A stretch of 64,000 bases of DNA from Streptomyces sp. DHE7-1. Its GTDB lineage: Bacteria; Actinomycetota; Actinomycetes; Streptomycetales; Streptomycetaceae. The notes beneath the pieces are model-generated. The model saw nothing but the letters and a program-made list of their open reading frames with translations. It was not told where the DNA came from and ran no database searches. The stretch lies in contig JACJDG010000003.1 in NCBI GenBank assembly GCA_016432725.1, forward strand, positions 248,001 to 312,000, in the 5' to 3' direction. Below, in pieces: positions 1 through 64,000 of this stretch. A program made the translations under genes and the position numbers. Each line of letters opens with the position of its first letter. Position 1 is the stretch's first letter.

Positions 1-707
1 GTGTAAGTGCTGCTGCTCTTCGGCCGGAATTGCAGTTTCACGGCTTGGCCCGCATACCCGGCATACCGGTAGGTGTCCCAGTTGGCCCTTACGAGTTTGC
101 CGGTGACGGTGATCCGAGCGCCCTTGGCCACCGGTTCCGGTGAGGCGTTGACGGTGAGCCGCGCGGCACGCTTGAGGCCGAACGACCCTGCACCGGGGGC
201 GAAAACGGACTCGCCGTTTTTGAGGTCGACCAGTGCGTCGACTGACCATCTTCCCGCGTTGGCGTTGGCGAGGTCCACTGGGTCGTCGCTCCCCGGAGCC
301 AGGTGGGCGTTCACCGTGAAAATCATCGTGCATGTTGTCGCGGTCTCACAGAACGCATCGGTGGTGTAGAAGCCGCCGTGCGGCCCCTTCAGATCCACAT
401 CGGCGAAAGACAGACCAGGGTTATCCGATCCGGTGACCGTGACCGGGAACTCCACGTCGTGCGTTATGCCTACGATGACGTCACGTCCGAGGTTGACGGT
501 GGCGCCGCTGACCACAGGATCACTGGGCGCGGCCTCGGCCGAGGCTCCAACTCCCACGAACAGAACGGCGACGGTCCCCACCACGGCACCGCGGCTCGTC
601 ACGCGACCGGCGGGCTTGCGCCCAGTGGTACATGCGGCGGAGAGGCGCGGGACGATGTCACGCCCGCCGCTTCGTCTTTCGCTACGCGGTGCGGCGAAAC
701 GGCTCAT
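1..707 (-). CDS. Secreted protein of unknown function, C-terminus cut by window edge
   Basis: The reverse strand reads open from an ATG at 707 to the window edge (about 235 codons). A GGGAGGG ribosome site lies just before the ATG. A long basic N-region is followed by a hydrophobic stretch (around VVGTVAVLFVGVGASA) and a plausible signal peptidase site after ASAEA. The mature part is beta-rich, with two cysteines near CETATTC. It is a clear paralog of the protein at 3926-4720: both share the segment SPEPVAKGARITVTGKLVRA (EPVARGAQLTVSGKLTRA in the other), then a W and the motif GxxGQxVKLQF. No catalytic motif is visible and the function is unknown. An internal GTG about 35 codons in, nearer the signal peptide, is an alternative start. 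Confidence 0.8.
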   Translation of the reverse strand, partial: MSRFAAPRSERRSGGRDIVPRLSAACTTGRKPAGRVTSRGAVVGTVAVLFVGVGASAEAAPSDPVVSGATVNLGRDVIVGITHDVEFPVTVTGSDNPGLSFADVDLKGPHGGFYTTDAFCETATTCTMIFTVNAHLAPGSDDPVDLANANAGRWSVDALVDLKNGESVFAPGAGSFGLKRAARLTVNASPEPVAKGARITVTGKLVRANWDTYRYAGYAGQAVKLQFRPKSSSTY

Positions 708-1027
708 GTGCCCTCCCAGGGATGACAGGCCTCGCTGCCAACCACCGGACACGTAGTCAGTCGGTGGGGAGCGCAGGAGACCGATGTGTATTACTCCCTA
801 CGACTCACGAACCGGTCCCACCGTTGCCCCGGTCAGAGCGGGAAACCAGCCGGTCGAGGCCGGCCAGAAGATCCCCCCGCCGACGCGGCGGTTCCTGAAC
901 CGGACGCACCCTCGCCCCGCCCCTCTAACAGCGCCCGTGGGGGAATCGGACGCCGCGGCCAAGCAGCTACCGTCGCTTTCGCGACAGGCCCTTGGCGCGC
1001 CGGCGTCCATCCACGCGGCGTCCCGGC
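708..1027. other. Intergenic stretch, no supported gene
   Basis: Open frames exist on both strands but show no recognisable motif and no good ribosome site. I see nothing else here. Confidence 0.4.
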
Positions 1028-1270
1028 TCAGAACGGCATACGGCCACGGGCCTGTCGTCCGGCGGAACCGCTGCGGCCCACCGCCCGGGAGCTGGAGCTG
1101 AAGGACTTGCCCAGCAGGCGGCCCAGGATGCCGGGCGCCTTCGATCCGACACGCGAACCCGCGCCGAGGCCACGCTGGGCTCCGTTCTGCGGGTGCCGCG
1201 AAAAACGCGGAAGCAGGAAGGCCAGCACGGCCAGGACTACACACGCGGCGATCACGATGCCGATGACCAT
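1028..1270 (-). CDS. Small single-pass membrane protein (DUF6411-like)
   Basis: This 80-residue protein starts at ATG 1270, six bases after a GGAG ribosome site. Residues 1-22 form one hydrophobic helix (MVIGIVIAACVVLAVLAFL), followed by a basic Gly/Ser/Arg-rich tail (PRFSRHPQ, then GAGSRVGSKAPG and GSAGRQARGR). This pattern fits a small membrane protein family common in Streptomyces that I remember as DUF6411; the family number is from memory. A longer frame starting at 1321 exists, but its 17 extra residues look unrelated and the ribosome site favours 1270. No function is known. The tail is probably cytoplasmic because of its positive charge. Confidence 0.65.
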   Translation of the reverse strand: MVIGIVIAACVVLAVLAFLLPRFSRHPQNGAQRGLGAGSRVGSKAPGILGRLLGKSFSSSSRAVGRSGSAGRQARGRMPF

Positions 1271-1374
1271 CTCAGTCTCCAAACACTCCGTGGCAGGCAG
1301 CTCCATTGCCCTTTCGCTCAACCGACTGCCCCGTCAGCCACTGGTCACGCCGCTCGAACTCGGGCGTCTGGTCG

Positions 1375-1466
1375 GGGCGGTGAGCGCGGCCGCCTCCGTT
1401 CCCGGACGGTGTCGGTCTGCTCGTCCAAGGCTGCGAAGATCTCCTCGGCCGGGCCGTCTCTTGAGG
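1375..1466 (-). mobile_element. Relic of an IS110-family transposase
   Basis: On the reverse strand, one frame reads AEEIFAALDEQTDTV, then the neighbouring frame continues PGTEAAAL. Together these match a stretch typical of IS110 transposases (AEEI.AALDEQTVTVPGTEAA). The shift between the two is a single missing base at GTCCGGG. Only about 30 codons are recognisable; the catalytic DEDD and Tnp_20 regions and any ends are absent. This is a dead fragment lying between the small membrane protein and the lipoprotein gene. Confidence 0.45.
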
Positions 1467-1519
1467 ATCATCAACCGGCATACTGGGCGCCATCCACATT
1501 GCACCCGGAAGCAGATAGC

Positions 1520-1990
1520 GTGAAATCCGACATATTTCGCATCAGTGCGAGCCTTGCGGCTGCCACCGTGACGGCACTCGGCCTGTCCTCATGCGGGTCG
1601 GGCAAACCCGTCGTCACTCCAGAGGCCGTAACGCATTCCGAATTGGTGGGCCGGTGGGACGGGGAGCGGAAATGCGGATCGCCGATGGTTCGACTGCGCG
1701 ATGACTACTCCTTTTCCAGCAAGGACTTTCCGGTCCAGTGGGACGGTCCGGTGCCGGACGCGCAGGTGACACGCCGTTCATCCGAGGGCGAATGGCATGG
1801 AGTCAATAAAGACCCTGGTCTGTCGCCCTATCTAGTGCTCAGTTTCAAGAATCACAATGACGTCCAAATTCTGCAATTCTTTCTGGAGCATGGAGAGCTG
1901 CAGATGGATGGGACTGTCCACGCGGACGGCGGGGACCCCTATCCCTACCCATGCCGCTACAAACGCACCTCCGTCGACCCTGAGGCCTAG
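1520..1990 (+). CDS. Small secreted lipoprotein, unknown function
   Basis: A GTG at 1520 preceded by GGAAG opens a 156-residue protein. Its signal peptide ends in the lipobox LSSC (Cys25), so it should be lipidated and held on the outer face of the membrane. The mature part contains LVGRWDGERKCG and a central DDYSFSSKDFPVQWDG segment, resembling the small Streptomyces lipoproteins that begin with a G-x-W strand and probably form a compact beta fold. A second cysteine near the C-terminus (YPCRYKR) could pair with the one in KCG. The open frame extends far upstream to 992, but only the 1520 start gives a signal peptide. The genes on either side look unrelated. Confidence 0.7.
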   Translation: MKSDIFRISASLAAATVTALGLSSCGSGKPVVTPEAVTHSELVGRWDGERKCGSPMVRLRDDYSFSSKDFPVQWDGPVPDAQVTRRSSEGEWHGVNKDPGLSPYLVLSFKNHNDVQILQFFLEHGELQMDGTVHADGGDPYPYPCRYKRTSVDPEA

Positions 1991-2111
1991 GGAGTTCCAG
2001 GGACGGTAGACAGTGCACGCCGGCAGGCGTCGACGGTGTTCACGCCCCAGCAGCACACCGCACCACGCACCGTGACGGGTTACGAATCGGTGAAATGGCT
2101 ACTCGCGGTGG

Positions 2112-3031
2112 ATGAAGCTCAGTGATGTTCTGCATCAAAAATCTCCGCTGGTCCAGTGGCTCTCACCTGGCCCCCAGGGCCCGGCCCGGATTCTCAAGGC
2201 CGTGGACCGGGTGGAGCGGTTCTCCGGTGGGGACCGGTTGCTCGACGCCCTGCAACGGGTGATTCAGGCGGCACCGCTGGGGCCGGCCCGCGATGGGCTG
2301 CACGGACGGTGGCTGGGCCACCCGGTGCACCCGTTGCTGGTGCAGGTACCGGTGGGCAGCTGGCTGTCCGCGGCGCTGCTCGACGCGGTGCCCGGGCAGC
2401 GGCGCGCGGCGGACATCCTGGTCGCCACCGGCCTGCTGGCGGCCGCGCCGGCCGCCATGGCGGGCTGGGTGGACTGGGCGGACTGCAATCGCCCGCAGCA
2501 GCGGATCGGGTTCGTTCACGCCGCTGCCAACGCCGCCGGCATCGCCCTGTACGCCACCTCTCTCAGTGCCCGCCTGCGGGGACGGCATGCTGCGGGCAGA
2601 GTGCTCGGCTGGGCGGGGCTGACCGTCATCGGTGCGGGTGGCGCCCTCGGCGGCCATCTCGCCTACCGGCAGGCGGCCGGAGCGAACCACGCCGAAGCCG
2701 TTCCGCAGCTGGTGCAGCCGGGATGGCACCACGTCGCCGATCTGGCCGACCTGCCCCGTGACGAGCCGGTACGCCGCACGGTCGGAGAGGTCCCCGTGGT
2801 CGTCGTCCGCGGACAGGACGACGCGGTACACGTGCTGGCGGAGCACTGCAGCCATCTCGGCGGCCCGCTCTCGGAGGGGTGCTCGAGGACGGCTGCCTAC
2901 GCTGCCCGTGGCACGGCAGCCTGTTCCGGCTGACGGACGGCTGGAACGTCCAGGGTCCTGCCACCGCACCCCAGCCGGCCTTCGACACCCGCATCAGCGA
3001 TGGCCGTGTCGAAGCCAGGCTCCGTACCTGA
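2112..3031 (+). CDS. DUF2231 membrane / Rieske 2Fe-2S protein (frameshifted)
   Basis: The N-terminal two thirds has the DUF2231 pattern (GRWLGHPVHPLLVQVPVG) with about four membrane helices (residues 60-200). A Rieske domain follows: the first cluster ligands are in EHCSHLGGPL (C-x-H), and the second pair in RCPWHGSLF (C-x-x-H) lies in the next frame. The break is at the GGGG run at 2876-2879; one extra G restores a 306-residue protein ending at 3031. With both ligand pairs intact after repair, this is probably a real membrane-bound Rieske protein, likely passing electrons to or from an unidentified partner. No oxygenase or oxidoreductase lies next to it. As written, the protein would end at 2933 without the second pair of cluster ligands. 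Confidence 0.75.
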
Positions 3032-3322
3032 GGCACCCGACCTCAGCGGTGGCCTGCGGTGCAGCTGCGTGACACCGCAGTCAGGACGCGTATACGCGCT
3101 GCCATGCCGGACGCAGACGGCCGACGGGCCTCCGTAGCCCGTGCGGCCGCTCCGTCCGCTCATTAGGAGGTCGACCGTTCCATCAGCCGGGTGAGCCCAC
3201 GTCGTATGGGTGCCTTTCGTGGATGGCGCACGACATGCGGGTTCCCGATCGCTCATCCCTCGCAAGATGCCGAACTGCCACGATGCGCCGCGGTGAAGGC
3301 CTCGCACCAACCGCGGCCGGGG

Positions 3323-3610
3323 TCAGCGCCCGGCCGCCTTGCGCGACTGGTCCCTATTCATCGAGGAGCGACCCTCGATGTTCTCCTTCTTGGCCTCTTC
3401 GTAGAGCCGGTCCCTGGTGGGCCATGTGCGTTGCCGTGTGAGCGCTCGGCGCCACGCGGCAACGCGGACCTCTTGCCGCGGGTGGAGGTCTTGCCGACCG
3501 TATGCGACTCTCCCGACCTGGCACGCTCCTGGTTGACCGTCGGCGCTGTGAATTCCTTTGCCTGCCCCGCAGATACTCCGCGCTTCTGCGCGCTTCATGA
3601 TTGCCAGAAC
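3323..3610 (-). pseudogene. Decayed Rho-N-like 'plasmid stabilization' type small gene
   Basis: Pieces of a conserved small Streptomyces protein can be read across frames. One frame gives AGQAKEFTAPTVNQERARSG followed by ESHTVGKTSTRG, and the next gives RDRLYEEAKKENIEGRSSMN followed by the C-terminal basic tail. The LYEEAK..NIEGRS.MN part is the Rho N-terminal-like motif usually found at the end of these proteins, often named plasmid stabilization protein in databases. At least two frame changes and the lost start region (an in-frame TGA just before the first piece) mark it as a relic. Sequencing error could explain one shift but probably not the whole state. Confidence 0.55.
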
Positions 3611-3925
3611 GTCGTCGTCAGCTTGGTAGGAACACACAATCTCGTCCGTTGAGGAATCGCCACGGTGACTCGCCGCGGCGGCCGACGCGGAGGACGCCAA
3701 GCCGGGGCGGCACCTGCGCCCCGGCCGACGGCCTGGTGCAGCGCCAGCCCCTGCCGTGCGTCCCCCAACCGCGTCAGCAGCCGTATCTCGTCGGACGGGC
3801 CGAGCACGATCGCGCCCGTGACCTCAAGACGCCCGTGGTCCGACGAGCCGACGCCGAGGCGAACTCCCGTGCGATCTGGGCCCCTTGGCCGAGTACGCTC
3901 TTCTCTCTTACTCAAGGGGAGGATC
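3611..3925. other. Intergenic stretch with possible unassigned reverse-strand remnant
   Basis: A reverse-strand frame here reads LEVTGAIVLGPSDEIRLLTR and looks like real coding composition, but I cannot place it in a family and see no start or ribosome site. The last bases hold the AAGGGGAGG ribosome site of the next gene. Confidence 0.3.
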
Positions 3926-4720
3926 ATGCGAGACAGAACAGCCAGGCCGGTCAGAGCGGCTTGGGCGCTGGCGGGCGGAGCGGCGGCCCTGACGCTGCTC
4001 ACGGGCACCGCGGCGCACGCCGAAGGGAACGGGGACATCCGGGTCACGGCCGCCGTCGTCAACGACGGCAAGAACGTCATCATCGGTACGTCCCAGCGCG
4101 TCACCTACCCGATCGCCATCACCATCCGGGACAACTCCGGGGTGAAGGGCCTGTCGCACGTCAGTGTGTTCAACAAGAGCAACGGCTGGGGCTTCAGCGA
4201 CTGGACCGGCACCAAGTGCGTGAAGAGGAGCCACACCACCTCGGTATGCACGGCCACCATGACGATCGCGCCGCAGTGGCTCCCCGACAGCCTGCCCGAG
4301 GACGTTGACCACGCGGCGGGCCTTTGGCAGGTCAACGCCACGGTCAAGGCCAACGACGGCGACTACTGGATCTCCGACGACATCGCCGAGTTCAAGATGA
4401 AGCGTGCCTCCAAGCTCACCACGGATGCCGCGCCCGAGCCCGTCGCCAGGGGCGCCCAGCTCACCGTCTCCGGCAAGCTGACCCGGGCGAACTGGGAGCA
4501 CCTGAAGTACTCCGGGTTCACCGGCCAGGACGTGAAGCTCCAGTTCAAGGCAGCCGGTGCCGCCCACTACCGCACGGTGAAGACGGTGCGGACGGGCGAC
4601 GCCGGGAAGCTCAGCGCCAAGGTCACCGCCACCTCGGCCGGCAGCTGGCGCTGGCACTTCCCCGGCACCACGACGACCGCGCGGGTCACGTCCGCCGGCG
4701 ACGCGGTCTCGCTGAGGTAA
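3926..4720 (+). CDS. Secreted protein of unknown function, paralog of the gene at 1-707
   Basis: ATG 3926 follows a strong AAGGGGAGG site. The 264-residue product has a classical signal peptide (basic MRDRTARPVRA, hydrophobic core, AHA cleavage site near residue 32). The mature protein is beta-rich; two cysteines in KCVKRSHTTSVC could form a disulfide. Its C-terminal part (EPVARGAQLTVSGKLTRA, then GQDVKLQFK and WRWHFPGTTTT) looks like an Ig-like or bacterial adhesion-type beta domain. It resembles the Streptomyces secreted proteins with a D-x-SGVKGL strand (perhaps DUF5707-like, unsure). It ends just before a strong hairpin. A role in the envelope or extracellular matrix is plausible but unproven. 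Confidence 0.8.
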   Translation: MRDRTARPVRAAWALAGGAAALTLLTGTAAHAEGNGDIRVTAAVVNDGKNVIIGTSQRVTYPIAITIRDNSGVKGLSHVSVFNKSNGWGFSDWTGTKCVKRSHTTSVCTATMTIAPQWLPDSLPEDVDHAAGLWQVNATVKANDGDYWISDDIAEFKMKRASKLTTDAAPEPVARGAQLTVSGKLTRANWEHLKYSGFTGQDVKLQFKAAGAAHYRTVKTVRTGDAGKLSAKVTATSAGSWRWHFPGTTTTARVTSAGDAVSLR

Positions 4721-4749
4721 CCGGCCGGCCAAATTGGCGACATCGGCCG

Positions 4750-4777
4750 CCTGTCCGCGACACACGGTGCGGACAGG
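4750..4777 (+). terminator. Hairpin after the secreted-protein gene
   Basis: CCTGTCCGC at 4750-4758 pairs perfectly with GCGGACAGG at 4769-4777 across a 10-base loop. It lies 30 bases after the stop of the secreted-protein gene and between it and the convergent LysR gene. There is no U-tract, as is common in Streptomyces. Confidence 0.6.
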
Positions 4778-4945
4778 CTGGCCGGTGGACGTGGGGTGAG
4801 AGATGAAGCAACCGGTAACGGCCTCGGGCTCCAGGTCATCGTCCGGCAGCACAGCGGGCGGTCGTGGGAGTCCCGTACCGGACTCGGTTCCCCCCACCGT
4901 GAGGGGTAAGGGGACCGCGCGATCGTGCGCGCCGTGGACGGCGGT

Positions 4946-5838
4946 TCACGCGGTCGAAGTGATCGCTCGGGTGACGGCCGCGATCGCCGGAGTGGGGTGG
5001 CCCGACAGGCGTGCCACGAGTACCCGGCGGATCTCGGGGGGCGCGCCGTCGACGCGCAGCAGGTTCACCCCTGGTGGCAGCACCGGTGAGAGCCGGGACG
5101 GCACCGTCGTCACGCCGAAGCCACCGGCGACCAGCTGTAGCTTCGCCAGCCAGTCTCGGACGGAGTGAACGATGCGCGGCCGTCCCGGCAGGCCGGGCCA
5201 GACGCCGAGCAGCGGCTCGGAGTCCGATGACGGGGTGGCGATCCAGGCGGCGTCGACCAGCTCGTCGACGTGCACCGTGGTGCGTCCGGCGAACTCTCCG
5301 GTCGACGACGCGGCCACGACCAGTTCGGTGTCCGTGACGGTCTCGGTGTGCAGGCGTGGTGAGTCGCCGTCGAAGGGCCGGTGGGGTGGGCGGGATGTCA
5401 GCACGGCGAGGTCGAGCGAGCCCGCGCGCAGTGCCCGGATCAGAGTGGGTGTGGTGCCCTCGCTGGAGGTGACCGTGATCTGGGGGTCGGCCGCCGTGAG
5501 ATGTGCGAGTGCAGCGGGCAGCATCGCCGCGCCCGCGCTCAGGAAGACCCCGAGCCGTACCAGTTCGGTCCGGGGGCGGTACCGGTGAGCTCACGCTCGG
5601 CGGCTGCGAGCGAGGCCAGGACTGTGTGGGCGTGCCGCAGGAGGGTCAGGCCGGAAGAGGTGAGCCGTACCCCGTCCGGGCGGCGTTCGAACAGGGTGGC
5701 GTTGGCGCTGCGTTCGAGGGCGGCGGCCTGGCGTGAGACGGCCGACTGCGTGTAGCCGAGTCGGGCAGCGGCCGCCGTGAAACTGCCGGACTCCGCGATC
5801 TGCCGCAGAACCCGCAGTCCCGCGCTGGAGATGTCCAT
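4946..5838 (-). CDS. LysR-family transcriptional regulator (frameshifted)
   Basis: The N-terminal winged helix is clear from ATG 5838 (LRVLRQIAESGSFTAAAARL, then GYTQSAVSRQ). The effector-binding domain reads from about 5560 down to 4946 (GSLDLAVLTSRPP, TTVPSRLSPVLPPGVN). The two lie in different frames; one missing base in GCCCCCGGACC near 5565 accounts for it, and repair gives 297 residues, the standard LysR size. It is divergent from the quinone oxidoreductase gene with 101 bases between starts, the classic arrangement in which a LysR protein controls its neighbour. Ligand unknown. Confidence 0.85.
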
Positions 5839-5939
5839 GCGGTACACGCATACCACGCATGCCAGATCTTCGCTTCCCGCATGCTCACTCGTCTCCTAGC
5901 GTCGAAGCGACGAGCACGGACGAACACGGAGGTCACGAC

Positions 5940-7027
5940 GTGCGAGCAGCAGTTCTGACGCGGTTCGGCGCCCCTCTCACGGTGCGGGAGGTACCGGACC
6001 CCGAGGCCGGGGCGGTGAGGTGCTGGTGGAGGTCCTCGCCGCCGGCGTGGCGCCCTACGCGGCCGAAGTCTTCGACGGCAGGCGGAACTACCCTCTGGTC
6101 CCTCCTGTCGTGCCCGGTGTCGGCGGCGTGGGACGGATCGTCCACGTCGGCCCGGACGCCACCCGCCTGCGCGCCGGCGACCTGGTCTGGTGCGACTCCA
6201 CGGTCCGCTCGCGTGACGACGCGCTGACGCCCGACATCACACTCCAGGGCTGGAGTTCGCGCGGCGACGGCGGTGCGCGGCTCGCCCGCCACCTGCGCGA
6301 CGGTTCGTTCGCCGAGCTGATGCGGGTCCCGACGGAGAACGTCTTCCCCCTGCCGGCCGCGGCAGGGGACGACCCGGCCCGGTGGGCCGCGCTCACCGTG
6401 CACGCGATCCCCTACGGTGGGCTGCTCGCGGGCGGGCTCGCAGCCGGCGAGACACTGCTCGTCAGCGGGGCCACCGGCAACCTCGGCAGCAGCGCGGTCG
6501 CGGTCGCACTCGCGATGGGAGCGGGCCGCGTCATCGCCCCGGGCCGCAACCAGGCCGCGCTCGACCTTCTCGCGGACCGGTTCGGTCCGCGGCTACGACC
6601 GGTCCCGCTGACCGGAGACGAGGCCGCCGACCGCGCTGCGATGTCGGCCGCGGCCGATGGCCCGATCGACATGGTGATCGATCTGCTCCCGCCGAGCGCA
6701 CCCAGTTCGGCGTCGCGCGCGGCGGCCATGACCGTGCGCGAGTACGGCCGTGTCGTCCTCATGGGCGGGGTGGGCATGCTCGGTGGCGACGACCTCGCGC
6801 TCCCCTACCCGTGGATCATGCGCAACTCGATCACCGTCCGCGGGCAGTGGATGTACCCGCGCACCGCCAATGTCGGCATCATCCGGCTCCTCGCCTCGGG
6901 AGCTCTCGATCTCGCCCCGGAACGGGTCCGGTCGTTCGGCCTCGACGCCGTCAACGACGCGGTCGCCTACGCCGCCGCGCACGGTGGCCCGTTCGACCGC
7001 ACCAGCCTCACCCCATCGGCGCGCTGA
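5940..7027 (+). CDS. MDR-family quinone oxidoreductase-like enzyme (frameshifted)
   Basis: GTG 5940, preceded by GGAGG, starts VRAAVLTRFGAPLTVREVPD, a typical medium-chain dehydrogenase/reductase N-terminus. The frame breaks near 6012-6018 (GGGGCGGTGAGG) and continues as VEVLAAGVAPYAAEVFDG. The nucleotide-binding motif is SGATGNLGSSAVAVALAMGA. I see no zinc ligands (no GHE or four-cysteine loop), so a zinc-independent NADPH:quinone reductase-type enzyme is likely. Repaired length is 362 residues. It is divergent from a LysR regulator and stands alone, suggesting a stress- or substrate-induced reductase. Confidence 0.8.
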
Positions 7028-7402
7028 CACGGGCCGGCTGATCCCCGCCAACCGCACGACCCACATCATCATGATCGCGCCCCTTCCGAGCCGGACCGCT
7101 CGGCGCAGACCGGGCCTGGCGACCTCCGCCGAAACGCGCCGAGCTGACGGCGGCCCGCGCGGCTCCAGTCCCCGCAATCATCGGTGGACGAGGCCACTTG
7201 GACCGGGGAAACGCAACTTAGACATGGTCCTCAGAGACAGCTACCTTCACCTGGTCCTCGGCAATCGCCCCCGGTCGCACAGGAGTTCCGTCCGGCTGAG
7301 CCGACCGCGGCGGGATGGGGTGGTCACGCTCCGCGAGTCCTCGCCCCATCCGTACGCCACCGAACCGGGTCCGCACCAGGCACCCGAACCAGGGAGAGAC
7401 GC
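7028..7402. other. Intergenic stretch, no supported gene
   Basis: No open frame here shows a family match. The end holds the AGGGAGAGAC ribosome site of the DUF3291 gene. Confidence 0.4.
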
Positions 7403-7960
7403 ATGCCCCATCTCGCGCTGTACACATTCGGCGTCCTGAAGTCACCTCTCGCCGATCCCGCTCCTCTCACACGCGAGTTCTACGGCATCGGTGAGGCCGT
7501 CTACCGGAAGATCACCCAGCAGCCCGGATACCTCGCGCATGCCGAACCGGCGAACGTCAACCGGGGCGTACTGTTCGAGGCGGACTGGGGTGCATGGGGA
7601 GAGTTCTCCGTACCGACCTGGTACGGCAAAGGCCGCACCGCGGAAACCACCGCCCTGGCCGCGACCCTCTCACTCTGGACGGGCCTGCGCCCCGCCTTCG
7701 ACGCCATCTACACCGGTCTGCACCGCGAGGCGCTGAACAGGCGCTACGACTGGTTCGAGAGGACAGGACACCCGAACTACGTGTTCTGGTGGGTCTCCGA
7801 CGGCATGACACCCACCTGGCAGGACGGAGTCTCCAGGCTGGAACACCTCCACGCCCAGGGGTCCGCGCCGCACGCCTTCACCTTCCACCACTCGTTCACC
7901 CCGGATGGCACTCCCGCCAGGGTCAAAGGCATCGGACAGCAGAGCGACCAAGTTCGCTGA
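7403..7960 (+). CDS. DUF3291 domain protein
   Basis: ATG 7403 with an AGGGAGAGAC site gives 185 residues. The sequence MPHLALYTFGVLKSPLADP and the later GRTAETTALAATLSLW and NYVFWWV segments match DUF3291, a ferredoxin-like fold related to antibiotic biosynthesis monooxygenase domains. No biochemical activity is established for the family. The upstream frame runs open from 7184 but without family similarity, so the internal ATG is chosen. It is a single gene, with a strong hairpin 166 bases after its stop. Confidence 0.8.
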   Translation: MPHLALYTFGVLKSPLADPAPLTREFYGIGEAVYRKITQQPGYLAHAEPANVNRGVLFEADWGAWGEFSVPTWYGKGRTAETTALAATLSLWTGLRPAFDAIYTGLHREALNRRYDWFERTGHPNYVFWWVSDGMTPTWQDGVSRLEHLHAQGSAPHAFTFHHSFTPDGTPARVKGIGQQSDQVR

Positions 7961-8125
7961 CGAGGGAGCCCGAACGACTGCGTTGGCTGCCGAACGCTCG
8001 ATTGAGCGATGGCGAACAGTCCCGTCCGCGCCACGGCGCGGCGTCCTGGGACGCGGGGGCCAACCGGGCTACTTCTGCCGGTAGTTCTGCATGGTCCACC
8101 TCCACGTCCCCGTGATCCACTCTCC

Positions 8126-8156
8126 GGTGACGGGGGACGCCGCTTCCCCCGTCACC
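8126..8156 (+). terminator. Strong hairpin between DUF3291 and NlpC/P60 genes
   Basis: GGTGACGGGGG (8126-8136) pairs perfectly over 11 bases with CCCCCGTCACC (8146-8156). It lies 166 bases after the DUF3291 stop and 71 bases before the NlpC/P60 start, so it may be a terminator or part of that gene's leader. Confidence 0.5.
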
Positions 8157-8226
8157 AATGCAGGACCACCCCCGCTCAGGTCACCGGCGCATCGGCCGGT
8201 GCCCGAAGGAACAGGAGTCCGAATCC

Positions 8227-9264
8227 GTGACGTCCCATCGTCGCCCTAAGCAGCCCAGCCGTACGCGTGTCACCGTGCTGACCACCGCGGCTGCCGCCGC
8301 CGTCGCGCTGAGCGCGAACGCCGCCAACGCCGCTCCGAGCGAGAAGCCCGGCAAGGACGAGGTCAAGGCGAAGGTCGACAAGCTCTACGAGCAGGCGGAG
8401 CAGGCCACCGAGAAGTACAACGGGGCCAAGGAGAAGCAGCAGAAGCTGCAGAAGGAAATCTCCACCATCCAGGACAACGTGGCCCGCGGCCAGGAGGAGC
8501 TCAACAAGCTCCGGGACGGCCTGGGTTCGCTGGCCACCGCGCAGTACCGCTCCGGCGGCATCGACCCCTCGGTCCAGCTCTTTTTGTCCTCCGACCCGGA
8601 CGACTACCTCGACAAGGCTTCCACGCTCGACCAGTTGAGCGGCCAGCAGGTCGAGGCGCTGAAGAAGATCCAGGACAAACAGCGCGAACTCGCCCAGGAG
8701 CGCGCCGAGGCCACGGGCAAGCTCAAGGACCTGGCCTCCACCCGCACCGAGCTGGGCAACAAGAAGAAGGAAGTCCAGGGCAAGCTCGCCGAGGCGCAGA
8801 AACTCCTCAACACCCTGACCGCCAAGGAGAAGGCGGCCCTCGCCGCCGAGCAGGCACGGGCCAGCCGCTCCTCAGCCGAGCGAGTGAACATCGGCCACCA
8901 CACCCCCGCATCCGGCCGGGCCGGCGCCGCGTTCTCGGCCGCCCAGAGCCAGATCGGGAAACCCTACGTCCGGGGCGCCACCGGCCCGTCCTCGTACGAC
9001 TGCTCGGGCCTGACCTCCTGGGCCTACGCCCAGGCCGGCGTCTCCATACCGCGCACCTCCGAGGCCCAGTCCGGCATCGGCACCCGGCTCACCCGCAGCC
9101 AGCTCCAGGTCGGCGACCTGGTCTTCTTCTTCAACGACCTGCACCACGTCGGCCTCTACGCCGGCAACGGCCAGATCCTGCACGCCCCGCGCACCGGCAC
9201 GGTCGTGCGGTACGAGTCGATGGACACCATCGGCGGACCTTTCATGTTCGGCGTCCGCGTCTGA
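8227..9264 (+). CDS. Secreted NlpC/P60 (C40) peptidoglycan hydrolase
   Basis: GTG 8227 follows AGGAG and gives 345 residues. A signal peptide ends near ANAANAA. Residues about 40-220 form a long coiled coil (EQATEKYNGAKEKQQKLQKE onward), as in RipA-type cell-wall hydrolases. The C-terminal NlpC/P60 domain carries the catalytic cysteine in SSYDCSGLTSWAY, the histidine in LHHVGLYAGNG and a third polar residue in QILHAPRTG. Such enzymes cut the D-Glu to diaminopimelate bond in peptidoglycan stems. The protein should act outside the membrane during growth or sporulation. I looked for the c-di-AMP riboswitch often found before such genes and did not see its core. Confidence 0.9.
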   Translation: MTSHRRPKQPSRTRVTVLTTAAAAAVALSANAANAAPSEKPGKDEVKAKVDKLYEQAEQATEKYNGAKEKQQKLQKEISTIQDNVARGQEELNKLRDGLGSLATAQYRSGGIDPSVQLFLSSDPDDYLDKASTLDQLSGQQVEALKKIQDKQRELAQERAEATGKLKDLASTRTELGNKKKEVQGKLAEAQKLLNTLTAKEKAALAAEQARASRSSAERVNIGHHTPASGRAGAAFSAAQSQIGKPYVRGATGPSSYDCSGLTSWAYAQAGVSIPRTSEAQSGIGTRLTRSQLQVGDLVFFFNDLHHVGLYAGNGQILHAPRTGTVVRYESMDTIGGPFMFGVRV

Positions 9265-9338
9265 CCTCACCGCTTCGGACTTCCCCCTCCCCTGCGGGGC
9301 CGCCGGCGGGAGACGAGTACGGGGGCCGGCATGGTGAA

Positions 9339-9698
9339 GTGGAGGCCCAGGTCGTGGCCGAAGTGCTTCGTCATCATGGACCGGTGACGACATGGATGCG
9401 CTGTTACTGGGACGAGGAAGACGTCTGGTTCTACTTCGAGCTCGACGCCGAAGGCTGGGTGACGCGCCAGGTCGAACTCCAGGGCCCTGCATCATCTCCG
9501 ATCGCAGCAGCTTCCCTCGAGGAATGGCAGCGGGCCCAGAACCTCGGGCATCAAGGTGAGTACGACAACAGGTTCGGTGTCACAGCCGAGTTGCCCGTCT
9601 CCGAATGGGAAGGCCACGCGCCTGAGCAGCTCTCCTCCGAAGAGTTCGAGGCGGTATGGGGTCGCGCCCGTCGACTGATCGCATCTCGGCCGCGCTGA
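9339..9698 (+). CDS. Hypothetical protein, DUF6881-like
   Basis: This 119-residue protein has no signal peptide or membrane segment. The layout, a strand such as WFYFELDAEGWVTRQVEL early and SSEEFEAVWGRA at the end, resembles DUF6881 proteins, small acidic cytoplasmic proteins of unknown role in actinomycetes. The match is by eye and from memory. It follows the NlpC/P60 gene by 74 bases on the same strand, so co-transcription is possible. Confidence 0.6.
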   Translation: MEAQVVAEVLRHHGPVTTWMRCYWDEEDVWFYFELDAEGWVTRQVELQGPASSPIAAASLEEWQRAQNLGHQGEYDNRFGVTAELPVSEWEGHAPEQLSSEEFEAVWGRARRLIASRPR

Positions 9699-9920
9699 GG
9701 CTTCTCTCCGACCCGCATGGCGGCTGCCGCTTCATGCGGAGGCCGACATGCCGAGCCGTCCAGCCCGGCTGATGTCGTTGCCCGACACCGAGGCCCGGCA
9801 AGGCGCACCGGCCGGCATGAGAGGGGTGGCTGCCCCGAGGGATCGTCCCCGACGGATGCGGGGGCGGTCTCGGATCTTTACTCGGGAGGCCTGATCTGCG
9901 TGAGGCCTCCTGACGCGCGA

Positions 9921-10649
9921 TCAGGCCTGTGTAGCGCCGCGGTCCGCTGCGAGGCGGGTCAGCCACTCGCGCAGCAGGAGCTGCTCGGCGTCGCTCAGGA
10001 CATCGGCATCGTCGGGCAGAGCGGCGCGCAGCGCGCGGGCCGCCGCGGCGGGGCCGGTCTCCGCGGCAGGAACCATCGGCTCGGCGCGAGTGATGGTGGC
10101 GACCATGGCCTCGCGGAGGGCCGTCAGCAGCTCCGGATTGCGACGGTCAGCCGGGGTCGAGTGCCAGGTGATGACCGCGCCTCGGCCGGTGGCCTGGATG
10201 ACCTGGGCAGCCAGCTCCTCGTCGACCCGCAGCCATCCACCGGCCGCCAGTCGGCGCACCCGGCCATGGAGGATCTCCAAGCCCGCGCGATGCGCCATGT
10301 CCGCTCCCCGGCCGGTGGCCCTGTTCATCACCGCGAACAGCTCGGGGCGGGAGATGCCGAACTCCACCACCATGTCCCAGCCGCGACGCAGGTCCTCCAC
10401 CGCGTCCTGTGGTTCGGGATCGAGCAGCGCGCGCTTGCTCTCCAGGAACTGCGCGTAGCCGTGCTCCGCGACGGCTTCGAGGAGACCCTCCTTGTCGCCG
10501 AAGAGGCGGTAGATCGCCGGCGGCTGCATCCCGGCCGCAGCGGCGACCGCACGGGTGCTCACCGCGTCCGGCCCGCTGGTCTCCAGTAGCTCGACGGCCG
10601 CCTCGACGATGCGGTGACGAGGGCTGTCGATGGTGTCGCGGGTAGCCAT
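9921..10649 (-). CDS. TetR/AcrR-family regulator
   Basis: From ATG 10649 the 242-residue protein begins with a TetR DNA-binding domain: RHRIVEAAVELLETSGPDAV, then the recognition helix region AAAAGMQPPAIYRLFGDKEG. The remainder is a helical ligand-binding domain. It is divergent from the NmrA-like gene, with 87 bases between the starts; that spacer contains an inverted repeat, so it probably represses both genes. Ligand unknown. Confidence 0.9.
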   Translation of the reverse strand: MATRDTIDSPRHRIVEAAVELLETSGPDAVSTRAVAAAAGMQPPAIYRLFGDKEGLLEAVAEHGYAQFLESKRALLDPEPQDAVEDLRRGWDMVVEFGISRPELFAVMNRATGRGADMAHRAGLEILHGRVRRLAAGGWLRVDEELAAQVIQATGRGAVITWHSTPADRRNPELLTALREAMVATITRAEPMVPAAETGPAAAARALRAALPDDADVLSDAEQLLLREWLTRLAADRGATQA

Positions 10650-10684
10650 GAACCGATGATATCGCGCATTTGATTCCACCGATA

Positions 10685-10718
10685 TTCCAGTGTTAACGTC
10701 GAAACGATTCCACTGGAA
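10685..10718. promoter_or_regulatory. Candidate TetR operator
   Basis: TTCCAGTG (10685-10692) and CACTGGAA (10711-10718) form a perfect 8-base inverted repeat with an 18-base spacer. The word GATTCCAC also occurs twice (10672-10679 and 10706-10713). Both lie between the divergent TetR and NmrA-like starts. Confidence 0.5.
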
Positions 10719-10736
10719 ACAGCATCGGGAGCACCC

Positions 10737-11596
10737 ATGATCATCGTTACTGGCGCCACCGGAAAGCTCGGCCGTCGCACGGTCGAACGCCTCTTGGAGC
10801 GCGTTCCCGCCGATCGCGTCGGCGTCAGCGTCCGCGACCCCCGCAGGGCCCAGGACCTCGCCGACCGCGGCGTACGTGTCCGGCGGGGCAGCTTCGACGA
10901 CCCCGCCTCGCTCGTGCATGCCTTCGAGGGGCGGAGCAACTGCTCCTCGTATCCCTCGACCGCACGGGCGAGGAGTGCGTCACCGGCCACCGCACCGCCA
11001 TCGACGCCGCCGTGAAGGCCGGCGCCGGCCGCATCCTCTACACCAGCCAGATGGGCGCCTCTCACGACTCCCGCTTCCAGGCGTGCCGCGACCACGCCCG
11101 GACCGAGGACCTGCTGCACGCCACCGGCCTGCCCTGGACCGCGCTGCGCAACGGCTTCTACGCGGCCAGCGCCTTCCAGTTCCTGGAGTCCGCCCGCCAC
11201 ACCGGCGACATCGCCCTCCCCGCCGACGGCCCCGTCGCCTGGACCGGCCACGACGATCTCGCCGATGCCACCGCGGCGATCCTCGCCGAGGAGGGCCGCT
11301 TCGAGGGGCCCACCCCGCCGCTCACCGGCGCGGCGGCGCTCGACTTCGGCACCGTCGCCGAGATCGCGTCCCGCGCCACCGGACGGTCCTACACCCGCAC
11401 CGTCGTCCCCGACGACGCCTTCCACCAGCAGGCCCTGGCGCACGGCGCGCCGGCCCCGATCGCCGACCTGATCCTGAGCATCTTCGCAGCGGCACGAAAC
11501 GGCGAGTTCAGCGCCGTCGACTCGACGCTCGCCGAGCTGATCGGGCGAGAGCCAGCCACCTTCGGTGCCCTGCTGGAGCATGCCTGGGCCGAATAG
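10737..11596 (+). CDS. NmrA-like NAD(P)-binding protein (frameshifted)
   Basis: ATG 10737 starts MIIVTGATGKLGRRTVERLL, the Rossmann motif of NmrA-like atypical short-chain reductases. The frame breaks at the GGGG run at 10928-10931 and resumes as AEQLLLVSLDRTGEECVTGH and later GAGRILYTSQMGASHDSRF. One added G gives 286 residues, the usual size for this family (relatives include NAD(P)H quinone reductases of the QOR2 type). The catalytic Tyr-x-x-x-Lys of classical SDRs is not obvious. It is probably controlled by the divergent TetR protein. Confidence 0.85.
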
Positions 11597-11854
11597 ACGC
11601 GGTGATGGACGCGGTGTGACGCGCAGAAGACGTTCGTCCGCGTGGACGCTCCCGGCGCACGCGCCGTCAGCGGCCTGCTGCCTCGCGTGACGCCGACACC
11701 TTCAGTGCCGACAGCGCGTGCCCGGTGCATCATGCGCCCCTCGGCGGGGCCGACACCCGCCGCCACACGTCGCTGTCCACGTTTCCGACCGCTCGACCGC
11801 CGGAGGCCCCGCTTCGTCCGGGCTGCGGGGCACCCCCTCACCTGGCGGTGCCGG

Positions 11855-12802
11855 CTACCGGCAGGTGGGATCGGGGACGGCAGAGACGGTGTAGGGCGGC
11901 TGCCCCGGCGGATCGTCCAGCTGGCTGTTGACCACGTAGAGGCGGCAGCCGTGACGAGCGAGGGTGGTCGGCAGGGCGAACCGGTCACCGGTGATCCGAT
12001 GCTCCACCGTCCCGCTGCGGAGATCTCTACTCAGCTCGGCGATGTAAACCCCGGCTGGTGCACCGTAGTTGAGCACCGCGTAGAGATGGCGGCCCCGCAG
12101 CAGCATGCCGTCCGGCCCGAACGACGTCCCACCGAGTCGCACCTCCTCGACGGCCTTCGTGGTGGTGTTCACCCGCCACACCGCCTCCGTGCCGTTGGAC
12201 GCCACGAGCAGCGTCCTGCCCGTCCGGTCAGCCGTGATGCCGTTGAGCAGCCAGTACTGGGCCGGAAACCGCGGAGCAGCGCCGCGGATGTCGAGCCAGG
12301 GACGCAACGGGCCAAGGCGACCGGCGCGTAGTACGGCTCGGTGGATCACGGGATTGGCCCAGTCGGTGACGTACACGGCGTCCTTGGTGATGACGAGGTC
12401 GTTGAGGTTCGCGGCGCCGAGAGGGCCGTCCTCGGCCCTGCGGCGGGCGACCAGGCGCCCGGCTCGGTCGTGCACCGTGAGGATCGAGCCGCCCACGGAG
12501 AAGACGCGGTGGCGGGCATCGGTGTGCACCCCGAGCGCGCTCGGGCGATCGGCGATGCCCTGAGCGGCGAACGGCCGCAGCTCGGCATCACCGATCCGTC
12601 CCGTGAACAGCCGGCCGGTGCCTTTGGACGTGACGTACAGGGTGCCGTCCGGCTCCACCGCGATTCCCTCCGGCAGGGTGCCGGGATCCCGCGAGACGAC
12701 GTAGACCTCGGGTAGGTCCCGAGCGCCCGCGGGAACGGCTGTGCCGGCCGCCGCCAGGAGCACCGAAGCCCCCAGACAGAGCAGACGTGTCATGACGCGC
12801 AT
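11855..12802 (-). CDS. Secreted beta-propeller protein (SMP-30/NHL-like)
   Basis: ATG 12802 with a GGGGAGG site gives 315 residues beginning with a signal peptide (MTRLLCLGASVLLAAAGTAV, cleavage near AGA). Repeated blades such as LPEGIAVEPDGTLYVTSKGTG, NDLVITKDAVYVTDWANPV and NGITADRTGRTLLVASNGTE show a six-bladed propeller like SMP-30/gluconolactonase. The cysteines near the end (HGCRLY and DPTCR) may form a disulfide. Substrate unknown. It is divergent from the ArsR/DUF5937 regulator with 201 bases between starts, so it may be the target of that regulator. Confidence 0.8.
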   Translation of the reverse strand: MRVMTRLLCLGASVLLAAAGTAVPAGARDLPEVYVVSRDPGTLPEGIAVEPDGTLYVTSKGTGRLFTGRIGDAELRPFAAQGIADRPSALGVHTDARHRVFSVGGSILTVHDRAGRLVARRRAEDGPLGAANLNDLVITKDAVYVTDWANPVIHRAVLRAGRLGPLRPWLDIRGAAPRFPAQYWLLNGITADRTGRTLLVASNGTEAVWRVNTTTKAVEEVRLGGTSFGPDGMLLRGRHLYAVLNYGAPAGVYIAELSRDLRSGTVEHRITGDRFALPTTLARHGCRLYVVNSQLDDPPGQPPYTVSAVPDPTCR

Positions 12803-13003
12803 CCATTTACCTCCCCGACGATGTACTGCAGGGCCTGCCGCACCAACCGCCCCATGCCGGCCCGACCCCCGGCTCCCTCGGCGATCAAGCCGCGGCCACC
12901 AGGCTGCGCCAATCGGGCGTGCCGTCGCGACGTTCCGTGCCATGATTCGACCAGGTTCGAAGACGGCCGCTGCGCCAACGGGATTGGATGGTCGGGAGGT
13001 TCG

Positions 13004-14002
13004 TTGATCGAGCTCACCGTGGACGCCGCCGGGCTCGCCCGTTCCCGTTTCGCCATCTCACCGTTGCACGAGGTCGTGGCGACCCTGCTGCCCTGGGGCA
13101 TGCGCCCGGCCGCCGACGCCGACCCTTGGGTCGCCCGCGCCCGACGTGTGCTGCGCCGGGCCCAGCTGCCCCTGCTCTCCGAACTGGCGCTGGACGCGGG
13201 CGGGTACGTGCCCGACTTCCTCAGCCCGCATCCCGTGCAGCCCTCCCCCAGCGTCGAAGAGGAGCTGCAGCGGGTACGGTGCACCCCGCCCGAGCGCGTC
13301 CTGGGCGAACTGCAGGCGCTCCGCGACGGGCGGCCGTGCAACGGGCTCGCCGGCTGCGAGCTGCCGCCGGGAGTACGGCGGGCCATGGCACGGGGCGGCG
13401 CACACGTGGCCCGGCAGGCCGCGGACGAGATGCGGCGCTACTGGGAGCTCGCCTTCGCCCCGCACTGGAAAGCAGCCAAAAGCGCGCTCGACGCGGAAGT
13501 CGACAGATGCGCAGGCGTGCTGGCCCGACACGGAGCGGCCGCACTCTTCAACTCACTGCACCCGCACATCCGATGGGCCGACGGGACCCTGCACGTCGAA
13601 AGCCGGTACCAGATCGCGCTGCCCGTACCCCAGGTGATCGTCGTACCATCCCTCGTCGCGCCTCAACCGGCCGTGGCCGTGGACCCGACACGTGACGGAG
13701 CCAGGCCCCCGATGCTCGTCCATCCCGTGCGCGACAAGACCATCACCGACACCATCTCCCCAGGAGCACCCACCGCCGAAACAGCCCAGCTGCTCGGCCC
13801 CACCAGGGCGGCACTCCTCGCGGCACTGACACAACCAACCTCCACCGCACAGCTGGCAGCACGCCACTACCTCAGTCCTGCCACGGTCTCCTACCACCTA
13901 GGCGTACTCCACCGAGCCGGCCTCGTCACCCGCACCCGAACCGGCCGGACAGTGCTCTACCACCAGACGCCCAACGCAACTCGGCTGACACAGAGTCACT
14001 AG
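13004..14002 (+). CDS. ArsR-family regulator with DUF5937 N-terminus
   Basis: A TTG at 13004 after GGGAGG is the best start, giving 332 residues. The N-terminal two thirds (FAISPLHEVVATLLPWGM, ARRVLRRAQLPLLSELAL) matches the DUF5937 domain of many Streptomyces regulators. The C-terminal winged helix (TAQLAARHYLSPATVSYHLG, then LHRAGLVTRTRTGRTVLYH) is ArsR/HTH_20 type. The direct repeat CTGCGCCAA(T)CGGG occurs twice in the upstream spacer (12904 and 12970) and could be its binding site. Target and ligand unknown. Confidence 0.85.
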   Translation: MIELTVDAAGLARSRFAISPLHEVVATLLPWGMRPAADADPWVARARRVLRRAQLPLLSELALDAGGYVPDFLSPHPVQPSPSVEEELQRVRCTPPERVLGELQALRDGRPCNGLAGCELPPGVRRAMARGGAHVARQAADEMRRYWELAFAPHWKAAKSALDAEVDRCAGVLARHGAAALFNSLHPHIRWADGTLHVESRYQIALPVPQVIVVPSLVAPQPAVAVDPTRDGARPPMLVHPVRDKTITDTISPGAPTAETAQLLGPTRAALLAALTQPTSTAQLAARHYLSPATVSYHLGVLHRAGLVTRTRTGRTVLYHQTPNATRLTQSH

Positions 14003-14192
14003 ACCGCGGCACGGTACACGCCGAGGCACTGGCGATGCACTGCCGATGCGCTGCCGTCGCTCGCGAGCCGGTCCGGGCACTTCCTCCCCGCCGCCGGCGG
14101 CACCGCCGCCCACATCCGCTCGCGGGCCCGGCGGCCTGACGCACTGGTAAATCGATGGCGTGCCCGAAGCACTCAGCCCCACCCTGGTCCCT

Positions 14193-14786
14193 ATGGCAGA
14201 GCCCAAATTCCAGATCAGAGCCCAGCACACGGACTCCACGATCACCGTTTACCAGGCGTACTCTCCGGCGATCGGCCTCCCGGCGGCTCGGGAGAACCGT
14301 TTCCCGGCTCTGTGGCGGCGGGACCGGATGACATGGATCAAGCCGTCGTTCCTGTGGATGATGTACCGCTGCGGGTGGGGCACCAAAGAGGGACAGGAGA
14401 CCGTCCTCGCCGTCGAGATCCTCCGTGAAGGCTTCGAGTGGGCGCTGCACCATGCCTGCCTGTCCCACTACGAGCCCGGGCTGCATGCCGACCGCGCAGC
14501 CTGGAAACGCCGGCTGAAGCAGGCCCCGGCCCGAGTGCAGTGGGACCCCGAACGCGATCTGCGCCTTCAACCACTTGACCACCGATCGCTCCAGCTCGGC
14601 CTCACCGGTGAAGCCGCGCGCCTCTACGCAGATGAGTGGACCGTCTCGATCACGGACGTCACATCGCTCGCCCGCACCGTCCGGGCCCACGTGCGGAACG
14701 GACACCTGGACGCCGCACGACAACTCCTGCCCAGCGAACGCCCCTACGCCGTCGACGAAGAGATCCTGTCCCATCTGCACCGCTGA
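14193..14786 (+). CDS. DUF4291 domain protein
   Basis: The motifs VYQAYSPAIG, RMTWIKPSFLWMMYRCGWG, RVQWDPERDLRLQPLDHRS and ADEWTVSITDVT match DUF4291, a widespread soluble family of unknown function. The family usually begins close to the QIRA motif, so ATG 14193 (197 residues) is preferred over the GTG at 14160. Neither start has a good ribosome site. It is a single gene. Confidence 0.85.
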   Translation: MAEPKFQIRAQHTDSTITVYQAYSPAIGLPAARENRFPALWRRDRMTWIKPSFLWMMYRCGWGTKEGQETVLAVEILREGFEWALHHACLSHYEPGLHADRAAWKRRLKQAPARVQWDPERDLRLQPLDHRSLQLGLTGEAARLYADEWTVSITDVTSLARTVRAHVRNGHLDAARQLLPSERPYAVDEEILSHLHR

Positions 14787-14897
14787 GCCCTCCCACCGAT
14801 CCAGTCGAATGTCCGGAGAAGCCGCGCGCCCAGTTGATCAGCCGCTGACTGGCGGCTGTGCCTCGGCGCCCGCGCCCGGCATCGAGCAGTACGAACA

Positions 14898-15520
14898 TCA
14901 AGTCACTCGAAACGACCTCTGAGCCTGGATTGCCGCGGCCGACCTGGCGGCCTGCTCGATCCTCGCGCAGTGGGCTGCACGGGCTTCCTCGTCAATCTTC
15001 TTCTCGTGTTCGGCGCGCACCCCGGTCCGGCCGTCGAGGCCCTCGCGCAGGATGTCGGCGTGCCCGGCATGCCGGATGGACTCGCCGAGGACGTGGACCA
15101 GGACGGCGAACAGGTTCGTGTTGGGGTGAGGCTCCGGCCACCACGGCACGTGGCCGGGGCGTCGAGGGGCAGGTCGTTGATCGTGGCGTCCGAGTGTTCC
15201 CACGTGCGCTGGTAGAACCCGATGATCTGATCGCGGCTCTCGTCCTCGGTCGCCCACTGATCGCTGCCGTCGTGGTCCTGCCACCGGGGCAGCGGTTCCG
15301 GGGAAGGGCGGTCGAAGACCTCGCCGAAGTACCTGGCCTCGACGGTGGCCACGTGTTTGACCAGGCCGAGCAGGTTGGTCCCGGTCGCTGTCAAAGGTCG
15401 GCGGGCGTCGTACTCGGACAAGCCGTCGAGTTTCCAGAGCAGTGCCCTGCGGTCCCGCCGCAGTCTCCCGTGCAGGCTGTCCTTCGCGAATTCATCGATC
15501 ACGCGGCATGAGCCTGCCAT
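14898..15520 (-). CDS. DinB/DUF664 family protein (frameshifted)
   Basis: The first part (LLWKLDGLSEYDARRPLTAT, then LLGLVKHVATVEARYFGEVF) is a DinB four-helix bundle of the DUF664 type. After a break near 15153-15160 (a missing G in CCCCGGCCACG) the next frame continues VPWWPEPHPNTNLFAVLVHV and then GESIRHAGHADILREGLDG. Metal-ligand histidines sit in KHVAT and RHAGHAD. Related actinobacterial proteins use mycothiol; that role is only inferred here. GTG 15502 is an alternative start. Confidence 0.8.
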
Positions 15521-15658
15521 GGGGTGCTCGTGGTCTCAAGATCCCGTTCGTGGTCCGCGGAACTGGCAGAGGGGCTACAGTCCGCCCGGCGTCGAAGGCT
15601 GCAACCAGCCGACGAAGGACTCGGTCGGCGGGCGGTGATCTGTAGCCCCGCCCCGGTG

Positions 15659-16943
15659 TCAGTCCACCAGGCCGTCGCGCAGCAGGCGCCGGGCCGCCTC
15701 GGTGCGAGCCGCGGCGAGTTCTGTGGCGATCCGTTCGCTCCGATGGTCCTGCGGCGGGACCACGGCGGGCAGGGACTCACCAGCGAGCAGGCAGGCGCGG
15801 CGCAGGTGGGTCGGCGGGTGGGTGGCGTCGACCTGGTGCCCGCGCCGGGCACCGGCGCGTCGCTGCCGTTCGTACTCGTGCTCAGGTATGGACGCCGCGA
15901 ACGCGGTGAGCAGGCTCCAGAGTTCATCGGCCCGGGCCTTCGCCTCCCGGGCGGACCTCGATCCCCGAGGGCCGCGCGGTTGGCCTCGCTGCGCAGCAGA
16001 ACCGCGAGCGAGTCGGTGATGAGCAGCCGGTCCATGAGGTCCACAGCGGCCTGTGTGGAGGCGGTGCGGGCGGCCAGCCGGTCGGCGAGGTATTCGGCTC
16101 GCGTTCCGGCTCTCGACGTCAGCCGGACGAGCAGCACCAGCAGTCCCCGGACCAGCAGGCGTGGCAGGACGTAGAGGGCGTTGACGGCCAGCTCGATGCC
16201 GGACGGGTCCGGCAGCGGCTGGAGGGTGTGGTGCCAGAGGGCCAGAGTGCGTACCGCCGTGCCGACAACGAAGCCGTTGCGTGTGTCGCCGTTGGCGTAG
16301 TGGGCCAACTCGTGCCCGAGCAAAGCGATCCGCTCTTCGGGCGTGAGGATCTCCCACAGCGGCATGCCCAGCACGAGCAGTCGCCGGCCGCGCACACCGT
16401 ACGTAGTGACAGCGGCGTTGATGCTCCCGTCCACGACGATGGCGTGCACGCCGCGCGTGCCCACCGCATGCGCCACCTCGTCCACCAGGGCGAAGAGTTC
16501 GGGCGCGTCAGACCGGAACAGCACGGGCCGGTCGTCGGGCAGGCGGCGAACCCTCGGCGCGAGCGCCCAGAACAGCACCAGAAGCACTGCACCCGCGACC
16601 ACACCGACGCCACCCCAGCCCGCCACCACGCACCAGACACCGAGCACGGCCAGCGCAAGGGTGACACCGTGCACGAGCAGAGCGAGCACGGTGGCCGCGA
16701 CCGCCGACGCGTCGCGCCGCGGCCGCAGCACCTGACCGCTCATCATCTCGTCGAGCAGCCGCTCCCCGTGTCGTCGGGCCAGGGCCCGCTCGGCCCGGTC
16801 CAGCGGCCCCCGTCCGACTGCGGCTCCTCCGGGTCCACGTTCCAGTCACAGGCGGCGCACCAGATGGCGAACCGGCTGTCGCCGCGGATCTCCGTGCCGC
16901 ACTCCGGACACGGCTGTCTCGTCTCTCTGGCGACATCGAGCAT
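15659..16943 (-). CDS. M48 metalloprotease with N-terminal zinc ribbon (two frameshifts)
   Basis: ATG 16943 opens with a zinc ribbon (CPECGTE and CAACDW). A one-base loss near 16806 shifts the frame, and the protein continues as ERALARRHGERLLDEM into two membrane helices. The protease signature is LLGHELAHYANGD (HExxH), with the third ligand in EYLAD. A second one-base loss near 15955 shifts again, ending with RRLLRDGLVD. Repaired length is about 428 residues. This is a membrane-anchored HtpX/Ste24-like protease, probably for membrane protein quality control. Confidence 0.85.
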
Positions 16944-17050
16944 CGCGGTCTCCCCCTCGTCCGCGGCCCTCCCCGAGCCGCTACCCGCTGGTACCGGCCG
17001 ATCTGATCACACGGCAAGGCCATGGTGAAGGCACGGTCGTCCGCACGGGC

Positions 17051-18111
17051 TCAACCGTGATCCCGTCGCAACCGTCGCAGGCTACGCAGTAGGGGAAGGC
17101 AGGGCCTACTCCTGGCGGCACCGGTCCGCGGAGGTCGTGCTGCCGGCGGACGGGCGCGCGGTCGGATGGGTGGGTGAGGCGGAGACAGAAGGTGTGGATG
17201 AGGGGGAGCCGATGGTGCCACAGGTGTTCCCGGCACGATGAGCCGGCCCGTACTGGTGATGAAGCTTTCAGGCAGACGCCCTGCCCCCGCATGCTCCTTC
17301 GCCACCACCGCACCCATGGGTCGGAGATCGGCATACGTCGCCGAGAGGGCGGCGGAAGGCGGGGCCTTCAGAGCCGTACGGCAGGACCCGGACGCCTGCC
17401 CGTAGAAGTGCACCACGCCCAAGACGCTCCCGGCGACGGCCAGCACTGCGGCGGCCGTATAGGCAGCGGGACGGGACGGCCGCCGGCGGAGACGGACACC
17501 GAGCCGTCTTGTGGTGACAGCCTTGTCGGGTCTCGCCGTCTCGTCGTCGGCTCGCAGTCGTTCAGCCTGCTCTCTGGCCTGTCCGAGGATCTCGTCGGCC
17601 CGCGCCCTGGCCTGAGCGGTCAAGCGGTCCGCGTCGGCTTCGGCATCGGCACGTATCCGGGTCGCTTCGCCACGCGCGGCGGCACGTAGTGCTTCTGCTT
17701 CCTTCTCGGCCCGGTCGAGAGGGTCTCTGACGGTGGTCTTCAGGTGGCCGAGCGGATCCTGCACCTGACGCTGAAGTCTTCTGACGTGCATCCAGCGCTC
17801 ACGCCACTTCTGCCGCACGGCTTCAGGGGATTCGGCCTCGTCGGTGGCCGCGTGCGGCTCGAGACTCACCACCCGGATGAACTCCATCAGCGCCTTCAAC
17901 TGAGGCAGTCGTCTGCCCCGAGGAACTCGGTGATGGCGACCTGACTGAGCTTCGGCTCGCGCGAGGCCTTGGCGATGTCCCGATAGGACGGCGACCCCCG
18001 GGAGATGTGAAAGGCGTTCAGCTTGTCGGCGAAATCGTGCAGTGCCTCCCAGTACTCGGTGACGACGGCATCGTCACGAGTGCCCACCCCCTCGGAGCCA
18101 CTCTCCGCCAC
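17051..18111 (-). CDS. HTH protein with coiled coil and membrane helix (frameshifted)
   Basis: The N-terminus at 18111 (AVVTEYWEALHDFADKLNAF, then PSYRDIAKASREPKLSQVAI) is a XRE-like helix-turn-helix found in many Streptomyces proteins. A missing base near 17912-17916 separates it from the rest, which resumes as RRLPQLKALMEFIRVVSLEP. A charged coiled coil follows (LDRAEKEAEALRAAARGEAT and onward), then one membrane helix (YTAAAVLAVAGSVLGVVHFY). The C-terminal Pro-rich end in the printed frame looks unnatural, so a further shift near 17240 is possible. The layout suggests a membrane-tethered DNA-binding or signalling protein; its role is unknown. Confidence 0.7.
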
Positions 18112-18294
18112 GAGTCCGCTCCTTTCCGTTGCGTCCCATCACGTTAAGGGAGGCCGGTGCAGAACGTCCGTGATTCCAGGAGAACGATCCGGGCCGGCCC
18201 GCATCGTTACGCTCCGCACCCATGCGACGCGGTCATGACCCGCGACGAAGGAGCAGCGCACCCACTGCACAGAGACCACTGCTGCGAGCTCTGC

Positions 18295-18780
18295 TCACCA
18301 CCCACGTGTTCCGGGCGCGCCCTTGAAGGGCCCTCGCACCTCCTTGGTGACCCAGCCGCCGTAGAAGTCACCCTCCTGTGCCTGCACCTCTTCACCGCCG
18401 ACGAGGCAGCGGTCGACACGGCTCGCGTAGAAGGCGAAGTAGTCCCGGAGGACCGAATACGCGGGCTCGGGGTTCGCGTAACTCCAGGCGGCCCGGCTTC
18501 GCACCACGTCACCGACGATCACATCCCAGTAACGAGCGCTGCCCTTCCACTCGCACCAGGTGCGGCCCTCGGTGAGAAACAGCAGATCCGACCGTACGTC
18601 CTCCGGCGGAATGTAGAAGGTCGGCGGGTGACTGGTCTCCAGTACCCGGACCGCGTGCCTTGTCTCGGCCACCACGTGGCCACCGCACTCCACACGGACC
18701 GGGCGGTTGTCCGGCAGCACGGCGGGCGGCCGCGGGTAGTCCCATACGGACTCGACTTCGCAATCGGCAAAATCGGCCAT
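18295..18780 (-). CDS. DUF427 domain protein
   Basis: ATG 18780 with a GAGGAGACGGT site gives 161 residues. The motifs VAETRHAVRVLETSHPPTFY, IPPEDVR, CEWKGSARYWDV and AAWSYANPEP are diagnostic of DUF427, a small beta-rich family of unknown function common in actinomycetes. The last part (DFYGGWVTKEVRGPFKGAPG) is also typical. Single gene. Confidence 0.9.
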   Translation of the reverse strand: MADFADCEVESVWDYPRPPAVLPDNRPVRVECGGHVVAETRHAVRVLETSHPPTFYIPPEDVRSDLLFLTEGRTWCEWKGSARYWDVIVGDVVRSRAAWSYANPEPAYSVLRDYFAFYASRVDRCLVGGEEVQAQEGDFYGGWVTKEVRGPFKGAPGTRGW

Positions 18781-19194
18781 ACCGTCTCCTCATGGTGCGT
18801 AGCACTCACTGCTCAGCGTGTTCACCTCCTCTTCCGTACATCACGGCCCTCCGGATGAGGCGCACCGCGAATTGGCTGGAACGGCGGTCACGGGGAGTGG
18901 TCATCGCGGTCGGACGCTCCGACGGCGGGATGATCGAATTCGATGGCTGACCAGGCCACGCACCGTACTGCTCCGCCGGGCTTCGCTCGCCGGGCAAGGG
19001 ATGGACGCATCAGGTGCTGGACATGGGCTGACGCGGTCAGCCCTCGGTTCCGCCAGGCGCGGTGCCGACTCCGAGTCCGGTCGGGCACTCGCGGAGCGTG
19101 GCCTGGAGGGTCCGCTCCGCCGCCGTTGGCGACCCTCCGGAAGGCGCGCGTCGTGGGTGCGCCCGTCCGCCGCAGGGCGGGGCCGCGGGCCCGG
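18781..19194. other. Intergenic stretch, no supported gene
   Basis: A plus-strand frame ending at 18950 (MRRTANWLERRSRGVVIAVG) has coding-like composition but no recognised family or ribosome site. Confidence 0.3.
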
Positions 19195-20058
19195 TCAGAC
19201 CAGACCGGCTCGGCGAGCGGTGTCCTCACTGTGCTTCATGTGACGATGGCCCGCTTCGCCGAGCGCGGTGACGACACCCGCGACGACCGTCTCGACCACG
19301 GCGAGCGTGGGGACCAGGCTGTCGTAGGGCGAGGGTGTGGACACCTGGCTCGGCAGGACGACGTGGGCGTGGGCGCTGGTGGGCGACAGCCAGGTGTCGG
19401 TGAAGACGATGACCTTGCCGCCGTGTTCCTGGGTGAGCTGGGCGATGGAGAGCTTGTCGTCCTCGTAGCGGCGGTAGTCGAAGATGATGACGACGTCCTT
19501 GCGGCTGAGCTGGGCGAGTGCGGCCGTGCGCTCGACGTCGCCTCCGGGCAAGAAGTGCACATCGCCGCGTAGTTGCATGAGATGCAGGCCGAGATACTGG
19601 GCCAGGAGATGGGTGAAGCGCCCTCCGACGAGCGTGATGCGTCGTTTGCTGTCGGTTATCAGCGCGATGGCGCTTTCGAGGTCGGCCGCCGGGGTCTCGG
19701 CCAGGGTCTGGGCGACCGCGTGACTGAACACCTTGCCGCTGCGTGCCAGAAGGCCGGAAGCGGTGTCGTCGCTCGGGTTGTCCTCGATGGCCTCGTAGAG
19801 GGCCAGCGGAGAGGCGCTGCGTTCATCGAGTTCGGCACGCAGCGCGGCCTGGAACTCGGGAAAGCCGTGATAGCCGAGCCGGGCCACGAATCTGAGGACG
19901 GTGGGTGCGCTGACCGCAGCGCGCTCGGCGATGATGGCGATGGTCTCGAACCCGCTGGAGGGGTAGGCGGACAGCAGCACACGAGCGACCTTGCGTTCGG
20001 CGGGGCTCAGTTCGCCCAGCCTCTGCCGGATGTCGTCGGCGAGGGTGCCGTGGGCCAT
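19195..20058 (-). CDS. MurR/RpiR-family regulator with SIS domain
   Basis: ATG 20058 with AAAGGA gives 287 residues. The N-terminal HTH_6 domain reads GELSPAERKVARVLL, then IIAERAAVSAPTVLRFVARL. The C-terminal SIS domain (RRITLVGGRFTHLLAQYLGL, VVIIFDYRRYEDDKLSIAQL) normally binds a phosphosugar. Such regulators control sugar or amino-sugar catabolism, but no sugar gene is adjacent, so the target is not evident from the window. Confidence 0.9.
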   Translation of the reverse strand: MAHGTLADDIRQRLGELSPAERKVARVLLSAYPSSGFETIAIIAERAAVSAPTVLRFVARLGYHGFPEFQAALRAELDERSASPLALYEAIEDNPSDDTASGLLARSGKVFSHAVAQTLAETPAADLESAIALITDSKRRITLVGGRFTHLLAQYLGLHLMQLRGDVHFLPGGDVERTAALAQLSRKDVVIIFDYRRYEDDKLSIAQLTQEHGGKVIVFTDTWLSPTSAHAHVVLPSQVSTPSPYDSLVPTLAVVETVVAGVVTALGEAGHRHMKHSEDTARRAGLV

Positions 20059-20458
20059 GGCGTGTCCTTTCGGAGCAATGCGCGGAACGCGATCAAAGCC
20101 TAATGGCTGGTACAGGCGTGAGGCCGCGCGGCCTGACTGGGGCGGCCTCACCATCACCCCTCTTGGCCCGGGATGGATCTGGACGGGTTCACTGGATGCG
20201 ACGGTGATGCGCATGCCAATGAGCGTGTGTCTACCCGAAGCGGCGGCAGTCGACGACTGGTATGAGCGAGCTCACACCTCGGGCGCACACAAGGTTTCCG
20301 TTGGGTCGGTGATCGCTTTCTGGCAGGCGCCGCACGCCCGGCGAGTGCACCCTCGTGCGGCCCGATCCTGGCTCCCCGATCTCACGGATCGAGCACCTGC
20401 GTGCGCGCTTTCCGGCCAGTACTCACAGGTAGCGGTACGGGGGGCCGACTCGCGGGGG
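20059..20458. other. Intergenic stretch before a short hypothetical gene
   Basis: The frame of the following gene runs open through this stretch, but there is no ribosome site or family similarity upstream of 20459. Nothing else seen. Confidence 0.35.
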
Positions 20459-20782
20459 ATGATCGCGATTGTGTTCGGCGAAGAAGTGACCAGCTGCGTG
20501 CGGTGGGAAATCCTGATGCACGAACGGTTCAGCGGCGTGTGGATCTGCAAAGACTTCGGTCGTGCCACCAGCGACGTCGATCCCACCGAGCTGGGCCGGG
20601 CCGTCCTCGCCGCGTACCTCGCCGGCCGGGACAGCCGGGGTGAAACGTTCCGCGTCGTCGTCCGCCCGGACAACGGCGGCCAGTGCGTCATCACCCCAGG
20701 TCAACTCCCCGACCCTGGCTGGAAAGCGGACCCGGCCATCTGTCAGGCGCTGCCCGCCTACCTGCGCAAGGCCCTCACCTGA
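20459..20782 (+). CDS. Hypothetical protein
   Basis: An ATG at 20459 preceded by a G-rich stretch opens 107 residues beginning MIAIVFGEEVTSCVRWEILM. The product is soluble, with a conserved-looking core (DPTELGRAVLAAYLAGRDSR, then FRVVVRPDNGG). I recognise no family. The open frame extends to 19991, but that part has no coding character. Confidence 0.5.
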   Translation: MIAIVFGEEVTSCVRWEILMHERFSGVWICKDFGRATSDVDPTELGRAVLAAYLAGRDSRGETFRVVVRPDNGGQCVITPGQLPDPGWKADPAICQALPAYLRKALT

Positions 20783-21009
20783 CCCCTCATACCGTGGGAA
20801 GGCAACGACCACGCGGTCCCGCGCACAGGAGGTGCGGACGCCGGTCAGGGGCTGCAGCAGCGACCCGCCCGCGTGCCACGGCGAGAGCGCTGTTCGCGCG
20901 GCGCCGGATCAGTGATCCGGACGGCGACCGATGAGTCCTGGCCATCACCACAGGCTCCGGCAACCCCGGTCCACCCGGCTGCGTCCATGACCACGAGACG
21001 AGGGGGACC

Positions 21010-21306
21010 ATGTCGGAGTGCTCAGCGGCGAAGGACAAGCCCGAAGTGGTGCCGTTCATGGCGTACTTGTGGGCAACGGTGATGACAGGCGGGGGCGCGT
21101 TCGGCCTGGCCCAGGACAGCACGGGCTGGCATCACTGGGCCCACGTGATCTGCCTCCTCGGCGGTCTGACCGGGGTGGTCGAGTGCGCGAGGAGGGCCCG
21201 CCACGCCCGCGCAGCGGGCCTACCCCAACCATGGGTGCCGCCAGCCCTTCTGGTGTCGTACGCGGGGGCGGTGATGCTGACCTTGGTCGTGCTGACGGTA
21301 CGGTGA
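21010..21306 (+). CDS. Small membrane protein, unknown function
   Basis: ATG 21010 follows AGGGGGACC. The 98-residue product has three hydrophobic stretches (VPFMAYLWATVMTGGGAFGL, WAHVICLLGGLTGVVE, ALLVSYAGAVMLTLVVLTV) separated by a basic loop (CARRARHARA). No family recognised. Single gene, probably an integral membrane protein. Confidence 0.65.
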   Translation: MSECSAAKDKPEVVPFMAYLWATVMTGGGAFGLAQDSTGWHHWAHVICLLGGLTGVVECARRARHARAAGLPQPWVPPALLVSYAGAVMLTLVVLTVR

Positions 21307-21632
21307 TCGTCCGCAGCCATGTGAACAGTCCGGCCCCAGCCGGGCTCCTGCGCCATGTTCCCGGAGCGGCGAGAGTCACCTGGACATCAGCGGTGGACAC
21401 GGCACCCCAGGAGGCACAAGCTGGATGTACAGCATGTCTTGCTGGAGAGGCCTCGTTAAGTCGCACCCGTGTGGTTGCGCGTTACCGCCGATGCGCGGAA
21501 CGCCTCCTGTACACCTTGACTTGTTCCTTGGCTCATACCACCCTGCGCCGCTCCCGGACGTCACCAGATGCCGACGTTCTGCTGCGGAACCCAGACCGCG
21601 TGCGCGGACCTGTGAAGCAAGGAGGTCGCGTG
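21307..21632. other. Intergenic stretch, no supported gene
   Basis: No convincing open frame. It ends with the AAGGAGG ribosome site of the next gene. Confidence 0.4.
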
Positions 21633-22753
21633 ATGAGTATCGCCGTCGCACCGCGATTCGCGGACATCAGCCAGTTCGAGCAGTGTGTGAACGGTGCCCG
21701 CATGACGCCTGACGGTTTTGACGCCAACGGCGACCTCGTCGTCGACGAGTCGAACGACCCGATGGCCGTCGGAGCCATTCAGGGCGCGCTGCGAGATCTT
21801 GGTTACCCGTTGCTCACGACCTTCACCTACGACGACGCCACCACCGATACCGTGCGGCGGTTCAAAGTCGACCAGCAGCTTCCCGTCCCCCGGGACTGCC
21901 GGCACACGACGGTGTCGTCGGTCCCGGAACCAGTGGCCGTCTCAACGCGCTGTTCACGCCCCAACCCGCGCCCGCCCCGCCGCCTCAGCCGGTGCCGGCG
22001 CCACCGGCGTTGCAAGCCTGGGAGCGTCTGATCAGCTTCCGCCCGTCGGGGCCCCTGCAGGCAGGCCTGAATGCGCGCTTCTCGCTGTTCGGCCCCTCTC
22101 GGGTGGTCCACGCCATCGAGGACGCCAAGGGCCCGGTCAGTCTCGACTACTACCCTGTACGGGTCGAAGCGTTGCCGACGGACGGCAGCAGCACCATGAC
22201 GGCCGAGCAGTTGCTGGAGTTCGTGCGCCGCAACCTCAACGACTTTGTCGACGGCTCACCGGACGGCTGCAACTTCCAGCCCTACGATCCCAACATCGAC
22301 ACCGCGGCCTGGCTGCCGCCGTTCCTGCCGACGGCGTTCACCGGCGCGGTCGTCTCCATCGACATGTTCTCCTCGGGCGTCAACGTCGATGACGGTTCGG
22401 TCGTCCTGTCGGAAAACGGGCCCGACCACTGGGTGTTCTCCACCTTGTGGACGCCCGACGACGGCGGCCATCCCGTCAGCGGCAATCGAGAGTTCGGCTT
22501 CACACCAGGCCTGGCGGGTGAGTTCGTCTTCTACACCCGCGGCGCGGACCGTACTACGTCGTTCATCGACAGCTCCGCGGCGGCCACCGTCTTCGGCGCC
22601 GCGCATCAGCTCTGGCTTTCCTTCCAACGCAGACTCGCGGGCTTCGTCAACGGCAACGGCGGTCGGGCCATCGTCGAGAGCCCCGACGTCAACCGCTACG
22701 ACTGGCCAACGGTCCAGTCCACCTACCACCATCCGTCGACGCCGTGGCTCTAG
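21633..22753 (+). CDS. Peptidoglycan-binding domain protein (frameshifted)
   Basis: ATG 21633 sits just after AAGGAGG. Residues about 30-100 form a PG_binding_1 domain (PMAVGAIQGALRDLGYPLLT, VRRFKVDQQLPVP). A missing C in the run at 21887-21891 shifts the frame; the repaired sequence continues GLPAHDGVVGPGTSGRLNAL, then a Pro/Ala linker and a C-terminal domain of about 230 residues (AWERLISFRPSGPLQAGLNA, SGNREFGFTPGLAGEFVFYT) that I do not recognise. Repaired length is 373 residues. No signal peptide is visible, which is unusual for a wall-binding protein; a phage-like or contractile-system role is possible but unsupported. Confidence 0.7.
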
Positions 22754-22933
22754 TGGCAACACCTGGTGGCCGCGACAGGGGCCCCGTCACGGGCGCGAAG
22801 GCGGGCGCGTCGCCGCCTGCCCGGCAGTGAGTTGGACGGTTTCCGGAGGGCCGCAGTCGCGAGTTCCGAGCACATCAGGGCGGCCGGCTCCGGGTAGACC
22901 GGCGTGCTTGCGGGCTGTTGACGGGCACGGCTT

Positions 22934-23779
22934 TCAAGAGGCGCTGAGCTTCCCGAACCGGGCCAGGCAGTGCCAGACCTTCTTGAGGTCCTGGAGAGCG
23001 TAGCGGCCTGTTCGGGCAGCGTCCCCGATGATCCGGGGAGTGAGCCGGCCGTCGTCGGCGATCTCCGCTCCCAGGTCGACGTACTCCTGGCCCCGGTAAC
23101 GCGGATGGTGGCGCAGTTCGGCCACGCTGAGCCGGAAGCCGGGATGCCATTCGACCGGGCAGGGCAGGCGTTGTGCCGCGTGTTCGACCGCTGTGCCGCG
23201 ATAGCTGGGGTCGAGCACCAGTGCCTCTACATCAACGTCGAACCGTACAGGGCCATGGATCTGTGCCTCGATGTGCCCGTCCAGAGGGTCCGTGTCCGCC
23301 GCCTCGGCAAGCTCGACGAGCGAGCATCGGTGGGCGACGCCGAAGGAAGACGGCTCGGCGGAGCTGTCCGGGTAGCAGAACGTAGCGCGCGTGAGGGCTT
23401 CGGGCGTGAGTCTGAAGAAGGAGGAGCCGAATCGTGGCGCACCGCCGACCGGATCGCGGCGGTAGTTCAACGCGCCGTAGACAGGTCGCTCGGCGGGCGT
23501 GGCGTCGTCGTACGCGCCGGCGAAGATGCGGCTCTCCCAGTGCCAGCGGTCCCCACCCGGGTGAGCGGTCAGGCCGCCGTTGCTCGTTCCTGTGACGAAC
23601 TGTGACCTATAGACACCGTCGTCAGCCATCTGGATCAGGATGGGACGTTCCCTCGCGGGTCGGTCGGGATGGAAGTGCATCGTCACCCGTAGGTCCTCAG
23701 GGAGCGGCTTCCCGCTGGACGCTGCCGCGACATGCCGCAGAGCCCTGTCCTGGATCGAGACGGTGGCATCAGCGGCCAT
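22934..23779 (-). CDS. DUF3626 domain protein
   Basis: ATG 23779 has a GGAG site and gives 281 residues. The motifs VTMHFHPDRP, GVYRSQFVTGTSNGGLTAHP, GGDRWHWESRIFAGAYD and ERPVYGALNYRRDPVGGAPR match DUF3626, a family of unknown function; the conserved His, Asp and Arg residues hint at an enzyme. Its start overlaps the end of a truncated peptidase E gene on the same strand, so part of its upstream region has been replaced by that fragment. Confidence 0.85.
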   Translation of the reverse strand: MAADATVSIQDRALRHVAAASSGKPLPEDLRVTMHFHPDRPARERPILIQMADDGVYRSQFVTGTSNGGLTAHPGGDRWHWESRIFAGAYDDATPAERPVYGALNYRRDPVGGAPRFGSSFFRLTPEALTRATFCYPDSSAEPSSFGVAHRCSLVELAEAADTDPLDGHIEAQIHGPVRFDVDVEALVLDPSYRGTAVEHAAQRLPCPVEWHPGFRLSVAELRHHPRYRGQEYVDLGAEIADDGRLTPRIIGDAARTGRYALQDLKKVWHCLARFGKLSAS

Positions 23780-24167
23780 GACACGTCGCTCCATCCGGCA
23801 ACCGGCACGGCAGCGCTTCCTCGACCACCCGGTGAGTGGCGTCGGCCTGCCAGACCGCCGGCAGATTCACGGTGTGGCCATCGCCGGCGTACACGACGTC
23901 CTGGTGGAGCAGGAATGCCCGCAGAGCCTCGTCGTCCACTTCTCGCCGGGACAGCGACAACACCGACGGCTCGCAGTTGTGTGACGTGAACGCGCTCAAG
24001 AGCTGATCAATGCATGCAGGCGCGTCGCCACTGGCCGTCTGAACGACGCACACCCCGGGCCTGGGGTCTCTGACATGGTTCAGGAGCCGGTCGTCGAGAG
24101 GGACATCCTCATCGGTTGAAAAGCCTCCCCCGACAGGTGCGACACGACGAGCTGGAACGACCACCAC
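23769..24167 (-). pseudogene. Truncated peptidase E (S51) fragment
   Basis: The reverse frame reads GGGFSTDEDVPLDDRLLNHV, RPGVCVVQTASGDAPACIDQ, CEPSVLSLSRREVDD and FLLHQDVVYAGDGHTVNLPA, matching the first 90 or so residues of actinobacterial peptidase S51. It stops at 23769, before the part that carries the catalytic serine (normally GVSAGS), so it cannot be active. It runs directly into the start of the DUF3626 gene. It looks like a deletion that joined two genes. Confidence 0.7.
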
Positions 24168-24458
24168 GGAAGTGCCTCCATAGCCACAGGCGCTGTGCGA
24201 TCGAAGTTGCGCGCACACTGCCGCGCCACGGGACCCACCCGCAACCCCATAGACAGCGGTGATGGCACGTGCGACGGTGCGCCGCAGGCCAGGAGGCGAC
24301 GGCCACAACCGCCGACCACGAGCACGGCCGGCTGCGCCGCCGCTACCCCGGCGCACCGCACCCCGCCGCGACCGCAACAGGGGCGAGGCCGGTCCGAGTG
24401 GCCCCGCCTGTCCGCTGGACGCGACGCCCCGCCAGGACGCGGAGAGGCCGCTCGCCTG

Positions 24459-25670
24459 TCAGTCCGCCGTGGTGACCGATGCCTTCCGCTCGGCCGGCGA
24501 CGCCTGCGTGATCACTTCGGAGCGCCGCTGACCCCGGTCCATGACCCCGCCCGTGAAGGCCAGCCCCAGACCGGCCACGGCGAGCGCCACGCCGACCAGG
24601 TTGGGCGCGGCCCAGCCCCACCCTGCCGAGATGACCAGGCCGCCGAGCCAGGCACCACCCGCGTTGGCCAGGTTGAAGGCCGAGTGATTGGAGGCCGCCG
24701 CCATCGTCGGGGCGTCCTTGGCCTTGGCCATCAGCAGCATCTGGATGGGTGTGGTGATGAGGGAGCCCATCGCACCGATGAAGGTGATCGTCACCAGGGC
24801 GGGGACGGTGCTGTGGACCGCGAAGAAGAAGGTCACCAGGGCCGCGGCCAGCAGGATGAGGCCCCAGTACATCGTCGGGCGCAGTGCGCGGTCGGTGAGC
24901 GGTCCGGCGATCAGGGTGCCCAGCGTCATGCCGACGCCGTACAGCGCGAGCACCCAGGTCGTCGACGCGTCGGAGATCCCGGTCAGGTGCGTGAGCATCG
25001 GGACGAGGTAGCTGTACACGGCGAAGAATCCACCGAAGCCCACGACCGCCGTGGCCAGACCGATGACGACCTGCTTGTTACCCATGGCCCGCAGCTCGTG
25101 CCGGATGCCGGACTGCTCCCCGCGCGGCTGGTGCGGGACGAAGGCGGCCAGCGCGGCCAGCGCGATGAGGCCGATGACGGCGACCACGCCGTAGGCGGAG
25201 CGCCAGCCCAGATGCTGGCCGAGGGCCGTGGCGGCCGGAACCCCGACGATATTGGCGACGGTCAGTCCGAGGAACATCTTCGAGACGGCACGTGCCGCCC
25301 TGTCCGCAGCGACCAGCCGCGAGGCGACGACGGCGCCGACGCCGAACAGCGCGCCGTGCGGCAGGCCCGCCAGGAAACGGGCGGCGAAGAGCGTGCCGAA
25401 GTCGGGGGCCAGGGCCGACGCGGTGTTGCCGATCACGAACAGTCCGGTCAGGAGCAGCAGCAACCGCTTGTGTGGCACACGCGCGCATATGCCCGTCAGC
25501 AGCGGTGCGCCCACGACGACACCGAGCGCGTACGCCGACACGACATTGCCGGCGTGCGGCACGGACACACCGATCCCGTCGGCGATCTGGGGCAGCAGCC
25601 CCATGGTGGCGAACTCGGTCGTGCCGATGCCGAACGCGACGACAGCCAGGGCCAGCAGAGCCAAGGGCAT
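24459..25670 (-). CDS. MFS transporter (AraJ/drug-exporter type)
   Basis: From ATG 25670 the 403-residue protein has 12 predicted membrane helices. It starts LALLALAVVAFGIGTTEFAT, the hallmark of the DHA1-type AraJ/PbuE/Cmx sugar-efflux and drug-efflux group, and has the motif-A region CARVPHKRLLLLL and motif C near the middle. Single gene with no adjacent regulator. Substrate unknown. The ribosome site is weak (AAAGG 12 bases away); the frame is open to 25919 but only the part from 25670 is membrane protein. Confidence 0.85.
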   Translation of the reverse strand: MPLALLALAVVAFGIGTTEFATMGLLPQIADGIGVSVPHAGNVVSAYALGVVVGAPLLTGICARVPHKRLLLLLTGLFVIGNTASALAPDFGTLFAARFLAGLPHGALFGVGAVVASRLVAADRAARAVSKMFLGLTVANIVGVPAATALGQHLGWRSAYGVVAVIGLIALAALAAFVPHQPRGEQSGIRHELRAMGNKQVVIGLATAVVGFGGFFAVYSYLVPMLTHLTGISDASTTWVLALYGVGMTLGTLIAGPLTDRALRPTMYWGLILLAAALVTFFFAVHSTVPALVTITFIGAMGSLITTPIQMLLMAKAKDAPTMAAASNHSAFNLANAGGAWLGGLVISAGWGWAAPNLVGVALAVAGLGLAFTGGVMDRGQRRSEVITQASPAERKASVTTAD

Positions 25671-26313
25671 GGTGCAGGAGAACCTTTCGAAGACGACGGG
25701 CCGGGGACCAGTAGCGGGGCGGGGCGGTGCGGACTCATCCGCGGTCTGCTCGCTCGGTCGCGCCAGTCGTCCTGACCCGAAGCGCCCTGGGAAGAGGGTG
25801 AGCCCACAGGGGTGCAGCACTGGAGCGGAGGAATCCATTCCAAGATCGCCTGGCGATGTGCGGCGGCGGGCCGCGCCCGGACACCCTGGCTGCGGCAGTC
25901 GGCCCCGGCCGGTGAGCAAGGATAGCCGCTACGACTCCGGCATCGATCCGGAGGGTCACCTTCCGGACGTGCTGTCGACTGCCGGCTGCCGACTCTGCCC
26001 TCCAGGCATCACGCCGAGGCGGGAGCCAGTGGCAACCTTGGCCGCGGGCGATGAGCGGGCGTGTGTAGACGCCTGGGTGCATCAGAGCGTCGACCTGGCA
26101 GACGTGCCTTCGTTGCTCCAGGGAGACCGGCGAGCGGCCCGGCCGGACGCGGCGATCACTCGTGGGCGTCGGTGAGGAGTTCTTGGTCGCGGTCGTCGTC
26201 GTTGGGCTCCGGCCGCGTGATCGTCAGCCTGCTGCGCCGCTGCGGCGGCCGGGTCGACACCACCTGCCGGGTCGTGCGGCACGAGGGACGCATGCCGGAC
26301 GAGGCGGCCTTCG
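25671..26313. other. 643-base intergenic stretch
   Basis: No supported gene. A reverse-strand frame ending at 26156 (TRPEPNDDDRDQELLTDAHE) has coding-like composition and may be the tail of a lost gene, but I see no start or family. Confidence 0.35.
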
Positions 26314-26786
26314 TCACGTTTCGGTGTCGACGCGCGCCAGGATGCCTTTGAGCAGCCCCGTGGCCTGGCCCACCTCGATGAGGTAGCCGTCCGGATCACG
26401 CATGTAGCAGCGCAGCTCGGCGCGGCGGTCGACGGGCGGGGTGAGGAACTCGGCTCCCTTGGCGCTCGCCGTCGCGTAGAAGGCGTGGATGTCGGCCACC
26501 CGAACGTTCAGGAAGCTGGAGACGGTGTGGGGGTCCTCCGGCGTGCGTAGGACGACATCGGGTTTGTCGTCGGTGGGCCCACCGCCCGGGTTCATGATGA
26601 TCCAGCCGTTGGCGACCTTCACGATGCAGGGGTTCTCGTCCAGTACCACCCTCCCACCCAGTATTTCGGCGTAGAACGCCCGTGAGCGGGGACGTCACTG
26701 ACCGTGAGGAAGTGCGTGAGCACCAGGCCCTCGGCCGGTGCGGGAAGGTCGTCGGCCGTGGCGCCGGAAGACGTGACGTCGGACAT
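26314..26786 (-). CDS. VOC/glyoxalase-family protein (frameshifted)
   Basis: ATG 26786 starts MSDVTSSGATADDLP, then GLVLTHFLTVSDVP. A missing base in the run at 26688-26691 breaks the frame, which resumes as RSRAFYAEILGGRVVLDENP. The rest (DPHTVSSFLNVRVADIHAFY, RCYMRDPDGYLIEVGQATGL) completes a single-unit glyoxalase/VOC fold with the usual C-terminal E-V metal-site strand. Repaired length is 157 residues. The substrate cannot be told; such proteins include dioxygenases and antibiotic-resistance proteins. Confidence 0.8.
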
Positions 26787-27326
26787 GTGTCGAGCGTATG
26801 GCGCATACGGCCCTGCGGCACTCTCAGCCGACCCGCCCCTCGACCGGCGCCCGTTCCGTGCCGCGGCGAAGCGGTCCGACGTGGACGCCGCCTCGGCAGA
26901 GCGGAGGCTGCCGTCCCTGTGCGGCCGAGTCCCCGGTGCGCCCGGTGTCCGGTCGGGCCGACACCGGGGTCTCGGCCCGACCGGACCCTGAGGCGTCAGG
27001 CGTTTCCCGAGCAGCGCCCGTGCTCCGGCCGTCCGGGCGCGTCCGGGGCCGAGGCACGCCGGATCCAGGTCGTGTGCGCGCGGCGGCGACTGGGGGCGCC
27101 TGCGGCTGCCGAGCGCGGTCGCTTCGTCGGGCCCGGTCTCCAGGCGCGCGGAGATCTCCTCCGGCCGCAGGGACTCGCTGACGACCACCGGTTCGAGACG
27201 CGGGTGGGGGCCGGGCAGGTCAGGCAGACCGCCGGGGCGGTGGGGACGCCGGAGTCCGATGGTGGATCACCGACCCCGCCGTGCGCCCGTAGACTCACAA
27301 GCCGTTTGTGTACACGGGGAAGGGAC
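26787..27326. other. 540-base intergenic stretch
   Basis: Very GC-rich; no open frame shows a family match. It ends with the GGGGAAGGGAC ribosome site of the next small gene. Confidence 0.4.
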
Positions 27327-27506
27327 ATGACAGTGAATCAGCAGGATCACATGCGGTACACCTGGGGCGATGCACCGATCTACGACAAACTCGTCGGGGA
27401 ACGCGGCGATGTCCCGGCTGAGGTGAACGCCGAAGCCGCTCGCATCCTCAGGGAAGCGGATCGGAGCGTCGACTTCGGTCTGCGGCTGCCGTACACGGCG
27501 CACTGA
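27327..27506 (+). CDS. Small hypothetical protein (59 residues)
   Basis: ATG 27327 lies just after GGGGAAGGGAC. The product begins MTVNQQDHMRYTWGDAPIYD, continues KLVGERGDVPAEVNAEAARI and ends GLRLPYTAH. It is acidic, soluble and reads as genuine coding sequence. I recall no named family; it could be the N-terminal part of a longer gene, but the stop is clean. Confidence 0.5.
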   Translation: MTVNQQDHMRYTWGDAPIYDKLVGERGDVPAEVNAEAARILREADRSVDFGLRLPYTAH

Positions 27507-27758
27507 ACCCTGCGATGAGTATCCGCCCGACGGCATGCGCTACGACGTAGGCGGCGCCGCCGACGAGCCGCCAGAGCTCGATCGTGGCGCACGGTCTCGC
27601 GGGTGGGCACGAGGCCGGGCGATAACGGGTGCGCCTGTCTGTGCAACGCGTGATTGGATCACCCGTGCGCATGCAGCACCCGAACAGGCCGCGCACGGAC
27701 GGGAACGGCCTGCGGGCCCGCGCAGGCCGACTTTGACGGAGAGACGACGAGGAGTCAC

Positions 27759-28315
27759 GTGAGGCGTCACCTGTTCCCGGCCGCACTGCTGTCGGCCGGA
27801 ACCGCTCTGCTGGCGCTCACCGGCTGTGCCGGTACGCCCACCACAGCCCACAAGACCCTTCCTCCGCCACGGCCGCCTCGGCTACCCAGTTGGCGGCGCC
27901 CGCCACGCCCAGGGCGTCCACCGCGTCCGCGCACGGCTACGACCCGCACGCAGACGCCGCGGCGGAGATCAAGGCCGCTCTGAAGGCAGCGAAGAAGGAC
28001 GGCCGGCCCGTCCTCGTAGACTTCGGCGCCGACTGGTGTCTGGACTGCCGTGTCCTGAGCGCTCGTTTCCAGGATCCCGGGCCGTCCGCGACGCTTGCCA
28101 GGTACCACGTGGTAACCGTCGACGTCGGCGAGTTCGATCACAATCTCGATGTGGCCGCGCGCTATGTGAACCTGCGGACGAGCGGAATACCGGCGCTGGC
28201 CGTTCTCGACCCTGCCTCCGGCAGGACCAAGGTGGCGACGGACCGGGGCGAGTTCGCCAATGCACGAACCATGTCGGCCGACCAGGTCGGGCAGTTCTTG
28301 AAGCGATGGGCGTGA
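27759..28315 (+). CDS. Thioredoxin-fold lipoprotein (frameshifted)
   Basis: GTG 27759 with GGAG gives a lipoprotein signal peptide ending LTGC. One base is missing near 27855-27862; the next frame continues through a Ser/Ala linker to EIKAALKAAKKDGRPVLVDF. The active site is ADWCLDCRVL (C-x-x-C), followed by SGIPALAVLDPASG with the cis-proline. It resembles the C-terminal domain of DsbD and other extracytoplasmic thioredoxins. Repaired length is 185 residues. It overlaps the next lipoprotein gene by about 10 bases, so the two probably work together outside the membrane. Confidence 0.8.
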
Positions 28316-28859
28316 TCGCCCGGCTCCGAGCGGGCGGAGCGACCACGAGTGTGGCACTCACGCTGGCGCTGGCCGCCCTTCCTCTCACCGGCTGTGCGGG
28401 GGTACACGAAAGCGGTCCTGCCGCCGTGGCCGCTCCCTTCTCGGCCGGTGGCGTGGCAGTGTCGGTCCGGGTGGAGTCCCGCGGCAACGACTTGCGGGTC
28501 CTCGCCGACCTGCGGCCCGAGCGAGCCGGCTTCCACGTGTACAGCCTGGCCCTTCCCGACGGCGGCGTCGACGGCATCGGCATCCCGACCCGCATCCGTG
28601 CCGCGGGTGCCCTGCGGCCCACGGGCCCGGCGACCACCGAGGCCCGGCAGCGCGTACTTCGCCCGGAGGGTCTCGCCGTCCGGCTGCCGGTCTACCGGGA
28701 TGGCCAGGTCACCCTCGAACTCCCGTGCGACGGGTCGAGGGCGGGGACCGTGACCGGGCGCGGGTGTTCCTCACCTACGGCGCGTGCAGCGAGCGCGAGG
28801 GGTGTCTGCTGCCCGTCCGCGACCGCGCCGTCACCCTGACCCTTCCGGCCGACGACTAG
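28306..28859 (+). CDS. Lipoprotein with DsbD N-terminal-like domain (frameshifted)
   Basis: The gene starts at ATG 28306 (or GTG 28312), inside the end of the thioredoxin gene. The signal peptide ends in the lipobox LTGC. The mature part (VAVSVRVESRGNDLRVLADL, FHVYSLALPDGG, GQVTLELPCD) fits the immunoglobulin-like N-terminal domain of DsbD. A missing G at 28743-28746 shifts the frame; the repaired end reads VFLTYGACSERE, then GCLLPVRDRAVTLTLPADD, with the two cysteines (GAC and GCL) that in DsbD-N form the redox pair. Repaired length is 184 residues. Followed by a hairpin. Confidence 0.65.
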
Positions 28860-28888
28860 CGCGTGTCTCCTTGATGGATTGGTCAGTC

Positions 28889-28931
28889 GATCGGATGTGG
28901 CCATCCGATCAGTGATCAGTGATCAGTGATG
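28889..28931 (+). terminator. Hairpin plus short tandem repeat after the redox lipoproteins
   Basis: GATCGGATG (28889-28897) pairs perfectly with CATCCGATC (28902-28910) across a TGGC loop, a good terminator shape. Three direct copies of GATCAGT follow at once (28907-28927). Confidence 0.55.
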
Positions 28932-29023
28932 CGACTCTCTGTCATGGGACGAGCCTACGGGTGTCGTGCAATCGAGGGCTGATGCACGGCCCCTGACCGC
29001 TCGCACTGCCCTGGAGGGGGTTC

Positions 29024-29186
<163 letters not shown>

Positions 29187-29318
29187 GTCCGCTGACGGTG
29201 CCCTGACATGCTCGCGTCACCCGGCGTCCGGCGTCCGGCGTCCGGCGAACTGACGGTGCGCGGCCTGATGGCCGCCATGGGCGATGCGAGCGTGCTGGTT
29301 GGTTCCGTCCGGGCCGGA

Positions 29319-30515
29319 TCAGACGAACGTGGACAGGCCCTCGAGGAGCCGGTCCACGTCGTCGGCGGTGTTGTACGGCGCGAGGCCGGCTCGCAGTGCG
29401 GGGTCCGGCAGTTTGAGGGCGTTGAAGGGCTCGTACGCGTAGAACGAGCCAGCGGGGGCCACGACGCCGCGAGCGGCCAGGTGTGCCTGGGCTTGGCGGG
29501 CGTCCCGGCCGTCGAAGCTCATCAGCAGGGTCGGGGTGCGGTCGGCTGCCTTGGAGTGCAGGGTGACGGCGGCTCCGAGGGCTCGCAGCCCTCCTCCAGC
29601 CTGGTGCGCAGGGTCCGCTCGTGTGAGTGGAGGGAGCCCAGCGAGTGCGTGAGCTGCTCTCGACGCGTCGTCTGTGTACCGGGGTCGAGGGCGGTGAGGA
29701 AGTCCACGGCGGCGGTGGCGCCCGCCAGGATCTCGTAGGGCAGAGTCCCGAACTCGAAACGCTCGGGCACCGCGTTGGACGACGGAACGAGTTTGTCGGG
29801 CTGGATCGTCTCGAGGAGTCCGGGGGAGCCTGCGAGCACGCCGCAGTGCGGTCCGAGGAACTTGTAGGGGAGCAGACGAACAGGTCCGCGCCCATGGCGG
29901 GCACGTCGACCAGGTGGTGGGCGGCGTAGTGCACGCCGTCCACGAACACGAGGGCGCCGGCCTCGTGCGCGAGGTCGGCGATCTGTCGGACGGGCGGCTG
30001 GGTGCCCAGGACGTTGGAAGCCGCGGTGAGGGCGACCAGACGCGTTCGCGCGGTGAGTGCCCGCCGGAAGGACCCGAGGTCGAGGTCGGTGGTGTCGGGA
30101 TCGATCTCGATCCAGCGGACGGTCACATCGGCGCGCTGGGCGGCCTGGACCCAGGGGCGGACGTTGCAGTCGTGGTCCAGACGGCTGAGGACGATCTCGT
30201 CGCCGCGCTGCCAGTCCTTGGCGAGGTGACGGGAGAAGTCGTAGGTGAGCTGGGTGGCGCTGCGACCGTGGACGATGCCGTCGGCGGGCACGTTGAGCAG
30301 GTCCCCGTAGGCGGCCCGGAACGCCACCACCGTGTGTTCGGCGTTGAGTTCGGACGGGCTGGTGACGCCTCGGTTGGAGAGGGGGCCGGTCATGGTGGCA
30401 GTGATGGCGTCGGCGACGGGGCGGGGGTCTGGGTGCCGCCGGGTCCGTCGAAGAAGGCGAGGCCGGTGTCGAGGGAGGGGAAGTGGGCTCGCAGAGCGTT
30501 CAGATCGATGGCCAT
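29319..30515 (-). CDS. Cysteine desulfurase-like aminotransferase class V (three frameshifts)
   Basis: ATG 30515 with GAGG starts [20 protein letters not shown]. Breaks near 30423, 29868 and 29591 each need one extra base. In order, the pieces read [75 protein letters not shown] and [18 protein letters not shown]. The PLP-binding lysine is in SPYKFLGPH and its aspartate in VFVDGVH. Repaired length is 399 residues. It fits the cysteine desulfurase-like subfamily (VC1184 type), whose substrate is not well defined. No iron-sulfur genes are adjacent. Confidence 0.85.
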
Positions 30516-30598
30516 GGCCTCAGCTTTCCGGGAGGGACAGCGGTCGCGCGGACGTTCGGCCTCAATGACGTGCGGCATTGGGGAGGGGCCGTCCAGTG

Positions 30599-30751
30599 TT
30601 GGTCGACGTTCCGCCACGCCCGAACCATCGTCTCCCGCACGGCGTCCTCGGCCTCAGCATACGAGCCGAGCATGCGGTGGCAGTATCCGGTCAGTACGCT
30701 CCGATACCGCTCGGTCGCGTCGGTCGCGCTCTGTGCCGGAGTTTCCCGCAT
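30599..30751 (-). pseudogene. N-terminal fragment of an ECF sigma factor
   Basis: The reverse frame reads [20 protein letters not shown], then [19 protein letters not shown]. This is sigma-70 region 2 of the large ECF group with a C-terminal extension (SigJ or SigG type). Homology stops at about 30599, before the end of region 2 and all of region 4, so it cannot work as a sigma factor. It lies just upstream of the cysteine desulfurase-like gene. Confidence 0.65.
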
Positions 30752-31049
30752 CCCGCACGCCGTGCCCTCTCTCGCCACGGCTTCTTCTGTCGACGACGAC
30801 CACGGGTGGACTGAGCGTTTGGCGTGGGCTTACGGCTTGATAGCACCGGCTCCTGCCGAACGTGCCGCTGCCCTTGATCGACTGACCGCTGCCCAGAAAA
30901 GGTCGAGTCCGCTCGTCTCCGGCTCGTCAAGGCGTGGTCCCGACCCCGCGGTTGCGGTGCAAGGCGCTGGACCGGGCAGCTTGATGAGTCGATCCACTGG
31001 TCGGAGCCCCCCTGAGTGCTTGCGGCTTCAGGCGTGGAAGCCTGTCCAC

Positions 31050-31508
31050 ATGGACACATTCGCGGACCGACTCGACGGCGGGTGGACGTGGTGGGAGGCC
31101 GCCATCGAAGAAGCGCAGGAAGGGCGCTGGGTCCGTGACGCCGTGGAACGGCAAGTCATCAAAGACATAGCTGCCGCCACCAACCCTCTCCATGGTGGGC
31201 GGACGGCCCCGTTCACCGAGGCCTGGCACGTACGCATCGGGAGGATCGCGAACTGGGCCGGGGTGCTGCGGCTCGCAGCCCGGTCGGGCGGCTGGGTGCT
31301 CCAACCGGTCTCCGGACGTGTCCCGTCAGACCCTGCCGGCATGTCCGAGCTGCTGTCCGGCATCTATGCGGTCGGCGAGCAGGGAGAAATCTGGATGCGG
31401 CAGCTCCTGAAGGGCGAACTGCCACCAGAAGAAGAGATCGCGAAGGCTGAGCGTTTCCTTACCGGGCCGGGGTCCATCGAGGACCTTGAGCTCTTCTTCT
31501 ACGACTGA
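31050..31508 (+). CDS. Hypothetical protein
   Basis: ATG 31050, preceded by GGAAG, gives 152 residues rich in Trp and charged residues (WTWWEAAIEEAQEGRWVRDA, AWHVRIGRIANWAGVLRLAA). No membrane segment or signal. I do not recognise the family. The long upstream frame (to 30483) is the shadow of other genes. Confidence 0.6.
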   Translation: MDTFADRLDGGWTWWEAAIEEAQEGRWVRDAVERQVIKDIAAATNPLHGGRTAPFTEAWHVRIGRIANWAGVLRLAARSGGWVLQPVSGRVPSDPAGMSELLSGIYAVGEQGEIWMRQLLKGELPPEEEIAKAERFLTGPGSIEDLELFFYD

Positions 31509-31605
31509 GAGGCCGTCTCCTTCATCGTCACCACCGATCCCAGATGATGGTGGGGCCCGATCGGCCGGCATCAGCGGCTCGATCCGGTCCCACATCGCAT
31601 CAGCT

Positions 31606-32001
31606 CTAGTCCTGCGGCGCCAAGGTGCGCACGACGTCGAACTCGTTGCCCTCGGGGTCAGCCATGACGACCCAGTTCCGGTCCGGGCCCTGGCCCACGT
31701 CCACCTTGGCGGCGCCGAGACCGAGCAACCTGGTCACCTCGTCCTGGGTACTGCCGTCGATCGGGCTGACGTCGAGGTGAAGCCGGTTCTTCACCGTCTT
31801 GCCCTCAGGCACACGGATGAACATCAGGGTGGGCGGCATCTGGCGGGCCCGGATTTCCTCGACGGTCGGCACCCAGGAGCCGATCTCGACCTTGCCCTCG
31901 CTCCGGTCGATCACCTTGAAGTCCAGGACCTGGCACCAGAAGGCCGCGAGCCTCTCCGGATCATGGCAGTCAACTGTCAACTCGGTAAACCTGCTTGTCA
32001 C
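31606..32001 (-). CDS. VOC family protein (glyoxalase-like)
   Basis: GTG 32001 with GGGGAGAGAC gives 131 residues: FTELTVDCHDPERLAAFWCQ, PPTLMFIRVPEGKTVKNRLH, HLDVSPIDG and ADPEGNEFDVVRTL. This is the Glyoxalase_6-like type with the VKNRLHLD motif, very common in Streptomyces. It is complete. Substrate unknown. Single gene. Confidence 0.9.
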   Translation of the reverse strand: MTSRFTELTVDCHDPERLAAFWCQVLDFKVIDRSEGKVEIGSWVPTVEEIRARQMPPTLMFIRVPEGKTVKNRLHLDVSPIDGSTQDEVTRLLGLGAAKVDVGQGPDRNWVVMADPEGNEFDVVRTLAPQD

Positions 32002-32219
32002 GTCTCTCCCCGATAGTGCGGACGGGGCTCAGCGTAGGTCGCCCGCCCGACAGATCCGAGACCTTGTTGACCAGAGACATCAACGGCCTTGATCCCGAAG
32101 GCCCGCGGGCGGGCCGTCGCGATGGTGTCCAGGACGCCACGTGATCTCCGCCGAGATCCCGGTACGGCACCTTCTCGGCACCGGTCAGCCGCAGGTCGAC
32201 CGCGGATCGGCCGGTCGGC

Positions 32220-35016
32220 CTACCGATCGCGGACGGTATCCGCCTCCTGGGCGGGATTGCCCTCCCACCGTGCCTCAGGCGGGACTTCCTCGCCCTTCAT
32301 CAGGAAGGAGTCGGGGGCGAGTTGTGCCCGGTCGCCGATCGTGGTGCCGTAGTGCACGAGGGCTCCCACGCCGATGGTGACGCCCGCGCCTATCGTGGCG
32401 CGGTCGGACTTGAAGGTGCCGTCCTCCTGCGAGTGGCACTGGATGACGCTGCCCGCGTTGAGAGCGCTTCCGTCTCCGACGCTGACGAGGGTCCGCTCGG
32501 TGATCGCGCAGCCGTCGTCGAAGACCCGGCGTCCGATCCTGGCGCCCAGCAGCCGCCAGACCAGGACCTTGAACGGGGTGCCGTTGAATGCCTGCACGTA
32601 TTCGTGCGACGTCAGCTTCCAGTACCGCTCGTGACCCCAGAAATCGGGATCGTAGATCGAGCAGTACAGCGATCTGAGCGGACGGAATCCCGTGACGGTC
32701 CGCTCGATGAGGGCGAAGTAGAAGACGGTGAACACGACGGTGAGCAGGCCCGCCAGCGCATAGACCGGCACACCGAGCGTCGGGAAGAGCTCGACGGCGG
32801 TCATGGTGATGAGGACGAGCACGAAGAAGTGGAACCATCGCGCCACCAGGTGCAGGCTCGCGGTGACCGCGTTGTGCCTGTTCTTGGCCGCGAGCCGGCG
32901 GCGCATTTCGGCACCCTGGGCGAGTTGGTCGAAGCGGGTGTCGCGCAGTACCGAGCGCGGGATCTGGAAGCTGGGTGAGCCGAGCAGTCCGACACCTTCG
33001 CGTACCGGGCCGTCGACGGGGACCATGGTCTTGGTCGCGAGCAGGCAGTTGTCGCCGGTCCGGCCGCCCGCGGGGTAGGCGATGCGGTTACCGATGAAGT
33101 TGTTCGGCCCGATCGAGGTGCGGGACAGTCGGAAGGACGAGCTGGAGAAGTCGGCGTTGATGATGGAGAGTCCGTCGGCGACCATCGTCCCGGTGCCCAC
33201 GGTGCTGAGGTACGGGGTGTCGTGCTTGACGAGCGAGCCGAAGTTCGAGCCGGTCTGTTCGACGTGGCACAGGTCGTAGCCCAGGCACCGCAGGTAGTGC
33301 ACGATCGCGGAGCTGTCGCCGAAGAGTGTGGTGAAGAACCTGATGTTGGTCAGTCGAGTGATCGCCCGCTGGATGCTGTGGTGGAAGCCGTACAACGGGT
33401 AGGTCCGGCCCGGCTCCATCGCCAGGCTGAGCAGCCGCGGGACCGTGCTCACGACCAGCAGTCCCGCGACGATGCCTCCGAAGAAGGCCACCAGGGACGC
33501 GGCCAGTGCCTCGACGTAGAACGCGGGACTGGTGAAGGCTTGGGGCCCCGGCGTGAACACCGCGTTGAGCTGCGGCACCGTGGTGAACACGAGGCTCACG
33601 CCGGCCAGCGCCAGGGGGAGGTACACCAGCAGCAGGGCCAGCAGTTCCGACAGGCTGTAGAGGACCCGGCGGAGGGGCCGCACGCGGCGGGTTCGACGGC
33701 GCGGAAGTCGGTCGTCGTCGGCTCCGCCGGTGTCCCGTGCCACGATTCTCCGGCTGGAATCTCCTGCCCGGAGTGCAGGGAGGAGGCGTGTCCCAGTTGG
33801 CTGTGGTCGCCCATCGACGTGTAGATGTCGACGACGGCCTGAACGCCGACGGTCACATCGGCGCCGAGGGTGACGGGGCCCGTCTCTATGCAGCCGTCTT
33901 GCGCGCGGTAACACGACAACAGCACGTCCTTGCGGACCACCGTGCCGTCACCGATGGTCAGGAGGTCGGTGCCGACCGGGACGGTCCGGGACAGGAAGGT
34001 GACGCCCTTTCCGATGTGCGCGCCGAGCGCTCTGAGGTACAGCACGTACAGCGGTGAACCGGTGAAAAGGCGTACCGGGCTGGTGCGGATGAGGGTCTTG
34101 ACGCACCAGAAGCGCAGGTAGGCGGGACTCCACAGGGGGATCCGGCGGGGAGCGAAGCGGCCGATGAGCATCCACTTGGCCGCGACGGGCAACGCGCAGG
34201 CGCCGGCCAAAAGCACCGCGCCGAACAGCACCGCCCTCACGTAGGTGCCCGCCGGCCCTCGCCTTCCACGGTCCACTCGTAGCCGAGTACGGCGATCGTG
34301 GCGCCCAGAGAGGAGAAGACGAGGAACATCAGTAGCTGAGCCGTTCCGCACAGCGCGTGCCGCCATGGGCCGCACCGGGGCGCAGCCGACACGTCGGGGC
34401 GGGAGCCGCTCTCCGCGGGGACGCGGGAGTCGCCCTGTGACGTGGCTTGCGAGGACTGGGCGGCAGTGGGTGTCTCCGTGAACGCGTCGGCCAGGCTCCG
34501 GATCGTCGGGTACCGGTAGATGTCCTTCATCGACACAGTCGGCAGGTCGTCCCGCTTGCGCACCCGAGCACAGAACTGCGCCATCACCAGCGAATCAGCA
34601 CCCAGATCCGTGAAGAAGTCGGCATCAACCGGCACCCGCTCGGCACGCAGCACACCGGCCAGCACCTCCGCCATGGAGCCCTCTGTGCCGGTCGACGCAT
34701 CCGTCGACGCCGTCACGTCGGCTCGAGTGCCCGCCGGCGCCCCAGGGGAAGCGCTGGCGGTCACGGCTTCGGCCAGACTCCGGATCGTCGGGGCCCGGTA
34801 GATGTCCTTCATCGACACCGACGGCAGGTCGTCCCGCTTCCGCACCCGAGCACAGAACTGCGCCATCACCAGCGAATCAGCACCCAGATCTGCGAAGAAG
34901 TCCCCGTCCACCGGCACCCGCTCGGCGCGCAGTACACCGGCCAGCACCTCCGCCAGTTGCGCCTCGGTGACTGTCGCCGCACCGGTCGTGCCTTTGGCAG
35001 TGGCGTCCGAGTGCAT
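32220..35016 (-). CDS. Pls/PosA-type membrane synthetase tail with two carrier domains, no adenylation domain (two frameshifts)
   Basis: ATG 35016 follows GGAGGCGAGAGCAC. Two tandem carrier domains come first (about residues 17-85 and 112-180), each with the phosphopantetheine serine in DLGADSLVMAQFC and the same MKDIYR end. The rest, about 700 residues, is the Pls/PosA NRPS terminal domain: several membrane helices (LLALLLVYLPLALAGVSLVF and others) and left-handed beta-helix hexapeptide repeats (GTGTMVADGLSIIN, GAGVTIGVGALVHYGTTIGD). Frame breaks near 34248 and 33693 each need one base; repaired length is about 932 residues. In epsilon-poly-lysine synthetase this tail joins amino acids. Here the adenylation domain is missing and no gene for one is nearby, so a partner enzyme in trans is inferred. 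Confidence 0.85.
34490..34957. repeat. Direct repeat encoding the two carrier domains
   Basis: About 186 bases at 34490-34675 recur at 34772-34957, offset by 282 bases (94 codons), with roughly nine in ten bases identical by eye. Third-codon positions are also mostly the same, indicating recent duplication or gene conversion of the carrier domain. Confidence 0.85.
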
Positions 35017-35366
35017 GTGCTCTCGCCTCCAGTCAGGCCGGTCCACTGTCCGGGGCCCGGGCACCGCCCCGTTGCCGTGTGTACGCGGTGGAGTGACAGC
35101 GGTCCTGCAACACGGCGTGTTGCTCGGTGCCGAACGCCTTCCCGCGCAATGGGCCGGCTCGCTTGTCCGACCCTCGTCCTGGTCTGGGTATCCGTGGCTG
35201 GACACGGCGAACCGGCTTCGGCCGAAGAGTCGCCCCGCCCCGGACGGGCCTGTCGAACGCAGGCGCAGGGCCTGGGTGCGGAGCGCGCAGGCGGCGACGG
35301 CCCGCGATCGCAGAGGCGAGACACGGCCTCCCCGCTGTGCCGGGCCCGAACGCTTTCTCCCAGGGC
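35017..35366. other. Intergenic stretch, no supported gene
   Basis: No open frame with family similarity. It holds the upstream region of the Pls-type gene, including its GGAGG site. Confidence 0.4.
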
Positions 35367-36053
35367 CTACCCATGGCCGGCGAACATCGCCTCCCGGGTA
35401 GAACTTGATCGTTCCGCACCGCCCAGGCGGGCAACCGGCAGGGGTTGATCACCTGCGGTGGGCTCGGACATCGCCGAACGCGGGACGGGCCATGGGCGGC
35501 ACTCAGCGACGGAGGCGTGGCCGAGCCGTACGTCCCAGCGACCGTCGCGCGACGTGAAGGTGACTGCGGACCGGGGCGGCACATGGACATGCGGGAAGGT
35601 CCTTGCCGGTATGGCCAGAGCGTGGATGAGCGCGGCCCGGACGACGGCCGCTTCCGTGATGGCCAGTACGTGGCCCGTGCCGGGCGCTACTTCGCTCAGC
35701 CAGGACGCGATCCGGTCGCAGAGCTGACGTACGGACTCACCCTCGTGCGGTGCGGCATCGGGGTCGGTGAGCCAGGTGGTGAACCCGTCGGGGTCGCTTG
35801 CGGCGATGTCGCCGAGGGTGCGACCAGACCACCTGCCAAGGTCCAGGTCCCGCAGCGCGGGCTCGGCCGCTGCCACCAGACCGAGGGCGTCGGCGGCCTG
35901 CGAGCAGCGGAGGGAGGGGGCCCTGACAACCATGTCGGGCGGAGGTGGCTCTGCTCCCGTCACGCGTGCCTCACCTACGCTGCGGTCGCTGCGGGGGCGG
36001 TCACCGGGAAGCGGTTCCACGGCGGGGGCGCACAGAAATGTCAGGCGGATCAT
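35367..36053 (-). CDS. Histidine phosphatase-fold protein lacking the RHG motif
   Basis: ATG 36053 follows AAGGAGG. The product has the fold of histidine phosphatases (VVRAPSLRCSQAADALGLVA, LRDLDLGRWSGRTLGDIAAS, HEGESVRQLCDRIASWLSEV, HVLAITEAAVVRAALIHAL). However, the N-terminus reads MIRLTFLCAPAVEPLPGDRP, where the family normally has R-H-G with the catalytic histidine, and the second conserved His (normally SHG..) is replaced by TEAAV. It is therefore probably not an active phosphatase. Streptomyces has a subgroup of such proteins, some near cobalt transporters. Length 228 residues; the last 30 look unconserved. Confidence 0.8.
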   Translation of the reverse strand: MIRLTFLCAPAVEPLPGDRPRSDRSVGEARVTGAEPPPPDMVVRAPSLRCSQAADALGLVAAAEPALRDLDLGRWSGRTLGDIAASDPDGFTTWLTDPDAAPHEGESVRQLCDRIASWLSEVAPGTGHVLAITEAAVVRAALIHALAIPARTFPHVHVPPRSAVTFTSRDGRWDVRLGHASVAECRPWPVPRSAMSEPTAGDQPLPVARLGGAERSSSTREAMFAGHG

Positions 36054-36321
36054 GGGACCGACCTCCTTCTGGGCCCGGTATGACTCCGGTGACCTGAGTC
36101 CGGTGGCATGAGACCGCTCGGGCAGCGCGGCATGGCACGGGCACGGGTGGCGCCGTGTCGTGACTCGTGAGTTCCAGGGTGCTCGCGAACGCGCTGCGGG
36201 AACATCCGCCAGATGACCGGAACCACCCCGCCGACCGGCCCGTGTGCGGCGCCACTCCCCCAGCCAGGGCCACGGTATCGACGACGCGGCGGGCCTGGCG
36301 TCGTCGACGGACCCGACCCCG

Positions 36322-36513
36322 CTACGGCGTGGCAACCACCACGTAGGCCATGCCGACGGCGACGGCCAGGCAACCGACGACGAGGATCATCACGCCGATG
36401 CCCAGCAGTCCCGTCACACCGGCGATCGCTTTCCAACCGATCCGGGCCATCCGCTCAGCCTGCTCGGCTGCGCCCTCGTAGTCCCTGTCGTCGTACCAGT
36501 CCCGATTGGTCAT
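36322..36513 (-). CDS. Small membrane protein
   Basis: ATG 36513 gives 63 residues. An acidic, Tyr-rich head (NRDWYDDRDYEGAAEQAERM) is followed by two hydrophobic stretches (IAGVTGLLGIGVMILVVGCL, AVAVGMAYVVVA). The G-rich AGGGGTG sequence before the ATG is a fair ribosome site. No family recognised. Confidence 0.6.
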   Translation of the reverse strand: MTNRDWYDDRDYEGAAEQAERMARIGWKAIAGVTGLLGIGVMILVVGCLAVAVGMAYVVVATP

Positions 36514-36713
36514 GACACCCCTGCCCTGAAGCATAGACGGCACCGCCGTACCGCCTCCTCCCCCACCACTTGTCCGGCTCCCGTCCCATCCGCCGTCGAC
36601 TCACACGCATGTGGAGCGAGCGGGCGGGGCCGGCCGCTGTGCGAGGCCTGGACTGAATGTCTCTTCGGCCGGTGCCCCGGGGAGCTCCTCCGGGCACCCC
36701 GTATTCTCGGAGC

Positions 36714-37319
36714 ATGGTCGGCGCACAGACACAGAGGGCCGAGCGGGGGCCGGGACGGCCGCGGCAGGAGCGGGTCACGGACGCCACCCTCGAGGCGGTG
36801 ATCGAGCTCGTCACGGAGCACGGCGTGAAGGCGGTGACGATGGACGCCGTGGCCGCCCGCGCAGGGGTCAGCAAGCCCGCCATCTACCGGCGCTGGCCGT
36901 CCAAGCAGGCTCTGATCATCGCGGCGGCGGAATCGCGTATCGGGCCCCTGTCGGTGCCGGACCTGGGCGACATCCGGGCTGAGCTGCGCGAGGTGCTGAC
37001 AGCGCGCCTGGCCGCCTACCGGTTGCCGGGTACGGCCCGGCTGCTGACGGAGTTGATGACCTCCGCGGCCGAGCCGGGAGGGCCCCGCGGTGAGTACGTG
37101 GACTACACGGAACGGCTGATGGCCGAGACGCGACGCATTCTGCAGCGTGGCATCGCCCGTGGGGAGGTGCGTCCCGACGTCGACATCCGGTCGGCGGCCA
37201 CGCTGGTGGCTGCGCCCCTGGTCTACCGCCTGCTGGCGGAGCGGGAACTGCCCAACGCGCTCTTCGTCGAGGACCTGGTGGACCTGGTCGTCCGTGCGGT
37301 CGGCCAGCCGGCTGGTTGA
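36714..37319 (+). CDS. TetR/AcrR-family regulator
   Basis: ATG 36714 gives 201 residues with a classic TetR helix-turn-helix (ATLEAVIELVTEHGVKAVTM, DAVAARAGVSKPAIYRRWPS, KQALI) and a TetR_C-type helical domain. It is tail-to-tail with the MFS gene (3 bases apart). It is the nearest regulator to the MFS/TauD divergent pair and the best candidate to bind their shared motif. GC-rich ribosome site CGGAG. Confidence 0.85.
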   Translation: MVGAQTQRAERGPGRPRQERVTDATLEAVIELVTEHGVKAVTMDAVAARAGVSKPAIYRRWPSKQALIIAAAESRIGPLSVPDLGDIRAELREVLTARLAAYRLPGTARLLTELMTSAAEPGGPRGEYVDYTERLMAETRRILQRGIARGEVRPDVDIRSAATLVAAPLVYRLLAERELPNALFVEDLVDLVVRAVGQPAG

Positions 37320-37322
37320 TCT

Positions 37323-38645
37323 TCAGGGTGTCAGACGCCGGGCGTCGCGGGCCGGGTGGATCAGTGTGACAGCGGCCGTTCCTCCCAGCGCGAGCAGTGC
37401 GGCGGCGAGCAGCACGGCGTGCCGGTAGCCGTCGCTGCCCTGGGCGTCGACCAGGTGTCCCGTCAGGGCCGGGGCGATCAGGCCGGCCAAGGTGACCACG
37501 GCGTTCATCAGACCGAGGGAGCCGCCACGTCGACGGGCCGGGACGAGTTCGGCGACCGAGGTCACCGCGACCGTCGACATCGCCCCGCACAGGCCGAAGC
37601 CGATGAGCAGGACCAGCACGGTGACCGGGCCGCGGCCGGCCTGCGACAAAGCAGCACAGCCGAGCGCGGAGACGAGCAGCAGGATGCCGCCTGTGCGGCC
37701 GCGGGCCCAGCGGCTGCTCACACCGCGTCGCAGCAGCCAGCCGGTCAGTCCCGCCTGGCCCAGCAGCACCATGCCGTTGACCGCCCAAAGCGCGGCGACC
37801 AAGCCTGCCGCGGTGGTGGTGGAGTAGCCCAGGCCGTCGTGCAGGTACGACGGCACCCACACCAGTGAGAGGGCGATCATCCAGTAGGTGCTGAAGTAGC
37901 CGATCGTGGCGCCGATCCAGGTCCTGGTGGCCAGGATGCGACGGTACGAGGGGGCCCGCGAGCCGTCTCCGCCGGCGCCGCCGGGGGCGGCCCCGCCGGA
38001 GTGGACGGTGTGCACCTCGGCTCCCGAGGTTCGGTCCCGGCCCAGCAGCGCCCAGACTGCCGCCCACACGACGCCGGCGACGGCGACCACCGCGAACGCC
38101 GAACGCCAGCCGTGGTGCTGGATCGTCCAGGTCAGCCCTGGCGCGGCGACCACCACGCCGAGGGTGATGCCGATACTGAGCAGAGCACCGGGAAGGTTGC
38201 GGCGGTGGTTCGGGAACCATGCGAGGGCGGTGTGCTGGGCCACGGGAAAGGCGGGCCCCTCCGCCGCACCCAGCACGATCCGCGACGCGACCAGTGTGAA
38301 CAGCCCTCCGCCGAGGGCCATCGGGGCCTGGGCCGCGGACCAGAGCAGTGCCATGCCCAGCAGCAACCAGCGGGGCCGCAGCCGATCCGCCGACAGGCCG
38401 CCCATGGCGCCGCAGAGCGAGAAGAGCAGGAAGAACGCGCTGTTCGTCAGGCCGAAGCCGGTCGCCGACAGGCCCAGGTCACGACGGATCGGGTCGGCCG
38501 CCAGTCCGAGGACGGACTTGTCGGCGAAGTTGACCATCATGAAGACCACCAGCAACCCGGTGACGGTCCAGGCCTGCCGCCGGTGGCTGCGGCTCGCCCG
38601 GCCGGGGCGGGTCGGCGTGGCGGCGGTGAGTTCGGTGTCGGGCAC
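37323..38645 (-). CDS. MFS transporter, anion:cation symporter (ACS) type
   Basis: GTG 38645 with GGAG nine bases upstream gives 440 residues and 12 membrane helices. The motifs VFMMVNFADKSVLGLAADPI, FGLTNSAFFLLFSLCGAMGG, LSADRLRPRWLLLGM and ALAWFPNHRRNLPGALLSIG are those of the ACS group, which imports organic anions such as sugar acids, phthalate or taurine-like compounds. It is divergent from a TauD dioxygenase and shares a 20-base motif with it, so it probably imports the dioxygenase substrate. Confidence 0.9.
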   Translation of the reverse strand: MPDTELTAATPTRPGRASRSHRRQAWTVTGLLVVFMMVNFADKSVLGLAADPIRRDLGLSATGFGLTNSAFFLLFSLCGAMGGLSADRLRPRWLLLGMALLWSAAQAPMALGGGLFTLVASRIVLGAAEGPAFPVAQHTALAWFPNHRRNLPGALLSIGITLGVVVAAPGLTWTIQHHGWRSAFAVVAVAGVVWAAVWALLGRDRTSGAEVHTVHSGGAAPGGAGGDGSRAPSYRRILATRTWIGATIGYFSTYWMIALSLVWVPSYLHDGLGYSTTTAAGLVAALWAVNGMVLLGQAGLTGWLLRRGVSSRWARGRTGGILLLVSALGCAALSQAGRGPVTVLVLLIGFGLCGAMSTVAVTSVAELVPARRRGGSLGLMNAVVTLAGLIAPALTGHLVDAQGSDGYRHAVLLAAALLALGGTAAVTLIHPARDARRLTP

Positions 38646-38760
38646 GAGGACTCCGCGGAGGTGGCTGCGCTGGGGCAGACATGGTTGGTGGGCGACCCGG
38701 AACAGGAGGCACCGGCAGGTGGGGCCCGAGGGCGGGCACCGGTCAACCTGGCGAGACAAT

Positions 38761-38780
38761 CGTTACGTGAAGTATCGATA
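38761..38780 (-). promoter_or_regulatory. Shared operator/promoter motif, MFS copy
   Basis: Read toward the MFS gene, the motif is TATCGATACTTCACGTAACG, 115 bases before its start. It matches the TauD copy at 39027-39046 in 18 of 20 bases, in the same orientation relative to its own gene, and contains the palindrome GTATCGATAC. Confidence 0.6.
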
Positions 38781-39026
38781 CCGCCTGGCGTGACGACAAG
38801 ACCCGTTCACTGCGAATGTCCCGAGGGTGCGCGAGGGTTTGCCGCGAGGCCGCTCGTCCGGGGGCGAGAGCTTCAGGGCAGCTTGCCGCTCCGGCCATCC
38901 GCTTGCTGCTACTCCCACCACCACGCCGCAGGCGTGGCACTCCGGCGACCGGACCCTCGGATGACGCACCCCTCCGGCGACGCGGCGAACTGGTCATGGA
39001 GAAGCCCTTGCCGCAACCCCGTCAGA

Positions 39027-39046
39027 TATCGATACTTCCGGTAACG
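39027..39046 (+). promoter_or_regulatory. Shared operator/promoter motif, TauD copy
   Basis: TATCGATACTTCCGGTAACG lies 30-49 bases before the TauD start and is the counterpart of the motif at 38761-38780. In both copies TCTCG follows a few bases further on. Confidence 0.6.
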
Positions 39047-39075
39047 TTTTCTCGGATGCGAGCGTGGAGGGCCAC

Positions 39076-39998
39076 ATGGAGACCGCCGGAACCGACAAGA
39101 ACCCCCTGCTGGAGAAGCCGCTGATCCACTTCGGCAGGCGTACGCTGGAGCGGACCACGCCGGGCACGCCTCAGGTCGGGTACCGACTGCTGGAGATCAC
39201 CCCGATGACCCCGCACATCGGTGCGGAGGTCGGCGGTGTGGACCTGTCCCGCCCGATCGGCGAGGCACTCGCCGAGGAGCTGCGGCAGGCGCTGCTCGAA
39301 TGGAAGGTCATCTTCTTCCGCGACCAGCGCGAGTTCGACGTCGACGCCCACCTGACCCTGTCCGCGGTGTGGGGGAGCCGGAACCCAATCCGTTCTTTCC
39401 CAAGGGCGACACCGCCGGTGTCTCACGACTGGCGAAGGACGCGGCGGCCGTCGGCCAGGAGAACGTCTGGCACAGCGACCACTCCTTCATGGCCGCGCCC
39501 GCCCTGGGATCGGTGCTCCGCGCGGTGGAGGTCCCGTCGTCCGGCGGCGACACCATGTGGGCCGACATGGGCGCCGCCTACGACAACCTCAGTGACGCGA
39601 TGAAGCGGCGCGTCGAGGGCCTGACAGCCGTGCACGACTGGGAGCCGAGCTGGGGTACGTTCATGACCCCGGAGCAGATAGCGGCGCTGCGCCGGTCCCT
39701 GCCTCCGGTGGAACACCCCGTCGTCGTGCGGCACCCGCGCACCGGACGCAGGACCCTGTACGTCAACGAGCCGTTCACCACCCGCATCGTGGGACTGCCC
39801 GAGGACGAGAGCCGGGAACTGCTCCACGAGCTCGGGCTCCAGGCACGGATCCCCGAGTTCCAGGTGCGGTTCCGCTGGCAGCCCGACTCGATCGCGATCT
39901 GGGACAACATCGCCGTCCAGCACTACGCCGTCAACGACTACTACCCCCGGCGTCGAGTGATGGAGCGCATCGCCATCGCCGGCGTCCCGCTGTCCTGA
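39076..39998 (+). CDS. TauD/TfdA-family dioxygenase (frameshifted)
   Basis: ATG 39076 with GGAGGG gives MTPHIGAEVGGVDLSRPIGE and LEWKVIFFRDQREFDVD. A missing G at 39371-39375 shifts the frame, which resumes EPEPNPFFPKGDTAGVSRLA. The iron ligands are H-x-D in NVWHSDHSF and the distal histidine in VQHYAVNDY, with the 2-oxoglutarate arginine just after (YYPRRRVMERI). Repaired length is 307 residues. This is an iron and 2-oxoglutarate-dependent oxygenase, often releasing sulfite from sulfonates or sulfate esters; the true substrate is unknown. Confidence 0.9.
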
Positions 39999-40009
39999 GG
40001 CGGCCGTGC

Positions 40010-40038
40010 ACTCGGCGCCGCGACCTCCGGCGCCGAGT
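40010..40038 (+). terminator. Terminator hairpin after TauD gene
   Basis: ACTCGGCGCCG (40010-40020) pairs perfectly with CGGCGCCGAGT (40028-40038) around a 7-base loop, 12 bases after the TauD stop. Confidence 0.7.
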
Positions 40039-40441
40039 CGCCCGATCACCTCTTCCTCGCTCCGCTGGTCAGCCCCGCCAGGAGAGACACGAACCCGTCA
40101 GCGTGGTGTCACACTCCCGGGCACGCCAGGTGCCGATGAGCTGAGAGCCGTGGACGTCTTGCGCGTGCGGACAACCGCCTCATCCCACACACGCGGAGAC
40201 CACCAGAGCCGTCGACCCCGAGAGCGGCGTCCACTTCCATGCTCGGATGTTCATCACCGGTGCCCCTTCGTACAGGTGGCCTGATCCCAGGCTTCTCGCG
40301 GACAGAGCGCCCGCGCCGCAGAAACAGGGCGCTTCACCCGTACTATCGCTGTAGCAGGGCACGTTGCGGCCCAACGCCATCCCTGGCCCGCCCAGTCGGC
40401 CCGCCAGAGTCACGTCCCGGCCGCCGACCAAGGAGACGACC
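40039..40441. other. Long leader region of the next gene
   Basis: No supported gene. It contains the AAGGAGACGACC ribosome site at its end. I could not assign a promoter. Confidence 0.4.
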
Positions 40442-41083
40442 ATGTCCGACGCAACGGTGTCAGCGACTGCGTTGACCTCGCAGTACATCAGCCAGGTGGC
40501 CAGTGACCTCGAGCGCAACGTCAAGGAACAAGAGCGCATCGCCGAGGAACTCAACACGCTCCAAGCGGAGTTGACGGCACTGCAACACGATCACGGTGTC
40601 CTGGTGAACATGCAGCAGGCTCTCGGTGTCCCCACTCCGCCCACCGCGTCCTCCCACGCCAACGGCGCTGCCGTTCCTACCTCCTCCGGCGAGAAGGCCA
40701 CTTCTACTTCCGGTAGGCGGCGAACGGCGAAGGCGGACGCGGTGAAGTCCCCCAAGGGCAAGAAGCCGGCCGCTGCGAAGTCTGCCACCAGGAAGCCGGC
40801 CGCGCGGAAGGTCACCGGCCCCACTCTGGTCGATCTCATCCGCCACCACCTGATCGAGCAGAAGGAACCCCGTTCCGCGGCAGAGGTGTCCAAGGAACTC
40901 AGTGCCGCGCACCCCGATCGCACCATCTCGTCCAACGTCGTGCGCACCAGCCTCGAGAACCTCGTCGCGAGGAGCCTGGTGCAGCGGAACAAGCAGGGCA
41001 GTTCCGTCTTCTACACCGCGTCCGCGCGGGCCCAGGCGACAACAGAGCCCAAGGGCGAGACGCAGCGCAACGCTGACAAGTGA
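40442..41083 (+). CDS. Conserved Streptomyces protein: coiled coil, Lys-rich linker, winged helix
   Basis: ATG 40442 follows AAGGAGACGACC and gives 213 residues. Residues 15-60 form a coiled coil (ASDLERNVKEQERIAEELNT, LQAELTALQHDH). A Lys/Ala/Pro-rich linker (KSPKGKKPAAAKSATRKPAA) resembles histone H1-like tails. The C-terminal part (VDLIRHHLIEQKEPRSAAEV, SNVVRTSLENLVARSLVQRN, GSSVFYT) is a winged helix. The basic linker and winged helix suggest DNA binding, perhaps nucleoid-associated. Similar proteins are common in Streptomyces and are mostly called hypothetical. Confidence 0.8.
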   Translation: MSDATVSATALTSQYISQVASDLERNVKEQERIAEELNTLQAELTALQHDHGVLVNMQQALGVPTPPTASSHANGAAVPTSSGEKATSTSGRRRTAKADAVKSPKGKKPAAAKSATRKPAARKVTGPTLVDLIRHHLIEQKEPRSAAEVSKELSAAHPDRTISSNVVRTSLENLVARSLVQRNKQGSSVFYTASARAQATTEPKGETQRNADK

Positions 41084-41227
41084 AGGCGATGGGCCGAGCG
41101 CGGGGGATGCCGCCGGCGATGCCCGGAAGCTCGCCGGGGTGACCCGAACGGCGAGGAGCAGGCCGAGCGTGTAGACGCGGATGCCGCGTTGGCGGTCTAC
41201 GACTTCCTGCCGGCGTTGATGCCTGAG

Positions 41228-41251
41228 GGGGCCCGACTGACGCCGGGCCCC
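41228..41251. terminator. Bidirectional terminator hairpin
   Basis: GGGGCCCG (41228-41235) pairs with CGGGCCCC (41244-41251) around an 8-base loop, then TTCTTC follows. It lies between the convergent winged-helix gene and cspA. Confidence 0.6.
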
Positions 41252-41368
41252 TTCTTCGCGGCGGGGGATCCGCACCTTCGGCCTCTGGGCCACCAGCCCG
41301 ACCGGCCGGCGACCCGCACCGCCCCGCGTCGGTGGTGCTGCACATGGCTTCAGAGGCCGTGGAGGACG

Positions 41369-41571
41369 TCAGCCGCGGACGATGTTCTCGGCCTGGGGCC
41401 CTTCTGGCCCTGCGTGACGTCGAACGTGACCGTCTCACCCTCGACCAGCTCGCGGTATCCGTTGCCGGAAATGTTGGAGTAGTGGGCGAAGACGTCCGGT
41501 CCACCGCCGTCCTGGGCGATGAAGCCGAAGCCCTTCTCGGAGTTGAACCACTTCACGGTGCCGCTGGCCAT
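41369..41571 (-). CDS. cspA: Cold-shock protein, CspA family (frameshifted near the end)
   Basis: ATG 41571 starts [20 protein letters not shown], with RNP1 (KGFGFI) and RNP2 (DVFAHYSNI) RNA-binding motifs, an OB fold. After DVTQGQKGP the printed frame runs on to 41350. Adding one base at the G/C run 41395-41398 restores the family ending QAENIVRG and the standard 67-residue length, stopping at 41369. This is an RNA chaperone. Because the family is so conserved, this gene is a good test of whether the frame breaks are sequencing errors. The symbol is used for the family; Streptomyces has several paralogs. Confidence 0.9.
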
Positions 41572-41812
41572 GCTGCGTCCTTCGATATCGCCGGGGATGC
41601 CGGCTGGGGTGAGTAACGGAGTCTTCCACTGCGGGAGGACGTCCGGGAACCTTTCTACCCCAACCAGAGCTCCGTCATTCGATCATCTGTCCACGAGTCG
41701 GATGCGGTTGGGGTCCGGCGGGCCGGTGGACGACGCGAGGCCGGTGGGGCGCGGCGCCTGGGGAGCGAGGGTGACATCAGGAGCGTCCTGTGAGCAGGCG
41801 TGCGCTGCCTGG

Positions 41813-42571
41813 TCACGTCCCCTGTTGGTGCAGATGCCGGACGAAGAACCTGGCAGCGGCCTCTGAGGCGAACTGTGGGACGCCGGTGTGCCCGCCCATG
41901 TTGGCGTGCAGTGTCTTCTCCTTGGAGGCGAAGGCGTCGAAGAGGTCCAGGGCCGCCTGCCGGTGGTTGCCTTCGTCGTCCCACTGCAGCAGGACGTGCA
42001 GCGGAATGGTGACCCGGCGGGCCTCCTCGACGATGGCGCGAGGTACGAGACTCCCGGCGAACAGAGTGGCGGCCGAGATGCGCGGCTCGACCGCCGCGAG
42101 GCGGACACCGATGGAGATCACTCCGCCCGAGTACCCGACCGGGCCGCCGAGCTCGGGCAGCGGCAGGAGGGCGTCCAGGGCGGTCTGCCATTCCGGGACC
42201 GCCTTGTCGACCAGAGGCAGGACGAGGGCGTCGACGATCTCGTCGCCGACCGGCTCGCCGGCCTCCATGGCCCGGCGCATGTCGGCGCGGGCCTGCTCGG
42301 CGGCGGCCCACCGGGGTCGCTCACCACTTCCGGGGAGCTCGATGGTGGCCGCGGCGAAACCGTCCGCAGCGGCCTGCCGCGCACGCCCCACCAGCCGGGG
42401 ATACATGCTGCGCAGACCGAGCGGAGGGTGGCCGAGCAGGATCAGCGGCACCGGTGCGGACGGGGACGCGGACGCGGGCGTCCACAGGATGCCCGGGATC
42501 TCACCGAGGGTGAACTCGCGTTCGAGGACGCCGTCGTCGAGATGTCGCTCAGAAGTGAGGTGAAGGGTCAT
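41813..42571 (-). CDS. Alpha/beta hydrolase
   Basis: ATG 42571 with AAAGG gives 252 residues. The strand-loop with oxyanion hole is PLILLGHPPLG; the nucleophile elbow is VGYSGGVIS (Ser), and the acid and base follow as WDDEGN and MGGHTGVP (His). It belongs to the dienelactone hydrolase-like/peptidase S9-type group. No signal peptide; cytoplasmic. Substrate unknown. Single intact gene. Confidence 0.85.
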   Translation of the reverse strand: MTLHLTSERHLDDGVLEREFTLGEIPGILWTPASASPSAPVPLILLGHPPLGLRSMYPRLVGRARQAAADGFAAATIELPGSGERPRWAAAEQARADMRRAMEAGEPVGDEIVDALVLPLVDKAVPEWQTALDALLPLPELGGPVGYSGGVISIGVRLAAVEPRISAATLFAGSLVPRAIVEEARRVTIPLHVLLQWDDEGNHRQAALDLFDAFASKEKTLHANMGGHTGVPQFASEAAARFFVRHLHQQGT

Positions 42572-42826
42572 GGTCGTGCCTTTCGGGAGGGCGCATGAAC
42601 GGCGCTCCCGGACGACCTATCGCCCGACCGTGACCCCGGAGGAGAGCACCCACGTCGATGCTGTGTTCACGGGTACCACCTCCTCGATCTCTCGCACGGC
42701 TTCCAAGAGGCTAGCAACGGCCGCCGTGGTCCGCCAACGCGTTTCAGCGGTTCGGGATCTCACGACCTGCCGGTGGCGAGAGGACGCAGGAGAGGGGCTT
42801 GGCACACGACGGCTCCACCCTTTATC

Positions 42827-42837
42827 GTCATGCTGAC
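42827..42837. promoter_or_regulatory. Candidate NAD-regulon operator before pnuC
   Basis: GTCATGCTGAC, a GTCA-n3-TGAC inverted repeat inside an A/T-richer patch (TTTATCGTCATGCTGACATT), lies 24-34 bases before the pnuC start. This resembles NrtR-type sites that control NAD salvage genes; the assignment is by inspection only. Confidence 0.35.
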
Positions 42838-42860
42838 ATTTACTGGGCAAGGAGCTCTCC

Positions 42861-43524
42861 ATGGCTGTCAGCGACGTCCTGGGCGACATGGTCGCGCCCC
42901 TGAACACCGTGCTGTTCGGTTTCGGCCGCGACGCGGTGACCTGGGCGGAGCTGCTCGGCTTCGCCACGGGGGCGGCCTGCGTCTGGCTGACCGTCAGGGC
43001 GCGGATCGCCAACTTTCCCGTCGGCATCGCCAACAACCTGTTCTTCCTGGTTCTGTTCTGGAGCGCCCAGTTGTACGCCGACGCCCTGCTGCAGGTCGTC
43101 TACCTGATGCTGGCCGCCGTGGGCTGGTGGACCTGGCTGCGCGGTGGCGAGCGCCGCTCCCCCGCCTCATGGCCCATGCCTCCGCGCGCACCATCGTCGT
43201 TCTGCTGCTGCTCGCCGCCCCGCGACCTGGGGTCTGACCGTGGTTCTGGCCCGCGCCCACGACGTCGCACCGTTCTGGGACGCCCTCACCACCGCACTGT
43301 CGCTGGCCGCCCAGTGGCTGCTCAACACCAAGTCCTTCGAGAACTGGTACTTCTGGATGGCCGCGGACGTGGTCTACATCCCGCTGTACTTCGCCAAGGC
43401 GCTCTATCTGACCGGCATCGTCTACGTGCTCTTCCTGACGATGTGCCTGCTCGGACTGCGCGGCTGGCACCGGGAGCTGGCCGCCGGCCGGGCGACCGAC
43501 GCGGCGGACCTGGTGCGGGCATGA
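42861..43524 (+). CDS. pnuC: Nicotinamide riboside transporter PnuC (two frameshifts)
   Basis: ATG 42861 with AAGGAG begins a membrane protein with AELLGFATGAACVWLTVRAR and IANFPVGIANNLFFLVLFWS (the PnuC signature NFPVGI.NN), then LLQVVYLMLAAVGWWTWLRG. Breaks at 43159-43163 and about 43220 each need one base. The rest reads WLLNTKSFENWYFWMAADVV, YIPLYFAKALYLTGIVYVLF, with the conserved NW.FW.. ligand motif. Repaired length is 221 residues. It takes up nicotinamide riboside and overlaps the nadR start by ATGA. Confidence 0.9.
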
Positions 43525-44638
43525 CCGCCTCCTTCGACCACGGGCTGGTCATCGGCAAGTTCTATCCCCCGCACACCGGTCACCACTTCCTGGTGCGCAC
43601 CGCGGCGGACAACTGCCGACGCGTCACGGTCGTGGCGATGGCGGCCGACGTGGAGTCGATACCACTGGCCGACCGGGTCGCCTGGCTGCGCGAGGCTTAC
43701 GCGGACCGGCCCCATGTGGCCATCACCGGCGTCGTCGACAACATCCCGGTGGACTACGGCAGCGACAGCGCCTGGGCAGGGCACGTCGCCCTGATGCGCG
43801 AGGGGTGGCCGGCGGCCCGCACGCGGACGTCCCGGTGGACGCGGTGTTCACCTCAGAGCCGTACGGCGCCGAACTGGCGCGCCGGTTCGGCGCGGCCAAT
43901 GTCCGCCTGGACGTCGCACGCGAGACGTTCGCGGTCTCCGCCACCGCGGTGCGCAGCGATCCGGTGGGCCGCTGGGACGCGCTGGAGCCGCCGGTGCGGG
44001 CCTGGTTCGCCCGGCGAGTGGTGGTGCTCGGCGCCGAATCCACCGGCACCACCACGCTCTCCCGTGATCTGGCCGAGGCGCTGCGCGAGCGTGGGGGTCC
44101 GCACGCACTCACCCGCTGGGTCCCCGAGTACGGGCGGGAACTGACCGTCGCCAAGCTGGCCGTGGCCCGCGCCCTGGCCGCCCGCCGCGGCCTTCCGGAG
44201 CCCACGGTCTTCGACCTCGACTGGAGCGACGCCGACTTCGAGTCCGTCGCCTCCCGCCAGTCGGCCGAGGAGGAGCGCGCCGCCCGAGCGGGCGGGCCCG
44301 TGCTGGTGTGCGACACCGACGCGCTGGCCACCACCGTCTGGCAGGAGCGCTATGTCGGCCGGACCACCGAGGCGGTGCACGTCCTCTCCGACGCCATGCC
44401 GCCCAGGGCGCTGTACCTGCTCACCGACCATGAGGGTGTGCCGTTCCACGATGACGGGTTGCGAGACGGTGAGGCGGTGCGGCCCTGGATGACCGAGCGG
44501 TTCCGCAAGGTGCTGGCCCGTCGCGGTGTGCCCTGGCAGGAGGTGCGCGGCGACCGCTCGACACGGCTGCGTCTCGCCCTGGAGGCGGTCGACCGGCTGC
44601 TCGAGGAGGGGTGGCGCCTGGCCGCCCCGCTCGGCTGA
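43521..44638 (+). CDS. nadR: NadR-like NMN adenylyltransferase / ribosylnicotinamide kinase (frameshifted)
   Basis: ATG 43521 overlaps the pnuC stop. The N-terminal nucleotidyltransferase has GLVIGKFYPPHTGHHFLV (HxGH motif). A missing G at 43802-43805 breaks the frame, which resumes AGGPHADVPVDAVFTSEPYG. The C-terminal kinase has Walker A (VVLGAESTGTTTLS) and a CDTDALAT segment. Repaired length is 372 residues. It phosphorylates imported nicotinamide riboside and converts NMN to NAD, and is placed with its transporter. The helix-turn-helix of enterobacterial NadR is absent, so regulation is by another protein. Confidence 0.9.
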
Positions 44639-44721
44639 GGGCGACCGCGCAGCGCGATCGACGCTGCGAAGGCCCGCTTGCCGCACCGCCCCGTCTCGAT
44701 CGACGCCCCGTGTCGGCCCGG

Positions 44722-46007
44722 TCATCGCCGGCTCTTGATGTCCCAGAGGGTTCTCTCGACCGGTCCCGTCTGGACGCCCCGAATGCCGTACCGGAGTTGC
44801 GTCTCCGCCGAGTTCGCGTCGGCGCCGTGCGCTGTGACGGCTTCCATGATGTCCGCACCCTGCTGGCCGAAGCGCCAGTAGACGGTCAAGGTCCGGCGAT
44901 CTCTGGTGTGCTCGTCGATCGCATTGCTCTCATGTATTTTCCCGCTGAAAACGAGTGCGTCCCACTGCTTGTGCTGACTCACCCAGCCAGGTGTGTTGGT
45001 GCCCTGCCGCCAGGAGTAGCCCTCGAACTTCAGGTCTCTCACGGACATCCGGTCCTTGCGCGCGAGGCTCGCGCTGGCATAGAAGGTCACCTCGTCGTAC
45101 GGCGTGTTCATCGGGAGTTGCACGACCATGCGGGCGGAGAAGGTGCCCCGGGATCGATCCACCGTCCGTAGGGCATCCATGGTTGCGCCTCCACCAACTG
45201 GCCCGGGTGGTGGATCTCGCGGCGGGAGAGCGGATTGGCGCCCTCGAAGGACGGCCACTGCCCGGAATCGGTGCGCCACTGCTGGCGAAGCCGGTCCTTG
45301 TGACTCAGGGGCACCCGTTGCCCCATGGCGTGGAATATGTCACCCAGAACGTAGAAGGCCACTTCGCTGCGGTTCTCCATCGTGATGTCGACGGGTATGG
45401 AGAACGCCTTGTGGTCCCTGCTCGTCACCGGAGTTCCCGTGGTCAGCCTGATGACGGGGTCCGCCTCGCGCTGGGACGGCATGAACAGGTTCTGGTAGCC
45501 GAAATTCCCGACCGCGATCAGGGAGGTGACGATCAGCGTAGCGGCCACCCGCTTCGGAGCCGGAATGACGACCGAGGTCCGCCACACCGCGAAGACGGCC
45601 CCCAGCGATCCCGCCGTGAGGACGCAGAACAGCGCGAGGTAGAGATTGGAATCGCCGTCCTTCAATATCCCGACGAGAAGCAGGACGTTGCTCAAAAGGG
45701 CCACGAACGTGGCTACCAACGCCACCGGGCCGGAGTAGGGAAAGTTGCGCCACGTCCAGTGGTCCACGACGGCGGCAGCGCCCAGGAACGTGATCACGGC
45801 GGCCACGATGAGCGCCGCGCCCGTCACCCGGCCGGGGAAGTTCAACGCGGACTCGAGATCCTCGACGCCGAAGTACCCGAGCACCGTGGTCGTCAGCAGG
45901 AGGACCAGCAGGCACAGGGCGAGGCAGGCCGGCGAGTTCTTGCATCTCGCGTCCGTCCCTCGCGCCCACTGACGCGAGTCGTCGGGAGCTTTGGCGGGAT
46001 TTCCCAT
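44722..46007 (-). CDS. Multi-pass membrane protein with soluble C-terminal domain (frameshifted)
   Basis: ATG 46007 with GGAGG starts a protein with about five membrane helices (LALCLLVLLLTTTVLGYFGV, GAALIVAAVITFLGAAAVVD, VALVATFVALLSNVLLLVGI and two more). The soluble part follows (ITMENRSEVAFYVLGDIFHA, MGQRVPLSHKDRL). A missing base at 45146-45149 shifts the frame, continuing FSARMVVQLPMNTPYDEVTF to DIKSRR at 44722. Repaired length is about 428 residues. I recognise no family. The C-terminal half looks beta-rich and probably lies outside the cell. Confidence 0.7.
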
Positions 46008-46272
46008 GCCGTCACCTCCACGAGTCGCCCCGAGGCCGGCATGACCCTGACCGTCCGGCGGTGAGTAGCGAATTCCGCCGGGCTTCTGCTTCATCCGTCA
46101 TCCCCGTGCCTCGGCACGGCGGCGCCGGGCAGTCGACATCGCCGGCGCGGATGCCACGAGCCGGATTCTCGTCATCGAAGAGCGGATATCGGGCAGGCGC
46201 TGATCGAACCCTCGCGATCGGCCGCCTTGAGGCCGGTGCTCGGAGTCGCGATCCACGCTAGGGGGCGCGCCG

Positions 46273-47033
46273 TCAGCCCGGCATCACTGCGGCGTCACCC
46301 ACCTGGAAAGAGGGCGACCCCATGGGGGCCAGCAGGTGCGCGAACTGAGGGAGGGCTCCACTCCCAGTTCCTCTCGCAGCAACCGCCGGAACGAGTGGTA
46401 GTGGCGGACCGCCTCGCTGACGTTGCCCTCGGCGAGATGGGCGGAGACGGCAGCGCGGTTCGCGCTCTCCCGCAACGGCTCCGTACGTACGCTCTCCCAC
46501 GCCGCCTCGAGCGCGAGCGCCGGCTTGCCCTCTCGCACGAGCGCCTCGGCCAACGCGTCGAGGGCATGCAGCCGGAGTTGCCGCAGACGTTCTCGCTCCA
46601 GCAGGACCCATTCCTCGTCCCAGCCCGGCAGCAGGTCTTCCGCGCCCAGCAGATCCTGCGGGAGCTGGGTGTGGCGCGGAAGGCTGCCGCCCCGCACGAC
46701 ACGCAATGCCGTCTCGGTGAAGGCGTCGACGTCCACGCGCAGGGTGGGAGCCGGTACGAGCAGGTCCCCGCTGCACCGGATCAGCGGCTGATCGCAGCGC
46801 GGCAGCTTCCACAGGGTGGTGCGCAGGCTCCCCCGGGCATGCTCCTCGGTCACCTCGGGCCACAGGGTGCCGGCCAGGACCGAGCGGGAGACGCGCCGCC
46901 GCAGCGCGACGAACGCAAGCAGACGCTGACCGTTACGGCACAGTTCGACGGGCCCGGCAGTGCATTCCAGCCGGAAATGGCCGAGCAATCGCAATTCCGG
47001 AGGGGAAACCACCTTGATCGCCTCGCTCACCAT
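46273..47033 (-). CDS. SARP-like regulator (winged helix + BTAD) (frameshifted at the end)
   Basis: ATG 47033 gives LRLLGHFRLECTAGPVELCR and GQRLLAFVALRRRVSRSVLA, a Trans_reg_C winged helix of the SARP/AfsR type, then a bacterial transcriptional activation domain (LLPGWDEEWVLLERERLRQL, REGKPALALEAAWESVRTEP, LREELGVEP). A missing base in the CCTCCCTC run near 46350 moves the end to PQFAHLLAPMGS, closing at 46273. Repaired length is 253 residues. Such proteins usually activate secondary metabolism, but no biosynthetic cluster is visible nearby. The upstream GTG at 47036 is an alternative start. Confidence 0.85.
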
Positions 47034-47221
47034 CACCCGGGTGAGCGCGCCCCGGAGGGCTACGGAAGCCTCTGACCTCCAGTCTCGTCCGGTGCGACCA
47101 GACCGTGCAACCCGGCGACCGGTGCGACGCGGTGCGCGGTGACGAAGAGCGACATCCTGCTCCCGGCGGTGCGGGCTCGCCCGGACAGGTCCGGAACCGG
47201 CGCTGGGCGGAGGGACGGGAC

Positions 47222-47662
47222 CTAACCGATCCGTTCGGCGAGAGCCACGATGATTCCCGACGGACCGCGGAGGTTGCAGAGCCGGTACACGTTCTCGTAC
47301 CGCGCCACCTCGCCGAGGAGCTCGGCGCCAAGGCGGCGCAGACGGCTGATGGTGTCGTCCATGTCGTCGACGGCGAACATGACACGGTGCAGGCCCAGGG
47401 TGTTGGGCGGCGGGTCGAGCGGTCCGTGAGTGACGGCCGCGGGGGTGTGGAACTTCGTGAGCTCCAGCTTGCTGTGGCCGTCCGGGGTGCGCATCATCGC
47501 GATGGCGCTGCGGACCCCGCCGAGACCGAGCATCCGGTCTGCCACCATCCCCTCGATCTGTGCTTCGCCCTCCAGCTCCATGCCGAGCTCGGTGAAGAAG
47601 GCGACGGCAGCCTCCAGGTCGTCGACGACGATGCCCACGTTGTCCATCCGCTGAATCGTCAC
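47222..47662 (-). CDS. VOC family protein (glyoxalase superfamily)
   Basis: GTG 47662 with AAGGAG gives 146 residues: MDNVGIVVDDLEAAVAFFTE, LELTKFHTPAAVTHGPLDPP, NTLGLHRVMFAVDDMDDTIS and LRGPSGIIVALAERIG. The metal-site residues are H (LGLHRVMF) and E (ALAERIG). Metal-dependent lyase or dioxygenase activity is possible; substrate unknown. It is intact, close to its usual length for the family. Confidence 0.85.
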   Translation of the reverse strand: MTIQRMDNVGIVVDDLEAAVAFFTELGMELEGEAQIEGMVADRMLGLGGVRSAIAMMRTPDGHSKLELTKFHTPAAVTHGPLDPPPNTLGLHRVMFAVDDMDDTISRLRRLGAELLGEVARYENVYRLCNLRGPSGIIVALAERIG

Positions 47663-47966
47663 GGGGTGTGCTCCTTCTTCCGCGCCCGGTACTCCCTGGC
47701 CACTGCTACCCCTGCGAAGGAGCCGCTGCCGCACTCTCGACACCCGGGGTCACACCTCGGGCCGTTCCATACGACGGTCGTTCCCACTATGTGACCACTC
47801 AAATGCTCTCCGAGTTCACCTGCGCGGCCGCCAACAGGGAGGCCGGTGGCTGCGTCGATGCCGCAGTCGCCCACATGGGCGACACCAGGATGCAGTACGT
47901 GCACGTTTCCGTACGGTCGGTTGCAGGGCCGGGATGTGCCTGGCCCGCCCAGTCGGGAGGTCCCTC

Positions 47967-48254
47967 ATGCGTCGCATCGGCTCGACACTCGCCACGTTCG
48001 CCACCGCCGGAGTGCTCGCGCTCACCGTTCCCGGCTCGGCTTTCGCGGCGAACGGGTTTCTCGCGATCGACGGAGTCCGTCACAATGACCCGAGAGGCTG
48101 CTTCGAGATAGCGAAACTGTCAACCGTCTTCAACTTCACGGACACACCCGCCCTGGTCCACAACGTCCCTGGTTGCGCCGGCGGGTTCGTCTCCGTGATC
48201 CCTCCCGGGCTGGCAGTACAGGTGCCCGGAACTCACAGCATCTACCTCGGCTGA
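47967..48254 (+). CDS. Small secreted protein, unknown function
   Basis: ATG 47967 follows GGGAGG. The 95-residue product has a signal peptide (RRIGSTLATFATAGVLALTV, cleavage AFA) and a mature part of about 68 residues with two cysteines (DPRGCFEIAKLST and PGCAGGFVSVIPPG) likely to form a disulfide. No family recognised. It ends before a large hairpin. Confidence 0.7.
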   Translation: MRRIGSTLATFATAGVLALTVPGSAFAANGFLAIDGVRHNDPRGCFEIAKLSTVFNFTDTPALVHNVPGCAGGFVSVIPPGLAVQVPGTHSIYLG

Positions 48255-48282
48255 CCAGTAGAGGACCGCAGGCTTCCGGGAT

Positions 48283-48331
48283 GCCTCGTGAGCGCCACGA
48301 CGGTCTTGACCGTCTTCGACACTCACGAGGC
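48283..48331. terminator. Two-stem bidirectional terminator
   Basis: GCCTCGTGAG (48283-48292) pairs with CTCACGAGGC (48322-48331); inside it GACGGT-CTTG-ACCGTC (48299-48314) forms a second hairpin. It sits between the convergent secreted-protein and lectin genes. Confidence 0.7.
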
Positions 48332-48340
48332 GTCAACCGG

Positions 48341-48796
48341 TCAGGCGTAGGCCAGCCACTGCTGGGAGTTGCCGCCGGTGCACGTGACGAGCGTGACCTT
48401 GGCGATGGAGCCCGACCCCTCACCGAGGCAGGTCTTGGTCACGTTGTTGATCAGCTCGACGCCCGCGACGGTGGCGTACACCTTCCACAGGGCCGCAGGG
48501 TCGCTGGACGAACAGGGCTTCATCGTCGCCAGACCGTTGCGGGCGACCAAGCACAGCCTGTCACCCGCGTTCTGCCGCAGTTCGGAGAGCTGGCCGATGG
48601 CGTTGTTCATGAGCCAGGTCTGGTACGCGCCCTCGTTGCACCCTGTGGCGTAGGGCCCGTAGTCGGCCCGGTAGTCCAGGCAATCGTGCGTGGCCACGTT
48701 CTGCAGGTGCCAGTAGCCCGACGACGCGTGCGCCGGCGTGACACCCAGTCCCCAACCCAGTACGACGGCCGCACCCACGGCGGCGATCCTCTTCAT
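48341..48796 (-). CDS. Secreted ricin-type beta-trefoil lectin-like protein
   Basis: ATG 48796 gives 151 residues with a signal peptide (KRIAAVGAAVVLGWGLGVTP, cleavage AHA). The mature part has the trefoil repeat pattern: YWHLQNVATHDCLDYRADYG, DRLCLVARNGLATMKPC, LINNVTKTCLGEGSG, and the QxW-like ends YQTWLMN, ALWKVYA and SQQWLAYA. Six cysteines could form three disulfides. It probably binds sugars or acts as a protease-inhibitor-like trefoil. Single secreted protein without catalytic domain. Confidence 0.8.
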   Translation of the reverse strand: MKRIAAVGAAVVLGWGLGVTPAHASSGYWHLQNVATHDCLDYRADYGPYATGCNEGAYQTWLMNNAIGQLSELRQNAGDRLCLVARNGLATMKPCSSSDPAALWKVYATVAGVELINNVTKTCLGEGSGSIAKVTLVTCTGGNSQQWLAYA

Positions 48797-48927
48797 CAAG
48801 GTGGTCCCCCTCGACCTGTTCCGGCGTGGCAGAGCGCCACCGAACAGTAAACAGGGGGTGGCAGTCGAAAGGTGCGCCAACGGCCGGAATTCGTAAGCGC
48901 ATACGTGGCAGTCGGGTCCGGGCAGCC

Positions 48928-49673
48928 TCACATCCGGGATCTCAGCACGTCGACCTCACAGCCCGGCTCGAAGGGGTCGAAGCCGTGCTCGGTCAGCCAG
49001 CGGACTATCAGCAGGCTCCGCAGCGACCACCAGGCGTGGATCACGTCGAGGTCGACGTCGGTGCCGTAGCCGGCGATCACGTCGTCCAGGTGCTCCTCGT
49101 GCCCGAGCGTGAAGGTGGCGAGGTCGTACAGGGCGTCCCCTGCCCCGCTTCGGACCAGTCGATGATGCCCGTGACCTCGTCATCGTCGACGAAGACGTGC
49201 GCGATCTGCAGGTCACCATGCGTGAACGCCGGAGTCCACGGCCGCAACGCGGCCTCGGCGACCTGGCGGTTACGGGTGACCAGGTCGGCGGGCAGGACGC
49301 CGTTCGTCACGAGCCACTCGCACTCGCCGTCGAGTTCCGCGGCCAGCGCGACGATGCTCCGGCCCGCCCGTCCCGTCCGGGACGGCAGCGGCGCGTCGTG
49401 CAGCTTCCGGATGGCGGCGCCCGCGGCGCCCCAGCCCGCCGGCGACCCGGTCGACGGCCCGCCGAGGCGCCCGAGCGTCGTCCCGGGCAGTGCGGCGATC
49501 GCGAGCACGGGCGGCCTGCTCCACAGGACCTCCGGCGTGGGGACCGGCGCGAGGGACATCGCCTCGACCTCGGCGTCGATGCGCGCCTGATCGGCGTCCA
49601 CCTTCAGGAACACGTCGCCTACGCGCAGAGTCGCGCGCTCGGAATGGGCAACGACGACTTCGACTTCATCCAT
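48928..49673 (-). CDS. Aminoglycoside phosphotransferase-family kinase (frameshifted)
   Basis: ATG 49673 starts MDEVEVVVAHSERATLRVGD (VFLKVDAD carries the ATP-site lysine). The catalytic loop is FTHGDLQIAHVFVDDD and the metal site IIDWSEAGQGD. A missing G opposite the CCCC run 49137-49140 shifts the frame; the repaired sequence continues ALYDLATFTLGHEEHLDDVI and ends CEVDVLRSRM at 48928. Repaired length is 248 residues. This family phosphorylates aminoglycosides, macrolides, homoserine or fructosamine; nothing here shows which. Confidence 0.85.
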
Positions 49674-50103
49674 GGGCGCCCAGTATCCCCGGGATGCCCG
49701 CCGGCGACGCCGGGTTTTCGCGCGCGACGTCGCGGCTGACCGCGCCTCGCTACCCGGCGGCCGAGCGGGAAGACAGGCCACTGATGACTGGACTTGCGCC
49801 TGTTGTCAGACGGTGGCCGGGGGCGCCGGCACGGATCTGTGCTGGCCGTCTACGCGGCACGGACCTTTCGGTTCGTCGTCATCACGCGGTCCATGGTGCC
49901 ACGGTCGCGACCGGGCTCGTCGTGCCCCACCAGGGTCGGAGCCGTCCCGGAGCCGACGGCGAAGTAGCCGTGTGCGGCTCACCGTTGAAGAATGGCTGGT
50001 CCCCCGAACCTCTCTCCAGCAGTTGCCCGGCGCTCGGCCGCTGGTCCTGCGCCGCCGTACGCAAGTGCTGGTACTGCCGCCGGCCTCTTCCTTCATTCGC
50101 CGG
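49674..50103. other. 430-base intergenic stretch
   Basis: No supported gene on either strand; the short open frames have no family match. Confidence 0.4.
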
Positions 50104-50915
50104 TCACGGCTGCGCTACCGTCGGCGGTTCGCTGCTGTCGGCATAGACGACCAGCGTCTGTTCCAGCTGTTCGGCCAGGTGAAAAGCGGTGTACGCGTAA
50201 TCGATCGCTCCCCGTTGCGGGTGTCGTAGCCGTTTGCGACCGCTGTGCCGGGCCTGCACCTCGTACCGTGGCCACCAGTCGCGCACCTCCGGGCTGCCCT
50301 CGTTCAGGTCCTCGATGAGTCGGGTGTACCGCGGGTCGCCGGAGTGGCGTGCCGCTAGCGTCCTGAGTCGGCCGAGCAGGCCGCGTGCTTCGGGCTCCCA
50401 GTCGACCAGGACGTCCCGGGCCACCGGTTCGAGGAACACCCAGCGGGCGAAGTTGGCGGGCCGGTCCGCCTCAGTGATGAGCCTCGGGAACAAGTCGTGG
50501 GCTGCCTGGTTGTGACTGAGGACGTCATAGTTGCCGCCGATGATGTAAGCCGGGTTCGGCTGGAGCAGTAGGGGGACGGCACCCGCCTCGGCAGGGAGCG
50601 GCTCGCGTTCCTCGGTTTCGGCCGCAGGAGCGTGACCGGCAAGCCGGAGAAGATGATCGTGCTCGTGCCGGTCCAGCCGCAGCGCCGCGGCGAGGGCGTT
50701 GAGCACCTGTTCGGAGACGCGGATCTTTCGCCCTGCTCCAGGTACGTGTACCAGGTGGCGCTGATCCCGGCCAGCAGTGCCAGTTCCTCACGGCGAAGTC
50801 CCGGAGTCCTGCGGCGGCCGGTCTGAGGCAGTCCCACCTCGTCAGGGGTCAGGCGTTCTCTCCGGCTGCGCAGGAATTCACTCAGCTGATGGCGTTGGTC
50901 CGGCGGCGTGGGCAT
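50104..50915 (-). CDS. XRE-family regulator with MmyB-like ligand domain (frameshifted)
   Basis: ATG 50915 gives QLSEFLRSRRERLTPDEVGL, then the HTH (RRTPGLRREELALLAGISAT, WYTYLEQG). A missing base near 50730 shifts the frame, which resumes RKIRVSEQVLNALAAALRLD. The C-terminal domain (QPNPAYIIGGNYDVLSHNQA, LLGRLRTLAARHSGDPRYTR, RHPQRGAIDYAYTAFHLAEQ) is the MmyB-like PAS-related domain, reported in relatives to bind fatty acids. Repaired length is 270 residues. Divergent from an SDR gene, its probable target. Confidence 0.9.
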
Positions 50916-50949
50916 GACGGATGGCACTTCCAGTTCCAGAATAAACCGG

Positions 50950-50964
50950 GTCTGGATACCAGAC
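50950..50964. promoter_or_regulatory. Candidate operator of the MmyB-like regulator
   Basis: GTCTGGATACCAGAC is a perfect 6-3-6 palindrome between the divergent regulator and SDR genes, flanked on both sides by TAAACCGG (50942-50949 and 50965-50972). Confidence 0.55.
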
Positions 50965-51134
50965 TAAACCGGCCGGAGACTGGTGTGCGAGCGCGGGTCG
51001 CGGCTTGGCCGACGGCCCCACACGGTCACACCGGCACCTGGCCGTCCAGTGCGCAACTGCTTGGCGGACGTTCCTCCAGGACTCGCTGCCGCTCGGCACT
51101 CCGGCCCCGGTGCCGAAAACGGAGAGGGCAACTC

Positions 51135-51872
51135 ATGTCTGGAATCAAGGGCAAAGTGGTGGCGATCACGGGAGCCGGCAGTGGCATCGGCGAGGCGACC
51201 GCGCTGCTGCTCGCCGAACGCGGTGCGCGACTCGTCGTCGGCGCCCGCCGGTCCGAACGCCTGGCGGAACTGGTGGCCCGGATCGAGGAGGCAGGTGGCA
51301 CGGCCGTGCAGATCCGCACCGATGTGACCCGGCGAGACGATCTGCGGGCCCTGGTCGCGCTGGCCAGTGAGCGCTTCGGACGACTCGACGTGCTCGTCAG
51401 CAATGCCGGGGTAGGCACCATCTCACCTCTCGACGATCTGCGCGTCGAGGAGTGGGACCACATGGTCGACGTCAACGTGAAGGGTGTGCTGCACGGGATC
51501 GGCGCCGCGCTGCCGGTCTTCCGGGCGCAGGGCACCGGCCACTTCATCACCACCGCCTCCACGGCGGCGTTTCGCATCGTGCCGACCATGGCCGTCTACG
51601 CCGGCACCAAGTCCGCGGTCCGGGCCATCTGTGAAGGCCTGCGTCAGGAAGCCGGGGACTCCTTGCGGGTGACCACCGTCTCACCTGGTGCGACTGCGAC
51701 CGACTTCGCCGAGGCGTCAACCAATAGCCAGGTCAGAGCAGAGATCACGAAGATGCGGGACGACATCGCGATCCCGCCCGACGCGATCGCCCGGGCCATC
51801 GCTTTCGCGATCGAGCAGCCGGCCGCTGTCGACGTGAACGACATCGTCGTCCGGCCCACCGCCCAGAGCTGA
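51135..51872 (+). CDS. Short-chain dehydrogenase/reductase (classical SDR)
   Basis: ATG 51135 with GGAGAGGG gives 245 residues. The cofactor motif is TGAGSGIGEATALLLAERGA; NAGVG, the active-site Ser in TTASTAAF and YAGTK (Tyr-x-x-x-Lys) are all present, followed by SPGATATDF. The R in VGARRSERL suggests NADP(H). Intact and close to the YdfG-like SDRs often found beside MmyB-type regulators in Streptomyces. Substrate unknown. Confidence 0.9.
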   Translation: MSGIKGKVVAITGAGSGIGEATALLLAERGARLVVGARRSERLAELVARIEEAGGTAVQIRTDVTRRDDLRALVALASERFGRLDVLVSNAGVGTISPLDDLRVEEWDHMVDVNVKGVLHGIGAALPVFRAQGTGHFITTASTAAFRIVPTMAVYAGTKSAVRAICEGLRQEAGDSLRVTTVSPGATATDFAEASTNSQVRAEITKMRDDIAIPPDAIARAIAFAIEQPAAVDVNDIVVRPTAQS

Positions 51873-52166
51873 TCTCCGCGTGCCCCCTTCCGGTGTGGAT
51901 ACGCGCACCCGCGGGAGTGTTCCACGGGCCCATGGCAACACAGGCCCGCTGGCCGGGGGGGGTAGGTGGCATGCCCGAGTGGAAACGACGGACGCGACGC
52001 CAGACGGCGAGACGCCCGCGGGCGTGAACAGCGCCCTGAGTGACGGGCACCACGCGGATCTGATGTGCCCCGAGTACGGCGACGCAGTGGGCACCCACGC
52101 CGATGGTGACGAGCTCGGCGCAGCGCATGCCGTCACGCGCTCTACGCCGCGTTGCCCTGGCTTGCG

Positions 52167-52568
52167 TCAGGCGCGGCGCTGGTCGGAACGGGCGCACTGG
52201 ACACACGTGGTCGCCGCCGGACGGATCTCCAGGCGTTCGGGCGGGATGGTCCCGCCGCAGACCTCGCACTGCCCGTACTGTCCCCGTTCGAGCCGTTCCA
52301 GTGCCCGGTCGAGTTCTTCCAGGTGCTCGCGCGTCTGCGCCATCAGGGCGGCGACGTGGGCCCGCTCGAAGGCGGTGGTGCCCCCTTCGGGGTCGTGCTC
52401 GTCGTCCACCGCGACCAGGGCGTTCGCGGCGACGATCCCGTCGAAGTCGCGGCTCAGCGCGGCCGCCCGGGCGAGGGTGTCGGCGCGGTCGGCCGCGAGG
52501 CGTGCGCGGACGGCCGAGAGGGTGGACGGGCCGGACCCGTCATGACCGTACCGGGATGTATCGCCCAT
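52167..52568 (-). CDS. TraR/DksA-type zinc finger protein
   Basis: From ATG 52568, 133 residues: an N-terminal helical hairpin (RARLAADRADTLARAAALSR, EHLEELDRALERLERGQYGQ) and a C4 zinc finger (CEVCGGTIPPERLEIRPAAT, then CVQC). This is the DksA/TraR layout; such proteins may bind in the RNA polymerase secondary channel. The acidic DxxDA tip of DksA is not clear, so activity on transcription is uncertain. Convergent with the SDR gene. Confidence 0.9.
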   Translation of the reverse strand: MGDTSRYGHDGSGPSTLSAVRARLAADRADTLARAAALSRDFDGIVAANALVAVDDEHDPEGGTTAFERAHVAALMAQTREHLEELDRALERLERGQYGQCEVCGGTIPPERLEIRPAATTCVQCARSDQRRA

Positions 52569-52792
52569 GTCGGCGGAACGCTGATTCGCAGGTTCCTATT
52601 CCCTATTCCCTCCGACCATCCGTGTGTCGCCGCCCGGAGGTGCGGTACCTGCGGGCGGCGGGGAGCTCGATTGCGCCCCCTGACGGTCGGAGTGATGTGC
52701 GGCAACCTCCGGCGGTCGGGGCCGCGTCGACGCCGCATTGCCAGCGACGCCAGCGCGGCCGAGGTGGTGACGTGCCGCTTGTCGACGATCCG

Positions 52793-53499
52793 TCAGAAGT
52801 CGTACGGCTTCTCGGTGTTCCAGTTCAGCACATCGGCCTCGTTCCAGCTGAACTGCGGCGTCCGGCCCTTGGAGTCGACCGAGTAGAAGGGGCCGTCGTG
52901 ACCGTCCGTGCCGCGCAGGGCGATGGCGAACGAGCGCGCCGTGTGGTTCTTCGAACCGTAGTCGAAGAGGTTCACCGCGCTGTATGCCTTGTCTCCGGGC
53001 CGGAGCGTGATGCGCTTGTCGCCGCCAGGGGTGTCCTTCTTCGAGTGCGGCAGTGCGGGGCCGTCGATGTCGTCGCCGAGCTTCACGGCCGGGTACGAGG
53101 TGACCCAGCAGGGCTTGGTGCTCTCGTTCGACGCGGTGATCAACAGGTGGTCGCCCGGCTGACCGGCGAACCGGTGCACCGCGGTGACCAGCATCTCGTC
53201 TCCGCGGCACTGCCGGGCGTCCGCCGTAGTGGTCTTGCTCGCGATCTCGACCGCCCGCCCGAGGCGGTCGCCGAGCGCGTCCCTTCCTCGATGCCGTCGC
53301 CGCGGTTGGCCTGCTCCGTGGTGCCCTCGCCGTCTCCGTTGGACTCGGACCGGCTCTGCGCGGCGCCGGCGGCGCGGTCGCCACCTGCCGCCTTCGAACC
53401 GTCGGCGGCGCCGCCACAGGCGGTCAGACCCAGCGCCACCGCGGCGGTGACGGCAGCCAGAGCGACGGAACGGGCGGTACGGGCACGATGCGTGGTCAT
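52793..53499 (-). CDS. DUF4232-like secreted lipoprotein (frameshifted)
   Basis: ATG 53499 starts a lipoprotein signal peptide (SVALAAVTAAVALGLTACGG; lipobox LTAC). A low-complexity Gly/Ser/Glu linker follows, then a missing base near 53280 shifts to GRAVEIASKTTTADARQC. The domain GQPGDHLLITASNESTKPCW, VTSYPAVKLGDD, WNTEKPYDF fits DUF4232, an immunoglobulin-like domain with a conserved Cys pair (RQC and PCW). Repaired length is 235 residues. Cell-surface protein of unknown role. Confidence 0.75.
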
Positions 53500-53816
53500 G
53501 ATGAAGACTCCCCCATGGTCTGTCAGGACGCGGCACGTCCCCTGCTCCCACAGGGTGGCCGGTCGCATCCTCTGTTTCGTTGCACCCCGTGAGATGGCGT
53601 CGGGGTGGGCGTTGTTCCACCAGGTATGTCCGCATTGAGTAACAAGACAACTGGGGGCAGAAGCGACCATGTTCACCACGTACCCGTGAACGGTTCAGCG
53701 CCTCAGGCGGTCGCGGTACGGGGAAGACCCTGGCGCTCCGAACGGGGCAGGGCGGGGCAGTGCCGCTCAGGGCCCGCGCATCCGGGATGTCGGCTGCGGC
53801 GGGCTGAGAAGACATA

Positions 53817-53978
<162 letters not shown>

Positions 53979-54047
53979 CGCACGCTGACGTCCTGCTGAC
54001 CGAAGCTCTGGGCCTACTCGCAGCCGCTCCTCCGGCGCCCGCACGCC

Positions 54048-54548
54048 CTACGGCTGGAGCAGCAGGTCGCGCTGGTACCAGGTGCCGGCCTTGCCGCCGA
54101 GGTGGGCCGGCTCGGCCGGGCCGACGGGGATGAATCCGGCGTTGGTCAGCACCTTCTGCGAGGCGGCATTCTGGCGGGCGGCGGCCGCCCTCAGAGTGCG
54201 CAGTCCGTGCCGGGAGGCCGCCAGCCGGCACAGCTCCCGGACGGTCCCGGTCGCCACACCACGACCGGCGACGTGCTGCGCGACGCGGTAACCGAGCTGC
54301 GCGGTATGGTCCTCGATGTCGACCAGGTTGAACCTGCCGAGCACCGAGCCGCCCTCGGCGACGAGCACATAGAAGGCGCAGATCCCGGCCTCCTGCTCAG
54401 CCAGCAAGGCGTCGTACCGGTCGGTGAAGTGGTCGAAGTACTCATCGCCGCGGTCGGAGACCCAGGCAGCGAAGTAGGCGCGGTTGGCCAGCTCGAAGGC
54501 CAGGACCGCCGCAGCGTGGTCGGCATGCAGCCGCTTCAGCTCGGGCAC
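54048..54548 (-). CDS. GNAT acetyltransferase (RimJ/RimL type)
   Basis: GTG 54548 gives 166 residues beginning PELKRLHADHAAAVLAFELA. The acetyl-CoA motif is YRVAQHVAGRGVATGTVREL, and the C-terminal LRAAAARQNAASQKVLTNAG is typical of the Acetyltransf_3 type. It follows the gene at 54648 on the same strand. A longer frame starts at 54647, directly after that gene's stop, but adds a Pro/Arg-rich head that is not usual; the start is uncertain. Substrate unknown. Confidence 0.85.
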   Translation of the reverse strand: MPELKRLHADHAAAVLAFELANRAYFAAWVSDRGDEYFDHFTDRYDALLAEQEAGICAFYVLVAEGGSVLGRFNLVDIEDHTAQLGYRVAQHVAGRGVATGTVRELCRLAASRHGLRTLRAAAARQNAASQKVLTNAGFIPVGPAEPAHLGGKAGTWYQRDLLLQP

Positions 54549-54647
54549 TGCCCGACCGTACCCAGACGGCTCCTCCAAGGCACCTGAATTACGCCCGCCG
54601 CGCTTCGGACGCGGCGGCGCCGGCCCCGGGCGCAGCAGCATGGACAC

Positions 54648-55247
54648 TCACCGCTCGGGATCGGACCAAGTCGCCACGAGTGCTCGCCGGTCCGGAAAAC
54701 GGGGACCGGAGACCGTCTCCCGGGTGGGTTCACCGTTCAACCAGCAAACCTGCTCGGGAGCGCCGTCGCCTGTGTCGAACAGGCAGCACACTCCGCCGCT
54801 GTCGGCGGTGAGGTCGGTGAACAGCTTCCTCACGTTGCCCGACCGCGCGAACAAGCGGCTCATCCCCGACGTCGCCGCCCAGCACTCCACCGACGCGTAG
54901 CCGGGATGCAGGAGGGATTCGAACCGGATCGTGGCGTAGACGTACCCGATCTGGATGCGCCCGTCCGCCGCGGGGCCATGGCCACCCGTCTGCGCGTACT
55001 CGCGCAGTGCGTCATCGACGTCGAACATGAGGGACGTGTCGAGCTCGAGCCTGCCGCTCGTGGAGCAGTCGACCGGATCGCTCTTGAAGCGCGACGTGAA
55101 CGGAAGGACGAGCCGGTCACCACCGGGCAGGGTGACCTCGAGCGGCGGCACGGCCCGGGCCGGCGGCGCCAGCCCGGCCAGATTGGCCAGCGCCCTGGCG
55201 ACATTCCGAGGACGCAGGTAGATGTCGTAGCCGTAGATCAACCCCAC
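54648..55247 (-). CDS. Conserved hypothetical protein
   Basis: GTG 55247 with GGGGGAGAC gives 199 residues: GLIYGYDIYLRPRNVARALA, LVLPFTSRFKSDPVDCSTSG, GYVYATIRFESLLHPGYASV and SGGVCCLFDTGDGAPEQVCW. No membrane or signal segments. It resembles uncharacterised actinobacterial proteins that begin with a GLIYGYDI-like strand. The acetyltransferase gene follows closely, perhaps co-transcribed. Confidence 0.65.
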   Translation of the reverse strand: MGLIYGYDIYLRPRNVARALANLAGLAPPARAVPPLEVTLPGGDRLVLPFTSRFKSDPVDCSTSGRLELDTSLMFDVDDALREYAQTGGHGPAADGRIQIGYVYATIRFESLLHPGYASVECWAATSGMSRLFARSGNVRKLFTDLTADSGGVCCLFDTGDGAPEQVCWLNGEPTRETVSGPRFPDRRALVATWSDPER

Positions 55248-55404
55248 GTCTCCCCCTGTCCCGGATCGAACCGCACCCTCTCACGCCCCGCCCCTTGGGC
55301 GCTTGTCGATTTGGGGCTCGCACCGCGTTCCTCGGCCCGGTTCGCGCGCGCGACCGGCAGGTGAGGATTACCGGTGAGGCGCGTGTCTTCGGCAGGATGG
55401 GCGT

Positions 55405-55938
55405 ATGACCGAGATCCTCACACCCCGTCTCCTCCTGCGCGGCTGGCAAGACGACGACCTCGTGCCGATGGCAGAGATCAACGCTGACCCGCGGGTCATG
55501 CGCTGGATCGACGACGGCTCGGTGCGCGACCTGGACCTCACGGCCGAGGACATCGAGCGGTGGGAGGACGAATGGGACGAGGAGGGCTTCGGGCTCTTCG
55601 CCGTCGAGTTGCTGGGTTCAGGCGAGCTGATCGGCTTCACGGGACTGTCCGTGCCCGAGTTCCTGCCGGAGGTGATGCCCGCGGTGGCGATCAGCTGGCG
55701 GCTCGGTGCACAGTTCTGGGGCCAGGGATACGCGTCCGAAGCCGCGCACGCCACACTGGAGTTCGCGCTCCAGGACCGCGGACTGGACCGTGTCATCAGC
55801 ATCAGCCGGGTCGGAGACAGCGCCTCCGAGAACGTCATCCGCAAGCTCGGCATGGTGCCCGACCGGGAGACGGCTCACCCGGTGTACGGCTACCCACTGC
55901 GCGTTCACGCCGTCGACCTGACCGAGTTCCAGGCGTGA
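55405..55938 (+). CDS. GNAT acetyltransferase (RimJ/RimL type)
   Basis: ATG 55405 gives 177 residues: ILTPRLLLRGWQDDDLVPMA, VMRWIDDGSV, AISWRLGAQFWGQGYASEAA (acetyl-CoA loop) and DSASENVIRKLGMVPDRET. This is the Acetyltransf_3 type that modifies ribosomal protein N-termini or small molecules. Intact. A 7-bp tandem repeat begins 12 bases after the stop. Confidence 0.9.
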   Translation: MTEILTPRLLLRGWQDDDLVPMAEINADPRVMRWIDDGSVRDLDLTAEDIERWEDEWDEEGFGLFAVELLGSGELIGFTGLSVPEFLPEVMPAVAISWRLGAQFWGQGYASEAAHATLEFALQDRGLDRVISISRVGDSASENVIRKLGMVPDRETAHPVYGYPLRVHAVDLTEFQA

Positions 55939-55950
55939 ACCGGCCGAGCC

Positions 55951-56013
55951 GTCGGCAGTCGGCAGTCGGCAGTCGGCAGTCGGCAGTCGGCAGTCGGCAG
56001 TCGGCAGTCGGCG
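55951..56013 (+). repeat. 7-bp tandem repeat (GTCGGCA)x9
   Basis: Nine uninterrupted units of GTCGGCA fill 63 bases; the last unit ends in G instead of A. It starts 12 bases after the acetyltransferase stop. Confidence 0.95.
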
Positions 56014-56508
56014 GAGTGTGCGGGAGACGAGTCGACGGGTGGTGACCGAGGCCGCCGTCGCAGCAGGCGTACACCCGGGCCGCCATGTGAGGCGCACGGC
56101 ACGTGATGACCGGGGGCGGGGCGGGTCAGGCCCGCAAGGTCGTCCAGCGGCTTGTGGCGTTCGGCCGGGCGTCCTCGCTCGGTCGGCGCGACCGCGGGAG
56201 TGCGGGACAGATTTCTGACTGCGAAGCTGCGACGAGCACCATGCTTGGGGAAGTTTTTGCCTGTGGCCGGTTCCCGGCGCCCTCGGCCAGGTGGCGCGGC
56301 GGTTCGTTCATTTCGCGGAGGCAAAACGCGGCCGGAATCATGACGGCCGGGGCGCCGATCGGGTTACGGCCGCGTTGACCGGCACCGAGTGCCTGACGGA
56401 CGCTCGTCAAATAGGTGCTCGATACAACTGGTTTGCCGGTCGGCTCTGACCACCCCGAAACCGCAGCTCAGCGTCGAGCCGACGGCCGGCCGGAGCGGGA
56501 GGTAGCGC
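56014..56508. other. Upstream region of asnB, no supported gene
   Basis: No open frame with family similarity. It ends with the GGGAGGTAGCGC ribosome site of asnB. Confidence 0.4.
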
Positions 56509-58348
56509 ATGTGTGGCATCACCGGATGGGTTTCCTACGACCGTGATCTGACCACGGAGGCCACCGCATTGCATGCGATGACCGAGACCATGGCCTGCCG
56601 GGGCCCGGACGACCGCGGTACCTGGACCGAGGGGCCCGTCGCCCTGGGGCACCGCCGGCTCGCCATCATCGACCTGCCCGGCGGCCGCCAGCCGATGTCC
56701 GTCTCCACCCCCGAGGGAGCCGTCGCCCTGGTCTACTCCGGGGAGGTCTACAACTTCACCGAACTGCGCCGCGAACTCCAGCGCCTCGGGCACGCGTTCA
56801 CCACCGAATCCGACACCGAGGTGGTCCTGCACGGCTACCTCGAATGGGGTGACGCCGTCGCCGAACGACTCAACGGCATGTACGCCTTCGCCGTCTGGGA
56901 CGGCCGCGACGGCAAGCTGGTGATGATCCGCGACCGCATGGGCATCAAGCCCTTCTACTACCACCCGACCCCGACGGCGTCCTCTTCGGCTCCGAGCCCA
57001 AGGCGATCCTCGCCAACCCGCTGGCCCGCCGCCGCGTCACCCTGGACGGCCTGCGCGAACTCTTCGTCCTGATCAAGACCCCGGGCACGCCGTATGGGAC
57101 GGCATGCGCGAGGTGGAGCCGGGCACGGTCGTCACAGTCGACCGCTCCGGCCTGTCCGCCCGCGTCTACTGGCGGCTGGAGACCCGCACCCACACGGACG
57201 ACCGCGACACCACCGTGGCCACCGTGCGCTCGCTCCTGGACGACATCGTGCGCCGCCAACTGGTCGCCGACGTGCCGCGTTGCACCCTGCTGTCCGGTGG
57301 CCTCGACTCCTCCGCCATGACCGCGCTCGCCGCCCGGCAACTGGCCGAACAGGGCGAGAAGGTGCGCAGCTTCGCCGTGGACTTCGTCGGTCAGACGGAC
57401 AACTTCGTCGCCGACGAACTGCGGGGCACGCCCGACACTCCGTTCGTGCACGACGTGGCCCGGCTCGCCGGCACCGACCACCAGGACATCGTGCTCGACG
57501 CCGAGTCCCTCGCCGATCCCGCCGTGCGCGAGCTGGTGATCCGGGCCCGCGACCTGCCGGCCGGTTTCGGCGACATGGACGCCTCGCTCCTGCTCCTCTT
57601 CCGCGCCATCCGGCAGAAGTCCACGGTGGCCCTGTCCGGCGAGTCCGCCGACGAGGTCTTCGGCGGCTACCAGCAGTTCTTCGACGAGGAGGCACGCCGC
57701 GCCGACACCTTCCCGTGGCTGGCGACCATGAGGCGTCATTTCGGTGAGGACGCCGATGTGCTCCGCACGGACTTCACCGACTCCCTCGACCTGAAGGGAT
57801 ATATCGCCGACGGCTACCGCACCGCCGTCGCGGCCGTCGACCGGCTGGACGGCGAGAACGACTTCGAGTACCGCATGCGGCAGATCAGCCACATGCACCT
57901 GACCCGGTTCGTCCGCGCCCTGCTCGACCGCAAGGACCGGATGAGCATGGCCGTCGGCCTGGAGGTCCGGGTGCCGTTCTGCGACCACCGGCTGGTCGAG
58001 TACGTGTACAACGCGCCCTGGGCGCTGAAGTCGTTCGACGGCCGCGAGAAGAGCCTGCTGCGCGAGGCGTCCTCGGACGTGCTGCCGCGCTCGGTCTACG
58101 ACCGGGTCAAGAGCCCGTACCCGTCCACGCAGGACCCGCGGTACGCGCGCGCCCTGCAGGACCAGGCCAAGAAGCTCCTCGCCCGGCCCTCCCACGCCGT
58201 CTTCGACCTGGTGGACCGGGACCGGGTCCGCCGGGCCGCGGAACGCGAGGCACCGGTCAGCACACAGGCGGCCCGACGCGGTCTGGAGCGCGCCCTCGAC
58301 CTCGCCGGGTGGCTGGACCTCTACTCGCCGGAGATCGTCCTCGGCTGA
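56509..58348 (+). CDS. asnB: Asparagine synthetase, glutamine-hydrolysing (two frameshifts)
   Basis: ATG 56509 with GGGAGG starts MCGITGWVSYDRDL, where Cys2 is the glutaminase nucleophile; HRRLAIIDLPGGRQPM and YSGEVYNFTELRRELQ complete the amidotransferase domain. Missing bases at 56969-56972 and about 57089 each break the frame; the linker between them reads LFGSEPKAILANPLARRRVT. The synthetase domain has the PPi loop LLSGGLDSSAMTALAAR and SGESADEVFGGYQQFFDEEA. Repaired length is 613 residues, the family norm. It converts aspartate to asparagine with ATP and glutamine. No biosynthetic cluster surrounds it, so a primary-metabolism role is likely. Confidence 0.9.
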
Positions 58349-58491
58349 GCCCGACGGCTCGGCCGGCACCCGCCGCGCGAAGGCCGCCCCCGCGTCGCCC
58401 CGGCGCCCGCACCAGCGGCCGCGCGCCGGCCCCGAAGCGCGGGCGGTGGAGGGGCGGCCTTGCCGCGACGCCGACACGACAACTCGGATCG

Positions 58492-58529
58492 CGCCCACCC
58501 GGCGGGCCTGTGGGTCCACCGGGTGGGCG
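58492..58529. terminator. Terminator hairpin between asnB and SRPBCC genes
   Basis: CGCCCACCCGG (58492-58502) pairs perfectly with CCGGGTGGGCG (58519-58529). It lies between convergent genes. Confidence 0.65.
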
Positions 58530-58587
58530 GATGGTCTGCTCGGCGCAGGCGGCCGTCACGGCCGGGTGCTGGGGCCGTGTCGCGGTC

Positions 58588-59007
58588 TCAGGCCGAGAGG
58601 GTCCGGTGCAGGGCCTCCAGGCCCTCGCGATAGATCCCGGTGAACAACTCGACCGCTTCACCGTCACTGATGCCGTCGGGGGCGAAGCGTCCGGACCACT
58701 GGACCTCGGCGGCGTCCTCCCGGCCGGGGACCGGATGGACCCGCAGGGTGGAGAGGTAGCCGGTGACGGGGAAGGGCGCCTGGAGGATGGTGTAGCTGTA
58801 GTGCTGTTCGGTCTCGCTGAAGTCCACGAGACGCTCGACGATGACCTCGCCGTCGGAGTTCTCCAGCCGGCGGACCCGGCCGCCTTCGAGGGCGGTGCTC
58901 TCGGGGATGTAGGGGAGCCAGTCGGGCAGGGCGTCGAATCCGCCGATCAGGCCCCATACCCGCTGGGGTGAGGCCGGTACCACGCGGCTGACGGAGGCGG
59001 ATGCCAT
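58588..59007 (-). CDS. SRPBCC (START-like) family protein
   Basis: From ATG 59007, 139 residues: ASVSRVVPASPQRVWGLIGG, LPDWLPYIPESTALEGGRVR, HYSYTILQAPFPVTGYLSTL and VELFTGIYREGLEALHRTL. This is the polyketide cyclase-like SRPBCC fold, a hydrophobic-cavity protein. It lies 40 bases after the aldo/keto reductase gene on the same strand, so both are probably one unit. Ligand unknown. Confidence 0.9.
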   Translation of the reverse strand: MASASVSRVVPASPQRVWGLIGGFDALPDWLPYIPESTALEGGRVRRLENSDGEVIVERLVDFSETEQHYSYTILQAPFPVTGYLSTLRVHPVPGREDAAEVQWSGRFAPDGISDGEAVELFTGIYREGLEALHRTLSA

Positions 59008-59047
59008 GGTCTTTCTCCTGGAAGGTGGTGCTGGTGGTGCGGTGGGA

Positions 59048-60058
59048 TCAGGCGCCGTCGGGGAGGGGCGCGGTCGGGCTGACCAGGCCGCCGGCGCGGA
59101 GTTCCGTCCAGAACGCGGCGGGGATGGACTCGTCGAGGGCGGCGGTGTCCTCGGCGATCCGGCCGGGGCGCGAGGCGCCGGGGATGGCGGCGGCGGTCAC
59201 CGGGTGGGCGAGGGAGAACTGCAGGGCGGCCGCCTTGATGCTGATGCCGTGCCTGTCGGTCAGTGCCTTGAGCCGCTCGACCCGCTCGATGATCTCCGGC
59301 GGCGCCTGCTGGTACTCGAAGTTGGTGCCGCCGGCGAGGACGCCGGAGCTGTAGGGTCCGCCGACGACCATGCTGACGTTCTGGTCCTCGGCCATGGGCA
59401 GCAGCCGCTGCAGGGCGTGTTCGTGGTCGAGGAGGGTGTAGCGGCCGGCGAGCAGGAATCCGTCGGGCCGCGGCTCGTCGAGGGCGAGGGTCAGTTCGAT
59501 GGGCTCGGTGCGGTTGACGCCCAGGCCCCATGCCTTGATGACGCCCTCGTCGCGCAGGCGGGACAGAACGCGGAAGGCGCCGGTACGGGCCTCCTCGAAC
59601 TTCTGGATCCACGCGTCGCCGTGGAAGTCCTGCGCGATGTCGTGGACCCAGACGATGTCGAGCCGGTCGACGCCGAGACGCTTCAGGCTGCCTTCGACGG
59701 AGCGCTCGGTGGCGTCGGCGGTCCACTCGTGGAGGATCTTGTTGGGGTTCCCGTGCTCGAACAGTCCGCCCTTCTCGCCGAAGTCGGGGAGATCGGTCTC
59801 CGGCTCGTCCAGGACGACCCGGCCGACCTTGCTGGACAGCACGTAGGAGTCACGGGGCTTGGTGGCCAGCACCTGGCCCAGGCGTTCCTCGGCGAGACCG
59901 GCGCCGTAGAAGGGGGCGGTGTCGAAGTAGCGGATGCCCTGGTCCCAGGCTGCCTCGACGGTGGCACGGGCCTCCTCGTCCGGGATCGCGCGGAACATGT
60001 TGCCAAGCGGGGCGGTACCGAAACCGAGACGGCCGCGGATGATTTCCTTCAGTGACAT
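59048..60058 (-). CDS. Aldo/keto reductase
   Basis: ATG 60058 with AAAAGG gives 336 residues: LGFGTAPLGNMFRAIPDEEA, GIRYFDTAPFYGAGLAEERL (catalytic Asp and Tyr), SSKVGRVV (Lys), IVWVHDIAQD (His) and GVNRTEPIEL. It matches the D-threo-aldose 1-dehydrogenase/pyridoxal-type AKRs. NADPH is the likely cofactor. It is divergent from the amidohydrolase operon with 285 bases between, which contain a palindrome. Intact. Confidence 0.9.
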   Translation of the reverse strand: MSLKEIIRGRLGFGTAPLGNMFRAIPDEEARATVEAAWDQGIRYFDTAPFYGAGLAEERLGQVLATKPRDSYVLSSKVGRVVLDEPETDLPDFGEKGGLFEHGNPNKILHEWTADATERSVEGSLKRLGVDRLDIVWVHDIAQDFHGDAWIQKFEEARTGAFRVLSRLRDEGVIKAWGLGVNRTEPIELTLALDEPRPDGFLLAGRYTLLDHEHALQRLLPMAEDQNVSMVVGGPYSSGVLAGGTNFEYQQAPPEIIERVERLKALTDRHGISIKAAALQFSLAHPVTAAAIPGASRPGRIAEDTAALDESIPAAFWTELRAGGLVSPTAPLPDGA

Positions 60059-60148
60059 GAGCAGTGCCTTTTCGATCGATGCCCGGGTACGTGGGGGGTG
60101 AGGCCGGTAGGGGCGTCCACCGGGGCCGTCACAGACGCTCACATTTAG

Positions 60149-60167
60149 ATGCAGACGCGTCTTGCAT
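60149..60167. promoter_or_regulatory. Candidate operator between AKR and amidohydrolase operons
   Basis: ATGCAGACGCGTCTTGCAT is a palindrome that lacks only one base of perfect symmetry (ATGCA-GACG / CGTC-TTGCAT), 91 bases before the AKR start and 177 before the amidohydrolase start. The size suits a TetR- or MarR-type dimer; the MarR gene at the right edge is a candidate regulator. Confidence 0.45.
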
Positions 60168-60343
60168 GCGTACGACGGTAGTTGCGTGCGCGGGGTAATG
60201 CAAACGGGGGCCACCCGTGGTCCAGTCCGGCCCGCGAATGGCGGCGCCCCCGCTCGAGCAGGCGGGCGACGACTCGCAGGCCCCCTGCTCCGTGCCTAAC
60301 GTCGATGGTGTGGCACGAGGCATTCAGAGGGACGGAGGCCGAC

Positions 60344-61411
60344 GTGTACAGCAAGGACGGCGAGACCTACTTCATCGTGGACGCGCACATCGCGCTGTGG
60401 GACGCACGCCCCGAGAACCAGCTCAACATCCACGGCAAGCAGTTCATCGACTGCTTCTACGACTACCACCGCAATCTCAGCCCCGAGCCGGAGGTGTGGC
60501 CCTACGAGGAGTACCTCTACTACGGCGGGCAGCGGCTGATGAAGGACCTCTTCGTCGACGGGTACGTGGACCACGCGATCTTCCAGCCCGCCTTGCTCAG
60601 CGCCTTCTACCGCACCGGCTTCGGGCAGACGGAGGAGGCCTTCGCGCTGGCCCGGCAGCACCCGGACAAGCTGACCTACAACCACTGCTGGGACCCGCGG
60701 TACGAGGAGCGGGGCCTGGAGCGGCTTCGGCACGACGCCGACCGGTTCGGACTCAAGGGCGCCAAGCTCTACACCGCGGAGTGGCACGGCGACTCGCGCG
60801 GCTACAAGCTGGACGACCCGTGGTCCTACCGCTACCTGGAGCTGGCCCAGGAACTGGGCATCAAGAACATCCACGTCCACAAGGGGCCCACGATCCGGCC
60901 GCTGGACCGGGACGCCTTCGACGTCGCGGACGTCGACAAGGCGGCGACGGACTTCCCCGAGCTGAACTTCGTCGTCGAGCACTGCGGGCTGCCCCGGCTG
61001 GAGGACTTCTGCTGGATCGCCACCCAGGAGCCCAACGTCCATGCCGGACTCGCGGTCGCCATGCCGTTCATCCACACCCGCCCGCGCTACTTCGCGCAGA
61101 TCATCGGAGAGCTGCTGTACTGGCTGGACGAGAACCGCATCCAGTTCTCGAGCGACTACGCCCTGTGGACACCCCGGTGGCTGATCGAGCGGTTCGTCGG
61201 CTTCCAGATCCCGGAGGACATGCAGGACGAGTACGCGCCGATCACCGTCGAACAGAAGAAGAAGATCCTCGGCCTGAACGCGGCGGCCATGTACGGCATC
61301 CCGGTGCCCGCCGAGGCCGAGGGCGCGCCCACCGCCCCGGGCCCCGCCGCGAGCGAGGCCACCGGGCCGGCCGGGGCCGCCTCCGTCGCGGCACAGCCCA
61401 CGGAGACGTGA
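60344..61411 (+). CDS. Amidohydrolase of the propane-monooxygenase accessory type
   Basis: GTG 60344 after GGAGG gives 355 residues. The sequence SKDGETYFIVDAHIALWDAR, GLKGAKLYTAEWHGDSRGYK, LGIKNIHVHKGPTIRPLDRD, AFDVADVDKAATDFPELNFV, VEHCGLPRLEDF and QFSSDYALWTPRW closely follows the amidohydrolase_2 proteins of prm/mim (propane/acetone diiron monooxygenase) operons, as I remember them. Metal-site residues are in VDAHIALWD, VEHCG and SSDYAL. Its exact job there is unclear, probably helping the hydroxylase mature. The Ala/Pro-rich tail after residue 315 is not conserved. First gene of a four-gene unit. Confidence 0.85.
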   Translation: MYSKDGETYFIVDAHIALWDARPENQLNIHGKQFIDCFYDYHRNLSPEPEVWPYEEYLYYGGQRLMKDLFVDGYVDHAIFQPALLSAFYRTGFGQTEEAFALARQHPDKLTYNHCWDPRYEERGLERLRHDADRFGLKGAKLYTAEWHGDSRGYKLDDPWSYRYLELAQELGIKNIHVHKGPTIRPLDRDAFDVADVDKAATDFPELNFVVEHCGLPRLEDFCWIATQEPNVHAGLAVAMPFIHTRPRYFAQIIGELLYWLDENRIQFSSDYALWTPRWLIERFVGFQIPEDMQDEYAPITVEQKKKILGLNAAAMYGIPVPAEAEGAPTAPGPAASEATGPAGAASVAAQPTET

Positions 61412-61412
61412 C

Positions 61413-62168
61413 ATGCCCACCGGAACGCTGGAGCAGCGGGCCAGGGAGGCGCTGGACGCGGTCCTCGATCCCGAGCTGGACGAACCCATCACGGACCTCG
61501 GCTTCGTCCGCTCCGTCGAGGCCGGACCCGACCGCGGGCTGACGGTGCATCTGCGGCTGCCGACCTCCTTCTGCTCACCGAACTTCGCCTACCTCATGGC
61601 GTCCGACGCCAAGGACGTGCTGGCCGCCCTGCCGGACTCCGGCCGGGTCACGGTCCTGCTCGACGACCACCACGACTCCGACCTGATCAACCGCGGCCTC
61701 GCGGCCGACGCCGGATACCGGGGCACGTTCGGCGCCGAGGCCGAGGAGAGCCTGGAGGAGCTGCGGCTCGTCTTCCGGCGCAAGGCCCACGCCGCGGCGA
61801 TGGAGCGGGCCCTCACCGCGCTGCTGCGGCAGGATCCCGCGCTCCCCGAGGAGAAACTGCACGACGTGGTCCTCGGCGACCTGCCCGACACCGCCGCGAC
61901 CCGCGCGCTGCTGCGCCGGCGCGAGGCGCTCGGTCTCGGCACGGCGCCCTCGGCGCCCGTACTCGTCGACGACGAAGGGCTGCCCTTCCCGCCGGACGAG
62001 GTCCCGCTGCGGCTGCGGTTCGCCCGGGCGGTCCGCATCTCCATCGAGGGAAACGCCCACTTCTGCCGCGGTCTGCTGCGGACCCGCTACCCGGAGTCCG
62101 CGGCCGACCAGTCCTCCCGGGCCGCGGACCCGCGGCCCGCCACGCTTCCCAAGGAGAAGGCCTCGTGA
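61413..62168 (+). CDS. DUF59/MIP18 metal-sulfur cluster assembly protein
   Basis: ATG 61413 lies two bases after the amidohydrolase stop. The first 100 residues are a DUF59 domain: LDAVLDPELDEPITDLGFVR, LTVHLRLPTSFCSPNFAYLM, with the conserved Asp-Pro-Glu and the T-S-x-C motif. The remaining 150 residues (ALTALLRQDPALPEEKLHDV, PFPPDEVPLRLRFARAVRIS) match the extended form found in prm/mim operons next to the amidohydrolase. PaaD-like proteins help insert iron into oxygenases. Overlaps the next gene by 4 bases. Confidence 0.85.
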   Translation: MPTGTLEQRAREALDAVLDPELDEPITDLGFVRSVEAGPDRGLTVHLRLPTSFCSPNFAYLMASDAKDVLAALPDSGRVTVLLDDHHDSDLINRGLAADAGYRGTFGAEAEESLEELRLVFRRKAHAAAMERALTALLRQDPALPEEKLHDVVLGDLPDTAATRALLRRREALGLGTAPSAPVLVDDEGLPFPPDEVPLRLRFARAVRISIEGNAHFCRGLLRTRYPESAADQSSRAADPRPATLPKEKAS

Positions 62169-63190
62169 GAGCAGTCCAGGTCGTCGGCTACGGCCGCGAC
62201 CCCGAGATGACCGACGTGCCGGAACCCTCGGTCACCGGCCCGTACGACGTGGTCGTCAGGATCGGCGGCGCCGGCGTGTGCCGGACCGACCTGCACATCC
62301 TGGAGGGGCAGTGGGCGGAGAAGTCCGGGGTGACGCTGCCCTACACGATCGGACACGAGAACGCGGGCTGGGTGCACGCGGTCGGCACCGCCGTCACCAA
62401 CGTCGCCGAGGGTGACAAGGTCATCGTCCACCCGCTGGTCACCTGCGGGCTGTGCCGGGCCTGCCGGTCCGGTGACGACGTCCACTGCGAGCAGAGCCTC
62501 TTCCCCGGCATCGACACGGCCGGCGGCTACGCCGAGTACCTGAAGACCTCCGCCCGCAGCGTGGTCCGCCTGGACGACTCCCTGGAGCCGGCCGACGTCG
62601 CCGCCCTCGCCGACGCGGGTCTGACGGCGTACCACGCGGTGGCCAAGGCGGCCCGGAAGCTGCGGCCCGGTGACCGCTGCGTGGTCATCGGCGCCGGCGG
62701 GCTCGGGCACATCGGCGTGCAGGTGCTCAAGGCCCTCACGGCCGCCGAGATCGTGGTCGTCGACCGCAACCCCGAGGCGGTGAAGCTGGCCGGCTCCGTC
62801 GGCGCCGACCACGGCGTCGTCGCCGACGGCGGACAGGTCGAGCGGGTGCTGGAGCTGACCGACGGCCGGGGAGCGGAGGTGGTGATCGACTTCGTCGGTG
62901 AGGGCGGCGCGACCCGGGACGGGGTGCGCATGCTGCGCCGCGCGGGTGACTACCACGTGGTGGGCTACGGCGAGAACATCGACGTGCCGACCATCGACAT
63001 CATCTCCAGCGAGATCAGCTTCATCGGCAACCTCGTCGGCTCCTACAACGATCTGTGCGAGTTGATGGTGCTGGCCGCCCGGGGGCTGGTCCGCCTGCAC
63101 ACCACTCCCTATCCGCTCGACCGCTTCCAGGACGCCCTCGGTGACCTGGACGCGGGCCGGGTCAGGGGACGCGCGATCCTCGTCCCCTGA
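62165..63190 (+). CDS. Zinc-dependent alcohol dehydrogenase (MDR)
   Basis: GTG 62165 overlaps the DUF59 stop. The 341-residue product has catalytic zinc ligands in GVCRTDLHIL and GHENAGWV, and the structural-zinc cysteines in CGLCRACRSGDDVHC. The Rossmann motif is VIGAGGLGHIGVQVLKALTA, followed by VVDRNPEAVKLAGSV, favouring NAD. In prm/mim operons the same position holds the alcohol dehydrogenase that oxidises 2-propanol. The gene is intact, and the tight coupling shows that the three genes form one operon. Confidence 0.9.
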   Translation: MRAVQVVGYGRDPEMTDVPEPSVTGPYDVVVRIGGAGVCRTDLHILEGQWAEKSGVTLPYTIGHENAGWVHAVGTAVTNVAEGDKVIVHPLVTCGLCRACRSGDDVHCEQSLFPGIDTAGGYAEYLKTSARSVVRLDDSLEPADVAALADAGLTAYHAVAKAARKLRPGDRCVVIGAGGLGHIGVQVLKALTAAEIVVVDRNPEAVKLAGSVGADHGVVADGGQVERVLELTDGRGAEVVIDFVGEGGATRDGVRMLRRAGDYHVVGYGENIDVPTIDIISSEISFIGNLVGSYNDLCELMVLAARGLVRLHTTPYPLDRFQDALGDLDAGRVRGRAILVP

Positions 63191-63249
63191 GTGGGAACAC
63201 CTCCAGGGCCCGGGCCGCCGGGCACACGCACCCACTGCGAGGAGCATCG

Positions 63250-63582
63250 ATGATCTTCATCACCGCGAAGTTCCGCGTCCTGCCCCAGCACGCGGACGCC
63301 TGGCCCGAGATCACCGGGGAGTTCACCCGGGCGACCCGCGCCGAACCGGGCTGCCTGTGGTTCGAGTGGTCCCGCGGCATCGACGACCCGACGGAGTACG
63401 TCCTGACCGAGGCGTTCCGCGACGACGAGGCCGGGGCGGCACACGTCGGCTCCGACCACTTCCGGACCGCCTGCGAGGCACTGCCACGTCACCTCGTGGA
63501 GACGCCCCGCATCGTGAACGTGACGGTCCCCCAGGACGACTGGTCCCGCCTGGGGGAGATGGCCGTGCCGCAGGAGGGCTGA
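63250..63582 (+). CDS. Antibiotic biosynthesis monooxygenase (ABM) domain protein
   Basis: ATG 63250 after GAGGAG gives 110 residues: MIFITAKFRVLPQHADAWPE, RAEPGCLWFEWSRGIDDPTE, YVLTEAFRDDEAGAAHVGSD, HFRTACEALPRHLVETPRIV. This is the quinol monooxygenase-type ABM fold. It follows the alcohol dehydrogenase by 59 bases and probably belongs to the same transcript. It is not a normal member of prm/mim operons. Confidence 0.85.
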   Translation: MIFITAKFRVLPQHADAWPEITGEFTRATRAEPGCLWFEWSRGIDDPTEYVLTEAFRDDEAGAAHVGSDHFRTACEALPRHLVETPRIVNVTVPQDDWSRLGEMAVPQEG

Positions 63583-63796
63583 TCCACCGGCCGCGCCGGA
63601 CCGATGGGCCGCGCGCATTCGGTTTCGTCCGCGTGAACGGATTCCGAGCTTTACCGGAACGACGAGCCGCGGTGGCCTCACCGCGCCATGCGCCGTGGCG
63701 CCGGAATACGGCGGTGCGGCCCGGCGTCCGGCATTCGGTACCCGAATTCCTCGTCGTTCCGGGGCCCGGCCGACACCCTCGAACGGGGAGTGCGCC

Positions 63797-64000
63797 CTAC
63801 CGGCCCGCCGCGGTCCCGAGTTCCGCCAACCGGGTCAGGGCGGGCAGGGCCGCCGCGATGGCCTGTCGTTCCGCGGGCGTCAACTGGGCGATCAGCGGGG
63901 TCAGGTGACGGCCGCGGTCCTCCTGCCGGGACTGGCCGATCCGGCGGCCGCCCTCGGTCATGTGGACGAGGACGGCGCGTCCGTCCGTCGGGTCGGGGCG
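63797..64000 (-). CDS. MarR-family regulator, C-terminal part (start beyond window)
   Basis: The reverse strand reads RPDPTDGRAVLVHMTEGGRR, then IGQSRQEDRGRHLTPLIAQL, TPAERQAIAAALPALTRLAE, stopping at 63797. The D.R...V.MTEGGRR stretch is the wing of a MarR winged helix, followed by the C-terminal dimer helix. The helix-turn-helix and start lie outside the window. It converges on the preceding operon. Confidence 0.8.
   Translation of the reverse strand, partial: RPDPTDGRAVLVHMTEGGRRIGQSRQEDRGRHLTPLIAQLTPAERQAIAAALPALTRLAELGTAAGR

Follow-up and report, generated by a model that had tools for sequence, protein, structure and literature searches.

A minus-strand gene at 35016-32220 of the window (a 64,000-nucleotide stretch of Streptomyces sp. 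DHE7-1 DNA) encodes a Pls/PosA-type synthetase tail that is preceded by two carrier domains but lacks an adenylation domain. From its surroundings and from gene content across genomes, we propose with moderate confidence that this two-carrier tail is supplied in trans with activated monomer by an adenylation-carrier protein encoded in an operon elsewhere in the genome.

The gene, with its ATG at 35016 and its stop at 32220, has the order carrier, carrier, tail, and its product is predicted to be a membrane enzyme forming amide bonds. A Pfam search matched PF00550 in two stretches (E value of 3.4e-22), and the NCBIfam model TIGR02353 matched two frame pieces of the gene with E values of 1.1e-69 and 7.2e-149; taken by itself, the latter piece scored 497 bits, above the curated cutoff of 423. 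An intact homolog, P0001 (Streptomyces sp. NPDC014793, 932 aa), which possesses both carriers and no adenylation domain, was 97, 97, and 99% identical to the three frame pieces of the window gene. The features are given below, with residues in P0001 numbering.

32220..35016, minus strand: Pls/PosA-type gene without adenylation domain (carrier, carrier, tail), split among three frames by the assembly; PF00550, TIGR02353; intact homolog P0001.
34741..34968, minus strand: first carrier domain, residues 17-92; PF00550, motif GADS, serine codon at 34873-34875.
34459..34686, minus strand: second carrier domain, residues 111-186; PF00550, motif GADS, serine codon at 34591-34593.
33671..34368, minus strand: start of the tail, comprising predicted helix pair 1 and left-handed beta-helix 1 (TIGR02353 and P0001 model); spans the first frame switch.
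32220..33683, minus strand: rest of the tail, comprising helix pairs 2 and 3 with their beta-helices (TIGR02353, 7.2e-149, and model).
Within 32220..33683, minus strand: D615 (33174-33176), F641-N644 (33087-33098), and H862 (32433-32435), the same in 101 aligned proteins.
35370..36053, minus strand: histidine-phosphatase-like protein of 228 aa without RHG motif (PF00300, 5.8e-20), upstream of the window gene.

Using the operon adenylation domain as a tblastn query, no adenylation domain was detected within 14 kb of the window gene. An upstream domain masked by sequencing errors was ruled out, since it was absent both from intact P0001 and from this 14-kb search. The architecture proposed in the initial annotation, two carriers and a Pls/PosA tail without an adenylation domain, was thus confirmed, and its caveat that error correction might uncover such a domain upstream found no counterpart in P0001.

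A protein search, the length limits of which shut out most adenylation-containing proteins, returned 3587 relatives; the best 120 listed were 769-983 aa long and 60-100% identical over the aligned part. Among 392 Streptomyces genomes, 143 matched the last 172 tail residues at an E value of 1e-50 or better, a few of them having a tail with its own, fused adenylation domain (L128, L129, and L197). Surroundings were read at 125 tail loci. At 105 of these, an adenylation-carrier protein, scored as a relative of the L042 adenylation domain within 14 kb and as a rule encoded by the next gene, lay beside the tail, and 96 of the 105 also had a TauD-type dioxygenase, SbnB, and SbnA. Other arrangements were SbnB, SbnA, and DUF418 without an adenylation gene (L247), TauD only at a contig edge (L170), a partial adenylation fusion with TauD (L007), and adenylation-free tails without the operon (L006, L122, and L216, all outside the clade described below).

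In Pfam searches, the adenylation protein of L042 comprised a C-terminal condensation-domain fragment (positions 189-284 of the 456 in the model), an adenylation domain, a carrier, and a thioesterase; that of L040 had a longer C-terminal condensation part, adenylation domain, and carrier, and that of L044 adenylation domain and carrier only. SbnB and SbnA of L042 scored 422.8 bits (cutoff, 326.9) and 386.5 bits (cutoff, 349.95), respectively, both against equivalog models. In the window's genome, the diaminopropionate genes are located at L039, apart from the window gene. The adenylation signature DIW[VLI]STADD was found in 37 of 42 adenylation-protein rows, the other five being three tails with a fused adenylation domain, one partial fusion, and a fragment that does not cover the signature region. 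Since this signature is unlike the D-F-E start of the tail-fused domains of L128, L129, and L131, the operon protein does not resemble a severed front half of Pls. By our own reading, and assuming K as the tenth operon residue, DIWVSTADD has D1, W3, and the final DD(K) in common with DVWQMIGDDK, given in section 16 of PMC12283262 as a code for beta-OH-Dab; according to the same paper, Dap and Dab codes resemble each other. An exact match to DIWVSTADD was not found in print in the literature searched. At L131 (Pseudonocardia parietis), an adenylation-carrier-carrier-tail fusion (DFETLCVVT; 11007-15278) adjoins an adenylation-carrier protein (DIWVSTADD; 8536-11007), two adenylation domains serving one locus.

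A FastTree phylogeny of 195 tails was built from 71 of the 120 database proteins, 123 of the 124 locus tails (all but L183, which lacked a single frame), and the window gene's last frame piece. In this tree, the window gene fell into a clade of 61 rows (support, 96) that was nested among operon tails. The 49 database proteins left out had been included in an earlier 173-row tree, where the window gene belonged to a 55-row clade (support, 95). Every two-carrier tail seen outside Pseudonocardia was contained in the 61-row clade. Surroundings were known for 11 clade loci (the window, L076, L164, L204, L208, L211, L213, L215, L219, L221, and L223), and the operon was absent within 14 kb at all 11. 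The position of this orphan clade within the operon-borne tails makes it probable that the clade stems from a tail gene that moved out of its operon but continued to use that operon's adenylation protein. One genome, G292, held five tails (L214-L218): a two-carrier orphan, an adenylation-free copy without neighbors, and three with an adjoining adenylation protein. Tails of Pseudonocardia (L009, 4696-5700; L133, start of the tail gene) had about 330 extra residues ahead of the carrier, and the L009 stretch matched no Pfam family.

In each of the 10 whole genomes where a clade orphan was found, the matches listed also included a tail with an adenylation protein elsewhere: G000 (L039), G050 (L091, cut by a contig edge after TauD), G130 (L165), G237 (L209 and L210), G249 (L220), G292 (L214 and L217), G309 (L212), G320 (L248), G378 (L222), and G398 (L224). 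Operon-type SbnB was likewise present in 10/10, and it was not found in a Streptomyces mirabilis plasmid record searched alone. The hypergeometric probability of this co-presence was 3.4e-5 at an operon rate of at most 143/392 and 1.7e-4 at the SbnB rate of 167/392, both figures ignoring the kinship of genomes. Six of the ten operon tails (L212, L217, L220, L091, L222, and L224) formed one clade in the 195-tail tree, so that the independent cases number about 5 and the chance becomes ∼0.6% (calculated by hand as (143/392)^5). Of 43 further tails, placed by coordinates only, 34 had SbnB within 9 kb, whereas 9 either lacked it or could not be assigned; for some genomes, the sample covers one copy. 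The genomes of the non-clade orphans L006, L122, and L216 also hold the operon. Because the two tails of the window's genome were only 60% identical, recent duplication fails to explain the pattern of orphan plus operon. A putative partner in trans is the best explanation, since all 10 orphan genomes hold a tail and adenylation protein elsewhere. Together with the separate adenylation protein at 105/125 tail loci, this supports, from gene context only, the split machine with a free-standing adenylation enzyme that had been suggested initially.

In the mechanism that we propose, SbnA and SbnB would make L-2,3-diaminopropionate, and the operon adenylation domain (DIW[VLI]STADD) would activate this amino acid or a derivative of it from the TauD-type enzyme. 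The operon protein would charge the carriers of the orphan tail besides its own, and the three-fold beta-helix tail would act at the membrane, linking the aminoacyl groups to each other so that a cationic isopeptide polymer results, as in poly-lysine and poly-diaminopropionate synthetases. A further, rather doubtful elaboration is a distributed machine, in which one adenylation-carrier protein would feed both the operon tail and a distant orphan adding branches, caps, or a surface anchor; the orphan would then have moved out of the operon, duplicated its carrier, and acquired new membrane-protein neighbors.

Charging of the orphan carriers by another adenylating enzyme or an aminoacyl ligase, instead of the operon protein, appears unlikely. 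The window's genome does contain many other NRPS adenylation domains (53 matches), and L131 is the main fact at odds with a simple replacement of the missing domain: because a fused adenylation domain stands there beside the separate adenylation-carrier protein, the latter need not feed the tail's carriers and may have a role of its own. However, the operon protein is the only partner identified next to tails (105/125 loci), and it recurred in each of the 10 orphan genomes; moreover, no other adenylation gene was found within 14 kb of the orphans in a search limited to relatives of the operon domain.

The tail itself was compared between 91 adenylation-free proteins and 10 long-frame Pls-like proteins, the latter classed as adenylation-containing by frame length alone (1321-1415 aa). 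Common to both sets were W282, R287, W304, S412, D615, F641, G643, N644, E797, T814, H862, and D866, whereas Q588, N592, K663, R798, and H889 were invariant among the adenylation-free proteins but differed in the ten long-frame ones. Judged from these residues, the tail chemistry is probably shared with Pls-like proteins, with a somewhat different substrate site. The initial annotation had made its reading depend on conservation of the carrier serines and tail residues among homologs; the serine was present in the alignments examined, and the tail residues were conserved. An AlphaFold2 model of P0001 (mean pLDDT, 79.4; pTM, 0.75), built on a 79-row alignment from which loci of the genome search were left out, comprised two carrier helix bundles followed by three repeats of a long helix pair and a beta-rich part, the beta-rich parts being read here as left-handed beta-helices. 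In a Foldseek comparison with the PDB, hexapeptide acetyltransferases ranked on top (best E value, 6.9e-05), and the mupirocin didomain ACP was found at rank 25 (1.2e-03). The model agrees with the PosA tail model of PMC10522769, as far as that model is described in the accessible part of the paper.

The assertion that the gene stands alone held with respect to operon genes but not otherwise: the histidine-phosphatase-like gene lies upstream on the same strand and recurs beside relatives. A phosphatase-like gene, a DUF418 gene, or both were near 9 of the 11 clade loci; L164 and L213 had neither within 14 kb. Within this distance, a histidine-phosphatase-like gene was found at 6/11 clade loci versus 1/105 operon loci (3/8 clade loci with the query loci, i.e., the window, L076, and L204, removed). 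A DUF418 gene was present at 7/11 clade loci versus 3/105 operon loci, or 5/9 versus 2/104 with the query loci L076, L044, and L204 removed. The order in the S. mirabilis plasmid is DUF418, histidine phosphatase family protein, hypothetical gene, and tail. Three operon loci had DUF418/HGSNAT-like membrane proteins directly before the tail (L044, 7558-8709; L094, 7112-8314; L127, 7404-8672). The RHG motif, which we take to be expected in histidine phosphatases, was absent from the seven phosphatase-like proteins aligned; beside orphan tails, such proteins without RHG were encoded at 35370-36053 of the window, 5961-6575 of L076, and 7131-7751 of L204. Because this motif is missing, the phosphatase-like proteins may be noncatalytic, as judged from their sequences. 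At 36714-39998 of the window, a regulator resembling TetR on visual inspection, a transporter of the MFS type (PF07690), and a TauD dioxygenase (PF02668) across two frames seem to form a set of their own for uptake and breakdown. The TauD gene (39064-39998) was set aside as a candidate part of the system; it belongs to the TauD family, but blastp tied it to no operon gene.

These neighborhoods bear on a Dlt-like surface decoration, in which the tail, with a DUF418 partner, would pass an amino acid to an envelope acceptor without polymerization. The enrichment of DUF418 genes near clade loci, the additional matches of DUF418 proteins to Acyl_transf_3 and HGSNAT_cat, and the five tail positions fixed differently from the Pls-like proteins are all in its favor. 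Since the core tail residues are nevertheless identical to those of Pls-like proteins and the window locus has no DUF418 gene within 14 kb, we regard surface decoration as distinctly improbable.

In the assembly, the window gene is distributed over three overlapping open reading frames (34237-35205, 33596-34375, and 32220-33914), with frame switches within about 34249-34261 and 33671-33683 according to the coordinates of the pieces aligned to P0001. The median length of called genes, determined with a simple purpose-made gene caller, was 198.5 aa in the window (64 genes) compared to 333 aa at 42 other loci (594 genes), and the operon copy elsewhere in the window's genome was broken in the assembly as well. 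Because window genes are short overall and this operon copy is broken too, the assembly seems to be indel-rich, and sequencing errors are the likely cause of the frame breaks in the window gene. Many other genes of the window look indel-broken, e.g., an aminotransferase-like stretch at 29098-30393. The three frames, together with the partial loss of the first carrier in L076, might also suggest a decaying paralog that is broken and functionless in this strain. This is very unlikely, however, since near-identical homologs are intact, the 61-row clade keeps the carrier serine and the tail residues, and short, broken genes are widespread in the assembly.

The serine at position 142, in the second carrier, was present in 101/101 aligned rows. 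Both carriers of the same protein were 79-95% identical in 22 of the 23 proteins compared; the remaining one, P0055, proved to be a false motif hit. First carriers of different proteins had a mean identity of 0.79. In 6/23 proteins, the first carrier was more similar to the second carrier of the same protein than to the first carrier of any other protein, which points to recent copying or conversion for some pairs and to an older origin for others. In L213 and L223, the two carriers were identical over the stretch compared, and in L076 an internal gap in the first carrier over the serine region left one motif. With a profile made from five carriers, two matches, some of them partial, were obtained in 31 of the 120 best-listed relatives. 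Carrier number differed among members of the orphan clade, 9 of the 11 clade loci with known surroundings having two intact carriers (the window being scored from P0001). Of the 105 operon loci, just two showed a pair of carriers, namely the Pseudonocardia loci L131 and L132. Loss of the carrier serine in some operon tails was considered, as a strict serine motif gave no match at nine operon loci, and rejected for the seven whose frame reaches the carrier (CANS or GANS in six, GADS in one); outside those seven are L195 (cut by a contig edge), L183, and L039.

Because the carriers are near-copies and the first carrier of L076 lacks its serine region, a dosage role is favored over two monomers, and the second carrier most likely raises throughput without bringing a second monomer. 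The multi-monomer machine envisaged in the initial annotation was therefore not supported, and a mixed polymer built from different monomers on the two carriers is highly improbable: two intact carriers at 9/11 clade loci and the two adenylation domains of differing signature beside two carriers in L131 speak for it, but the near-identity of the carriers and their inconstant number in the clade speak against it.

In the accessible texts of PMC4668381, PMC10522769, and PMC8117764, Pls-type synthetases are single adenylation-carrier-tail proteins. The PosA sequence network of PMC10522769, as given in its accessible part, took only proteins of 1100-1800 residues, a range that excludes adenylation-free tails, which are therefore missing from it. 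No description of adenylation-free or tandem-carrier Pls tails was found in the literature searched, which included the accessible parts of these three papers and of PMC13291983 and PMC12283262; as this literature consisted mostly of nonsubscription papers without supplements, the result is weak evidence of novelty. If monomer supply in trans holds true, these tails would represent a natural split version of a known polymer-making machine, in which activation and polymerization are separable for study and the tail's chemistry becomes testable with separately charged carriers, and they would point to an undescribed class of cationic polymers.

Among known systems, Dlt D-alanylation employs a stand-alone adenylating enzyme, a carrier, and a membrane acyltransferase as separate parts, whereas in the window gene the carrier is fused to the tail. 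Streptothricin biosynthesis likewise uses a separate adenylation protein and an isopeptide-linked diamino acid; there, the adenylation protein is credited with bond formation, which in the split system would be expected from the membrane tail. Its oligo-beta-lysine assembly, as mentioned in PMC10522769, relies on a stand-alone adenylation domain, as in the split system proposed here. The poly(L-diaminopropionic acid) synthetase of Streptomyces albulus PD-1 has, according to the accessible text of PMC4668381, the same tail type as the window gene, and its diaminopropionate comes from cysteine-synthase-like and ornithine-cyclodeaminase-like enzymes, comparable to SbnA and SbnB of the operon. In contrast to that synthetase, which unites adenylation domain, carrier, and tail in one protein, the adenylation domain here is separate and of another signature, and the window gene lies apart from the operon. 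Pls (epsilon-poly-L-lysine synthetase) and PosA (delta-poly-L-ornithine synthetase), as presented in the accessible part of PMC10522769, have a carrier followed by the TIGR02353 membrane/beta-helix tail in common with the window gene, which differs from them in its missing adenylation domain, its two carriers, and five tail positions fixed differently. Since no adenylation domain is present in the same protein, we expect the window gene to work like Pls and PosA rather than to be a full member of their family.
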